Below, in pieces: positions 1 through 64,000 of a DNA stretch of 64,000 nt (position 1 is the stretch's first letter; the number at the start of each line of letters is the position of its first letter). The stretch comes from Polytrichum commune. Taxonomy: Eukaryota; Streptophyta; Polytrichopsida; Polytrichales; Polytrichaceae. The position numbers were made by a program, and so were the translations under genes. Under the pieces are notes generated by a model, which was not told the DNA's origin, did no database searches, and worked only from the letters and a program-made list of their open reading frames with translations. Location: positions 20,958,001 through 21,022,000 of the forward strand of contig OX485804.1 of assembly GCA_950295325.1 (NCBI GenBank), written 5' to 3'.

Positions 1-1310
1 GGCTGAACTATAATCATTTCACTCCCTCCTGCCTCTCTCATGCTAACAATACACAATCATCTCACACAATGGCGTGACACTTGGCTTCTCGGCTTCCTTT
101 CAGCCTATAGTAAAACTTGAGTATAGTCCATAGTTAAACTATAGTCAGACTAACGCTCGGCTGGCCCAACTTCTCCCTCTCCCATGTAATCGAAGGGTCG
201 CTCAACAAGGCTTCATGTTTCCTCATACAATAGTTCGGCTTCCCTTCACTCTTGATCGCTTAGGGCTTTGTTCTTCAACGACACCAACCCATAGTTGCAC
301 TCGCTTCACTCTCGGGTAGTGATCTTCTCACTTCCCTCATTTAGGTTTCACCTTCTTTGGCCAAGGATATCACATACATTCCTCACTCTATCTGGCTCTC
401 TGCTCATAGTTCGCCTCACTTTCTTACTCTGTTTCAGTCAACTATACTTGCAATCTCCCTTTAGACGATTGTGTCTTCCAGAATGGCCAACGGTTTCACA
501 ATTTGTTCACCCATTTCTCATCGTGACTCACACTTTGTTTCTCATGCTTTCTTCATTTCTCAACTACTGAATTACAATAAGGGTTTTTTGCTTAGATAAT
601 TGTTCACACAATGTTCCATTCTCTTCAACTGTAATCTCACTTTGGAATTCGCTCGCTCATCTCTTGTACACTCCTAATTCTTCCTTGCCCAAGTTGCCCT
701 TCGCAATTTATTTTTTTCTTCTCAATTCCAGTGACACTCATCTTCTCACCAATCAATTAATTTGATGCTCATTTCACTTCATCCCTATCAACTCTCACAG
801 ACTTGCTCTCGCAATCAATGTTCACACAATTCCTCTTACACTACTATCTTATTCACCAACTCTCACAACAATGAACAACAATACTTTTACACTCGCATTC
901 CAGTCATCTAAACAAAAAATAGTTTGACCTCTCACTCGGCCATTCAACATATGTCAATTCAATTAACAATGTTCTTTCATAGTAATCAGTAACCCGCAAT
1001 CACTGCGGTGTTTACTCTAGGAAATAGCTCAACTATAGACCTCGCCCGAATGCGGTGCTGAGGGAGACACGCCTATTGTTTTACAATGCGCTCAATGTTC
1101 TTAGATAATGCCTGCTTGCTTCTCCCTCACCAGCCCTCTTACAGGGTGGGAAGAAGATGGTAGTTTCCGTAACCAACTGGCTAGGGCCTCCTACGGCCGT
1201 GACTATAGTTATAACTTCCTCCTAGCCAAATGTTCAACTATAGTCATCCCTTTGAATGAACTTCATCCGTTCCTCACTATAAGCCTATAGTTAACTAAGT
1301 GACCAAAAAT
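1..1310. other. gene-free pyrimidine-rich stretch
   Basis: No convincing gene is seen. The plus strand is strongly C/T-biased and contains a recurring palindromic ACTATAG/CTATAGT motif near both ends (about 105-160 and 1025-1290). Short open frames here are low-complexity Ser/Leu/Phe-rich translations of the pyrimidine tract and show no domain. It may be the eroded leader or LTR of a retroelement, but no boundary can be shown. Confidence 0.4.
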
Positions 1311-1682
1311 TTGGCTCACAGTCACCACAAAGCATATTGCGATACATGGAGTGCAGATATGGTTAATATAACATAAATGCAAAGCAAATTCTATGACGCT
1401 AGTGATCTTGCAACTATGTTGCAAAAAGACACCACCATGTTGCTAAAAACAAAGTAATCTTCTCCAATCTATGAAGATTGAATTCACCATTGCCATGTTG
1501 CGGGCGCAAGTGGTAGCAGTGAAGCAAAATCTCTATTTATGCAATAGAGCATAAAGAAGGATGCATGAGGCACAACTTAACCACTTGCCCATGCATGTAA
1601 TTTATTTTTTGGACTAACACTAATATTTGAAACACAAAAAAGTATACATACTTTGTACTAAGAATCGATTAGTTTCCATTAC

Positions 1683-1780
1683 GTAGAGAGACAATTTCGC
1701 TATTGCGAATCAAATTGCCAACCACTTTGTTCAGTTTGGGTACCTTTCCACTATCATTCGGTAAATTAGGGTCATCTCAT
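1683..1780 (-). repeat. SINE-like dispersed repeat, copy 1
   Basis: On the minus strand this segment aligns with segments at 11,420-11,560 (minus), 34,568-34,736 (plus) and 41,552-41,662 (plus). The shared core reads GATAGTGGA, GGTACCCAAACTGAAC, then AGTGGTTGGC and a block resembling the pol III B box (GGTTCGATTCC in the best copies). In this copy the B-box block has decayed to ATTTGATTCGC. Sequence on both sides is unrelated to the other copies. Confidence 0.55.
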
Positions 1781-2084
1781 ACCATCATTATATCTACTTT
1801 TAAGAGGTTTGCCAAAGGTCTCAAATGACCTCATATGTCCCCATGTTGTTTAACCTTTGCTCCATATTTGCTTTCCACATCTCTAGGCTAGATTTTGGAA
1901 CAATAGGCAATGATGTAGCTATAATTTGGTTGAACGCTTCCATCTTCGGTATCCTAGGAACTAGTTGAGTCGTATACTTGACCATAGTGGTCCTCTTCCT
2001 CTGTAACAAAAGTTATAGGTTAATTATAGTATAAAAACACTTTGGCTCCAATATCCCGGAATTGAAGGAACCATAAAGGCTAAT

Positions 2085-2428
2085 TGTTAGATGGAGGGTT
2101 TATATATGATGTTATGGTATATATGATTTTTGGGGATTTGGTCCGCCACTAATAGTTTTTTTATTGGAATCAATAGGAGATAAGATTGCACAAGCATAGA
2201 CACCTATACAAAGGCATACGAGCAATGCTTGGATTGAAATGGTCTCATACTCTCCTTGCTTTGCCTTTTATTGCTTTTCTTCTTTTCATTGGTTCACACA
2301 AACAATATGGGATAACTCGTATCCCTCTTCAGATTAGCATGGTAGCCTTATTCTAACCTTATTCTTGCTCATGCTTCTTTTTTTGTATTTTTATTGACTA
2401 CGAGCAATCTAGTGCTCTACCTTCTACA
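2085..2428 (-). mobile_element. candidate 3' LTR of a copia element
   Basis: This lies immediately downstream (minus strand) of the copia RNase H end. The purine run AAAGTGGGAG, a plausible polypurine tract, directly precedes the TGTAGAAGG terminus at 2428. Reading to 2085 gives a 344-bp segment whose two ends form an imperfect inverted repeat (TGTTAGATGG and, reversed, TGTAGAAGGT), with the TG...CA boundaries usual for LTRs. No second LTR was found in the window, so the far boundary at 2085 is an inference. Confidence 0.4.
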
Positions 2429-2715
2429 CTCCCACTTTGCGAGTAGTCAAAGGCTTCTAAACTCATTGCCTTTGTTAAAGTTTGATGCCTATCTTTTGCA
2501 AGTGATTTGGTTAGCATGTCCGCTATCATATCATCCGTAAGACAATTCTTCAAACATATCTCTTGGTTTTCTAGTTTCTCTCTAATGAAGTGATGTTGTA
2601 CATCGATATGTTTGGTGCGAGAATGGTGTGTGGGATTCTTTGCAAGTGCTATGCATTCATGATTGTCACAATGAATGGATGTCGGTCCTTTGTGCACATA
2701 TCCCACATCCGCCAA
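2398..2715 (-). pseudogene. Ty1/copia Pol, RNase H C-terminal fragment
   Basis: About 105 residues of the C-terminal RNase H region of a Ty1/copia polyprotein. Visible copia hallmarks, in order, are IHCDN (with the active-site Asp), ALAKNPTHHSRTKHIDVQ, HHFIREKLENQ and DMIADMLTKSLAKDRH. The frame continues a few codons upstream (LLLADVGY), then matches nothing recognisable, and no reverse transcriptase or integrase is seen beyond about 2735. It is therefore a truncated relic, not a working element. The open frame runs to the end of the polyprotein (GSVEG, then stop) and overlaps the start of the candidate LTR, as is common in copia elements. Its role in an intact element would be removal of RNA from the RNA/DNA hybrid during reverse transcription. 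Identification is firm; the exact upstream break is not. Confidence 0.9.
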
Positions 2716-5700
2716 AAGTAGAGAGGAAACCTTGAGAAAAAGGAAAATAGAAGATGATTGAGTGATGTTCTAGAGTGAAGATAGCAATCCTATTGTATGA
2801 TTAATGAACAATAATGTGACAAATGCTTGTAATAGACACTAGTAAAGCCTTCCTTGAGAGTTTGTACCTTGGGTTTTGGTTTATTTCACTCATAGCAAAA
2901 ACCTAACTACAAGCTACAATAATATATTAAGGTTTATTTCTAGATCTACAAATACTATGTTGCTTGCATAGTAATAAATCCCTTGACAAGATGTAGAGCA
3001 TGAATTCTACGGTACTACAATAGATTGTATTGAATGTCAAATGTCCCCTTGCATTTCATTTATAGCCAAATTATTAGAATTTAATGGAATATAATCTTTA
3101 AATGGATAATTATATCGCTAATTATTGATCATTGCTCACATGTTACTCCTCACCACTCATCGCTCACCGCTCGCACGCTAGTTTCCCTCGTGTGGGTGAT
3201 AAGTTGTTTTCCAAGTCCTCTAGGGCTCCTAGGATGCATAAGATATGTTTGCTCTTGATCTGGATAGGCACATGCACTTTGAGGGACTACAAAAGGTGCA
3301 TGAGGCTAATGTGGATACCTCCAACTACGTGGAATCATATAGCTGATGGATTTGAGCATTAGAAGCTCGACCATGTTAGTAATTGCAGATCGAGACCAAA
3401 GAATTTGAAATCTTCAAAATTGGAGTTCAGGTAGGTGTTGATATGGGCTTTGGAATCAAAGATTCTCTACTTACTAATATGGTGTTATAGGGGGAATTCT
3501 TTTATCGTTCAATGTTGTGTAAGTGGACAACATCATTAGCAAATTGTACATGGGTCATTTGCCAATGAAAACCAAGCTTAATGTTAGTATTGGTTGTGTC
3601 ATGTCTCTAAAGTGGTGACATGTAAGATAAAATGTTGTTGAATTGCTTTTTCATTATAGAATACCCACACTTCAAGTTGGTCGCCACCTCATAATCACAT
3701 GTCGCCTCCTAATTTGCCCACCTTGGGCACAAAAATCAAGCATGCCATAGCTCGGTGGATAGCACTCCTCATTGTGGAGGATGTTGGGTGTAGTTTGATT
3801 TGTGCGAAAGTAACTAACCAAATATCATAATGACGCCAACTAAATCACCATGTATTACTCGGCCATTGCATTAAAGCAATAGTAATGTCAAATAAGAGCC
3901 AAAAATAGGTGTTCAATTAAGGAAACTACTTGAATTAACCTCGTCTACCTTATATCCATTCTAGAATCTATGATGACATCATGTTATCGGGAGGTTTGTA
4001 GTTGTGTGTGCATGGGTTCATGATGATGAGCAATCGGATTTGTAAACGTGACTTTTGTAAGTTGGCGTATGATACAATTGGGGATCATCACCAAAGAATA
4101 TTCTCCCAAAATCTTTTAAATGAATATCTAGTCCAATCTCATCAAATAGAAGATGCCAACCATGAGTCAACATGAGGCCAAAATAAAAGGAAGACACTTC
4201 AACCTTGGGCATTGACTCCACTTATGTCCAATCTCATCATAACACACACCTTTATGGTGGGCATTTTGAACTTCAAGCCCTATAATGCTTATGCAACTCA
4301 AACATATGTGTCCAATTTAAAAGAATGACCACATAAAAGCCATACATTTTATTGTCTTTATTGGTTCACAAAAACAAGTATCTTTGGCGAAGGTATATAC
4401 TGGGGTTGCTTCATAGTCTAAAGTGCATGTAGGTTGTATTCAAGTAAATCTAGACATATATTCAAAATCATGACTTTTTGGTTGCTTCACTTCTATCATG
4501 GGATCTACAATATACTTTTGATATATCTAAAATTTATGGAAGATGTGTGAATCTTTGTTGACTGCTTGATTAAATCCTATTAAAATGTGATTTTAGAATA
4601 TAAATATTTTATATGAAATTTATACAAATAAAACTTGAATAGTAAAAATAATCAAAACAATTGCTACAATATTATCCTAATCAACTTTGCATATTCTACC
4701 GAAGGATTTTACCACACAATCCTATCATAAGATCCTATGATATAATTCAACATGTTATAAGTATGGACTTGGACTTAGTCCAATTTTACTTAAGTGTGGG
4801 TTATCCCCGTCCATCCTTCCAAGTTCTTTTTCATTTGCACCACAACAATTGTCATGTGCTTTTTAGGGTTAAGGTATGGTCGAACAAACTTCCGCTCGTA
4901 TGGTAATGAACAATGTGAAGAATAACTTGCCTACTTGAAGACCTTAAGATTTGAACAAATGGTGAACTGGGATTAGATACGGGTAGCTTCAAACTTTTTT
5001 TTTTTGGGGGCGGCCCTTAAAGCAATAGTTTTTTTAGTAGCTCATAGGCCATTTTATGGGAAGTCCCAAAATTTGGAGACATGCCTATGTTCAAATCTAT
5101 GAATCCAAATAAACATGCTTAAAAATGTCAAATCATCATCTTACACGTGCACCTATAGTTGAAGTTGTGTGTGGTTATGCGGGAGATCAAAAAACAATAC
5201 AAAACATATATATGTGTTATAAAAAGGTTAGACTACAAGCTAAAGGTTAACAATTATTGTAGTTAGCATTTTGTTATGACGTAATTAATCAAAACCTAAG
5301 GAAGGCTTGTTGGGTGTCTCTTATATGCATATGTCACATTACATCTCATTAATTAGACAAAAGGATTGCTATTTCACTCTAAAACATAATTGACATGCCA
5401 TTCACTTCTCTTTTCTTAGGGATTCTTCTCAAGATGTTAATTTTAGTATTTCATTTAGTCTTGTATTTTGAATGTGATATGTAATTCTTTAATTTCTTGA
5501 CAGTAAAGTGTACCAATAGTCTTTGGTAACCACGGTTTTTTGAGTGTAACAATTGTCTTTGTAACCATTAGCCAATGCATTTTCAAATCACAATAAGTTC
5601 TTTCATCAATTGGTTAATTCTAATGCAAAACAAATTGTTTATTTATTACTTCCAAGATTTTAATGATTACTCACAATTGTGCAATTAATAGCCAAAATAA

Positions 5701-5877
5701 AGTCAAGTTATAGTCTTGGTTGCCATGCACAACCTACAACATCAACAACAACAACCCATGTAGCAAAGAAGAACACAATGGATTTGGTTAGCTTGCATTT
5801 CACTCTCATAGATCATAGTTCCTAAACTAGGTATCCGTTTAAGATTCCTACTTAACCCAAAGACCACTCGTGCCTTG
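2716..5877. other. gene-free AT-rich stretch
   Basis: No supported coding region. Open frames are short (80 codons or fewer) and lack recognisable domains. The only substructure seen is the tRNA-like segment near 3745-3806, listed separately. Confidence 0.5.
3745..3806 (+). repeat. tRNA-like segment (SINE head or tRNA relic)
   Basis: TAGCTCGGTGGATAGCA resembles a tRNA D-arm/A box. It is followed by a 4-bp stem with a 7-nt loop (CTCC, TCATTGT, GGAG) in the anticodon-arm position, and then by GTAGTTTGATTTG where a B box would lie. The acceptor stem does not pair and the T-stem is poor. It is not a functional tRNA gene and is better read as a tRNA-derived SINE or a decayed tRNA. Confidence 0.35.
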
Positions 5878-6418
5878 GGGGTTGTTTACATGTAAAAGTT
5901 GTGATTGGTTGTTGAACTCAACTCAGGACCACTTTAGTTTACATCAAGGAAAAAATGTCAAAGTGACCATGGAGTTCGAGGTCCCCAAAAGACATATTTT
6001 AAGGCCTACATCATCCACTAACATGGTCCAATGGGTTTTGCGGTAGGAGAGGCAAAATAAATGCTCTAGTAGAAAAGGGCAGGGGCCCATGCCAAAGAAA
6101 TGTTGTTATAACATTTTTTTTATCAAATTTTTGTGGGAAAAGAAGATGACGACAAGAGAAGACAAGAGAATGGTCAAACTTGAATTTTTTTCAAAACTGC
6201 CCTTTTTGGGCATATATTAAAAAAATCGGTACATTCATTTTTTGGTGCATGGTCATTCCTCTTGGTCCACATTTAGTTTACACCTAGTGAGGGGCCCAAA
6301 GGCTTTGTAAATTGACTTTTTAAGAAATTAGACCATGAAAGTTGGACCAAGACGTTGGACCATGGAAAAATACCATGTTCTATGGTCCAACTTCATGGTG
6401 CATGGTGTAAACCGGCCC
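5878..6418. mobile_element. PIF/Harbinger-like MITE, family 1 copy 1
   Basis: A 541-bp element homologous throughout to 24,730-25,298. The ends are inverted: GGGGTTGTTTAC at the left and GTGTAAACCGGCCC at the right. The right flank is TAA and the left flank is TTG, a probably decayed target duplication. There is no transposase coding potential. Confidence 0.7.
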
Positions 6419-6421
6419 TAA

Positions 6422-7671
6422 ATCTTCTTGATAAGGATAGTGCAATCCTCACTAGGTAACAAATATTAGGGCACATTTTGTCCTCCACCCTTCACAATGT
6501 CAATAATAATCAAGTGGCCTCTCTCTGAGACTAACCCTTGGCCTTTCTATATCTCAAACACTTCCTCTACCACTCACAAGACTTAGTTATCCTCAAGTGG
6601 CTCATCTCCCAAGTAACCATTGGTAGCTCCTCTATCTCTCCCTATCACAAGATAAGTCTTCTATTCTCAATTGACAATTTAGTCGTTTCCTTCATTATGT
6701 ATATGATTTATTTGTACTTGAGATCTAGCCTAGTCGCTCATAGTCTCTCTCTTGATGTGTTGACCGACCGTAGTTTTTAACACACTTGTTCATCCTTGGG
6801 CATTGACTTAGTCACCTTCTTCAACCAATGGTTTTACAAAAATTCTTAACATATCTTGCTTAATATGACACTTGCCAATAGTTTCATCTCTTTATATTGA
6901 TGCATCTTTTTATATCGTTCACAATTCCATACATCAAGAAGATAGTTTTGTTGGACATCGACAACCTCACATAACATGAATCCAAGTTCAACAATAAGTT
7001 TTCTCGCAAAGTTACAATCTCACAATCCATGTATTGATTGCTAATTGTTTACTAAATAAAGTTTAAATATTGGCCTCGCATAATCCTTTTGCCGACGGAG
7101 ACAAAGACTATAAGTTTTACAAAGCGCTCAAATGGCCTTATCAACTAAAATGAGTCAATTGGGCCATTATGAGACAATCATTTTGTCACAATTGATGAGA
7201 TCTTTCATATTACCATTGATTATTTGCATGGTTTTATAAACATGTGTGGGTGTATTGGAATGGTTGAGTTGTATTTTAAGAACCCTCAATGGGTATTCTC
7301 TCTTACCAACTAACAATCATTACGTTCCCATCACGTTCCCTACATTAAATTGAGCGGACCAATTGACTCATTTTAGATGATAAGGCCATTCAAACTGATC
7401 AAAGGAATGTTTGTCTTGCTCCACTTTCCTCTGCCTCCTTATAGCGAGGGGGATGATATTGAACATATTGGAGAGACTTATTTGACGAGTAAGAGCATCT
7501 TCGCTTTGACAATGAAGAAGATGACTACATGCATGATATGGATTCTTCTTAACGATCTTACACTAATTGTGTGTTTTGTAGCTTAGGAGAAGTGGTGTAG
7601 AGCAAAAAGTGTCCATTTAAAGGCCTACTTACCTTAGGCAATATGAAGGATCACCGGTCTACAAGCTTTGT
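6422..7671. other. gene-free stretch
   Basis: No gene, tandem repeat or clear transposon boundary seen. Short open frames only. Confidence 0.45.
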
Positions 7672-8365
7672 ATATGTGGACTATAAGGCATGTAGGTGTT
7701 ACTTGGTTACTTTTCTAATCGAACCCCTGTATATCGATTGGATGTGTGGTTCGGTGAGGATCAAAGAACAAACACCATAAAGACACATGTTTAGAAGAGA
7801 TCAAATTGTGTCTTCAACTTTTATCAACTACCCACACTCAAAAACGGACACAATCCATAAAACCAATGTCCTCAATAAAAGCAATCATAAAACATGCACT
7901 TTTGATAACTGTAACTCGATCAACAGAGGTCCGATCTTTAATCCAGTTTTTGTTGATGCTTCATCGTACATGTGGACTATAAGGCACGCAGGTGTACTTG
8001 GTTACTTTTTCTAATCAAACCCCCTATATATTGATTGGGTGTGTGGTTTGGCGAGGATCGGAGAACAAACACCATAAAGACACATGTTTAGAAGCGATCG
8101 AATTGTATCTTCAACTTTTATCAACTACCCACACCCAAAAACAAACACAGTTGAAGAAACCCAATGTCCCCAATAAAAGTAACCATAAAACATGCACTTT
8201 TGGATCAATGTAACTCGATCAACGGAGGTCTGATATTCAATCTGATTTTTGCTGATGCTTCATCATAGATTTGCCAAAGCCAAAAAAAACCTCCGTTGTG
8301 TAGATCTAAATGGGTAAAAGTCGGAGAACATGTTAAACGAACGAAATAACACCCACATACCTTAG
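7672..8365 (+). repeat. tandem duplication of a dispersed repeat (about 295-bp unit)
   Basis: Two head-to-tail copies, about 7672-7966 and 7967-8267. Both begin near ATGTGGACTATAAGGCA and both contain GAACAAACACCATAAAGACA and AACTCGATCAAC. A tail to 8365 ends ACACCCACATACCTTA. Related copies occur at 29,060-29,393 (plus), 30,268-30,460 (minus), 31,446-31,540 (plus, fragment) and 36,690-37,030 (minus). The class of element is unknown. Confidence 0.7.
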
Positions 8366-10240
8366 ATTGAACGATCGAACCAACAAAACCAACATGGCAC
8401 ATTCTAGAAGAACTAACGGCGGTCCAATTCATACCCGATGGTCGGTCCATCCATCCATCCATCGGTCGGACGTGTGGCACATGGCACCTTCATTAGTGTT
8501 ATCATCCACAATGCTCTCATTGGTCCTAAAGCCCAAAAATCGGCCAATCGGGTGGCCGTGCAACCAAGAGATTTGTCCTTGAAGCCATGGGGCTGGGACT
8601 TGTAGTACAAGATCCAGAAGGCCCCTTTGAAGTCCCACTTTTGGGAACCCCGAACCAGTTGTTCCACAAGGGCCGGCTTGACCAGTTGGGAAGTTGGTGG
8701 CCCTATGACCGACCGACAGACCGACCGACCGAAAGAAAAGAAAAATGGTGAAGTGTGGGGCCCACGGTGACATGGCCGTAACTAATGAGTATTAGTTGCC
8801 CAACGACCTTATGCAACCTTTATGTTGACGGCAAGCCAGCCATATACGGTATCCGATTTCATCCGGGACTTATTTAGGCATATGTTTGAGTGTAAAGGTA
8901 TGTGGCCCTATTGTGTGCATTTCCAACTCCACCTGCAATTTAGGCTATTGGATCGGACCGGGAGTTGTCAAATATAGTTATCTATTGTCGTGTTGAGTGT
9001 CAAAATGGCAGTTGAGACATGAGTGCTTACTTTGTAGACATGGTTGAAGATACACTACATGTTGTTCTTGGTTCATAATTAGGTTGGGACCATTTCCATT
9101 TCCATGCTTGTTTGAAATTAGCGGTTTACATAGCACGTGACATCCAGTAGGGACACCATAATGACGTTGTGTCGTTGAAATAGCCTCACCCTGCACGGCC
9201 AGTCTATGGATCGTGAGATATGCACTTTGATTGGGGATCCGCAGAACATACAGACTCCAATCACAAATTTCTTGTTGATATTATTTTATGTCAAGAAACG
9301 CTAGCATATCGCTGACCACCTCCAATCTCGCACGACATGTGATATCCTCGTTGGACACGAGCATGGCAACTATAGACCATATTCTCAACATGAACGTCAA
9401 CATGCATGATGTTGTGAACGCGTCCCCTGGATATGAGCTACAGTAGGCATCCTTGTGCTACTACCTCATCCCTCCCACAACTCAACAACACGTCGAGGAC
9501 GCCTTGCTACAAGCTCCAGCAAGGCTCCCTTCGTGCAATATGTAGTCCATAACAAACTCTTCGACTCGTTGGTCCGATGACCAAACATATGTGTGGAACT
9601 GGAAATGCTTGCAATAGACACACATACCTTATCACATATGCGTCACCGGCTACACTAAGTACATGATTTTGCATGCCTTTAATAATTGGTGTGCCATGTT
9701 AATCAAATTGGTCTTCGTGACTTGTTATGTAGGATTGATAAAGTGTCGAGTGACACCCTCTCTAGTCGTTTCAAGGCAATTAATGTATGTTGAATGGTGA
9801 ATAGGGTGGGCCACATTAAATAAGACGTTAGCGTAGGAATTTCAATGCACCATAAGATACGCTTTTGATATAAGTCAACATGAACCGCAATAATTCTTAG
9901 GAGAGGTTCTACTAGCACACAAAGATGCGAGTGGACTTAGAAAACCATGTCCCCATACTCAATACAAGTGTGCGTCTCTCTCTCTCTCTCTCTCTCTCTA
10001 CAATGGCTAAATCATTTTGATTCTTCCCTCATAGCTCTCCTTTACACGTCTTTGTAACTTTTGAGCCATTTAGTCGTTGAAATAGGTAGTGGAGGTTACG
10101 GAACCCTTCAAGAGTCAACAATCCACATGATCTCTAAGTACTAAGTAGATCTCCAAGTCTTGTATCTCTGATGTGTAGCGCCACTTATTACATTATATTT
10201 GTTAGCAAGATTTCTAGAAGGTTAATACCATAGCACCATA
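8366..10240. other. gene-free stretch with microsatellites
   Basis: Overlapping open frames on both strands around 8413-8773 arise from slightly GC-richer sequence and have no recognisable domain. Simple repeats are CCAT at about 8446-8462, GACC at about 8707-8732 and TC at about 9974-10,000. Confidence 0.45.
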
Positions 10241-10380
10241 GAGGGCTCCCTATTGGGACTAGAAATGGTGATTTCCCCTTCAAGAATTGTCACGTGTCAT
10301 GTTCACATTCGCCATAGCTCACTTGTATTCCACATGGACACTACATTTCAGCACATGTAAAGATGAAGTAGGGAGCCTTC
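10241..10380 (+). mobile_element. 140-bp MITE with TA duplication, copy 1
   Basis: The ends are inverted repeats GAGGGCTCCCTA and TAGGGAGCCTTC, flanked by TA on both sides (10,239-10,240 and 10,381-10,382). Its reverse complement matches the element at 35,405-35,540 over its full length, which fixes both boundaries. TA duplication suggests a Tc1/mariner-type (Stowaway-like) element, although the terminal bases are not the classic Stowaway ones. Confidence 0.75.
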
Positions 10381-11419
10381 TACAGTGCTAGTGTTGAAGC
10401 GGTATACAGATGAATGCATGGTATCAATAATCAAACATCAATAATGATATCAAGCATTATGCCCATGAGTACCAAAATTGTAATACTAGTCGTGTGTTGA
10501 TATTTGGTGGGTATTTTAAGGTGAAAGAATCTTGATATACACAAGTTATTAGTTTGGTCGTTCTGATTCTAAACCATATTCATAGCATGTCAATTTTACT
10601 TGGAAGTGAAGATTCTTGCATGGTACACAAAGACATGAATGATCTCGAAACCAAAACAAAACAAAACCAACAAATAATAATAATAATAATAATAATAATA
10701 ATCCCACACCCTACTTGTATTACAAGATTTGAAATCCTCGTTATAAAACCCCAAGCGGTATTAACACCCAACCAACATTGCATAACATTACTAAGAAGGA
10801 ATGAAGGTCCCTTTTCTATATGGGGCTATTAGAATTGAATGATCTGTGATAGCAACTCGGGGGGTTCACTGGCGAAAATTGTAGAACATCGTGCGATAAA
10901 AAATAGGGTCCAATATATTCATTGTAGATAAATTTTATAAAAAATGTACATGTAAAATAAGGGATTTTAAAATAATGAAACATGCTTACATGTAAAATAC
11001 CATCACATATAATATTTTCAGGCTTTTTACATGTAAAATACCATCACCTTATAATCTTTTCTGCAAGGTAAATAACCCCCCAGTAAATAGGTCCCGAACG
11101 CACGTGTATGCAAAATATAAGAGGGAGTGAACCCCCCGAGGATAACAGTTGTCATGTGTCGAAGTTTACTGACACAATATGTGTTGGTACAACACGGCAG
11201 GCATGCAGGTTGGCTAGCTTGCTTAGTTTTTTTTTTTAAATAAGTTTTGGAACCAAAGGAGGAAAATGACCAAATTGCCGCATCACTCATGAAATGAACA
11301 ATACGCAAGTTGAAGAGGAGTATGGTTTGTTTAAAAATTCTCAAGATTTGTGACACTAGGAATGCATGACCCCAATGTTAAGTACTTTTTTTATTTTTTT
11401 TATTTTTTTTATTTTTTAA
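10381..11419. other. gene-free stretch with an AAT microsatellite
   Basis: Nothing gene-like. An AAT/ATT trinucleotide run lies at about 10,674-10,702. A short sequence, ACATGTAAAATACCATCAC, is duplicated at about 10,990 and 11,030. Confidence 0.45.
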
Positions 11420-11560
11420 CACATCATGTGCTTGACCACCTGGCTAGTTTTGTGTCAAGTAGAGAGACGATTTCATGGCCGGGAATTGAAGCGCCAACTA
11501 CTTTATTTGGTTTGGGTACCTCTCCATTGTCATCCGGTAGTTTAGGGTCATCTCGGACCA
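11420..11560 (-). repeat. SINE-like dispersed repeat, copy 2, with A-rich tail
   Basis: The minus strand carries the shared core (GGTACCCAAAC, AGTTGGCGCTTCAATTCCC) and continues past CATGATGTG. It ends in an A-rich tail made of repeated AAAATAAA-type units at about 11,385-11,418. An A-rich 3' tail next to a B-box-like block fits a SINE. No target duplication was identified. Confidence 0.55.
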
Positions 11561-14500
11561 GTAAATTTTATGTGGTTCCTACTATAGAGGGCTCTATGTT
11601 TTACTCAAGTTCGAATGTGTTCTCAATTTGTTTTTGTCAATGTCCATCTCTTGTTGGTTGTGAAATTTGCATAATCCCACGTGGCACTCACGCTCCGGTC
11701 CTTCACACAATTGTATCCCAAATTGACTAAACCCGCCATTGTTTAGATTTATGACTTTGAATGTTATCTAAATGAAATAATGCTTTTAAAGTTCACATTA
11801 TCAAGGGGAGGAAGCACGGTCAAGTATATGGGAAAAGCGTTCTAGTATACTAAAATCACTTTTATTTTTGGGGTCAAACGACTAAAAGTAGTAGCAAAGT
11901 GTTGTTTAAATTGTTCTTTTTGGGTTTTTTTTTTCATGGTGCCCTCTATTGTTGTGTTAGGTACTCATATAAAATATCAAGATTCGATCTTCAAAACTTA
12001 TCATTAAAAATACTGCTCAAAAGGTAATGGCTGAATTTGATTTTGGATGTAGATTTCATGACCTCAAATAATTCGAGGTTGGATTTTTTCTCATATTCCT
12101 TGAATTCATTATAAACTTGAGGGCATCATTAGAGATAAATTGTTGAAAAAAATATCAATTTTATGTGATTTTATCACGTTCTAAGCAAAATTTCAACATT
12201 TACGTGTTCAATTAATATATCTCCTTGCAAACTACTTTTGCCAACTTCTAAAATATGTAGATTTGCTTTGAAAAACAATTTGTCAACATACATTGCTTGA
12301 CTTTTGTAGATCAATATGTTTTTTTTCCGAATGTTTACGATTTTCCCTCACAAAATCCAAAGTTAGTATATAGTGTTGAATCACTTTCGCTTAAAGCTAT
12401 GCATGGTAATAGAGTTGTGTGTACTTGACCGTCCTTGCGCCCCAAGATCTATGATAGTGGCGCTAGTTCCAAGCATACAGATGTAGTCCACAATCACTAT
12501 TCACACTTTGAGAATAGTACGTTGCTTCCAAATTAGATAACTATTTTGAGAATTAAAAAAGCATGTTTTTATATTTTAGGCATAGCTCCCTATTCCCCCC
12601 CCCCCCCCCGAAAAAAAATTCCTTGGTGACTTGTGCCATGAGGTGCTTCAAGAGCCATTGGCGGGTTGTTCCACAAACAAGTATTCAAATCAACAATATT
12701 GATGGGATATATCACCTTTTCAATGGAGATTACATTGTTTCATGAATTGTCAAAATTTGAAGGAATTTGGTTTTAGGCTAACAAGTTTTAAGAATGACAA
12801 TGTTCGGAAAAAAATACTTTTCATTTTTCAAAGTCTATTTTTGGAAAGTAATAAATGATTGGATTCGAAATTGTCTAGGAAGGGCTAGTAATAACATTGA
12901 GGGTCCAGTTGCGTATCTCTACAAACACCAAGCACTACATAATACATGTAAGCAATGCTCTCATTGAATATATCATAAACAAAACCAACATAATTTTGAC
13001 ACATGCGTCTAGGATTGGAGAAACCCCGATCGAGGGCTTCATTTGCAATGGGGCTATGAAGTAATGCGCATATTCATGGAATGTTTCATTTTTTTTTAAG
13101 AACATCATTGGAATACACCCATTAGATTTTCAGTGCCCTAAAACTTTTACGAATTTTACTTTGAAACTTCAAAATAGGACCATATATTCTATCACACCGT
13201 GTTTTTTTAGGGGAACGCTAGTAAATCCTGCTTGCTCCAAAAGGTTGGCTCCTGAGTCCCTACTCTCTTAACAACGTTGTGAATTAGAGGTAGTTAGAAA
13301 CCCATTTTTAGAATTCAAGTGAACTAACATTTTAAATTTATTTAAATAAATTAAAAAAACTCAAACCTTGAACAAACTTTGCATAACAATACCCAACTTT
13401 TAGCTGCATTTCGTGTGACCATTTGACCGTTCCATGCCACCCGCTTTAATTTCCTACTTTAAATTTAGGATGGACTGAAAATTAGTGTGACTCACCTCGA
13501 TTCTCATTACAAGAATTAGTGTGGGCTCTAAAAAATTAGGTGACACACAATAATAGAACTGTTTAGTGTGCTTTCTATTATCCGTCGTTTTTATTTCTTC
13601 ATAATCCTAATGACAACACATGACCATTCTATTGGTGGCTCCATGGCTTCTACAACTCTTTACATTTGAACCAAGTTTGGATCGTAGTAGTTTAAGACTC
13701 AATTACAATGTGTTCATTTTTATTTTTGAAGATATGGGAATATGCAAAGGAATATTACATTCCCAAAAAGGAAGTACGTAGTGAATGTTGGATGGATAAA
13801 CATGAAATACCAAGCCTTTAAAGCAATTATTCTTATTATGAGTTGACTCGGAGCCTCACGATTTCTAATCCCGTACAACTCCATTTCCCACGTCATTTGC
13901 CTATTTGACTCTATGTCCTCATCTTCAAATTGCAAAGTAAACATCAAGTAAGTTAAGTGTCCCCAAAAAACTCCACATTACATTAATAAGGCAAATCATG
14001 CATGTACAAACGTACCCAACAATGAGGCCACAATGTGACCGAGTCTCGTGAACGGCGTGGCAACATTAAACTATGGTACCCATTCTTTTGGGGCAAGATT
14101 ATATATAAAAACATGAATTAATTAGTGTGTGTGTGCATGTGTTGCTTGAAATGGTACTTGTACTTCTATTTGGAAACTCTCCTACTTAGTTGCCAAAAGA
14201 ATGAGGGGTTATTCTAAGTAAACCTCAAAGGTACCGATCTCCAAGATTGAACAAGTGTGGACTTCTTGACCCTCCAACTTGGTCAATGGTGACCCCCTTA
14301 CCGAAGCCAAGAATGTGACTCATGACCTAATTTCTAAAGATTATGGGTTTTCTAAGTACACCGAAATATATGGTATAAATCAATTTTGAGTTGACAAATG
14401 ATAAGTAGCGAGTGTGCATGTTTCATATTTATGCTTATTACGTGTGATCGATTCCTTGTTTAATGTATGCACACATCATTTTACCATCACGAATCGTGTG

Positions 14501-15364
14501 TGAAAGGTTGAAACGTGAGAACAACACATCAACATGAGAATTAGAATTAATTGTTCGTCCAAGAGCAATAGGATCATCATAGTTCATTATAGTAGGTCCG
14601 TAATCCATCCATAATTTCATGACTTTGACCATGAATTGATTGTTATGACTTATGATTTGCTTGTCATCCATCCTCCTTTAATTTCATCGATGGTTAATAG
14701 CCTAAAAAAGCACGCATTCACGCAAGCATCTAATCCTTTAGGAGATAACAAATCCGTGATGATGAAAGTTGGGGAAATAACTCCTTTGCGAAGGAGAATT
14801 TAGAGATCATGTAGTGAGAATGCATAGTTTTTAACAATGTTACGGTATTGTATGTTCTCCAAAGACTTGTTCGAGTTTGCCAAAGATGATCTACAAGTAT
14901 TTTCGAGAAAGAGATCTTCATCGAACTCTTAAAAGGGCCCATGCAATGCACTCAAAGTCATGCCAAGTAAGTGTGAGTGTGAGTGTCTAATTTGGGATCG
15001 CACGTTAGTACATGGAAGACCACACCCTCGAACACTAGGTAGACTTTGACCACATTAGGACACCATGTACTAAGGTCCGAACAAGTGGAACTTTAAAACC
15101 CTCCTTCACAATAATATATAATTTTTTTTAAAGTCCACCTCAATGGGTAGAATGTCAACACTAATCTCATAATCCAAAATTAGAAGATTATTTGTTGTGA
15201 TTTTCGTGATTCAAAATTGTCAACTTCCGCTTTGACACGTGCTTAAACAAACCACGTATGGCTCAGATTTTGTTACACAAAGCTCGAGATAGAATTGTAG
15301 GTACTTAAAGTTGGGGTGGCAATCACACTCTTAAATAAGTCTCAATATTCACTCGGTATTACCG
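11561..15364. other. gene-free stretch
   Basis: No supported gene. A C-run at 12,597-12,609 and an A-run are the only simple repeats seen. A fragment at about 11,575-11,590 (AGAGGGCTCTATG) resembles the end of the 140-bp MITE but has no partner end. Confidence 0.45.
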
Positions 15365-15755
15365 TACTAAATACGATATTTAGAGGCGCCAATTCGAATT
15401 GTCTTGTTCAATACTAATTGTAAACGGCGGTGTGGTGTCACCAACACTAAATATTAACCCACCATTATTTGTCATTCCTTGTAAAATTTTCGGGGGAATT
15501 ATAGATTCACAGTCTTGCAATTACTGTCACTTACCAAGTGATTTTTCATCCATGACAATATTTCATCAGAAGTTGTTGATGACAAGAGAAGGTAGGGTTT
15601 GGGCCAATGGATGATGGATGAATGAATCCATGGGTTTCATCCATGACAGTCTTTGTTCACTTATTCATAAGAAGTGTCATCCAAAAAGTTACCGTGGTGA
15701 CATAGAATACCGTATGGCACTAGACATCATATTTTCATGTACTTTTCCATGTTGG
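15365..15755 (+). mobile_element. CACTAAATA-type MITE, family B copy 1
   Basis: Aligns with 38,824-39,186, 45,413-45,720 and about 53,090-53,512 through shared blocks such as GTGTCACCAACACTAAAT, GTCATTCC-TGTAAAAT and a conserved terminal stretch. Both ends are diverged in this copy, so its boundaries are approximate. It has no coding capacity; open frames through it are incidental. Confidence 0.6.
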
Positions 15756-15812
15756 ATAGAACATGGCTTAACAAATGTTGACACAACCTCTGGCCTCTAA
15801 TGTTAAGGAATA

Positions 15813-16035
15813 CAATAAATATTGTATTTAGCATCACTTACTATTTGGAATTACATAATGCTTTGGTCATTTACTGTACACCTCGTTCATTTTTTCATCA
15901 ACACATGTCAAATTGGTTGTTTGAACATTACAAGAAACTAACAGCTGCACTTGGTGAGAAAATCACATAAAGAGTAATAAGATATGGCATCACGTGACTC
16001 CAAATAGTAAGTGACACTAAATATCATATTTAGTG
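15813..16035. mobile_element. CACTAAATA-type MITE, family D
   Basis: A 223-bp element with inverted ends of about 36 bp. The right end, reversed, reads CACTAAATATGATATTTAG followed by TGTCACTTACTATTTGGA; the left end matches it imperfectly. TA flanks both sides (15,811-15,812 and 16,036-16,037). Confidence 0.7.
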
Positions 16036-17818
16036 TAATTTTTTCGGGGTCGAACCATACAACATCGTACAATATATATATTGCCTTGTTTTTGTAAGGA
16101 ACTAAGAAATATAGGCATGTGTGTCAAACCGTGAGGATGCTTTCCTCAAAGTTTCATGACGTTTCTCAAAACTAAACATTGATGTATGAGAATATTCGTA
16201 TGAATCATATGGTATTTACACTCAATATGTGTAGATACATACATGTATACATGTATATATATATAGACATGTATACATACATACATATTAACAATAGGTA
16301 TATAGTAATTTGAAGATGTTCACCACTTGAATAATTTGATGTAGGTGTTGGTTTTAGGTTGCATAAACAAGGAACATTTAACCTTCATAAATATTGCATG
16401 CCATATGTAGACTACAATGTTTTATTTAATACATTGGAACTTGGAAGCGTGTTTAGAACTCAAAAAACAAGAAAAGATTCAAATTTTGAATATTCTAATA
16501 CTGGATATTGTGCTCAAACGCTTATATTGTCGGTTTTAGGTGTGCTTACCTTAGCTCATTGGAAAGTTCTTGAAAGGCTCATGAAGAGAGATACATGACG
16601 GCAATGGAAGGCCCTTGGGCATTAACAAGTTCATCAAAATAGGCCATTCTTTGCTTCAAGTTGAGTGAATTTAGGGTTATAACATTATCGAGCTAGTTTT
16701 GTGCATTGGATGGGGCTAAGAATAAACCATATTCTATTTGGAACTATGCCCTGCTTATTCTTTGTTACCAACATATCCAGCTTGATAAATTCGAGTGAAG
16801 CACTGTCACTGATATGATTATAATGGAACGGTTGATAGCAACTAAATAATGTTTGTTGTATCACACATGTCAATGCATATCTAAACTTCTGAAGGTCATT
16901 GTGTTGAAATGGCTAGGTGAGATTTCGTGGGTGATATAAGGAATGTGGGCCTCTAATAGACACCTTCAACTCCACATATAATTTTGGGCCTCGGATGGGA
17001 TCATGAATTGTCTCATTCACTTTGCAATGAATATTGTTGTTTTAAATGTAAAAATTATAGTTGAATTACAAAGGCTCAAAGTGAAGAGTCTTCCCGTCTA
17101 TAGAATTGATCACATAAGCCTAATAATTGTGTTACTTGATGAGTCCATAATGGTATCTTTATTTGTGCACGTAAATGAAATAAATAAGAAGGTAACTCAA
17201 ATGTGTTTACACCAGTGTGAACATGAGCATGTTAACCTTGTACCGATCATAGTTAACCATGATGCAATATAGCATGTTTTGCCTTCCTTTCGGGAGATGG
17301 GCTCTAGTATAGTTATCATGGTGGGGTGTCAAGGCTAGGGGCCTTGTCTCCGGTATTTCAAGTGGGAGGGAAGACAGAAGGCCAACCCGGCCAACGCCAA
17401 AATGACTACCACCAAGGAAAAAACAATTCAAACTTTGATGGGTGTTGCTCGTTGGGTGTGAGCCCAAAATCGTGCCCACATGTGGTGATTAACTCTTCGA
17501 ACCCAATTTTTGTTTGACTTCGAGGTGTTATGTTTATTCACAAAACATAAAAAGAGTGAAGTGTGGTGTGGATTTAAGTTTAGGCATTAGAATGTGTTGT
17601 GTGATTATTTCAAGGTTGAATTCAATAAGAGTATGCCTTGATAATGTGAGTAGGGGGTAAGGTGAAGCAAGGTGAGCTCCGCGGGTTAAATGCCCACTTT
17701 TGGATCCACCTTGTTAGTTTAGGAAGAAGGAAGCTTGGTGGAAGGGGATTAGTCCCTACTTTAGAGGTGAAGGTTAAGGGATTGTGATTGGAGGTGCTAA
17801 TCCTCTCACCCTATCCTT
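16036..17818. other. gene-free stretch
   Basis: No supported gene. An AT-rich simple tract (ACATGTATAC and related) lies at about 16,225-16,290. A short segment at about 17,372-17,420 (AGAAGGCCAACC, ACGCCAAAATGA) recurs at about 49,057-49,100. Confidence 0.45.
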
Positions 17819-17872
17819 ACCTCTCTCCCCCTCTCTCCCTCTCTCCCTCTCTCCCTCTCTCCCTCTTTACTA
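17819..17872 (+). repeat. CTCTCCC-type microsatellite
   Basis: About six consecutive CTCTCCC-like heptads. They sit upstream of a promoter-like stretch and the minisatellite at 18,194. Confidence 0.8.
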
Positions 17873-18193
17873 CTTAAGGTGGTTTCTCTCTTATTTTCCT
17901 CTCTCTTCATCAAGCGCTCTCAAGGGAGCAAGCTCTTAAGAGCTTGAGCCACGTGTGTGGGTTAGTAGTTTTAGTAAAGTTAATTAGTTAAGTTCTCTCT
18001 CTCTCAAGGCCTCATAAGTGAATGAGCTCTTAGAGCTTGAGATTGCCTAGGAGGATTAGGGGTTAGTTTAGTGAAATTAGTAGGATATGTTCATTCATTG
18101 GTCAAGGGACTAGAGGAATATTCGATTAATCATTAGGGGTTGAGAATAGTTGTTAGGACTTATTAGACATCTGCCTAAACGCTGCTTGGAACC

Positions 18194-18785
18194 AAGCTTA
18201 GTTGCTGCTGGGAGCTGAAACTACACCGGCTTAGTTGCTGCTGGGAGCTGAAACTACACCAGCTTAGTTGCTGTTGGGCAGCTGAACTTACACCCAGCTT
18301 AGTAGCTGCTGACAGTTGAAACTGCACCCATCTTAGTTGCTGTTGGGCAGCTGAAACTACACAGGCTTAGTGGCTGCTGGGCAGCTGAAACTACACCAGC
18401 TTAGTTGCTGCTGGGAGCTGAACTTACACCCAACTTAGTGGCTGCTGGGCAGCTGAAACTACACCAGCTTAGTTGCTGCTGGGAGCTGAACTTACACCCA
18501 ACTTAGTGGCTGTTGGGCAGCTGAAACTACACCAGCTTAGTTGCTGCTGGGATCTGAACTTACACCCAACTTAGTGGCTGCTGGGCAGCTGAAACTACAC
18601 CAGCTTAGTTGCTGCTGGGAGCTGAACTTACACCCAGCTTAGTGGCTGCTGGGCAGCTGAAACTACACCAGCTTAGTTGCTGCTGGGAGCTGAAACTACA
18701 CCAGCTTAGTTGCTGCTGGGAGCTGAACTTACACCCAGCTTAGTTGCTGATGGGCAGCTGAAACTACACAAGCTTAGTGGCTGAT
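18194..18785 (+). repeat. minisatellite, about 34-bp unit, 17 copies
   Basis: Seventeen full units of 33-35 bp and one partial unit. Each begins with AGCTTAGT, continues with TGCTGCTGGG and the palindrome-bearing CAGCTGAA or GAGCTGAA, and ends in ACTACACC or ACTTACACCC. In the middle, two unit types alternate (TTGCTGCTGGGAGCTGAACT and GTGGCTGCTGGGCAGCTGAA), giving a higher-order dimer of about 68 bp. No open frame runs through it. It is bracketed by a CT-rich region and a short open frame at 19,029. Confidence 0.95.
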
Positions 18786-19028
18786 TCCCGGTTAACCAAG
18801 GGACTGCCGGTAAATAGGCCGGATTTGGACCGATAGGTTAATTAGCCGGGTGGTTGGTTTAGCGAGCTAAGGTTAAGATTAAGAAGGGGGTGCCGCTAAA
18901 CTAGCCATGAGGGTGTTAGGCCATTTGTAGATTAAAATAGTTCCTAGACAAGTGTTAAGCTCAATAGGATAGGCGATGTGTGTGTGGAAGTCACATGTGA
19001 TTGCATTTAACATTGACTATGGAGTAAA

Positions 19029-19247
19029 ATGTTTCTTAACACTTGTACACTCTCAAGTCACCATAATTCACGTGCACAATCCATGGAGAATGTGGAGGAT
19101 TCTTGCAATGGCAATAACAAGGAAGTGAAGATTAAAAGAGTGAGGGGAATGTCCTTAAGGGCATGTGTGGCTAAAGCCGCGGGTTGGACTCTTGAGAAAG
19201 CTAACTCTACCACAAGCCAAAAGGCTAACACTAATAAAGCACAATGA
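19029..19247 (+). other. short open frame of unknown nature after the minisatellite
   Basis: A 72-codon frame of unremarkable composition. From its internal Met (MENVEDSCNGNNKEVK) it is Lys/Asn/Ala-rich. I recognise no family. Its position after a CT-rich promoter-like tract and the minisatellite could mean the start of a non-autonomous retroelement's open frame, or chance. I do not call it a gene. Confidence 0.15.
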
Positions 19248-19471
19248 GTGAGACAATATGTGTTCATTGGAACATGAAAATTACTTTGCACACGGTTCAA
19301 CGTTGTAATAGACACATGTGATTCTCAAAGTCATCACCCGGACTAGGACGCTAAAGGGGGGTGGATTTGGCCTCACATTGGGTGGGTCTTGAGAAGCTCT
19401 ACAAAGGAAAACCCCTTCTTACTTTATTTGAGGTGAAAGAGATGATGTGAGTTTACTGAATATTAGGAGAG

Positions 19472-19734
19472 TCTTGAGGCCCCGGACTAGATCACATCTT
19501 TGTTTAGTCGGGCCCTACCCCTTCCAGGTCTCCTTCGCTTCCCGGTCTTCCTGTCCGCACTTGCTTGAGAACTCCTCCTCGTTGGGAACCAATGTCACGA
19601 ATATTCACGAATGATTCCCAACGAGGAGGAGTTCCCAAGCAAGTGCGGGCAAGAAGATTGGATAGTGAAAGGGGTGTGGGAGGGGTGGGGCCCAGCCAAA
19701 TGAAGATGTGATCTACACTAGGGAAATCTCAAGT
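19472..19734. repeat. long foldback inverted repeat
   Basis: Two arms of about 120 bp face each other across a loop of about 20 nt containing CACGAATATTCACGA. The inner arms are nearly perfect: AACTCCTCCTCGTTGGGAA at about 19,570-19,588 and its reverse complement from about 19,612, with CCGCACTTGCTT beyond. The outer arms are more diverged but alignable (GATCACATCTT paired with AAGATGTGATC). This is either a foldback element or an inverted duplication able to form a hairpin transcript. Confidence 0.8.
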
Positions 19735-20879
19735 TGTATTTGTTTATAGGAATGACCGGTGATTCTAGTGATCACGTTTATCAATACCCCTAGAGGTGGT
19801 TTAACTTTCATCCATAAGTTTTTGAAAAAATATAAAAGATAAAGGCATATATTGTTGCTTAGGAGCGTATCTCTCATTCATCCAACGTAAACGCCCTTAA
19901 AATGCAACATGTGTGTTGCTAGTTATAGGTAAATTGACATTGGAATTAGCTTTCAAGACGTCGACTTAGTCTAGTCCAAGTCATTAGAGATACATATTGG
20001 CTACAAACTTATAAGGGGTCAAATTTTGTATTTAAGATGTTTAAGAGGTACTATCATACGCAAATCTCTCTCTGGCATATCATTACTAGATTGATCAAGT
20101 CCTTGTAGTAAGTTGTCCCATATGGCACACAAAGTGTTGGAAACCAAAGCAATGTACATTGTTTATGTCATTCTTGTCCATAGTTTGTAAGTTGGAGGTT
20201 GTCCTTGTTGGTAACCAATATTTTTTGTTGGAGTCTTAATTATGCAAAGACCGGAACAACATACCACTATAATTTCTATGTCATAGACCAAGGAAAGGGT
20301 GGCTAGCCCCAAGGCCATAACTTGTATTCTATGCGCGTGAGGGTAAGGGCCCTTAAAAAAACAAATCATCGTGTAAGCATAAGGGTAGAGTAATTGGTAA
20401 TCATAGTTAATGTGTGTAAATAACATTAGCAAGTAGTTGCATGATGGTCTTTTTCCAAAGAAAGAGGGTATGATTAACACACTGTGATAATCTACAAATG
20501 TTTGTCAGAAAGTTCATAATACACAACATGGGAATCCCGCATTGAAGAAGAAATACACTCATGTGATACATGGTCCCACAAACGAAACCAAGGAGACGTG
20601 TAATGTTATGTAAAGGAAACACCGTTTGGATGATGACCCTTGGGAGGGTCATGCCAAATAAGGGCACCCTTTACCTTTGATGACCATTTTCATTACCTTT
20701 GGATTCATGGACCCTCCCACCATTGGTCTCAATCGTGTCAAATTTGGAAAGATGACTATTATGTTTGTGAAAGTAGGAGGATTATTAACATAGATTGCTC
20801 GCTTTTGCATTGCTTTCAACCATCTTCAACATCTAAATTCTTATCATATATTATGTCATTCATGAAACACAAATACTTA
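19735..20879. other. gene-free stretch
   Basis: No supported gene. A short dispersed motif, AGCGTATCTCTCATTCATCC, at about 19,864 recurs (diverged) near 30,004, 35,686 and 48,611. Confidence 0.45.
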
Positions 20880-21385
20880 GGGCCACTTCACTCATGAGCC
20901 AAGAGCCGTCACCATGAAATTGTGAGAGCCCAAATGAAAGTGTCCAAGGGTTGTCCCAACACACCTCCAAAATCATGTGGTGTGGTCACGGATCCTCAAG
21001 TGTAGTGTGAAGTCATATGTGACCAGGGCCTCAAACACATTTCAATGCTATTTCAATGAATTTCTATTCATGTGGGTCCTCACACATGATGAAATAGAAT
21101 AAATCTATGGTTGTGAGCATTCGGAGTGCCAGAGTCTCCCATTTGGTGTTAGGATTTCCTCCAAGAAGTGGTTTTTGAACATAGTCCAAGTGACCATGAA
21201 ACATGATTCATTTGATGCCATGTAGGAACCCATGTAGACTTTACATCCCATCTTGCATTCACATACTCCGTTGGTCCCTCAAGCATAGTGTGAAGTGAAC
21301 TTGGACCGGCTCCACCTTTTGCACCAATGACAGTGCTTGAAAGTGTAATGGTCACGGGCACTCAGTCTCGTGTGTGAAGCGGCCC
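20880..21385. mobile_element. PIF/Harbinger-like MITE, family 2 copy 1
   Basis: A 506-bp element with inverted ends GGGCCACTTCACTCATGAG and CTCGTGTGTGAAGCGGCCC. It is flanked by TTA on both sides (20,877-20,879 and 21,386-21,388). It matches 54,416-54,918 over its whole length. The TTA duplication and GGG/CCC ends are the usual marks of PIF/Harbinger (Tourist-like) elements. No transposase is present. Confidence 0.82.
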
Positions 21386-22394
21386 TTATTTTTTTAGGTT
21401 ATATTATCTAATTGACATCCATTGTAGGTGAACTTCAACAAGTTTCTATGTTTCCATTGTAGTTGATTGCTTTGTTGGATAAAGGCACGAAAGGAATGGC
21501 TTGGGATTGTGGTAGCCATTTCAATGTGTCCACTAAAAATCTATCTCTCTATAAGTTTGTGAGTTTAGTCATTTCAACATAACCCACCTTTCCTTTTTTA
21601 AGAATTATGGTGCTAGTTCCCGGGTCAAAATTTTCTTTCCAAAAAAAAAAACAATCAATCTACAAGAGCTTTTCAACGTTTTCACCTTTGACCTAAACAA
21701 GTATCCTTGACAATCAACACAATCATCGAGAGTCTAGCTCTGTAGCATTAGGGTTCCAATGCGATTTTAGTAGTGGCGGTGTAGGGCACGGTGATAGGTA
21801 GTTGACTAGCTCGGTACCCTTCGAGGTTGTTAAAATTTGGATCTAATAAGTACTTCCAAACCTTCCTTGATAATCAAACATGTTGAAAGTCCTTTGGAGT
21901 GGGCCACCAAACAAAACCGTTGCCGTGATCAACTTTTGGAGGTCTAGGGTTATAAAAGCAAAGTGTATATATATATATGGAGCTAGCTCTTGAGCATGCC
22001 CCACCGTCGACGGTCGGCGTTGGTCGGCCGTCAAAACCCTTACTGCCCATCCCATCACTTCAAGGCGATGGCTCCTTGCAACGGTACAATTTTTTCTTAA
22101 TTCTCGAACCCAAACTAAGAAATCGGGTAAAGTTATACTTTGGATGCGCAAGAATTCGGTTGATAAATATCATGGTACATCTCCTTGTAAGTTGTGCCGT
22201 GTTCTCGATTCATCGAGATGCTTGGGTCCTTCAAAACATGTTGCAAATATCTCTTGGCCACATCATCTCCACACGAGAGTGTTCACGTGCTTGTTGTTAA
22301 TTTCGGGGAAGAAATAATCACACTTTGTTGTTGATGTCTCGTGAAGCTTTGGACATGTCTCACAACATTTTGTTGGCTAGGATTTTCATGTGTT
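21386..22394. other. gene-free stretch
   Basis: Overlapping open frames on both strands at 21,843-22,300 show no known domain. A short AT tract lies at about 21,966-21,978. Confidence 0.4.
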
Positions 22395-22663
22395 TTAACC
22401 CTTAAAGGACATATGCTTTCCCGATACAGTATCTTTTTAAATTAAATTAAATATATTTTAAATTAATATATTTTAAAATTAATTTTAAGCATGATTAACC
22501 AATTAATTTACATAGGCTCTATTCTAAAGAAGTATAGATCTTGCTAAGGTGCTCGATTTGGCATTCTAAAAACCCCATTTGGTGCAATGGAGTAGAAGTT
22601 TTGAACAAGATTCTCCCAAAATAATACCAAGCCCGTGGGGCATCATTGTCCTTTAAGGGTTAA
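22395..22663. mobile_element. short inverted-repeat element flanked by TTAA
   Basis: Perfect 17-bp inverted ends: TTAACCCTTAAAGGACA at 22,395-22,411 and its reverse complement at 22,647-22,663. If TTAA is the target duplication, the element is CCCTTAAAGGACA...TGTCCTTTAAGGG. The interior is very AT-rich with no coding capacity. TTAA duplication would point to a piggyBac-type MITE, but this is one copy only. Confidence 0.55.
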
Positions 22664-24729
22664 GGAGGTCGACATACGGGAAAGTATATTTGTCTTGTTG
22701 TCATACATGCAACATGCAATGTGAACGTCGTCATATTTCTCCATTTGTGTTCCATTTGCAATATTCCTCGAGTGAACTTATTAACCATTAAATCTCAAGA
22801 TTTTGAGGAAATTAATATACTGTAAGTTTTTTGAAGGACTCGAGCAAGATTTGCTAATAAGAAAGTGCCACCACGGAAGGGAGTTTTTTCCTCTTCTATT
22901 GTAGAATACATCGATCTTGGGTCCAAACTCCAAACCAACAATGCTCATCAATGTTTATCAAACTCAAAGGAAAGTCGAATTTTGATTAGGGATTAAAGAG
23001 GCAGTCAACTCCACTTCCTCACTCGAACTTCCACCTACAATTATGTTGGCCATCAATTCTTGATCTATAAGGAACTTTTACTCACATTTCGATCTAGAAC
23101 CCTAGACAAGGATGGTAGGGGGTTGAATTTTGTCATGTAGTGGTTTTCATCAACTTGGCCACAACATGGACGTGTACGTGGTCAGAGATAAAAATACCTG
23201 ATTCAGTTACTTCTCTCAATCAAACACCCATCTCTGAGTGGTGTGTTGGATGTTGATCTAAGAACATTCGTCTAAACTACACGTGTTTTGAAAAGATTGG
23301 ACTAATATGTGCTCAATCTTTCTTAACAATATCAACCCCGATACTCAACATGTCCCAGGGATCCATATGATCACTCAATAGGACTCAAGTTTATAAAAGT
23401 TCATGGAACATGTGAGTTGAGAGTTTGAATGTCTGAGAATGAAATATACATAATTATACTAGCACTATTTTAACATAGATATGCTAAATGCTCTTGGAAT
23501 TTCACATATAGTAAACACATTTTCAAAGGAATTGTACCTAATCTTAACGCCTTCATTTGAGTTATTTTGTCTTAATGTGGTGCACCTTTATTTTTGTTCT
23601 CTTTGAAAAATAAGGTTAAGAGTTGCTAAAACCATCATTTTCAATGTCCATTGTACAATACATTTATTTTTATATATATACATATATATATATACACATA
23701 TATATATATATATATAGTTAGCAATTGAGAGACAAATCAATGCACCAAAAGTATTTCCATGGGCTCGAGTCGCTTGATTCCATGAATATTTAGCCCACAT
23801 CCACCTAGTAAGGTTAACAATGTCGGCATGATGCTAAGCTAGACATAGTGACTCCAATTGATTTCCTAAATAATCCTACTTATTTCCTAAACACCAAGGT
23901 CAAAAACGAGGTAAGAAAATTATGACATTTTATGCATTGGAGTCAACTCTTATGTTGACTAACATTATGTACTTGAAACCCATATGCATAAAGTATAAGG
24001 GCTAAAAGTTTTATAAATAGATCATGTAAAAAACCAATATGCTATCTACATGCAATCCATTATGTAAATAATGATTTCGAACAAATAGATAGATAGATAG
24101 ATATAAACTTCGGACCTTTTGCAAGGCCGGTGTGAATAAAGTGTATGTTTGTAATGTTAATGGCCCACTGCCCACCGGACAATGGGTCATTGGGGCGACC
24201 TGGATCATAATAAAATTCAATGCCTATAAACACGAGAATCTTATTAGCCCAACTACATAGAAATTTCGGTCACCAAAGAGACGGAATGTTGCCATACAAT
24301 CAATTCATCTAATTCCAAGGCAAATGTGACCATGTGTAGTTGCTAGATACGTGTGCAATGTTTATTACAAGACATTAACATAAGAATATTCTTGACCCCA
24401 TGGTTGAAGTTGGCCACCAAAGTCCCCAATAATTGGACACCTACTAAGATATACATCATGAAAATTGTAGAGATAAAATGCCATTGTTAATGTGAAGATT
24501 GACTCTAGTTCTTAAATGCACACCAATCACAATGAATGGGGTCATCAATGTCGCCTTTTGAATAGTGCGATTCACAATGTTGACTTGCAATTCCAAGTTC
24601 TGAAGAGAAAGTCCAATTTGTGCATTGACGCATGTTGAGTTGTGTGAGTGTGAATAGTATTGGGATATTATTGTATAGATTAAGGTTCAAGACGTAAATC
24701 AAAACTAGAAATGGTAATCTTCTTACTTA
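22664..24729. other. gene-free stretch with microsatellites
   Basis: No supported gene. An AT/TATA tract lies at about 23,670-23,718 and a TAGA tetranucleotide run at about 24,084-24,104. Confidence 0.45.
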
Positions 24730-25298
24730 GGGGTTGTTTACACCATGGACCATGAACTCGTCCCAAGCCCATATAAAATCTTTGGTTGGCTGTTGAATTC
24801 GTCCTGGGACTACTTTGGTTTACACCAAGGAAAAAATGTCACAGTGATTATTGAGTTCAAGGTCCCCTAAAGAAATGTTTTAAGGCCTACATTATTCATT
24901 GATATGGTCCAATGGGTTTGCGGCAGGAGAGCCAAAGGACGCATTATGGTAGGAAAGACAAGGGCCCATGGCAAAGAAATGATGTTATAATAAACTTTTA
25001 ATGAAAATTTCCTTGGGGAAGAGAAGCTGAAAACAAGAGAAAACAAGAGAATGGTCAAACTTAAATCTTTTCTCAAAACTAACCTTTTTGGGCATATATT
25101 CATACTTTTTATCAAAAAAAAAACACATTCACACTTTGGTGCATGGTTATTCCTCTTGGCCCACATTTGGTTACACCTACTGAGGGGCCCAAAGACTTTG
25201 TGAATTGATTTGTCAAGATATCGGACCATGAAAGTTGGACCATGACAAAATGCCATCTTCCATGGTCTGACTTCATGGTCCATGGTGTACACCGACCC
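24730..25298. mobile_element. PIF/Harbinger-like MITE, family 1 copy 2
   Basis: A 569-bp element with inverted ends GGGGTTGTTTACACCATGG and CCATGGTGTACACCGACCC. TTA flanks both sides (24,727-24,729 and 25,299-25,301). It is homologous to 5878-6418 throughout. Overlapping frames at 24,867-25,598 are incidental to the repeat. Confidence 0.82.
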
Positions 25299-26119
25299 TT
25301 ATGTACCACAATCAACAATGACTTTGGTCCAATAATACAAAGTAACAATACAATAAAGGTGGAATATTCTAAATATAATACTAAATGTTTAGCCCTTAAC
25401 GTTTTTAGCATGCTCATACAGCCATGCAAGACAACAAGCATTCGCTATCTAGCAAAAGTCACACCACTATCTATATTCACATTGTACAATTGTAAAATAC
25501 CACAAATTGGAATCATGCACCAAAACTTTTTTGGGGCAAAATCTCATGATGATTGGTACCTATGTGGTATGAGGGTTATGGGTAGTAGTACAAGGTGAGG
25601 TACAAGTCGCTCTTACCAAGTAGATACAAAGTTTCATGATGTTGTTGAGCTCATGTTATTATAGGTTGAGAAAAGTAAATGAGAAGTGGTTCATTATGAC
25701 ATGTACGACTAGATTATGAATATCATCTTCACTAATGATTTCAACCTTGTGATATGATATGATATTTGAATTTGAGTAAGTCTCCTTATTTGGTTGGATA
25801 CCCGAAACACCGCCTCCCTCCTTTAGTTGACAAAAAAACACAATATGACTAGTAAGAAGCCCAAAAAAAGAAGATTGGGAGCATTTTTCAATTACACTTT
25901 GTTATAGGTAAAATCCCTTTGTCGTGTTGATGCATGTTTTCAAATAGAACAAGGGTTGGTTTAGACTATGGTGAAGAATTGCATCGATTGGTCAATAATT
26001 TAAACCCAAGACAAGGTTCTTTCCCCGGGGGTGGACTTTTCATTGGATACCTAATGACATGCATGGGTTACCACAAAACTAACGTCTATATACATTGAAA
26101 AAAAACAAAGTTGTACATA
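25299..26119. other. gene-free stretch
   Basis: No supported gene or repeat boundary seen. Confidence 0.4.
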
Positions 26120-26640
26120 GTAACGGTAGGCTAGAAACTGGACTCATGTATTTATACCAGGCTTTTCAATCGAATTCGATAAATGCCTCCACTACAAATA
26201 TAAGATATAAATCATGAATTAAACATGCCTTTATTACATATACAATCCATTTTCACTTTCCAATGAGAAAGCCATTGAACATTTTTTTTCCATCCATAGC
26301 ATGTAACTCAATGATTGCATCAAGCAAACAAAGACAAGAGCACATTAACCTAGCCAAGAACCTTTAGTTTGTAAAACCTAGAACCCAAATGCAAACCCCA
26401 ACAAGAATGGACAAGGTACTCGTTAAGGACTATTAACATATGACAACAATGGATGAAAACACAAACTAGATGAAACTAACACATGTATTGTCAATGTTTT
26501 ATCTAAAGCTTAGGGCCCCCTTATGTATCCTACGGATGCTAATGCCTCAAATTATACCCCCTTTTATACTCACGTTAATTTGCACGTTGTATGAGGAGTC
26601 TACCCCCGGGGTTATTTGAGCCAACAATTGGTATGGTGGA
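26120..26640 (+). repeat. dispersed repeat G, copy 1
   Basis: Aligns in the same orientation with 34,857-35,640 through blocks such as GATAAATGCCTCCACTACA, CAAACAAAGACAAGAGCA and ATGAAACTAACACRTSTATTG. It lacks the 136-bp MITE present in the second copy, so it serves as the empty-site comparison. The class is unknown; LTR identity was considered but no gag or pol lies between the copies. Confidence 0.65.
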
Positions 26641-26682
26641 CAAGATGGTAAAAAACTTATATACATCTAGAAGCCTCAAGTT

Positions 26683-26755
26683 GGAGTTCTCTAGAGGCCA
26701 AGTTTCTTGCCCAAGAATTTGAGGTTGTCAAGAAACTTGACCTCCGGAGAACTCC
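26683..26755 (+). ncRNA. pre-miRNA-like hairpin (candidate only)
   Basis: A 27-nt left arm (26,683-26,709, beginning GGAGTTCTC and ending AAGTTTCTTG) pairs with a 27-nt right arm (26,729-26,755) across a 19-nt loop. There are 24 Watson-Crick pairs, one G-U pair and two mismatches. Size and geometry fit a short plant pre-miRNA, but a decayed inverted-repeat element could look the same. Expression cannot be judged here. Confidence 0.35.
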
Positions 26756-28796
26756 CCTAGCAAGCAAAAAGTGTGACAACGTTGGTAGTCGTGTCGTGTT
26801 TCATCCATGCTTGAAGTTTTCCACCGGAGAAATCCTGGTTGTAGCGTAAAGGTTTGGCCAGTGAAGAACCCATTTCACATCCAATCATATTGCTCCATTC
26901 CCCTGGAATTCTTTATTGGCGCACTTCTCCACCGTACTCTAAACCATCCACAAGTGAAGTTCTACATCACCTTCAACAAACCAATTGAAATTACACCATA
27001 TACTAAATGTTGTTCTAATGGATCTTGGAGTGGTTGGAATCCTTGAATATTTTCTTTGGTAAATTTGAATATTTGAAAGAAGTAGTAAGGTGGTTGATGT
27101 GAAGTTTGTTTCTTTTCTCACCAAAAAAACTAGCAATATTCGAATATGACTTCATGAAACTCTTTGATATAACATATGTTCTCAACTCACCATTGTTCAT
27201 GTTTGTGTTAAAAAGACATTGATTCCTCATTCTTAGTTTGGAACATATGACATTGGGGGGTTTTAGCTTGAGTGACATGGTGAAGAGAAGTAATAGCGAC
27301 CAAAATGATTGTCGTATATCAAAATTGTTATGGGGCCACAATAATAGGTGTGAAAGGTGCAAATATGCATATGATGGTCTATTGAAAACATATGGTTAAT
27401 AAAAATCGAGTTGTATTCTCAATGGAACAATCATATTGGGGTCAGGCACGGCAACCATGTAGAATGATAAATGTTTGAAAACCATTCTTGGAGAAAGCAT
27501 GGAGCTAAAAAAAGAAGTGGGGAAAGGGCTTGAATTTTGAGGTGGGCAAACTTGAGATTTCATCGGCATTCCGAGTTCGTCGAGTCAAAGATGCTATGAT
27601 ATAAGGTAGATAAGTCTTGAATGGTTTCCTTACCCAACCAGCCCAATTCTCTCAAAGATTAACATGAAATGATTAGCAAATCCAAATCGAGACCACAAAC
27701 ACTTTCCTCGTAAATTTTGGAGCTCGTATGAATATCTTATTCAATATCAAAGCGAAGATTCTTGCACAAAAGTAGCATCTACCTCAATCCCAGTAGAAAC
27801 CTCTGCTTGGATTCCATTAACTTCCGGGATTTGTAGAATCATGAGAGTTTTGAAGCTCTTGTTAGTACCAGGGCTGACTGATTACGAGCCACTGAATTTG
27901 AAGGTTAAGCTTAGTTGAACATGAACATCAAAATGCTCGGGTGTCTTCGAATGCAATTTTCATACACCTTGAGGGTTGATTCATTCCTTCCTTGTTTATA
28001 CGTCAACGGTTGTTTTTTTTCAATGTCAAAGTGTTCAACACCTGCCAAATGTCATTTTGGCCGTCAAAGAAGTTTTTTTTAGCGCTTCACAAAAACGTGC
28101 TCTACAAACTTTCCACTAGTCACAGTGAAGGCCTCTCCAAAAACTGCTTGTCGCAAAACACAATGGCTGCAATTTGGAAATAAAAACATATTTGCACTTC
28201 AATCTTGGCACTCTAGCAGACACTTCCAAATTCCAATAACTCCTGCAACTTCGACTCGGCACCGACTGCAACTTCGGCTTGGCAAGCACAACTATATGTG
28301 AGCGTGGATTTTTCAAACCAAATTGGGTGAAGAGTGATCGTAGAAGTCGATTAAAACTTGAAGCATTGGATGCATTGATGTGAGTGTCATTATGCGGTCT
28401 TCCGATGGAAAATATGGATTGGGCTTGAATTTTGACACTTGGAAATCGACCAAAAACCGAAAGACTTTGCCTTTGGAGTTGGATGATAATTAAATGCATT
28501 ATGTAGGGAACCTAAATCATTTTAGTGCATCGTTTTATTGCATGTACTTCTTCAATATAGTGAGACATCATATTATTTTCAATTTCAATACAAAACGGCC
28601 ACTATCAAGTTTTTTTGGGTGAAGTGTTGCAAAAAAGTTTGAAAGTTTGAGTGAAGTGTGAATAGTTTGAAGCCCTTCACATTGAGATGCATGTGCACAC
28701 TTCAAACTTGAATAGATTATGTAAACATCGATTTTGAAGCTCCAAAATAAGTAAATAAAAGCTTTGAAATGTGTAAACCAGTGTATGGGGAGATTT
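26756..28796. other. gene-free stretch
   Basis: Several overlapping short frames (for example 27,015-27,362 and 28,116-28,499) without recognisable domains. Nothing supported. Confidence 0.4.
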
Positions 28797-28975
28797 TTGG
28801 GCATAATTGGTTGAGATCCTAGTGTTTTTAAGACCAACCAGTTACATGTTGACATCTTTCAAATTTTCTTTATTATATTGGAGATTATTATGCAAAATTA
28901 TACTAAAAAGCATATGTGATTTTCCTGAAGTCTTGAGCTTCAACCCTTTCCTTTTAACCAGCCTTTGGTTGTCTC
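28797..28975 (-). repeat. single reverse copy of the 220-bp unit
   Basis: Minus-strand copy of the unit tandemly arrayed at 51.3-53.1 kb. It is recognised by GATCTCAACCAATTATGCCC and AGATGTCAACATGTAAC. Confidence 0.6.
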
Positions 28976-29059
28976 CGTTCATCGCTCCAAATGTAAATGC
29001 CACCAAAGATGTTGTAACTTAAGGTAGATGGGTCTTAAGTGGTTCGATTTCTTAATCAT

Positions 29060-29393
29060 ACCACTCTATGTAATTGGTATATGGTTTGGTGAGGATCAAA
29101 GAGTAAACACCATAAAATACACGTGTGTGAAAGAGATTGAACTACGTCTTCAATTATCAAATAACTACTCCACATTTAATACCAAGCATAATTGGGAGGA
29201 CCTATGTATTATGTTAAGAAATCAACAAACATGCACTTCCGATAACCATAAGTACATCACGGGAGTTCAAATTTTCAATTCATATGTTTCATAGTAGATT
29301 TTCTAATGCAGTATGAGTTTTGTTGTGTGAATCTAGTTGGTAAATGTTGGAGAACATGCAAAATGAACCAAACAACACCCACATACCTTACTC
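29060..29393 (+). repeat. dispersed repeat, same family as 7672-8365
   Basis: Shares TGGTTTGGTGAGGATCAAAG, AACACCATAAA and the terminal ACACCCACATACCTTA with the 7.7-8.4 kb copies. Confidence 0.65.
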
Positions 29394-29544
29394 ATCATGC
29401 TTAGATCGACTTCGAGCATTTGGAGACACGAACCTTACAAGAATTAGAGGACCTCCAAAGACTATTGTCTCCTTTGGAAGATGGAACACCAATGAACAAG
29501 GAGAATTGGCCACTAATAAAAGATGAAGTGGTTGAGTTTGTGAG

Positions 29545-29705
29545 ATAACCAATCTAAGTTCACGATGACTTTAGAAAAACTATTACTTTGTTTAGAGGAA
29601 TGTTTCTATAGAATACACCCTCCATTTATAATAATAAAAACCCAAGAGATGTCAACATGTAACCATAGGACTTGGAAACACTAGGATCTTGGCTGATTAT
29701 GTCAT
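29545..29705 (+). repeat. single copy of the 220-bp unit
   Basis: Contains TTTAGAGGAAT, AGATGTCAACATGTAAC, GGACTTGGAA and CTAGGATCTTGGCTGATTAT in the same order as the tandem array. Confidence 0.6.
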
Positions 29706-31445
29706 ATATCTCCCCCAAGGGCAACCCTACATTCCTCACATGGTAGATTGAGAATATCAGGTTCCAATCTCACCCAGATTTTCCCGTTATGATTGAGTGG
29801 ACCATAGGTTGTAAGGTGCACCGGGAATCAAGTGCTAGTAAGGTCATCCATTCATGTACTATTTTGGCCTTAGGCAACTTAACCTCTGAATCCTCGTGGG
29901 ATCTGGGTTAAGGCCTTGGGTTTAAGCCACCCTTCTCATAGGCAAGTTATTGAAGGGAAACTGCACGGGGTTGGTTAGGGAGAGAGGGAATTATCATACA
30001 CAAGAGTACCTCTCATTCATTCAACATAAAAACATGCCCCCCCCCCTTAATAAGTCCGTTGCCAATCCATCTCAAATGACCTCGAGTACACTAATGCGGG
30101 GCCTTCTAAAACTAATTAACTTGTTAAATCAACAATAAAATAGCCTCCATGTTGCTCTCTCTCTCTCTCTCTCTCTCTCTAGGAATCCCTTGGCCAAGGA
30201 CAAACAAGGTCATGGTTGGGCTCATGAGTCACAAGTGCCTTGGAGGTGGTCACCAAGCACACGGCAATTAAGGTATGCGGGTGTTATTTAGTTCCGTTTT
30301 TTATGATTCTCCAACTTCTACAAATTAGATTGCACAATAAAACTCATGTTGCATTAGCAAATCTACCATGAAACGTTTGCAATAACATGATTCAATAATC
30401 GAACCTTTCCTTACTTAGTTATGGTTATCAAGAGTGCATGTTTGTTGACATCTTATTTGAATGCATAGGTCCTCCTACTTGTGTTCACTAATTACATTTG
30501 TTGAAGGGGGGTTCGGAATCCGAGATATTGCAATTGTATTTCTACTACGGATGAAGCATTTAGTATTCATTGGATTTTTCACCCCTTCTCGTTTAAGTGG
30601 ATTGGTCCTCAACTCTAGTAAGGTAGATGGGTCTTAACCCCTAAATGCTCAAACCTTCACATTCCGTTTTCATGCACCTCTTGCACCAATGTTGAGAATC
30701 TCTATCATGTAGCTAAATAGGACTTGTTTTCTTCAAATCCAATCGTACGGATGTGAACTAGACCACCATATATTCTTGCCCCCCAAAAAATTGAAGTCAA
30801 TCAGACCTTATTTGCTAAGGTCAATTCAACGTATGAACATGGCCTTCATTCAAGGGGCAGCTAGAGAAACTCTAAAAATATTTATGTCGTGATCACTTTG
30901 GTCATGCCACAAATTTTAGAAAGTTGCCAACTTTGCCATAATATGTTATGTGAATGAATAATGAGCTACTGCCAAGAATTTGGGTTTTTTGGAGCAAATT
31001 TAGATGAAGTCCGTCACCTCAAAGTTGGGAGGGGGGGGACACATGACGTCATTTTGGGAGACTTCCCCTTTTCATGCAGCAAGCAACATGTGCACTAGGC
31101 TTATTTTCCAAATCCATCCAGTTGATTTGTGCACAACCGTCACCTTGTTCTAAGGGAAAGAACCCCACCCAGTTTGGGCATCATATGTGAAAGATATTGG
31201 CCCCTAAATTGGGCTCCCACATTTGAGCAACATGGAACCGCCTCCCAAAACAAGCAATGCCAACCTAACAACAAACCCCACATGCTTGGAGCATGTCGTT
31301 TTTCTATGTTATTCTGGCCCACATGGTAGTGCACATCACCCTACACCAGTAGATACCTTTTCTATACACGTAGATTGCCACCTCGTGGGTCGGAAACCCA
31401 AGTAAAATATTAGGTGGCGACCCATTTCGGGTTCCTTGAGCTCGT
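29706..31445. other. gene-free stretch with repeat fragments
   Basis: A reverse copy of the 7.7-kb family is listed separately. A CT-dinucleotide run lies at about 30,152-30,181 and a C-run at about 30,038-30,047. No gene seen; two complementary frames at 31,129-31,334 lack domains. Confidence 0.4.
30268..30460 (-). repeat. reverse fragment of the 7.7-kb repeat family
   Basis: Begins TAAGGTATGCGGGTGTTATT, the complement of that family's ACACCCACATACCTTA end, and continues through GCATTAGCAAATCTACCATG and GAGTGCATGTTTG. Confidence 0.6.
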
Positions 31446-33149
31446 TTTCTTGATTGGTATGTGGATTGGTGAGGTATGTTTAGAAGAGAATTGACTATGT
31501 CTTCAGATAGTAATAAGCACTACACACTCAATATGTTGAACTTGATATTGGCTTTCTTAGGCTTTGTATTCAAATTTCTTGGCTAATGAGAATCCACAAT
31601 ATTATTTAATCTCGCTCAAATGTTTATATTATGCTTTCAATTTAACTTGTGAGAATATTAGGAGGAAAAATATATGAAATTATACTCATTGGTGTCCTAT
31701 AAACCGTGCACTCATACTCAACAAAACAACAATTCCCACCAATCCATTGAGATGCAACCATCTTCTCATGAGACACATTAAATGCAGGTACAACAATAAA
31801 ATTCTAGAATAATGATCCATGCTTCCAACATATCCATCAACATTGAAGATTTCTTTTGGAACAAGTGCACGCACTATGCATACATGAATATGTGGGTGAA
31901 TGAGAATGGAAAGAACCGATTATTGAAAAAAACACATCCTTGGATCACAAAATCCTAGTCATTGACGCAAATATTAGCATACATATATTTTTCTTTTCTT
32001 TTCTTTTTTGGCACAATTTGAAAAATCAATTGCAAGAGAGTCACCAAAACACAACCAAAACGGGCGAACCAGCACAACCATAGTGGAATATTAGCATACA
32101 TATTATAACCTAGTATTAGGAATTCTCCTCGTTTCCCTCACTGGCCTCGTCGTCTAGGAAAAGGTTACGCGTATGATGATTTAGAACTATGATGAATGAT
32201 TGGTGTTGATGGCACAATCATAACTGATTGATACTCTCCGCATATGGAAGGAGATGAAACAAGGACTTGAGTGACATGACATCTATCATTACTATGCAAA
32301 AATGACCCTTTTAAAAAAAATACAAATAAAAACATACATGTTTGGGAAGTATATAGGCATGAGTATGTGAAACACTCAACAAATAGAACTGCAAACCCAC
32401 ATTAAAAAAAATGAATCCACATTACCTACTTACAAATGCGAGATTGTTTTGCAACTATTCGAAGGGGTGTCATCATCATCCAATGAGAGAGAATGCCATG
32501 GACTTCAAAACTTTAGCATTTAAATTAGGGTATGTGCATGATACCCGTTGTCCTAAATCCCGGATCGGCCTATGCAATGCTAGATTGGCCCACCCATCCC
32601 GACAGGACAAACTGGAAAACCAATTTTTTATAGCCCGACACCACTCTATATGTACGTTAATTTAAGCATGAAGAAAACTTGGGTGACTTTGTGTTATATA
32701 CTCATACCCTTAGGGTGGAGACTAAATCTACGATTTCACATGCTTTACAAACACCACTATTGTGTTAGAGAATGAACAACACTAAGGACGAATCCTATTC
32801 ACTTTGTAAGGGAGGCCCGGCATCCCTATTATATATGCCCGATTTATTCCCAATCCCATGGTGCAAGAGAAATGTAGAACGGAGAACACATCGTCCCTTG
32901 GAATTGAATAAACAATCCATGCTATAATAGATGGAAGAAATGGATTTGTTAGAGGCGAGGCGAATCACGAGCCGCCACTTGGACCACGAGGTCGTTGAGG
33001 TGGACACCGTCCCTTTGGTCCTCTAATGGGTCACACTTTGATGACTGGTCAGGGTCAGCCGATCAAACAAGATACTCCCATCTTCTCCTCTAAACTAATA
33101 GAGTCGATTAGAAGACCTCGACTTTGACCACATCAAAGAACTTAAAGTA
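31446..33149. other. gene-free stretch
   Basis: About 31,446-31,540 is a fragment of the 7.7-kb family (TATGTTTAGAAGAGAATTGA). The rest shows no supported gene; 32,411-32,665 is an open frame without a known domain. Confidence 0.4.
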
Positions 33150-33533
33150 CACTAAATATGATAGTTAGTGTTTGATTATATTTAGTGTTGTTACCACCGT
33201 ACCTTGCTCATCAACACTAATTTTCAATTCCTTGACAATTAGTGTTAGACATAAATGTGCCGTTACCTTCCCTACTGTCACCTCCCTTCTTGTGAAGCAT
33301 GGGTTTCATTGGACTTGTGTGGATTTAGGGATGACACCCCACCTTCCTGCTCGTTCATTTCCCATATGTCGAAATCAATGGCATTCTTTTCATATCCTTG
33401 TATACTAACACTAAAATAAAAAACGAAGCTTCCACATATTACCATAGTTGATATTTAGTGTTTGAATTCATAGTTAATGTTGCTTACTTTCATAGGGTTA
33501 TTGACATTTTGTTGTATGCATTCGTATTTAGTG
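33150..33533 (+). mobile_element. CACTAAATA-type MITE, family A copy 1
   Basis: A 384-bp element starting CACTAAATATGATAGTTAGTG and ending CGTATTTAGTG. TA flanks both sides (33,148-33,149 and 33,534-33,535). It is homologous to 52,631-52,921 (TATATTTAGTGTTGTTACCA and CTTTCATAGGGTTA shared). Confidence 0.75.
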
Positions 33534-34567
33534 TATCAAATGCTAAATATCACATTTAATGAAGTGCTTTGGGGCTAGACTCTCCCTACTAGCTAGGGCT
33601 CAAAATGATCATAAACACAGTCGGCCCACGACGACTAAATTTATTATCGGGGGCAAACACCCACTTCTTTATTTACGTCCACGTACTACTACTTTGAAGC
33701 TCCCCAAGAAATGATATAGTATCCTATAGTGCATTTTGTTCTTGTTATTTTGTTATTTGGCCTCACTCCGATTCGCACCATGCAAGTGTTGGAGAGTGCG
33801 CCCACTCACCGCGAGCCGTAGGTTTGGTAAATGTCCTTAATAGCGAAGTTGGGCCGGCGTAATAAGCATTAAGAGGATGGCGAGGGGGTTCATCAAGAGG
33901 CCCACCCGGCCGCGTTCATCTTTGCTTTAAAGGATCAATTAAGTTAGTGGGGTGGGGGGGGGGGTCATTGAAGAGGAGTTAAGTAATAAACCAACCTAGT
34001 TCTAGCAACCTTGCAATAAGAAGCAAGGGGATCCCCAAAGTCCACATTGACCGCATTGATTCATCGAGGCTTGGTTTTGAGAGTTTGGCTCGAGTGCCCG
34101 CCCGCATATATAGTTTATTGGCCCTTGACCGAGGCCGGCGGGATCTAATGAGTAGCCATGAATGTCTTGTTTGTATCTATGGTCTTCAAGAAGCGACCAC
34201 TAGTGGCGTCGTTCCAAAAAATATATATTGTTAAGCTTCTTGTTAAAAGCCGAGGATGTCGGGGTTGTCCTCGTTGAAACGTTCTTTCGTCTTTTCCAAT
34301 GATGGTTCGTTGATTTGGAGAACATGGAGATCATATCGACACATTGAAGATAGGGATCCGACGGGCCATCATTCATCTAATCGCACGACTCGTGTAATTA
34401 AGTAAACAAAGGAAGGCTACTCTACTCTACTCTACTACGGTGTTCAAGTGCACCAAGATCTCCTAGCTTTTATGGGTAGTTTCAAAATGCTACATTATAG
34501 TATAGTATGCTCCCACTATTTTCACGCTCGAGTTTCCATTCGCTCCATGACATCCCTTTATAACTAA
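33534..34567. other. gene-free stretch
   Basis: Slightly GC-richer with a G-run at about 33,949-33,964. No gene recognised. Confidence 0.4.
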
Positions 34568-34736
34568 GTCCGAGATGACCCTAACCATTGACCCTAATTG
34601 CATGATATTGGGGCAGTACCCAAAATCGATGGGAGTGGTTGGCAATTTGATTCCCGGTCGTGAAATCTTCTCTTTATTTGACTGAAAACCTAGTCAAGTG
34701 GTCACGCATATGTTATATGTGTTTCTTGCCAAAAAA
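34568..34736 (+). repeat. SINE-like dispersed repeat, copy 3
   Basis: Carries the family core (GAGATGACCCTAA, AGTACCCAAA, GAGTGGTTGGCAATTTGATT, CCCGGTCGTGAAATC) and extends through AACCTAGTCAAGTGGTCA to a short A-run. A 14-base G-run follows. Confidence 0.6.
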
Positions 34737-34856
34737 CCGGGGGGGGGGGGGGTGTTGGACTATAAATTGGAGATCGAAATGACGTATGTGGGTTGGTATG
34801 AAATGAAAACCCCTGTATATGAGAAGTTTATGAAAAAATAAATAAATGTAAACGTA

Positions 34857-35640
34857 CTAACATCATGCTAGAAAATGGACTCGTGTATTTATATTATGTT
34901 TTTTCAATTTAGTGTGATAAATGCCTCCACTACATATACAATTATAAGCATGAAACAAATTAGTCTTTATTACTTTAATAATGCACTTTCACTTTCCATT
35001 GAGAAAGTCACTGAACGTTTGGTCATCCATAGCATATAACTCGACGGTTGCATCAAACAAACAAAGACAAGAGCATAATAACGTAGCCACAATCTGGAGA
35101 GCAAAGTGGAATGAGGCCTTGAGTGCTCAAGAGCCTCCAATTTTGTAAAATACAAGAACATGAATGGAACCCCTAATGAGAATCTACATGGTAGTCATCG
35201 AGGATTATAACATATTATAGTGATGAATGAAAACGTGAATTGAATGAAACTAACACGTCTATTGTCAATATTATCTCTAAACCTTGGGACCCCCTATGTA
35301 CATCTACCTTTACTTCAAAATTCGTATTAGCATTTTCCCACAAAGCAAAGAAACTTTATACGTCTCCTTTGTCATGTATATTATGTGTGATAATGCCTCT
35401 ATTAGAGGACTCTCTATTTCATCTTTACATGTGCCAAAATGTAGTTTCTACGTGGGATGCAAGTGAATCAAAATTTGAGCATGACACATGGCAAACCTTG
35501 AGAGGGAAATCAATAGTTTGTGTTGGAATAGAGAGCCCTCTACAATACCCTTTTTAACACTCACATTAGATTGTATGTAAAATGAAGAATCCACCCCCCA
35601 TGGGTGTTTAGGTTAAATACCCATGGCAACCTAAACATGT
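34857..35640 (+). repeat. dispersed repeat G, copy 2
   Basis: Second copy of the segment at 26,120-26,640. It contains the nested MITE at 35,405-35,540 and some extra sequence around it. Overlapping frames (35,240-35,557) cross the MITE boundaries and are not genes. Confidence 0.65.
35405..35540 (-). mobile_element. 136-bp MITE with TA duplication, copy 2
   Basis: Inverted ends GAGGACTCTCTAT and ATAGAGAGCCCTC, flanked by TA at 35,403-35,404 and 35,541-35,542. In reverse complement it matches 10,241-10,380 throughout. The homologous repeat at about 26,550 lacks it, so insertion at a TA can be read directly. Confidence 0.8.
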
Positions 35641-38600
35641 TGCATGGTTCAAGCAAAGGGGAATGAGAGAATTATTGTATATGAGCGTACCTCTCATCCA
35701 TCCAACATTTATAGTTGACCCCCTATACGTTTATTACCATAAATGGTGTAGTGAAAACCCTAAGTTGTTCATACCTAGTTTCGAGTTCACTTCTACCCTT
35801 GTGAGTGGGGGCTGAGATGAGGTTTACTTACCTTGGCAACCACTCAATGGCAAATCGTTGTTACATCACTCAAAAGGCATACTAAAATGTAAACACACGA
35901 CACTTACCATTAGTATGCTCAATAACGTCTCTCCCTTGTATACTTAAACACAAAACTATCCTCTCAAGTCTCCTAATGTGCTACCCTGAAGTCATAATGT
36001 AGAGGATTATTCACTTATAAAAAAAATTACTTATTTTGATGAATAATATCACGTTGACAATTAGTAGATGTACACTTAGAAACCTCTAGGCATCTAGTTT
36101 AGTCCCTTTACAAGTAGTGTACTTGACACTATATACTCTAAATTGTGTAGCGAAACCCTAGGTTAACCATACCTAGATTGAACTCCACTTCTACCTTTGT
36201 GAATGGGGGCTTAACATAGATAGCTTTTAGATAGTACCTCGGCAACCGCACAATCCCTTACAAATTTGATCTCCTTAATTAAATGGCCGATTGTTGTTAC
36301 ACCACCCACAAGATCTACGAGTAGTAAAAGCTTGAGTATTCATAGGGTTTCGAGATGTCCATGCATGTTCACCATCGTTTACCATTGAGAGTGGAGGTTG
36401 GATACGTTTTAATTACCTTGGCAACCACACAATCCCCTTCCTCTTTGCACCACCTTACAATTTGGATCCCCATTAATGGCTAGTTGGTGTTACATTGTTG
36501 CAGAGATTTATGGCCGCCACCAACCCCGAGAGAGACCGCAATAGTGGCATCGAGAGCCTCAAATATAGGGTTGGTGGCTCATATTAGCAATAGGCATAGG
36601 CTCGACGACGCTATGAAGTTTTCGCCCACCAATTCATGACGTGGATCCCGGGAGGAATATTTAACGTTCTAAGGTACTAGCTTAGCTATAAGGTAAGGCA
36701 CGTGGGTGTTGTTACGGTCGTTTTTCATGTTCCTACGACTTCTACCGATTCCATCTCTAGTACAACAATGAAACCTGCGTTGCATTAGCAAATCTACGAT
36801 GTAATAGACGTAAAAATTGGTTGAAAATTGGACATCCCCTTATTCGGTTATGGACGTCAGAATCGTGTGTTTGTTAACTTCTTAACCAGATGTAAAGGTT
36901 TTCCTAATTACGTTTAGTATTTAACGTGGAATAGTTATTAAGATTTGAAGACGTTGTCCAGTTGCTTTGAAACATTTCTCTTTATGGTGTTGGTCTTCGA
37001 TTCTAACCAAACCACACACCGATCAAATACAAGAGTCCAATCATGAACAACGATTCGTAACGCATAACCCTAAACCCTAGATACACCCATGTATCTAGAT
37101 ATCTCTCTCTATGGCTATATATAGTGGGCATATTTTATATGTATCCGATATTAGGCATGGGTTGTATCGATTTCACTTCCCATCCCTAAGGTCATCAATT
37201 CAAGTCCTAGGCTATGCTACTTTTACAATCCTTAGGTACTAATTCCAAGGCCGAACGGATTCCATAAAGTAAATTTCCATGCGAACGATGATTTCACAAC
37301 GTTGTCACTCAATGGGATTAGAAGGACACATGTACATAATAATTCCCTACAAGTAACCTAGATCCTAGGCAAGTAACCGACGACCGACTCCTCTAACCTA
37401 TAGCATGTCAAAGTCCCAAATCAATGAGACATGGACACATATTCTACGTTTGAAGTACTAGCCCTAGTTGGTTGTTGTACGTAGGCGCTTGTGTTTGTTT
37501 GGGGAAGACTTTTAACGTGAATGGTTAAAGTATGTCACTTTTGTTCCACACTCCCGTTCCATGCGGGGGGAAAGGCATGGGGTAGGACAACTTGATGAAA
37601 CCCTAAAAAGCCTTACGGCGGGCTTGATGTATGTACTCAAATGCCATCACACTCAAGTTTTCACCGACCCTTCTTGAAAATTATAAAATACGTATTTTGG
37701 GTACCTACAATTTTAAATGGAACATCATATTACGTCAAGGAAAAAACAACAACATGAATGATCGTATACAACGCTCATGATCTATATACTAAGCATGTGT
37801 CTGCATCCAAGGGTAGTATGGTTGTGTAGTTGAACTCAACTTTTCAATTGAGGTATTCAACCAATTTCAAAGTTGCACCTAATGATTGAGTTGATCGTAG
37901 AACATGTCAGTTTTTAAATATTTAAATAATATATATATGTATATATATAGCTCAAATAAATGTCTCTATGCATGTCAAGGTCCAAATAAAGTATCCAAGG
38001 ACATCTATGTGTTAACTTTGGGTCCAAGATGTTGAATATGAGCATGAAGATGTTGTTACTTATTGCTAGTGTTTTATACGACTCTATTTTAAAATTATCT
38101 CATCATATAATACTAGTGAGAACATACCATTATGTAAAAATAGATCTTAAAAGGTATGTGTTTGTAGGAACAACATATATTCAATCCCACACCACATACA
38201 CCGAAGCACCATTGCCACATCTGACAATGTGTTTCGTTTATGTTTATATGAAGTTGTGTTTAACAAGGTGATATGCATGTAAAGTTTTGCCCATTGGATG
38301 AATCGATGATTGGATGAAAGTTATTGCGTTGTGTTGTCTCCTTGTCTATAGCCCCCCCCCCCCCCCCCGTGGGTTATATCAAGAGTGGGAGCACGGGTAG
38401 ATCACTCCATTGTCAAGTTGAACACCACGTGCGACCAAAAAAAATCTTCTTTTGGTAAGTTGCACCACCAAAATGGGTCAAAATTTTATCAAATTGTTTT
38501 CATGAGTAGATATACACACTACCTATGACATAGTCAAAAGTGGTAACTAAATTTGATGATTTGTTTTTTTCATAAAACATACCATTTCTAACTAGAATGA

Positions 38601-38823
38601 CACATAATTGAACTAAAACAATTACTAAAAAAATATGACTAAAATTTTCAAAAAAGTATACAAAAGATACTATCAATGGTTATGTATATGTAGAAAAAAT
38701 ATCATAATTTTTAAAATTATATATGCCATGTAATATAGGGGTAGCAAACTTTGTCCGCACGTGGTGTCAACTTGACAATGAAGTGACCTCCCCGTCAAGT
38801 TCGGTTCTACATGGCTCTATCTA
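35641..38823. other. gene-free stretch
   Basis: No supported gene. It contains a reverse copy of the 7.7-kb family at 36,690-37,030, an AT tract at about 37,928-37,950, a C-run at about 38,351-38,368, and related short segments with AAACCCTAGGTTAACCATAC-type sequence at about 35,755, 36,150 and 36,345. Confidence 0.4.
36690..37030 (-). repeat. reverse copy of the 7.7-kb repeat family
   Basis: Runs from TAAGGCACGTGGGTGTTGTT through GCATTAGCAAATCTACGATG to ACCAAACCACACACCGATCA. These are the complements of the ends of the 7967-8365 copy. Confidence 0.6.
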
Positions 38824-39186
38824 CACTAATAATAGAATTGAACACCACCGATTCTATTTTGTCTTACTCGATACTAATTGCAAACCACCCTTGTAGTGTC
38901 ACCAACACTAAATGTAAACCTTAACAACATTATCTGTCATTCCATGTAAAATAGTTTGGACATTAGAGATTCGCAATGTTGCAATTATTGTCACTTTCTA
39001 TGCGACTTTTCATTCAAATTTTCTATCATCAATGACAAAAGTCATGAATACATGAATGTTAGGATGCAGAATATACCAAAAAATGAACGAAAAGCAAATT
39101 CGGATGACAATATTTGTAAATTTATTCATAAAAAGTTGCCGTAGCAACATAAAAGTACCTTATGACACTATATACAATATTTAGTA
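38824..39186 (+). mobile_element. CACTAAATA-type MITE, family B copy 2
   Basis: A 363-bp copy, left end CACTAATAATAG and right end ATATTTAGTA (last base decayed). TA flanks both sides (38,822-38,823 and 39,187-39,188). Shares GTAGTGTCACCAACACTAAA with the other B copies. Confidence 0.7.
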
Positions 39187-40185
39187 TAGATTCTCACATG
39201 AATGTCTAGTTTCCTAGAGTTGACTTAGTTTCATCCACATCAATTATCTAGTTTCCACATTCATGCACATACAATCGCCAAAAAGACAAATGTATAGGCG
39301 AGAAAAAGAAGCAAACCAAAAACTCTCTACTCTAGGACAAAACCAATAATTTTAAAGGATTTGGTCTCATAGACCAAACAAAAACTTGATCGGTGGGGCT
39401 CGTACAAACTAACACATACACCATAGAAAGTAAGTTAACACTTTGGGTTAACTAAGTGCGAGTTCCCATGTAGGCCACTCGCCCACCAAATTCTAGTGGG
39501 AATAAGGACGAACTCGCCCAAATGTAGATGGCATTTGGTGGGGCAGGGTTTGCATGTGCATGCTACCTACTCTCATTGTCTCAAATCTGGGCACACCTAC
39601 TAACCTCCTCCTACATGTTACCAAGCATGAACCTTCTCCTTCAACCCTTCGGTGACTGACACTTGTAAGTTCCAAAGTGCTCTTTGGACGCACAGAAGTC
39701 TAGCGGCTCATGTCCACAACCCTTCACATTTCAATAAGCCACCTAAATGTGGTTGGTGGATGCCACGTGCTTATCGACACGAGAACACTCCAACCCACTA
39801 TTATCTAGAGTTTAGTGGGCGAGCGGTCTACATGGAAACGCACCTTTATATCAATGCCATCGAACGGTAACATACTCGGCCCTTTTCTAACTTACTTATG
39901 CGGTATGATATGGCACGGTATTAATGTTTTATATGTAGTCGGCACCATAAAGAGGGATCGTAGCTAGGTTGTGTAAGTTGGACGCGGGGCCGTGCTTAGA
40001 TAAAGAGAGGCTTGACGTTGTTGGAGCTCTTGTTGAAATTCGGGACTCAAGGGTGCATGGCAAACAGTTATTTAAAAAATCTTATATATATACCCCCCCC
40101 CCCCCAACCCAAACAAAGCCTTTTGACTTTGCAAGTTGCCATGCTAACCTTCAAAAATCTTAACCTAGAAATCAATGAACATGAA
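39187..40185. other. gene-free stretch
   Basis: No supported gene. Complementary short frames at 39,493-39,870 have no domain. C-run at about 40,093-40,105. Confidence 0.4.
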
Positions 40186-41060
40186 GAACCCACAAACTAG
40201 TTACAGATGAACCGGTTGCATTTGGAGAAAAATAACAAGACTTTGGGGAAGAAAAAAAACTACCGCTCGTTTTAGAGGAATATACTCTCAAATTAACGAA
40301 GAAGGCCGGAAAGAGCACGACATGTAAACGGGTTGGACTTGGGAACACTACACTAAATAGGTAGATTAGTGTTGGAAACACTAATAGTCGACGAAAACGC
40401 TAAATGTAAATTGTCTCTATAGTGTTAGAACACTAAATGTCAACTCTAACACTATTTGTATCAAGTAGTAACTTTAAATATTTACATGAGTGCATTTAGT
40501 GTTAGATGATATTTTGTAAATCTTGGAATGAAGAATTGAAGGAAGAAGAATATGAGAACCTCGTAAAAGGTATAATTTGTTCAAACCCTATTCAAACACT
40601 AATTGTAATATCAATTGAAAAATAGTGTTTTAGGTAACTGTTGCATCTAACACTAATCTTCATCTAACACTAATCTACCTATTTAGTGTACTAGGATTTT
40701 GACCGATTGTGCCCCAAAAACCTGCCCGGACACTGCCCGAAATCGCCCAAAAAGGTGGGCTCGGGCAGCTCCAGCTTGTCAGTTTTTCAAAGGAACCTTG
40801 CTTTGACCCGAACAAGGAACAATGCGGGAAAACCGGCCACTTAGCTACAGACGAATATGATTGAGTTTGAGGAAAAACTGGTTGAAGTGCAAGACTTCAG
40901 GGAAAAACCGACAAATCTTATCATGTAGAGGAATTTCTTGCACAAACCCTCGAGTCATTAATGGGAAAACCGAAAGACCGCAACATAATTGGTCGGAAAC
41001 GCTTACTAGGTTTTTGACCAGTTATGGCCAGAGCCAGTTATTCGGGGAAACTTTTGGGGC
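40186..41060 (+). repeat. 220-bp unit copies interrupted by a MITE
   Basis: Sequence before 40,350 and after 40,689 reads as copies of the unit arrayed at 51.3 kb (GATGAACCGGTTG, TTTTAGAGGAAT, then GACCGATTGTGCCCCAAAAA, and a second diverged unit to about 41,060). The break is the MITE at 40,351-40,688. Confidence 0.65.
40351..40688. mobile_element. CACTAAATA-type MITE, family C, nested
   Basis: A 338-bp element with perfect 23-bp inverted ends: 40,351-40,373 begins CACTAAATAGGTAG and 40,666-40,688 ends CTACCTATTTAGTG. TA flanks both sides (40,349-40,350 and 40,689-40,690). The host repeat without insertion (about 53,003-53,016, CACTACTAGGATCT) has a single TA-less junction that is restored when the element and one TA are removed. 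Inside are further short inverted ACACTAAT/ATTAGTGT motifs. Confidence 0.85.
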
Positions 41061-41096
41061 GTGACTGGTCAATGTATTCTCCAAGTGTTTTCCAAG

Positions 41097-41225
41097 TCCA
41101 GTCAGTTATTACATGTTGACATCTTTGGGGTGTTCTTCATTGAATTTGGATATGTTCTATATATTCCTCTAAATGATGGGTGACTTTCATGAAATTGTGG
41201 ACTTCAACCAGTTATGTTCGAGATG
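41097..41225 (-). repeat. reverse copy of the 220-bp unit
   Basis: Contains TTACATGTTGACATCTTT, ATATATTCCTCTAAATGATG and GTGGACTTCAACCAGTTATG, the complements of the unit's ordered blocks. Confidence 0.55.
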
Positions 41226-41246
41226 GTCCTAAACTACTATGTATTA

Positions 41247-41551
41247 GGTAATCGTTTTATTGGAACCGGTTCTGTCAAGGTGGCGAGCCCGCGAGGGCGA
41301 GCCAGCTGGACAGAACCTGTTCTGCACTGATGATCGGTTCCAATAAAACGATTACCGGACGTAACCGGTTGGCCGCTTTGTTGAACCGCGCAGGTGACCT
41401 AAACAGTGGGTCACCTGTCGTCTTCTTCAACATATCCGATTTAGATGATCATAACCGGCTGGGATGTCGAGGTTATCGTCTGCAAACCTGTGTGCTCAGA
41501 GCCAATCGTGTAGTGCCACCTCGGCGAAACAAAGCGGCCAACCGGTTACGT
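41247..41551 (+). repeat. double-palindrome element, copy 1
   Basis: Two adjacent inverted-repeat modules. The first has perfect 22-bp arms (41,247-41,268, GGTAATCGTTTTATTGGAAC; 41,335-41,356), with a nested GGTTCTGTC/GACAGAACC pair and a directly repeated GGCGAGCC inside. The second has perfect 24-bp arms (41,359-41,382, ACGTAACCGGTTGGCCGC; 41,528-41,551) enclosing about 145 bp. A reverse copy lies at 50,262-50,533. The element abuts the SINE-like repeat at 41,552. Open frames across it in both copies reflect sequence identity of the repeat. Confidence 0.8.
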
Positions 41552-41662
41552 GATAGTGGAGTGGTACCCAAACTGAACGAAGTGGTTGGCGGTTCGATTT
41601 CCGGTCATGAAATCATCTATGGAAAAGTAGCCAGGCAGTCAAGCGCTTCCTGCGTTCAACCA
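41552..41662 (+). repeat. SINE-like dispersed repeat, copy 4
   Basis: Starts within the family core at GATAGTGGAGTGGTACCC, directly after the double-palindrome element, and runs through GGCGGTTCGATTTCCGGTCA to TAGCCAGGCAGTCAAGCG. It has the best B-box match of the four copies. The upstream part of the family consensus is missing, as if displaced by the neighbouring element. Confidence 0.6.
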
Positions 41663-43008
41663 AAAATTAAAAAGAAAATCTTCTTCTGGTTATTTCTCAA
41701 ACTTAACCGCTTCATCTGTAATTAATGGCCGGTTCCCCCATTCATTGACCAAAACCTCGCCAGGATTCAAGTTACAACATTTTCCCCTAAGTTGATAACC
41801 TCAACTTGAGTCTGGTTGCGAGTGAGGGAAATATTGAATTTGAGCACACTAACCTCTCATTTCCTCCAAAATCAAAGATCCAAAATGTACACAACCCAAA
41901 GATTTTGTTAAAATGTACACTTGACACTAGAATTGGTCTTAAAGACCCCGAATCAATGTGTTGCAAGTCATTTGGAATGAATCAACCACAATGCTTCTAG
42001 GGGGTCAAGCTTTTATGTTGGATGGATGAGAGGTGGGTACACTCATATGTAATGATTCCCTCTCGCCTTCCATTTTGGCATGTCCTAGAAGTCTTACATG
42101 GACTTATCTTTTATGATTGTAATCCGATTGAAGGTTGATGGTGCTTGAACCATGACTTCCATAATCATGTGCTATTATTAGATCAAAATCTTAAATGATA
42201 TTCGCTAGCAATTGACAAGGACCTTAACTAACACACCAAAACATGCATCATTTGAATATGCAAGTGTTTGTAAGGGTTTGAGTTGTTGTTGGTAGATGAC
42301 ACAAAACCAACACAAAAACCTGATGTTAAGGTGGCGGATACTCTCAAAAATCAATATGTACGCACCATGCAAGAATTTGGGGCGTTGGTTGCAACACCGT
42401 ATACTTTATCAAATGTATCCGATTTAAGATTGAAAAAACCTATAATAGATATTATGAGCACATAGGGCTCTTGACATGTTCAAGACATCGATCACATGTA
42501 CTAATTACAAAATGGATGCCTACAAACCTTGGGCCCTAGCATGATGTTTTCTTGAAAGAGAGGTGTGTGTTTGGTAAGAGCTTTGAGGGTAGATTCAAAG
42601 CATTTGGGGTTTTGTGGATTTGGTAGAGAGAGAGAGAGAGAACGGGATAAGATGCTCAAGGCCTACAAACAAGCGCGTGACATCGTCCGGTGCAAGTTCT
42701 TCGATAATCTTGATGGCACGTGGAGCTAGATGTGTCTTATGTAGTCGTCAAGATCTAAAGGTCGTTTGGAAGAGATAGATATATAGGCCACCTCTAGGGA
42801 TGTTCTTTTGATCCCCCACCCCCCCGGTGACAATAAATGCGGGATTTTTTTAATCCCACTTTGCAATGAAGTCTAGCCTCTCTTTTTAATGAGCTTTTGG
42901 AATACTCAAGGGTTGACGCATTTGCATTACGAATTGGTGTGCAAAGGGCTACATTCGGGTTCATAGTTTAGTTTAGTTTTGCGAATATGGTGTTTCTCCT
43001 CTGCTTAG
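41663..43008. other. gene-free stretch
   Basis: No supported gene. A GA run lies at about 42,623-42,641 and a C-run at about 42,817-42,825. Confidence 0.4.
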
Positions 43009-43164
43009 TGTAATGTAACTATACCTAGTTACCATCCTACGATGACGAGGCGTCCTCAACGACGAGGCTAATTGACAATATGATATTGTAAAGTAACTAC
43101 ACCTAGTTGCCATCCTACGACGACGAGGCGTCCTCAACGGCAAGGCTAATTGACAATGTGACAT
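43009..43164 (+). repeat. 78-bp tandem duplication
   Basis: Two copies, 43,009-43,086 and 43,087-43,164, differ at a few bases and share CCTAGTTGCCATCCTACGAC (one base differs in copy 1), GACGAGGCGTCCTCAACG and GGCTAATTGACAAT. A degenerate third copy may follow to about 43,240. The minus-strand open frame here only translates the duplication. Confidence 0.85.
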
Positions 43165-43303
43165 TTAATGTATACCATGATGACGAGGTTGGGTGTATGG
43201 ACACCTAGTCATCGACGGTAGTGTCATTGTAAGGTAAATACCAATATTGATGGATAATTGAATATTCTAACCACATGTGCCAGTGTGTAAGCGGAGGATG
43301 ATG

Positions 43304-43668
43304 GGAGCTAGACAACTCCTAGTTGAAGATGGATGGATTGGAGTTAGACAACTCCAGATTGACAACATGTGCACTGGAGTTAGACAGCTCCGCATATAGT
43401 GCATTGGAATTAGACCATTCCATATTGAGAACATGTGCACATGAGTTAGACAACTCTCGATGAGGTGCATTGGAGTTGGACCGCTCCAGAATTGGAAAGA
43501 TGAATGTTATTCATTGGAGTTAGACAACTCTTAATGAATAGATGGATCTAGTTGGAATTAGACAATTCCAACTAGAAGAATGAATGGATGAATTTAGTTG
43601 GAATTAGACAATTCCAACTAGAAAGAAGGATGGATGAATCCAATTGGAATTAGACAATTCCAATTGGA
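43304..43668. repeat. array of ten hairpins with an invariant AGAC loop
   Basis: Ten consecutive inverted repeats are spaced 29-46 bp centre to centre. Loop tetranucleotides are at 43,310, 43,346, 43,382, 43,412, 43,448, 43,478 (GGAC), 43,522, 43,560, 43,606 and 43,652. Arms grow from 4-7 bp at the left to 12-13 bp at the right. The last three are perfect: left arms CTAGTTGGAATT at 43,548-43,559, TAGTTGGAATT at 43,595-43,605 and CCAATTGGAATT at 43,640-43,651, each with its exact complement after the loop. Arm sequences differ between hairpins yet stay self-complementary. Function unknown. Confidence 0.9.
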
Positions 43669-45412
43669 AGAATGAGATTGAGATAAGAGATGGAAGAAGG
43701 TTTTAGAAGAACCAAAGATAGAAGATTCATAGTAGAACTAAAAGATAGAGCTATGAATATGATACTTTTACTATATGTAAAGATAGAAAGTAAAAGTAGT
43801 GCTTCGGCATAAGAAGAAGCTCGGGGGAGGAGAGAGGACCTTTGGTCTCTCTCCTATGGTCGGGTGGTTGAGCTTTAACCAAAACATACTTGGTCTATGA
43901 TTGTTTTGGGTTGATACGTGTTAGTGTGGAAGTTGGTGATAAACCGGTGAGAGGTTCGTTACACTTAGTGGCTACAATGTCGAGTATTTGGAAGGAGAAA
44001 CATGGCAATTTGCACATGAAGAAAAGGTGCAAGTATAGGCAATAATATACGTACCAATTCTAAAAAAAGTGGTTATTGTATTGAGTTTTCTTGTTGATTG
44101 GCAATAATATACATTTGACTGCCCATAAATTGGCTATTCTCTAGGATCAACAATTGCATGATGCCAATAATACTACGATATTATATACGAATGATGATTT
44201 CCTTTGGAGATAGCTTTAGCCATTGTAGGCCTAAGTTTGCACCTCCTAAATCAACTATGGTATCATACATTGCAACACTAATGTTTCAAGCTAATTGAAG
44301 CTTAATAATGACCTCCAATGGAAGGAAAAAACTGCAAAGTCCGTACTCAAGACCCACTAAAAATCAAAAGCCGACATCAATTTACGACATCAATTTACAA
44401 CAACTCAAACCTTTAGTTCCATATCCCATGAGAAAATCAAGGGGTTCCAGAATCCAAGCAACTCACTCCACTCAAAACATGGCTCCTACAACAAAACTTC
44501 CACCCCAAGCTAATTATGACAAAATAATGGAGGTGCAAACCCAAATCTACCCAGCATCACAAAACTACGTATATTATCATCAAGAATAGATGGATAACTA
44601 AAAATAGAAATATGGTTGACAACGGCGGTCTAAATGTCATTCTTCGTAAACCTCCTCAACGGGAAGTTTTCAAGCTTAAACAAACTATGGCTATATTCTA
44701 TGATGCAAGCTACCATGTGTTCATTCAATATGTTTTGGAGTTCAGATTTAGAGAAAGAGACCGTTGAAAAAATTCTCTTGTCCTCAACATATTCAAGTGT
44801 TTGCACGACAACTAGTTCAACCATCTTCACCCACTCATAAAAGTGGCTCCAAAGAACCACGGACATAGACATGGTTCTTCATAGTTTGGTTAGTGGGTGC
44901 ACAAAAACGGGTTTCTCCAAAGCACCCACCACATCAACTTTCATCGCACCTTTAAACAAGCTCCATGGATGGATCAAATCAATAGTATTTAGCAAGGGGG
45001 TCGAATAACAATCCTCGGTATTTTGTTCGATACTGTAACAATTCGTCAAACAAAAAAATTGGTTATCAATGTAACCAATATGAAGGGTAAACAACCCCGA
45101 GTGTGTCCATGATTAAAGACCCAACGAACTTGGATAAAGCTTAGTAACTAGATGCTCAACATGATTTGTGAAGACCACCATGTCACAAAGTTAGAACTTG
45201 TAAAGTGGCCATAAGTAATGTGTAGTTGGAGCATGACACAATTGATGGAGGCCATGTTCCGGATTGAAAGTTATCATGTGATTTGTAAGTACGAAGGATG
45301 CATCATCATTGGTGAAATATATACCTAAAATTTCACCCTCCATGGTTTAGAAATTTTAAATACTAGTAGACCCCTCAATTTTAAGTGACGAGACCTTGCT
45401 CCAAACTAAGTA
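43669..45412. other. gene-free stretch
   Basis: No supported gene. Open frames at 44,308-44,589 and 44,630-45,094 have no recognisable domain, and the latter overlap on opposite strands. Confidence 0.4.
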
Positions 45413-45720
45413 CACTAAACATGATATTTAGTGTCACCGATTCTAAACCACGGTGTAGTGTCACCAACACTAAATGTAAACCTAACATTAGGCAATCTAG
45501 ATTACTATCAATTACTACGTGTTTTTCCATCCAGGTTTCAATTGTCCATGACAACATTTCATTACAAAAGTGTTAGGATGAAAATAATACCAAACTTTGT
45601 TTCAATAGTCGGCATTTGGATGAACCAAGAGTAAGTTGGGATGACAATATTTGTATGCTTGTTTCAAAAGTTATGACAATGACATAAAATACCATATAAC
45701 ACTATATACAATGTTTAGTG
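45413..45720 (+). mobile_element. CACTAAATA-type MITE, family B copy 3
   Basis: A 308-bp copy with ends CACTAAACATGATATTTAGTG and ATGTTTAGTG. TA precedes it (45,411-45,412) but CA follows, so the right duplication has decayed. Confidence 0.65.
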
Positions 45721-46486
45721 CAACAATATACATGTACCTAGATGTAGTGTATTGTTTGATGAATTTTCTTTACACAAGTATTTATGCAAACTTGGTCAAT
45801 TAGAAGATATTCTTAAGGTGAGAAAAAAATACATCAAAATAGTCCTATTAGTGTGGGACATAAATATTGTTCAAGAGCCAACACGAAATCTCACAATGAG
45901 ATCAACTGATATGAGCCATGTTGATTTTCAACCCACACCATATCTATAGTTTTATTTTCGTGTGGGCTACAATAATTGTTTTTTTCCTTCTCATAAAGAC
46001 CATGGTGTCTTCGACCCATGTTGATTCCACCCTGACTAGACAATTAGAGTGGCTTGCATTAATCCATTCAGGCTAATATTCCACCTGTACCGATAAGAAT
46101 GCTTAGTGTAGTTTATCCCCTCCCCCCCCCCCCCAAAAAAAATCTAACAGTCTAGTGTTGAAATTTTCCAAAGAACCCAACAAAACTAAAATCACAACCA
46201 ATCTACGCCTAATCAATTCCATGCATAGTGTAAGGTAGTTGTACCTAATGAATAAGGCATTCACATGAGCTCCACATCAAATGAGGAAAGTGGTGATGCC
46301 CTTGATTTGGATTTGCTAACCATCTCGTACTAAGTTAACAATGTGTACTCATATCCTAGGAGAACTAGGCTATGTCAAAAAAGTAACCATTTAAGACTCA
46401 CCTACCTTAGTAAACTATGAGGCACAAAATGCTTGTACAAGGTAGAGATACTCGATTATGTTAATTGTAAGCAATTTCACATAAGT
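45721..46486. other. gene-free stretch
   Basis: No supported gene. C-run at about 46,122-46,134. Confidence 0.4.
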
Positions 46487-47293
46487 GTAATACAAGTATG
46501 ATATTGGAGTGGTTTCTCACGGGTCTAGACATTGATGTCACAACATATAAACAAAAACAAAATTCATAAATTATTTCCAATTCCGGAAATTACCGTACAT
46601 TTCAAAGGCAAGATTCTCTCCCAACTCATATTCTTCACATCATAAGTCGACCTATTTCCAATAACTACCCCATGGATGTGGAATCTCGGGTTTTTTTGCA
46701 TTGTAACAACTCACCCTTTCCGACGACCAACGACTTTACTAAAATAAGTAATAAGTGTAACACAAGTATGATATTGGAACGAATTCTCACATGTCTAGAC
46801 ATTGATGTCACAACATATACCCAAATAATAATGATACTTTATTTCCAAGTTAAGAATTCACTGTAAATTTCAAAGGCAAGATTCTCTCCCAACTCATATT
46901 CTTCACATCATAACTCGACCTATTTCCAATAACTACCCAAGGGATGTGGAATCTCGGGTTTTTTTGCACTATAACGACTCGCCCTTCTCGACAACCAATG
47001 ATTATACTAAAACAAGTAATATTTGTAATACAAGTATGATATTGGAGTGATTTCTCACAGGTCTCAACATTGACGTCACAACATACAACCAAAAAAAAAA
47101 TTTAAAATAAATAAAATCTTCCAAGTTTTGAAATCACCAGAAATTTCAAAGGCATGTTTCTCTCCCAACTCATATTCTTCACGTCATAAGTCGACCTATT
47201 TCCAATAAGTACCCAAGAAATGTGGAATCTCGGGGTGTTTTTGGCACTGTAACAACTCGCCCTTTCCGACGACCAACGACTATACTAAAACAA
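46487..47293. repeat. three tandem copies of a 269-bp repeat
   Basis: Copies start at 46,487, 46,757 and 47,025, each with GTAATACAAGTATGATATTG or a one-base variant. Each includes TCTCCCAACTCATATTCTTC, GACCTATTTCCAATAA and GATGTGGAATCTCGG. Minus-strand frames through the repeat share a stretch reading roughly NPRFHIPW, then YDVKNMSWERILPLK. I do not recognise this as any family. Confidence 0.9.
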
Positions 47294-47563
47294 GGAAGGA
47301 GTAAATTAAGGTGCTAATCGTGCAAAGATTTTGGGGAGAGTCAACCCCGAAATTGGGTTATGTTGCTGGTTTTTGGGGGAATTCCTAGTAACTGACCTCA
47401 GCTTACACCGAATCGTATAAACGACTATACGGTTATTGCCCGAAATTGCTCGACGCTGGTGATTTTACAAAGGGTGACCGAATCTGCCTTCCATATTATT
47501 GGACTACAATCTTTCCCCGACTCCAAAACCGCTTCAAAATCTCAGTAATGTGACAATTTTTTA

Positions 47564-47816
47564 AAGGGGATTCTTTACATCGAGCACATACTTAGAGACG
47601 TGTTGTGTTGTCACATGACCTATCAAGATTTGATCTTAAGTCACACACATGTAGAGGAGCAGCAAGGTATCAAATCTTTCTTCTAATCCTTCTATTTCTT
47701 TACATTTAAACCCACGACTTACTAGAATCGTTCAAATTTTGACAGGTCATGTGACCGTGCGACGCATCTTTGTGGTCGTTGTAACCAGCGTGTGCTCGAT
47801 TTAACGATGTTCCTTT
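47564..47816. mobile_element. foldback MITE, family E copy 1
   Basis: A 253-bp element with diverged inverted ends about 70 bp long: AAGGGGATTCTTTACATCGA at left, TCGATTTAACGATGTTCCTT at right. The palindromic core GTCACATGACCT/AGGTCATGTGAC marks the inner limit. TA flanks both sides (47,562-47,563 and 47,817-47,818). Related to 62,306-62,524. Confidence 0.7.
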
Positions 47817-48006
47817 TAATACCAGTATGAATAGTGACCAAGATATACCATTCTATTAGTGGTTCTACTGATGCATCTGGATCATCACCAATTCAAAATC
47901 CACTATTGGTTCCATTTAACTTTCATCTTCGTTGTCACACTAATAATCGGAAACACGGTCTTTGACGGTTATTGTAACTTACATGTAGACGTCACGAGGA
48001 GGCCAC

Positions 48007-48339
48007 ACATTCAAAAACGGTGGTTTTGAAACGGAGTTTGGCAAGCCAGGGTAAAAGGATTTTGGCCTTCACATGTGCCTAACTTCCACGAGCTCGGCTT
48101 CAAGGTTGGTCCCTTTCTTTTTGAGGGGGTATACACACTTGTTTTCAACTCTGATCAAAGACGGTGGTTTTGCAAGGCTTCAAACCTTTGTTTATGATCG
48201 GAGTTGAAACAGACAATTTGCACCCAAGAAAAGAGAAGGACTTACCTTGAAACCAAGTTCCTGGAAGTTAGGCACATGCTAGGGTTGAAATTCATTCACT
48301 TCGGCTTACCGAACTCTAGAAACCCGCATTTTCAAATGT
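48007..48339. repeat. 333-bp foldback inverted repeat
   Basis: Two arms of about 150 bp (48,007-48,157 and 48,194-48,339) with a 36-nt loop. The best-paired segment is ATGTGCCTAACTTCCA (about 48,078) with TGGAAGTTAGGCACATG (about 48,264), continuing through the CTTCAAGGT/ACCTTGAAAC and GTTTTCAACTCTGATCA/TGATCGGAGTTGAAAC blocks. The loop repeats ACGGTGGTTTTG, which also occurs in the left arm. No coding capacity. Confidence 0.8.
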
Positions 48340-50261
48340 ATCTACACAATAAAAATAAAAATAAAATGCGTTAAAACAATCAGGAGGAGGGACAAAGGCG
48401 TCTTGCATGCCAACTCAAAGGTGCTTAACTAAACCAAACTCCATCCAAGCCTCTAGATGGATTCATTCGGGGGTTTTATTTTTATTTTTATTTATTTTAA
48501 TTACATGATGACTTTACTCGAGTGCCATGAATCCCTTGCCCCATGCAATGAACCTTTTATACCTAGGTCAAACGACCGTATCAATATGAAAGAGATTATG
48601 ATTGCATATGAGCATACCTCTCAGTCATCCAACATTAAAACTTGACCCCTTGTAGGTTTGTTGCCAATTCATCTCAAGTGCCCCCCCCCCTGGTCCACAA
48701 ATTATGGGTCTTTGGAACTAATCCCGCCATCAAACGAACTTAAAAGGGTAACCCCTGGAACACATACCAAGTTATTTCATGGTTGTTATGTTGGGTGAAT
48801 GAAAGGCACACTCGTATACCATAAACCCCTTTGTGCATCAATGTGGTAACATGATGATATTAACCAAAATGATGACTCAGACATACAACACGATGCTTTG
48901 ATCTCGTCATACATACAACACATCAAAATTTGATTGGTATTACAATTTCGATACTATCGGTTATGTCGGTTCTTTGATACTATCTATTACATAAGGTAGG
49001 CATATATGTAGCATGCGAAAACAATGGAGACATTGTTTTTTATTTTATTTTTGAGACAGAAGGCCAACCGGACCAACGCCAAAATGAATACCACAAAAGA
49101 ACAATGGAGACATTGTCAAGTGTATTATGTAAGATTTTTCATTAGTTACAAAGCGAATGAAATCGGGCACGTTGTTGGCTTTGCGGGGGACTCTACTTCC
49201 CTGCCTCATAATTAACCGACCTGCCATATATGCGGAAAGATTTGACAGCTGGTTGTCTAAATTGGTGTGTGTTTAATATAGAAGAAAGAGCACACTTAGC
49301 GAATCTTGAATCCATAGAAAACACTTAAAATACACAAATGCAACAGTCGCTTTGATATTATGATTCAATAATGACGACTGAGGCAAGCCTAACGTACTTA
49401 GCGAGTCTTCAGCGGACACTCTCCTCTCTCCAAAACACCACTTCCGAAAGGCTATGAAACATGCAATAAGTGCGAGATGATTAGCACATCCAAATTGTGC
49501 CCATAGCCATTTGCCTCCTACTTGTTGGAAACCATACGAACACATGGTTCATTATCGAAGTGGAGACTCTTGTGCTTGTCAAGTGGTTCTCCTCGTTCAT
49601 GTCGACTGTTGAGCTTGGAATGGTTAGCATGTTATTAGCACGTAGTCTAGTCTCTTTTTGAACACGCGTATGTTTCGTGTCCGACTGTAAATCCACACCT
49701 AACTACACATCAATCAATTATAGATGTTTGTGTGATCGTTGTGTTGGAATTAGGCAAGTCTACATCAGGGGGGCCTTTGGCACATAGTTTTTGACGTTAC
49801 GTCGACATTCACATGGTCAAGGATGACAAATGTCACGGGCTTTGAGTTGAGCGTTTGAATACATCGAGGCGTATTGTGAGGTGAGGTGATATTCATAATC
49901 CTTCAATAGAACACGACCCCTAGTTAATGCGAACAAAGCAATAGAAAACCACCCACGGTACAATGATTTTGGATGACAATGCTCGGAAAATCTTTCGTCA
50001 TAGACACCATTTACAAGGCACAACATTATCAAGCATTACCCCTCTCTCTGAGGGGTGCAATGGTTTCTCCAATACATATACTTCACAAAGGCTTAGACAA
50101 GAATGCAGCAAGGTGTCGGTGCAAAACCACACAACGACGCAACTAACCTTCTAGCCGAGGACTCTCCATTTCAAAACGGACAGCCAAGAATAACGGGGCC
50201 ATTATGCCTAGACACTACTCGCCGCCCACGGTGCAATGGTCTTCTACTACTAAACAACGTA
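48340..50261. other. gene-free stretch
   Basis: No supported gene. Complementary frames near 49,024-49,227 contain a short repeat shared with about 17,375. Confidence 0.4.
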
Positions 50262-50533
50262 ACGTAACCGGTTGGCCGCTTTGTTTCGCCGAGGTGGCAC
50301 TACACGATTGGCTTTGAGCACACATGTTTGCAGACGATAACCTCGACATCTCAGCCGGTTATGATCATCTAAATCGGATATGTTGAAGAAGACGACAAGT
50401 GACCCACTGTTTAGGTCACCTGCGCGGCTCAACAAAGCGGCCAACCGGTTACGTCCGATAATCGTTTTATTGGAACCGGTCATCAATGCAGAACCGGTTC
50501 TGCACCAATAACCTTTCCAATAAAACGATTACC
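50262..50533 (-). repeat. double-palindrome element, copy 2
   Basis: Reverse-oriented copy of 41,247-41,551. Perfect 24-bp arms lie at 50,262-50,285 and 50,431-50,454, followed by the second palindrome (AATCGTTTTATTGGAACCGG to CCAATAAAACGATTACC at 50,533). The 33-bp GGCGAGCC-containing insert of copy 1 is missing, so the element is 272 rather than 305 bp. The 145-bp interior is nearly identical to copy 1, which suggests recent movement or exchange. Confidence 0.8.
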
Positions 50534-50629
50534 TAATACATGCCCGACACTCAAACAAACAAAACAAAACAAAACAATCCAATCCAATCCACCGGTTATA
50601 CACAAATCACACAACACATTCACCCGCAT

Positions 50630-50830
50630 TTGGAGAGGTTTTCGAGCATCGTCGGTCAAAACCCCAACGTTTCCAAGTCCAACTGATCGATCGATTGCAT
50701 TGTTGGTCATCTTTCGGTCTTTTCTCTCCATGAATTTGAGGGACTGTATATATATATCCCATGGACGGATTCCTCGTCTTAAAACAACCGACGATGTTCC
50801 TGTTGAACCGGTGTTTCGTGAGAGTCAACC
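50630..50830 (-). repeat. reverse copy of the 220-bp unit
   Basis: Contains the unit's blocks in reverse (GTTTTCGAGCATCGTCGGTC, ATGAATTTGAGGGACTGTAT, GGATTCCTCGTCTTAAAAC), ahead of the forward tandem array. Confidence 0.55.
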
Positions 50831-51302
50831 GGTGCAGCTGGAGGCCGAGGCCGGTCCACCCCGGCCGGCCGGTGGGCCTTGTAACTTGGCCACTTAACTT
50901 AGCACAGTGACTTCATCAGTTGCTAAAACAGCCTCCCAATGCAGTGAGATTTGGTCGCTGGTATTGTGGGGAATAACTTAACTAATAACTGACCTCAGTG
51001 AGGGAGCCTAGCTAGTGGGTAGGTCGCTTTAACAAGCATCATCCAATATAGTATAGTATAGTAGAGTATAGTATAGTAGAATAAACATACAGTCACTTCG
51101 TTGGTTAAACAGTAGGGGGGGGGGACTCCTACCCTAGCCTGAGCCTGCCCAGTGTAGAGTAGGGGGGTGTCGGCAGGGGCACTTGTAAGTACACAAAGCA
51201 CACAATAGTATATTATTGATGTCTTCCTTGAAGCCAAAGGATGGGTCCTACCCCAATTGACTCCCGTTCGTGATCGATTGAACGGGGAGACTTGCACGGG
51301 GA
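50831..51302. other. gene-free stretch with simple repeats
   Basis: A GC-rich CCGGCCGG-bearing patch at about 50,850-50,880, a TATAG-type pentanucleotide tract at about 51,048-51,082 and a G-run at about 51,115-51,124. No gene. Confidence 0.45.
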
Positions 51303-53085
51303 GAGCCGGCCGCTAGGTACCGGTGCACCGGTTGAGTTTGGGGAACAACCGGTTCAAGGTCAAGGCTTTGGGAGGATTACCGATCGTTTTAGAGGAATCC
51401 GTGGAATATACCTCAAGTCCATAGAGGGAAAACCCTCCCCCGGACATTGGACCGCTAGTTACCGGTGAACCGGTTGAGTTTGGGGAACAACCGGTCCAAG
51501 TTCAAGGCTTTGGGAGCATTACCGACCGTTTTAGAGGAATCTATGGAATATACCCCCAAGTCCATGAAGGAAAAACCCCACAAAAGATGTCGACATGTGA
51601 CCGGTGGGTCTTGGAAGTCACTACATCGCGGTTATGCCCAAAAACTCTTCCCTGGACATTGGACCGCTAGTTACCGGTGAACCGGTTGAGTTTGGGAAAC
51701 AACAGGTCCAAGTTCAAGGGTTTGAGAGGATTACCGGTCCTTTTAGAGGAATCTGTAGAATGTACCCCACATCCATGAAGGAAATATCCCGGAAAGATGT
51801 CGACATGTGATCGGTGGGTCTTGGAAGCCACTATATAGTGGGATCTCGACCGGTTATGCCCAAAAATCCTCCCCCGGACATTGGACCGCTAGTTACCGGT
51901 GAGCCGGTTGAGTTTGGGGAACAACCGGTCCAAGTTCAAGGCTTTGGGAGGATTACCGGCCATTTTAGAGGAGTCTATGGCATATTCCCCAAGTCCATAG
52001 AGGAAAAACCCCGAAAGATGTCGACATGTGACCGGTGGGTCTTGGAAGCCACTACATAGTGGGATGTCGACCGGTTATGCCCAAAAACTCTTCCCCGGAC
52101 ATTGGACCGCTAGTTATAGATGAACCGGTCGAGTTTGGGGAATAACCGGTCCAAGTTCAAGGCTTCGGGAGAGTGACCAATCATTTGAGAGGAGTCTATG
52201 GAACATACCCCGAGTCAATAAAGAGAAACCCGAAAGATGTCGACATGTGACCGGTGGGTCTTGGAAAACGCTACACACTAAAATCTCGACCGATTATGCC
52301 CAAAAACCACACTCCCCGGATGGACATTGGACCGCTAGTTATAGATGAACCGGTTGAGTTTGGGAAACAACCGGTTCAAGTTCAAAACTTTTTTTTGGGG
52401 TGGAGAATTACCGATTGTTTTAGAGGAATCTATGGAATATACCCAAGTCAATAAAGAAGAACCAAAAGATGTCGACATGTGACCGGTTGGGTCGTGGAAA
52501 ACGCTACGTACTAGAATCTCGACCGATCATGCCCAAAAACCACACTCCCCGGACATTGGACTGCTAGTTGCAGATGAACTGGTTGAGTTTGGGAATTAAC
52601 CAGTTCAAGTTCAAGACTTTGAGAAGACTACACTAAATATGATATTTAGTGCTTGATTATATTTAGTGTTGTTACCACCCTATCATGTTCAGCACTCATT
52701 TTCAATTCTTTACTAATTAGCGTTAGACATGAATGCGCCGCCACCTTCCCTACTGCCACCTCCTTTCCCCTCGTATCATTGTTGATTTTTTTCCATATCC
52801 TTACTAACACTAAATTCGTGCATGTAACTTCCACATATTACCATGATTGATATTTAGTGTTTGAGTTTACGTTTGATGTTACTTGCTTTCATAGGGTTAG
52901 TGTATGCGTTCGTATTTAGTGTAGTGATCCATTTAGAGGAATTTACAAACGTTCCTTGATTTAATAAGGAAAGATGTCAACATGTAACCTGTTGGTCTAG
53001 GGAACCACTACTAGGATCTCAACCGACTAGAATCTCGACCAATTATGCCCAAAAATCTCCCAGGACACTGCTCCTTAGGGCCTTT
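51303..53085 (+). repeat. tandem array of about 220-bp units rich in CCGGTT
   Basis: Unit landmarks (CCGGTTGAGTTTGGG) occur near 51,327, 51,467, 51,686, 51,905, 52,126, 52,345 and 52,570: one shortened unit, then spacings of 219, 219, 221, 219 and 225. Other conserved blocks are TTTTAGAGGAATCTATGG, AAAGATGTCGACATGTGACC and CCGGTTATGCCCAAAAA. The last unit is split by the MITE at 52,631-52,921. Single dispersed copies in both orientations occur at 28.8, 29.5, 40.2-41.2, 50.6 and 60.1 kb. Confidence 0.92.
52631..52921 (+). mobile_element. CACTAAATA-type MITE, family A copy 2, inside the tandem array
   Basis: A 291-bp element, CACTAAATATGATATTTAGTG to CGTATTTAGTG, flanked by TA (52,629-52,630 and 52,922-52,923). 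Removing the element and one TA restores a unit of exactly the expected length (25 bases from AAGACTA to TTTAGAGGAA, as in neighbouring units). Confidence 0.85.
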
Positions 53086-53089
53086 AATG

Positions 53090-53512
53090 TATAGTGTAGT
53101 GGTGGCCCCTAGCAGCACTAGTGTTTCTTTCACACACACTAGGCTAGTTATTGCGTTTAGTGTCACCAAATCTTCTAGTTGTCTTCGCTTCGTACTAATT
53201 GTAAACCACCCGTGTAGTGTCACCCAACACTGAGTGGAAAAACCTAACATTACTTGTCGTTCCATGTAAACAAAAGTAAATTGGGCATTATAGATTTACA
53301 ATGTAGCGATCACTGTCACTTACTGGGTGATTTTCCATCCAAATTTCAACCAACCATGATTGTATTTCTTTACGCAAATGTTAGGATGTAGAGTACACTA
53401 AACTTTGTTTTTATTAAGTAAGTGGGAATGACTTATTTATAAGAAGCTGTCATTAGTAAAGCTTACCACAATGACATGAACCACCGCATCAAACTAAGTA
53501 CAATATTCGGTG
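53090..53512 (+). mobile_element. CACTAAATA-type MITE, family B copy 4
   Basis: Aligned to other B copies from GCGTTTAGTGTCACC (about 53,152) to AATATTCGGTG at 53,512, which is followed by TA. The left end is diverged or carries extra sequence with a CACTAGTG motif, so the start is approximate. Confidence 0.5.
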
Positions 53513-53514
53513 TA

Positions 53515-54415
53515 GTGCTTAGGTTTCGGGACGCGCTCAACTTTGTTTTTAATGTCCGTAGACATGCAACGTTTATGAAAACACACATGTGTACAAGCTT
53601 GTGATGATACTACGATACCAACCACATAACCAAATGTCAAAAAGTGGTTTAAATGTTAAAAACTTGTATGTATATCACATTGCCATGTCATTCAAGAGGG
53701 TTTTTCCGTTAAACCCCTCGTATTTCCCCACAACATATGGTGTTGATCCAATCAATTTCACCGATAAGAATGTTTGCCGATGAAATCCGCATCAATGCAT
53801 CAAGAATTTCCAAATTTTAACTACAACGGCGATCCCAACTAGTGCGTGTTATTGGTTGGAATTATGCAATGTTGTAGCTGTTCAATGAAAACGTAATATT
53901 TTACCAAGCAAAGACAATTTATGTTCTATAATGTCCGAGCAACCTATTGAACTTTCGTTAGTAAAGACTGAAATCACGAGTAAGACGTTATTGCACTGCG
54001 TAACTCCGAATAGTATAAACACACACCGATCGGGATATTCAATGTAGGTCGTAGATGGTTTCTTCCTAACGTTTTGCTTGGGGATTGAAACCTCTCCCTC
54101 CCCCACACAGCTCCGCTAGAAGGTCTTACTAGCACTTTGCACCGACGTTTTATGCAGGCTTGGGCAATTGGTGAACCATTCACGAGTCGTGGTCGCGTAA
54201 GTTGCCTTGCCTCATGAATAAGTTTACAAGCATCGTCATCCCAACTTACTTTTTAGTTCATCCAAAATGCCAATCATCGAAACAACGTTCGGTATATTCC
54301 GCATCCTAACGTTCACTTATGAAACATCATCGTGAATGATTGAGAGGTTGGATGAAAGATCACTTGAAAACATATGATGCCCCCACATCTTTTTTAATAC
54401 CAGGCATGACATCAA
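53515..54415. other. gene-free stretch
   Basis: No supported gene or clear repeat boundary. Confidence 0.4.
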
Positions 54416-54918
54416 GGGCCCCTTCACACACAAGCCAAGAGCCATGACCGTGAAATCGTGAGAGCCCAAAAGAAAGTGTCCAAAGGCTGTCCCAACACCT
54501 CCAAAATCATGTTGTGTGGTCATGGATCCTCAAGGATAGTGCGAAGCCATATGTGACCGGGCCCTCAACCAAATGCTATTTCAATGAATTTCTATTCATT
54601 TGGGTCCTCACACATGATAAAATAGAATAAACCAACGGCTGTGAGCGTTTGGAATGCCATGGTCTCCCACCGGTTTTGTGTTAGGCCTACCTCCAAGAGG
54701 TGGTTTTTGAAAATAGTCCAAGTAACCATGAAACATGATCCATTCGATGCCATGTAGGAATCCATGTAGACTTTATATCCATCTTGCATCCACACACTCC
54801 GTTGGTCCCTCAAGCGTAGTGTGAAGTAGCGAACTTGGACCAGCGCCGCCTTTTCCACCAATGAGAGTGCTTGAAACGTAACGGTCACGGGCTCTCAGTC
54901 TCGTGTGTGAAGTGGCCC
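54416..54918. mobile_element. PIF/Harbinger-like MITE, family 2 copy 2
   Basis: A 503-bp copy with ends GGGCCCCTTCACACACAAG and CTCGTGTGTGAAGTGGCCC, colinear with 20,880-21,385. The right flank is TAA; the left flank is CAA, one base off. It marks the edge of the gene island. Confidence 0.8.
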
Positions 54919-55099
54919 TAAGTTCCCAATTAGTGTGGGTGGGCACTACAACACTAGTACACAGGCGGTTTACAAGACAAACTAGCATTGGCGACACACA
55001 CTAATAAATACAATAATGTGTATGTTGAGTGTTTAAATAATAGAGTGACGGGTGAGTCGGCCTGGCAAGCAAGCGGCTGCCATGAAGTAAATGGGATTC

Positions 55100-55640
55100 A
55101 AACGAGAAGCCAAAGAGTCAAAGCCTCCAAAAGGACTCCCCCCAGCCCAGCCCGACTTGGCTGCTCAAACGACGACGAAGATGAAAGAGAAACGAACGAA
55201 GTGGACTGAACAGCGCCTTACTAATAAGTAACAAGTGTAAGGCGAAGTCATCGTCACCATCATCACACAGAGACACAGGCAGACAAACAGAGAGAGTCAC
55301 AGACACAAAGGGAAAGGGTCAGTGAACACTCGAGCAAGAACGAGTCCGAGGAGGAGGAGGAGGAGGAGGAGAAGAAGAAGAGTCGAAGTAAGTAGTTGAA
55401 GTAGTTTTTTTCCCTGACTCCCCGTGGTGTTGTCAATCTGCATCCAGTCTGCAAATCTTCTGCGCGCTTCTCTCTCCCTTCCTCCACGGTGGAAGGGGAA
55501 TAATAATAAGACGGACTTCTTCGCGGTGCACCAGTTTAGGTCGCAACACGCGGTACTTACTTGACTTCTTTACTTGATTGCTTGTTACAAAGCAGCAGAC
55601 AGGCAGGCAGGCAGACAGAGGGGCAGAGGGGCAGAGAGGC

Positions 55641-55685
<45 letters not shown>

Positions 55686-56464
55686 CGGTGGTCTTCCTGG
55701 TCACGGTGTGTGTATGAGTGAGCTCAGAGGAGAGACAGAGAGACTGAGCGAACAGAAGAGGAACAGAGTGAACAGGGAGGCAGCAGACAGAGAGACACAC
55801 GCCCTAAGCTTGCAGTTGCTTGAGTTGGAAAGACTGAAGCGCACGGACGGACTCTTGCTTCTCTTTTTCTTACATGTGCATGTGTAGTGTACGAGGAGCA
55901 AGAGGGAGGGAAGAGGAAGGGAGGAGTAGAGAGAGGGGAACGCAAGCCGGGAGTGACATGTGTGGTCTGATTCGGGGTAGGCAGGGTCAACTGATCCATT
56001 GCCTGCTGCTGTAAGGAAGCTAGCGGAATGTTTGGCGTGGAGCTTCTTTTGCACGGGTGCCGGGGAAAAGCTGTTATGATGATGATGACGAGGAGGATGT
56101 CGTCGTCGTCGTTGCTGCTGCTGAGGAATTAGCAGTACGAGGCTTGCCGTGAGAAATTTGTGTGGCAACCGGGATTGTATATCATGGCAACGGAGCTTTA
56201 ACAGTAGTGAAACTCGATCTTCGGGCTGCCTGCTTTTCCACTGAGCTCGTGCAAGCAGCCCGGAGCTTTCTGCATCAGGAGTGAGCGATTGGCGGGATTT
56301 GCAGTGTGTCATTGCTGTGGATTGAGATCGAGCGGCGACTGAATGAATGAATCAGAGATGAGAGTGTGTGTGTGGAGATTAGTTTCAGTTCTGTGAGGGT
56401 TTGGAGTGCGTGGACGAAGCATCGTCATCCATTTATTCAGCGTTCGGAATTTTCCCTCGCGAGG
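55100..56464 (+). promoter_or_regulatory. upstream region and probable long 5' leader of the U-box gene
   Basis: GC content rises from here, and TE sequence stops at 54,921. It contains a GAG trinucleotide tract (about 55,349-55,381), a GA dinucleotide tract of about 40 bases (55,643-55,683), a CAGG tetranucleotide run (about 55,599-55,616) and a GAT/CGT-rich patch (56,073-56,125). GA/CT tracts are common in plant promoters and 5' UTRs. Open frames across this stretch on both strands are low-complexity (Arg/Glu or Ser/Leu repeats) and are not called genes. No clear TATA box or transcription start was identified. Confidence 0.45.
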
Positions 56465-57724
56465 ATGATGACCCCGCCGGGGGCCGAGAAAGTTGTGGTA
56501 CCGATGCTGTACAGGTGTCCAATCTCGTTAGAGCTCATGAAGGATCCCGTGACGCTATGCACAGGGCAGACATACGATAGGGCAAGCATCGAGCAATGGC
56601 TGGAGGCCGGCAATACGACGTGCCCCGCTACGATGCAACAGCTGGAAACTCTGGATATCGTACCCAATCACACACTGCGAAGGCTGATTGAGGAGTGGTG
56701 TGCGAAGCATAGCTTCTCTTTAGTGAGAGTTTCGCCTCCCAAGCCTTTTCTCGATCCCAAGGCGGTAGCCACGCTGGTGCAAGAAGTTTCCCAGGCGGTT
56801 GACCCTCTCCCTGCACTTCAGAAGGTTCGGAACCTCGTACGCGATGGCGAGAGAAGCCGGCGATGCGTTCGAGATTGCGGAGGAGTCCCCGCTCTTGTCT
56901 CCTTGTTGTCGAATCAAGAAAATCAAGACGACCAGGAGACTGTTTCAGGGAGCGTCTCGTCGACAATGGCGGCTGAGGAGGCTCTTGCAATTCTCGCCGC
57001 TTTAGCTCCGGTGTGCGACAACGAGCTTATTCAAAACTCTCTTGTTAGCGGAAGCGAAGTGGCCACTTCGTTGGCATTGTTCATTTGTACAGGAAGCTTG
57101 GACGCGAAGGTGAATGCTGCGCGAATTGTGGCTGCAATCTTGGAAGCAGATTGTGAGATTCAATTCTCTAAGGAAGAAGGTCCTAAGGTGTTTGAATCGT
57201 TAGGGAAGATGCTACGGGAAGATCTGTACCCTAAGGCAATCAAGGCGAGCTTGAAGGTGCTTCTGGACTTGTGCAAGTTTGAATGGAACCGTGACCTGGT
57301 GGTTGCGGCGGGGATCACCGCTCCTCTGATCGAACTGCTCCCTGAACTTCAGAAGTCGAATGCGGAGCAGGCGTTAGGGATTTTGGAGCTCCTTTCCACG
57401 ACGGTGCGAGGAAGCGCTGCGATTGCGGATCACGACCTGGCCATGGCTGTATTTGTGTCGCAGTTCCACACCATTTCCATCCTCGCCACGGAGCATATTG
57501 TTAGCATTCTCTGGTCGTTGTGTAAAGCTTCCAGAGACTCGATCGTTGCCGCACAGCAAGCGGGCATGTTTGCACCACTATTGCTCCTCTTGCAAGTGGA
57601 TTGCGCCCCGAGGACAAGGCAGAAATGTAGTGAGCTTCTCAAGCAGATGAAATCCAGTTGGAATGATCACGCTTCCTGCTGTGCTCAACATAATTTCTTC
57701 CTCCCTCCTCTCACCCCGCTGTGA
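56465..57724 (+). CDS. plant U-box E3 ubiquitin ligase with ARM-like repeats (PUB family)
   Basis: Encodes a single-exon protein of 419 residues, a normal length for this class. Near the N-terminus (about residues 15-85) is a U-box: YRCPISLELMKDPVTL, GQTYDRASIEQWLEAGN, then PNHTLRRLIEEWC. U-box proteins bind an E2 through this fold without zinc and transfer ubiquitin to a substrate. The rest (about residues 110-400) is helical, Leu/Ala-rich and ARM-repeat-like (GGVPALVSLL, EEALAILAAL, AAGITAPLIELL, AAQQAGMFAPLLLLL), the usual substrate-binding part. The pattern is closest to Arabidopsis PUB20-26-type proteins, which act in the cytosol in defence and stress signalling; I do not assign an orthologue. 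The frame extends upstream to 56,366, but that first codon is GTG. ATG 56,465 (A at -3) is the first in-frame ATG, with a second ATG adjacent at 56,468. No transmembrane segment or signal peptide is seen. It stands alone, well separated from repeats. Confidence 0.93.
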   Translation: MMTPPGAEKVVVPMLYRCPISLELMKDPVTLCTGQTYDRASIEQWLEAGNTTCPATMQQLETLDIVPNHTLRRLIEEWCAKHSFSLVRVSPPKPFLDPKAVATLVQEVSQAVDPLPALQKVRNLVRDGERSRRCVRDCGGVPALVSLLSNQENQDDQETVSGSVSSTMAAEEALAILAALAPVCDNELIQNSLVSGSEVATSLALFICTGSLDAKVNAARIVAAILEADCEIQFSKEEGPKVFESLGKMLREDLYPKAIKASLKVLLDLCKFEWNRDLVVAAGITAPLIELLPELQKSNAEQALGILELLSTTVRGSAAIADHDLAMAVFVSQFHTISILATEHIVSILWSLCKASRDSIVAAQQAGMFAPLLLLLQVDCAPRTRQKCSELLKQMKSSWNDHASCCAQHNFFLPPLTPL

Positions 57725-58790
57725 CGAATCGATATGAATCAGTCCTCCTTGCGTTCATGCAATCAAGCGCGAGTCAATTTTTTCCTTCGGAGAACCTACT
57801 ATTTTTTTTGAGCGAGATTCGCAGCTCTTTTTCTGTACAGCGCCTGCCAAAGGCTCTACCCATTTTTGAAAGAGGCGAAATCTTCCACTTACATGATACA
57901 CCACCATATTTGTTCACACCATCAACCAACCCTAAGTTGTTAGATGCAACTGCCAGTTATGATATGTTTTGTTGTAAATTGTCCACAATTTCACAGCAGT
58001 GTTCATAACTTCAAAAAAGCAACCAATTGCTAAAATTTTGATCATCTAGAATTTCTTCTGGGTTTATTTTTTTATCGGTCCCTGTCCTGTCTTGCCATTG
58101 AAGCTTGCATCAACCATCTCAGTTTCCTTCTTGCATTCTTGATGTTTACTGGTGCTTTCTGCATTATTTCATTGCAAATTTTGGATGTCGGTTATAATGA
58201 GTCCTTCACCGATTTCTACTACTCTTTCGTATACCAGATAAATCTCAATTTTCCACCAGCTGCTACAGCAGCTGGATATTGTCCCGAAACCCTAGATACA
58301 ATGAATTCCTCTGGTCAGCCATTTGGGTTGAATTTGGTGTCAATAATAGCTGTCGATATTTGTTTTATTTCATGATGTACTAGCTAGGGCGCGGACTTGT
58401 GCACACTAGGTTTATAATAAAAACACAGTAAATCCACTGTTTCCCTAGAGTACTGGACAGTCCTGCTGCTTACGTGTCGAGAAAACAATTTCCCTTAATT
58501 TGTGGTTTCGATAAGTGCGCTGACGAAGCATCAAAAACTCAATCAGCGGCTTTTGAGAATCAAAAGATTTGTCTCTACCATTAATAAAAAGGAGAAAGAA
58601 CACAGTCAATCAGTGTGAAAAGTGGGTTAGTTGCACCCAGTCAAAACAGCTATACAGCTGGGATAGGGAGCATGTGTGTTTATGTCTATATATATGTATG
58701 TATATAGATATATATATACATCCTATCAGGATTTTTCCAATAAAATTAGACTTGCGTCATGTGAGATGGGTTTCGTTTGAAGCAGGCTAA
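57725..58790 (+). other. probable 3' UTR and polyadenylation region of the U-box gene
   Basis: T-rich sequence after the stop codon with AATAAA signals at 58,416-58,421, 58,583-58,588 and 58,739-58,744. Which, if any, is used cannot be told. The open frame at 57,721-58,008 overlaps the stop codon in another frame and has no known domain. Confidence 0.4.
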
Positions 58791-60090
58791 TTACAAGACG
58801 CTCCAATCAGTCTGCTGGAGTGTGTAACGTACTACACTGTCTTGGGGTATTTAGTGTTGCAAACACTATTTGTGAAGGGCCTAAATGATTAGAGGTCCAA
58901 AAGGGTTGCGTCTGCTAATTGCCAATAGGATATGATACCATTCGTCCACATATTTAACTCTCAAAAGTGAAATGTACTTCATGACATTTAGCATAGCACA
59001 TCATGATACTTGGAAAGATAGTTTTGGGTTTTGATATGTAAGAGGAAGATATTCTTGAGCATACTAATGCCAACTGTCACTTGTGTACACTTTAGTCAGC
59101 TTGTAGACCATTGTGCAACATAAGCATACACCTCATAATTATTAAACATAGTCGTGCCAACATATAAGTGTATGCACTTGAACACCAAGTGTCGTGAGGT
59201 AACACTAATCATAAAGTTGTTGATCACTAGTGTGACCTAGCATATGCCTTGAAATAGGGTAAGTGACACTGTTATGCATGTGACACTACATATCATAAAT
59301 GGAGTAGTACTTTGTACTTATGAGCATTGCTCAATATTGGAGCATAGCTGTATTGATCAGTCTCCATTGAACTTCTATGTGTTGATTATATCTGTATCGT
59401 TACATTGACTTTAAGTATTTATAAGAATTCACAAGGAGAGGACACACCACTCTACTACATGAGCTTTGGTTTTGAAAATTATATTCTGCTCAAATGTGAG
59501 ATGGAGTATCGAGATTGATGGTGAAGAGTAGACCCACGAGAAGCTGATAAACAAATCTGTACTTGTAGTAAGTTGCACAAAAATGATTTTATTAATTACC
59601 TAGGCTAATCAGCAGTTTCTTTGTGTTTTCTGTTGTATACTTATATTGCCTTAACTGAATCAGGGAGATGGAGATATAATTTGAGCCCAATATACTAAGT
59701 AATGCGGTTGCAACTGTTGACTGAATCAGGGAGAAAAAGATTTAATTCCAGCCCAGCACTAAGTAATGCGGTTGCCAATGTTGACTGAATCAGGGAGACG
59801 GAGATTTAATTCCAACCCAATATACCAAGTAATGTGGTTGCCACTGTTGTAGCACACCGGGAACTAGGGTTTTATTTTATTTTATTTATTATACAATTTC
59901 GATCTGCCCCCTATTTCAGTAAGAGAACGCGTGTCCACCTGCTGATGACATTTTGATGCCACCTTCCGTTGGCGAGTAATTAATTCAATTTAATCTTGCG
60001 CCACATACGAATCGGAGTTGGAGGTTATATACAGTGTGACCCGACGAGTTGAGGCACTCTTGACCAGATTTCAAAGGCCGTAATTCTGCA
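58791..60090. other. intergenic sequence
   Basis: No gene recognised. Contains the 3 x 65 bp repeat listed next and a short TATTTAGTGTTGCAAACACT stretch at about 58,848 that lacks MITE ends. Confidence 0.4.
59655..59849 (+). repeat. three tandem copies of a 65-bp repeat
   Basis: Copies start at 59,655, 59,721 and 59,785, each with CTGAATCAGGGAGA, then GATTTAATTCCAGCCCA-like sequence and AAGTAATGCGGTTGC. Spacings are 66 and 64 bp. Confidence 0.9.
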
Positions 60091-60310
60091 CTGGACAATG
60101 AATTATGAGCAAGCAAGGCAGTGGCCCGGGAGATTTTTGGGCAGAATCAGTCAAAATCCTCTCCCTTTCAAGTCCAATTGGTCCCATGTTGCGATCTTTA
60201 CTGATTCGAGGTACATTCTATAGATTCCTCGGGAATAATGGGAAATCCTCCTGGAGTCTTGACCTTCAACTGGTTCTCTCTCAAACTCAACTGGTTGGCT
60301 CTCCCCCATC
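60090..60310 (-). repeat. reverse copy of the 220-bp unit
   Basis: Shows the complement of the array's blocks in order: TTTTTGGGCAGAATCAGTCA, TTCAAGTCCAATTGGTCCCA, CATTCTATAGATTCCTCGGG and TCAACTGGTTCTCTCTCAAA. Followed by a GGGAAGGCAA-type simple repeat to about 60,350. Confidence 0.55.
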
Positions 60311-60350
60311 CATTGAGGGAAGGCAAGGGAAGGCAAGGCAAGGGAAGGCG

Positions 60351-61539
60351 AGCACTATTGTTCAAATTTCAAAGACCGGTAAAGTGCCATCAAGAGCAAC
60401 GTGACAAACGGATGTACCTCATTTAATCCTCAATGCTGGCTCATGGCTGACCTGTGCAGAGAGCAGGAATTGTGGGATTCGTTCAGAGTCAGGAAGGGAT
60501 ATGCACCATCAAAACCCGTGAGATAGCTTTAGGAATGCTATCGTTTGGTACACTTGATTTCCTGTGTACCCTGCTGCTCGCCCAGTCCATGTGTTGAAGA
60601 CAAATAGAAGTGTGTACCAAGGCCTTCCAAGGGCTACTTACATCACGAAGGCCAGTGCGTGCGATACCCTGTACAAGATCCATTGGCGGATTTATATTCC
60701 GGGGAGGAATAGGGGAGCCCCTTGGGAGTAAATTAATAAAGAATTGCTTCAGTCTCCTTAGATATTACAGACTCTGGCCACTGTATTAACCCAGTTTTAG
60801 CTTAGTGTTCCTTTGTCAGGTTATGGCCTCCCTGTACGTACTCACATGTTGACCATTCCAATTGTCTCAGTAGATTTTGTTGAAAGAGTGGAATTAAACC
60901 ATACATGGGTTCCACAGTTCAATGAATGTCAATATTCAAGGCCACTTGAAGGGGTGGTTAATGTCAGCGATATCTAGATTGTTGACATTGTCAAACCAGT
61001 AGATTATACAACAAATTCTAATCAAGTGAGGCTGAATCTGCCTAGTACCATTTTTTTTGGAAGTGGATGCTTTTGCCATCTAACAGAATGATCATTGCTT
61101 GGCGTGCCCAAAATGTGTTCAGTTGTTTTTACTAATTACGCCGAATCCATAATTGACTGCCTTCAGAAAAATTGGATGGTACAAACTTTACTCGTAACGC
61201 ATTTATGCGGATTGTTGTAACGGATGCGGGTGAATGTTGCTTACAGCTTGTGCAGATGATGATTTGCGCAGTGGCTTGCTGGAGAATTCAGTGGTGATGT
61301 GAGGTGTTCATGGGGCTTGATTATAGATTGGTGCTCAGAAGCATTCCTGTATTGTTGAGAAAGAAACAGGGCAACTGTATGTTGCAATAAAGACACACCA
61401 ATCCAACATCCACCTGGAATTCAACATTCAACTTCTCCTGCTGGCGTAATTAAATAAACATAATTCCCAATATGCAGAAGTGTACATCCCATCAGGTTTT
61501 AAGTGTGTAGCCAAGATGCATGTATATGTCACGGAGAGC
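60351..61539. other. intergenic sequence
   Basis: No gene or clear repeat. Base composition is closer to the gene island than to the repeat-rich part of the window. Confidence 0.4.
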
Positions 61540-62523
61540 AGGGGGAGAGAATGAAATCAGTTCGCATAGGTGCTCAATGTAGGAGCATTCTGTATTATTG
61601 CACCAAGCAGCACATCTCAAATTATAGAATATTGCCAGAAATTTACAAAGCTTTTCAGAGTTTCGAATTGGGTCTCAAAGATGTATCGAAGAACCTTGCA
61701 GTTATACTGTTTCTTGACTGGACAAAACCACATAGACCTGTTGCACGGATTATATACCTTTGCACAAAATACTAGACGATGCGAAGAAGCGGCATCTGCA
61801 AGTAGAAATCTCACCTTTTAATGCACTCAGCAAACTTTAATCAAAGTGTCCACTCGGAGACCTTGCAGATCCAAAGCACATCTTCAAAAAGAAGCACCAT
61901 TGGCAGGTCATAATATATTGCCTCAGAATTTACCAAGTGCTGAAACTCCTTCACAGCGTTTACAAATTGGGTCCCAAGATGCACTGAAGAATCCTGCAGC
62001 TATACTATAATTTCTTGACTGGACAAATGCACACAGGCCTGTTTGAACGGAATCTATTTTTGAAAACCAAAATACTGAATGATATGAAGAAGCCATATCC
62101 GCAAGAAGGAATGAGTGACCACTAGGAGAAAGACTCCAGCACCATAGAACATTGCGAGAGATTTACAAAGTGTGGAAACAACTTCATGTCCACAAAGTTC
62201 TCAAATTGGGTGCCAAGATGTATAGAAGAATCCTGCAGGTACACTATAATTTCTCACTAGACAAATCCGCATAGACCTGCTGAACGGATTACATATATAT
62301 ATATAGGAAATTGTTAAATTGACCACGTAGTTTGTTAAAACCACCACAAAAACGCGTTGTGTGGTCACATGACCTGTCAAACTTTGTCAAAGAGGAGCAA
62401 GGTATGAGCTTTGTGTTAAAAGTAATAAGCTTGGCCAACTTGGATGACAAGTCGGAGACTAGTCGACATCTTACATGTTGACTTTGGTACTTTTAACCAG
62501 TGTGTGGTCGATTTAACAATCCC

Positions 62524-62557
<34 letters not shown>

Positions 62558-63189
62558 GTGTACAAAACCCTAGATGACACAAAGAAGGCAAATCTGTTCT
62601 TGCAGATCTCACCTTTTGATGCATACTCTTGAGAAAAGATCCAAGCACAACTTGAAACTCAAGAAGCACCATATGATCTCAGTTCTTAAAATATACTCAG
62701 AAATTTACAAAGTGAGGAAACTTCATGTACACAAAGTTGTCAGCATGGATCCCGAGATGATGTCTGTATCAAGAATCCTGCAGTTACACTTTAGCTTCTT
62801 GATTGGACAAAACCACATAGGCCTCTTGAACGAAATACATATATGTTTACCTATGTACAAAACACTGAATGATACGAAAAAGCCACATTTGCAAGAGGAG
62901 ATCTCAACTTTTGATGCACACTCTGAGAAAACATGATCCAAGCACAACTTTAAACTCAAGAAGCACCATATAATCTCAGTTCATAGGATATTTCCAGAAA
63001 TTTACAGAGTGCGGAAACTTCTTCATGTCCACAAAACTGCCAACATGGATCCCGTGGCGTGATCTGTATAGAAGTTTCCTGCAGTTACAATATTCTATGA
63101 CTGGACAAAACCACTAGATAGGCCTGTTGACCGGATTCAACCAAACATATGTATATTTGTATACAAAACACTGAACAACAAGAAGAAAC

Positions 63190-63190
<1 letters not shown>
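61540..63190. repeat. five tandem copies of a 300-bp repeat downstream of the SMP-30 gene
   Basis: The landmark TTCTTGACTGGACAAA (with variants) occurs near 61,712, 62,016, 62,250, 62,789 and 63,089. Spacing is about 300 bp, with one shortened interval and one interval lengthened by the MITE at 62,306-62,524. Other shared blocks are CAGAAATTTACAAAG, GAAGAATCCTGCAG, ACTGAATGATA-GAAGAAGCC and TCAAGAAGCACCAT. No conserved open frame. Confidence 0.85.
62306..62524. mobile_element. foldback MITE, family E copy 2, inside the 300-bp repeat
   Basis: A 219-bp element with inverted ends GGAAATTGTTAAATTGACCA and GGTCGATTTAACAATCCCC, TA on both sides (62,304-62,305 and 62,525-62,526), and an internal GTGTGGTCACATGACCTGTC as in copy 1. 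It interrupts the third 300-bp unit and is followed directly by a TATC tetranucleotide tract (62,525-62,557). Confidence 0.75.

Positions 63191-63192
<2 letters not shown>

Positions 63193-63224
<32 letters not shown>
63193..63224 (+). repeat. ATC trinucleotide microsatellite
   Basis: Ten ATC units about 40 bp beyond the SMP-30 stop codon, probably in its 3' UTR. Confidence 0.9.
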
Positions 63225-63264
63225 GCAGCTGCTTCTGATGATTCTGAAACTTGGTTTTCAAGGT

Positions 63265-63676
63265 TTATGCAGATTTCTTGTGCATCTTGAACTTGCGCTT
63301 CAATTGACCTTTAGCACCAGGCTTGAGCCAAAAGATATCACCACTGAGGGGCCACTCGGTCATGTTGACATCCAAGCTGGCGGATGTGACGAGAAATTCG
63401 TCCAGATTCTTGCCGTACCAGCATGGTTGAGTGGGACGCTTCACAGGCATTTCGATCTCTTTTACCACTTTGGCATCGGGGGAGATCCGAATAATCTTGT
63501 GGCCATCAAAGATACATGTCCACAGGTATCCTTCATCATCGATGGTGGCACCGTCCGGTACTCCCACAGGGTACAGCGGTGCTGTGTCGAGGAAAAGTCT
63601 CCGGTTGCTTGGGGTGCCTGATTCTTCGTCATAGTCCCATACAAAGATTTTCTTCAATGTGCTGTCTCCGATGTAC
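63265..63676 (-). CDS. SMP-30/gluconolactonase/regucalcin-like protein, last exon (partial)
   Basis: The final exon encodes about 136 residues of an SMP-30/gluconolactonase-family beta-propeller. Members are metal-dependent lactonases or related hydrolases; the substrate here is unknown. Visible family motifs are YIGDS at the exon start, VPDGATIDDEGYLW (with the PDG Asp that binds the metal in regucalcin), KIIRISPDAKVVKEIEMPV, then PTQPCWYGKNLDEFLVTSAS. The acceptor reads TTCTTCACCAG, with the exon starting at 63,676; the frame continuing upstream to 63,699 runs into the intron. TAA stop at 63,265-63,267. Family proteins are about 300 residues, so roughly half lies in upstream exons beyond 64,000. 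The C-terminus is a basic tail (KRKFKMHKKSA) without a peroxisomal SKL. No break in the exon. Confidence 0.87.
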
Positions 63677-64000
63677 CTGGTGAAGAATAGAGGACACAAT
63701 TTAATATGTCAATGAAATGGTGCAGTGAAGACACACAAATTGCACTTCAGCTAATTGAGCAGTTTTTTCAGTGAGTGACTGAATTGAATCATCGTCATTA
63801 ATGATGCAATTGATAGCACAAGCATTGAAATTGTAAGCAGACTGCAGTGGAGCTATGGTTCTGAGCTTTGATCCAATTGCTGCGAAGATATTCCATGTTG
63901 ATCCTACAAGATAACATGTAGAGAGGTTGTAGGTTACAGGGGTTTTTGTTGTGCAGTTGTTGAAGAGGTGGAGAAAAGAGAATCTTCTTTCCAGTGATAA
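63677..64000 (-). other. intron of the SMP-30-like gene
   Basis: Upstream of the acceptor the sequence is AT-rich with a T-rich tract and stops in all minus frames. No further exon is recognised before the window ends, so the donor lies outside. Confidence 0.5.

Follow-up and report, generated by a model that had tools for sequence, protein, structure and literature searches.

Ten oriented, dyad-symmetric units in a chromovirus LTR of Polytrichum commune: a candidate enhancer-like array

Introduction

Clusters of palindromic motifs within long terminal repeats (LTRs) are described from the Sireviruses, a group of Ty1/copia retrotransposons. According to the excerpts of PMC2829016 used here, the LTRs of OPIE-2, PREM-2, Osr8, and others carry a dyad-symmetric motif that often includes a few intervening bases; its copies number 8 to 32 per element and cluster upstream of the TATA box. 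In OPIE-2 and PREM-2, it is the motifs that resemble one another, in LTRs of otherwise diverse sequence; a CGG-CCG core is common to 12 of 13 motifs, and Tnd-1 lacks it; and many Sireviruses carry further motif copies near the ENV gene (PMC2829016, same excerpts). The tobacco Ty1/copia element Tnt1 possesses box I, a symmetric activator box in its LTR (PMC2829016, in excerpt). For LTRs of Ty3/gypsy elements or chromoviruses, no precedent of a palindrome array was found in searches of open-licence papers, including excerpts of PMC11302176 and PMC3601003.

Here, we describe an array of this kind in a window of Polytrichum commune DNA, the window being the whole stretch of 64,000 nucleotides that was analysed (contig OX485804.1, positions 20,958,001 to 21,022,000). 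An earlier note on this stretch had reported ten tandem hairpins with matched arms and knew of no named repeat family of this form; Sirevirus LTRs, which carry palindromic arrays upstream of the TATA box, provide a named counterpart (PMC2829016, in excerpt).

The Hairpin Array

The array occupies 43304..43668 on the forward strand and consists of ten dyad-symmetric units, all in a single orientation, built on the core GGARTT-AGAC-AAYTCC with departures from it. Unit 1 (43304..43319) has a C.A mismatch at pair 2, unit 2 (43339..43356) a stem of 7 bp, and unit 3 (43376..43391) a T.G at pair 2. Unit 4 (43406..43421), with T.C at pair 1 and A-T at pair 3, lies in register with unit 2 within a 66-bp repeat. 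A 5-bp stem is found in unit 5 (43443..43456) and in unit 7 (43517..43530), where it is followed by G.T; between them, unit 6 (43472..43487) combines the loop GGAC with T.C at pair 1 and T.G at pair 2. Perfect stems of 13, 11 (then T.G), and 13 bp close the array in units 8 (43547..43576), 9 (43594..43621), and 10 (43639..43668). Loop-to-loop distances across the ten units are 36, 36, 30, 36, 30, 44, 38, 46, and 46.

Much of the earlier description stands: the ten inverted repeats of uniform orientation, the loop AGAC in nine units and GGAC in one, the long stems at the right end, and the arms at 43548 and 43640, which differ at two positions per side with both changes paired. The statement that the arms are complementary within every hairpin does not, since four of the ten units (1, 3, 4, and 6) carry a mismatch or wobble near the loop, at pair 1 or 2, and only six of ten are AGAC-loop units with at least 5 perfect pairs.

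The ten-hairpin array is genuine and far above chance expectation. The segment has four perfect stems of at least 7 bp around a 4-nt loop, where 500 dinucleotide-shuffled versions of it average 0.034, and three of at least 10 bp, where the shuffled versions have none. Folding z-scores of the array are -7.6 for the plus-strand RNA and -8.5 for the minus-strand RNA, and 43533-43680 folded as DNA gives -10.8. Across the 408-Mb assembly, the exact core has 643 matches and its reversed control has one.

No match to Rfam at gathering score was present in the window, and neither a tRNA nor an Rfam RNA identity was detected there. Viral contigs queried with TTGGARTTAGACARYTCCAA returned no matches. 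A free-standing satellite or unknown repeat family is ruled out by the fixed position of the array in an LTR. Other tandem repeats in the window include a 34-bp unit present 17 times at 18195-18783 (83% matches), a 268-bp unit present three times at 46481-47294, and a 221-bp unit with 5.4 copies at 51429-52621.

The Host Element

The array sits in a solo LTR of 955 bp at 43009..43963 (forward strand), reading TGTAAT...GTTACA, the limits of which follow from direct repeats in two full copies (L009 and L010), from near-identical 955-bp copies, and from its ends and target duplication. The target-site duplication CTTAG flanks it at 43004..43008 on the left and at 43964..43968 on the right; TG...CA ends with a 5-bp duplication are what an LTR retrotransposon should leave. 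The 5' end of the LTR is itself duplicated in tandem (43009..43172, forward strand; 78 bp, 2.1 copies), as seen from the tandem repeat and from the starts of LTR matches. Three LTR-query matches start at LTR position 78-79, as if they were without the first 78-bp copy.

The presumed promoter of the LTR has a TATA-like motif at 43772..43776 on the forward strand, ~100 bp 3' of the array. The offset of this motif is +103 in 25 of the 28 LTR-query loci examined and variable in divergent loci. By this layout, the array should be placed in U3, upstream of the TATA-like motif.

Full-length elements were found from two arrays 6.7 kb apart in like orientation. In L009, the direct repeats run from 740 to 1695 and from 7430 (the second incomplete) and are 99.6% identical over 774 bp; in L010, they measure 909 and 955 bp, the difference being one 46-bp unit. 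Another LTR, L049, is 1001 bp long with 11 units, that is, one 46-bp unit more. Both full copies have the primer site TGGTATCAGAGC two bases 3' of the 5' LTR, which we take to be that of the initiator-Met tRNA, and the purine tract GAAGGGGGAGAT before the 3' LTR. The reading frames of L009 match RVP_2, RVT_1, RT_RNaseH, Integrase_H2C2 (the integrase zinc finger), SH3_Tf2-1, and Chromo, and an rve match scores 24.8 bits, under the cut-off of 32.6. This order of protease, reverse transcriptase (RT), RNase H, and integrase, with a chromodomain, is that of a chromovirus. From its LTR ends, its primer site and purine tract, and its coding domains, we therefore assign L009, an element of plant type, to the Ty3/gypsy chromoviruses. 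L009 also holds an insertion of ~1.2 kb with internal tandem repeats (2325-3550), and L010 is without an insertion there.

Copies and Relatives in the Genome

The LTR query, which included the array, gave at least 46 matches, at least 40 of them long; these are lower bounds, with 40 of 789 first-look candidates scored. Thirty LTR loci were fetched, of which 21 stand alone between exact 5-bp duplications, two come from full copies (L046, the 5' LTR of L009, and L037, from L010), and seven have no exact target duplication. The gag leader query had 35 matches, only four of them with an identity of at least 91%; together with the 21 solo loci among 30, this indicates that the young family has more lone LTRs than full copies. 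Several lone LTRs are almost identical to one another.

For sampling independent of the hairpin motif, 10 of the 35 gag-leader matches were chosen and the LTR upstream of each was taken (the gag-linked set). Nine of the ten have the array before the gag leader, with at least nine units in seven, eight in L085, and four in L084; L082 has no array and is alignable only over its last 53 bases. All loci other than the LTR-query and gag-linked ones were retrieved by the motif. Ten of 78 loci were removed as overlapping, leaving 68 for unit-level and divergent-class counts. The LTRs of L086-L088 are 83-84% identical to the window LTR. The subfamily of L086-L088 and L060 has eleven units, the last five mostly with T.G at pair 2, where the window has T.A. 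Sequence comparison thus shows the array to be part of the LTR in a chromovirus family, retained both by related subfamilies and at loci where the upstream U3 has otherwise diverged.

Conservation and a Putative Binding-Site Array

Identity to the window at 23 divergent loci, taken as LTRs from homology of the array and promoter side, is 84% in stems (1828/2171) and 92% in loops (434/472) versus 71% in spacers (1101/1557), part of the stem and loop excess reflecting the choice of loci, since these were fetched by motif. The excess holds with 30 exact units excluded (85 aligned units from divergent loci). Downstream, the LTR is 82% identical (2189/2671), and the upstream U3 hardly aligns, over 20 bases only. 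At 13 nearer loci, stems (1587/1764) and spacers (1522/1707) do not differ (p 0.47).

Within the 85 aligned units, the conserved block runs asymmetrically from -8 to +9. Pairs 7-8 are kept at 93-95% on the left arm and 63-73% on the right, pair 2 is free on either arm, and the flank positions -17 (93% kept) and +24 (99%) are level with the motif. Such an asymmetric block suggests a motif that is read one way rather than a stem alone. The proposal that the array is under selection is supported for the motif, by the identities at divergent loci, and weakly, by the double changes given below, for pairing itself.

We lean, with modest confidence, toward an enhancer-like role for the array, with its oriented, dyad-symmetric units as putative protein-binding sites. 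A host factor, probably as a dimer, would read the half-sites GGARTT/AAYTCC plus the asymmetric centre AGAC, and many such sites beside the TATA box would raise transcription of the element. Units would be gained and lost in tandem, with periods of 66 and 46 bp, and matched half-sites would reflect mainly the inheritance of whole units, along with weak selection that favours symmetry in elements still transposing. Possible resemblances to heat-shock-like GAA/TTC spacing and to the TGTC core of auxin response were also considered.

The enhancer-like reading draws on the 643 core matches versus one, the nine of ten gag-linked LTRs, the conservation at divergent loci, the asymmetric block, the one-unit differences of 46 bp in L010 and L049, the analogy with Sireviruses, and the pair-3 counts given below. 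Against it, stems are barely above the downstream LTR (84 vs 82%), some flanks are equally kept, G.T is commoner than A.C in several of the counts below, and loops are more conserved than stems, as a factor that reads hairpins would also give.

RNA or DNA

If pairing in the sense RNA were selected, G.T would be expected to exceed A.C. At pair 3 of the 643 exact cores genome-wide, G.T occurs 20 times and A.C 28, which gives no sign of G-U tolerance in sense RNA at that pair. The counts are 53 and 42 in divergent aligned units; a set of 332 distinct units, from 616 in 68 loci, gives 49 and 43 at pairs 3-5. Larger imbalances are seen at pairs 3-5 of the gag-linked set (10 to 1, with one G.T contributed by a unit that lies outside the array), in a sample of 95 distinct units (70 to 42), and at pairs 1-6 of divergent (72 to 47) and young units (36 to 10), and they include fixed states counted repeatedly, such as T.G at pair 2 in 34 of 85 units of the gag-linked set and the pair-6 G.T of unit 7 in the young family. 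The G.T/A.C evidence is mixed: an RNA signature is conceivable but not clear.

These counts bear on the possibility that the units act as RNA hairpins in the 3'-terminal part of the genomic RNA, in the U3 of the 3' LTR, where they might serve stability, packaging, transfer, or, as proposed for Sireviruses, as a source of small RNA. The strong predicted folds on either strand and the larger G.T imbalances, partly fixed states, would fit this, as would the palindromes of maize Sireviruses, which are small-RNA hotspots according to excerpts of PMC5311732 and PMC10760457. We nevertheless regard it as unlikely, given the pair-3 deficit of G.T and the near-even counts elsewhere, the asymmetric conservation of the arms, and a window without an Rfam match.

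Covariation of the Arms

Young copies were compared in an alignment of 31 LTR rows with the window (L011 and L014 excluded). Singletons per site are 0.125 in stems, 0.121 in spacers, 0.125 downstream, 0.173 upstream, and 0.225 in loops. Changes present in at least two copies number 5 over 168 stem sites, 3 over 40 loop sites, 8 over 157 spacer sites, and 20 over 295 sites each upstream and downstream. No both-arm change was found in the 31 rows or in the comparison of young units. Young copies decay via single-arm changes, at the background rate, which for inserted copies is the outcome that the earlier note had named as refuting its reading.

On homologous units, the statistics range from no excess of matched changes to a modest one. 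Divergent loci show four double Watson-Crick changes at pairs 1-6 of flank-classed units, versus 2.6 (sd 1.4) in shuffles, and eight at pairs 1-13 of units 8-10, versus 5.6 (sd 2.0), the shuffles ignoring relatedness. The sample of 95 distinct units comprises the window, the gag-linked LTRs, and 11 of the 13 nearer loci at pairs 1-8; in shuffles that likewise ignore relatedness, its 12 double changes (6.7 expected, sd 2.0) were reached in 9 of 1000, its nine further pair types (5.7, sd 1.6) in 44 of 1000, and its 557 paired cells (545.8, sd 4.0) in 5 of 1000. This excess is at best a modest sign.

The 708 window Watson-Crick pairs in the 85 divergent units divide into 525 unchanged, 157 with one-sided changes, 14 changed to another Watson-Crick pair, and 12 changed on both sides and unpaired. 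Clear matched changes are those of unit 4 versus unit 2, of unit 1 at pair 6, and of unit 10 at pairs 5 and 9. Outer pairs are often mismatched in relatives, for example at pair 11 of unit 10 (n=19), with A.A in six, A.G in four, C.G in four, T.A in two, T.G in two, and A.T in one. Some matched arm changes, mostly G-C to A-T, do exist between units, as the earlier note had seen, and between subfamilies; young copies show none, and the covariation of the earlier note is borne out in part only.

One might suppose that a palindromic founder unit was amplified in tandem and is carried by the LTR without function, its matched arms reflecting inheritance and symmetric C-to-T decay. Background-rate decay in young copies, the lack of an excess in divergent flank-classed units, and stems kept no better than spacers at the 13 nearer loci agree with this, and nine of the 12 matched cells in the 95-unit sample are G-C to A-T relative to the commonest pair, the direction expected from cytosine decay in symmetric contexts. 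We consider it rather unlikely in view of the better-kept stems and loops at divergent loci and of the array in nine of ten related LTRs. An array without function would be an ordinary LTR feature.

The modest excess in the 95-unit sample would also be expected under selection for pairing, and to that extent it counts against linear binding sites. It is conceivable, and in our judgment doubtful, that a factor reads the folded AGAC hairpin, as extruded DNA or sense RNA, a Sirevirus-like array having evolved independently in the chromovirus lineage. A second retrotransposon superfamily would then have its transcription linked to small-RNA recognition by the host. Finally, the correction by template switching in quasi-palindromes that the earlier note proposed, for example during reverse transcription, would account for nearly perfect longest stems and for the matched changes seen at pair 9 of unit 10 and pair 6 of unit 1, but is highly improbable, as it predicts inverted loops, found in 0 of 650 arm-anchored units from 79 arrays, and is at odds with the absence of both-arm changes in the young family and with the often unmatched outer pairs of relatives, such as A.A at unit 10 pair 11.

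Comparison with Known Systems

Under the enhancer-like reading, or any other in which the array is functional, a promoter design of many palindromes upstream of a TATA box would exist in both plant LTR superfamilies, and the units, with arms from short to 13 bp, matched and mismatched, would form a natural variant series for the question of linear site versus hairpin.

Tnt1 resembles the window element in having a symmetric box in its LTR, and differs in being Ty1/copia rather than Ty3/gypsy. Its U3 boxes, the activity of which has been studied, are arranged in tandem, and their sequence presumably differs from that of the window array.

As in the Sireviruses, the window array is a cluster of palindromic units in an LTR, upstream of a TATA-like motif at 43772, and by this analogy the design is one already described in another retrotransposon group. 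Unlike the Ty1/copia Sireviruses, the window element has the gypsy domain order and a chromodomain. Its core is GGARTT/AAYTCC with a nearly fixed asymmetric AGAC centre, whereas theirs is CGG-CCG in 12 of 13 motifs, and in contrast to the many Sireviruses with copies near ENV, the AGAC-loop stems of at least 7 bp in L009 and L010 are confined to the LTRs.
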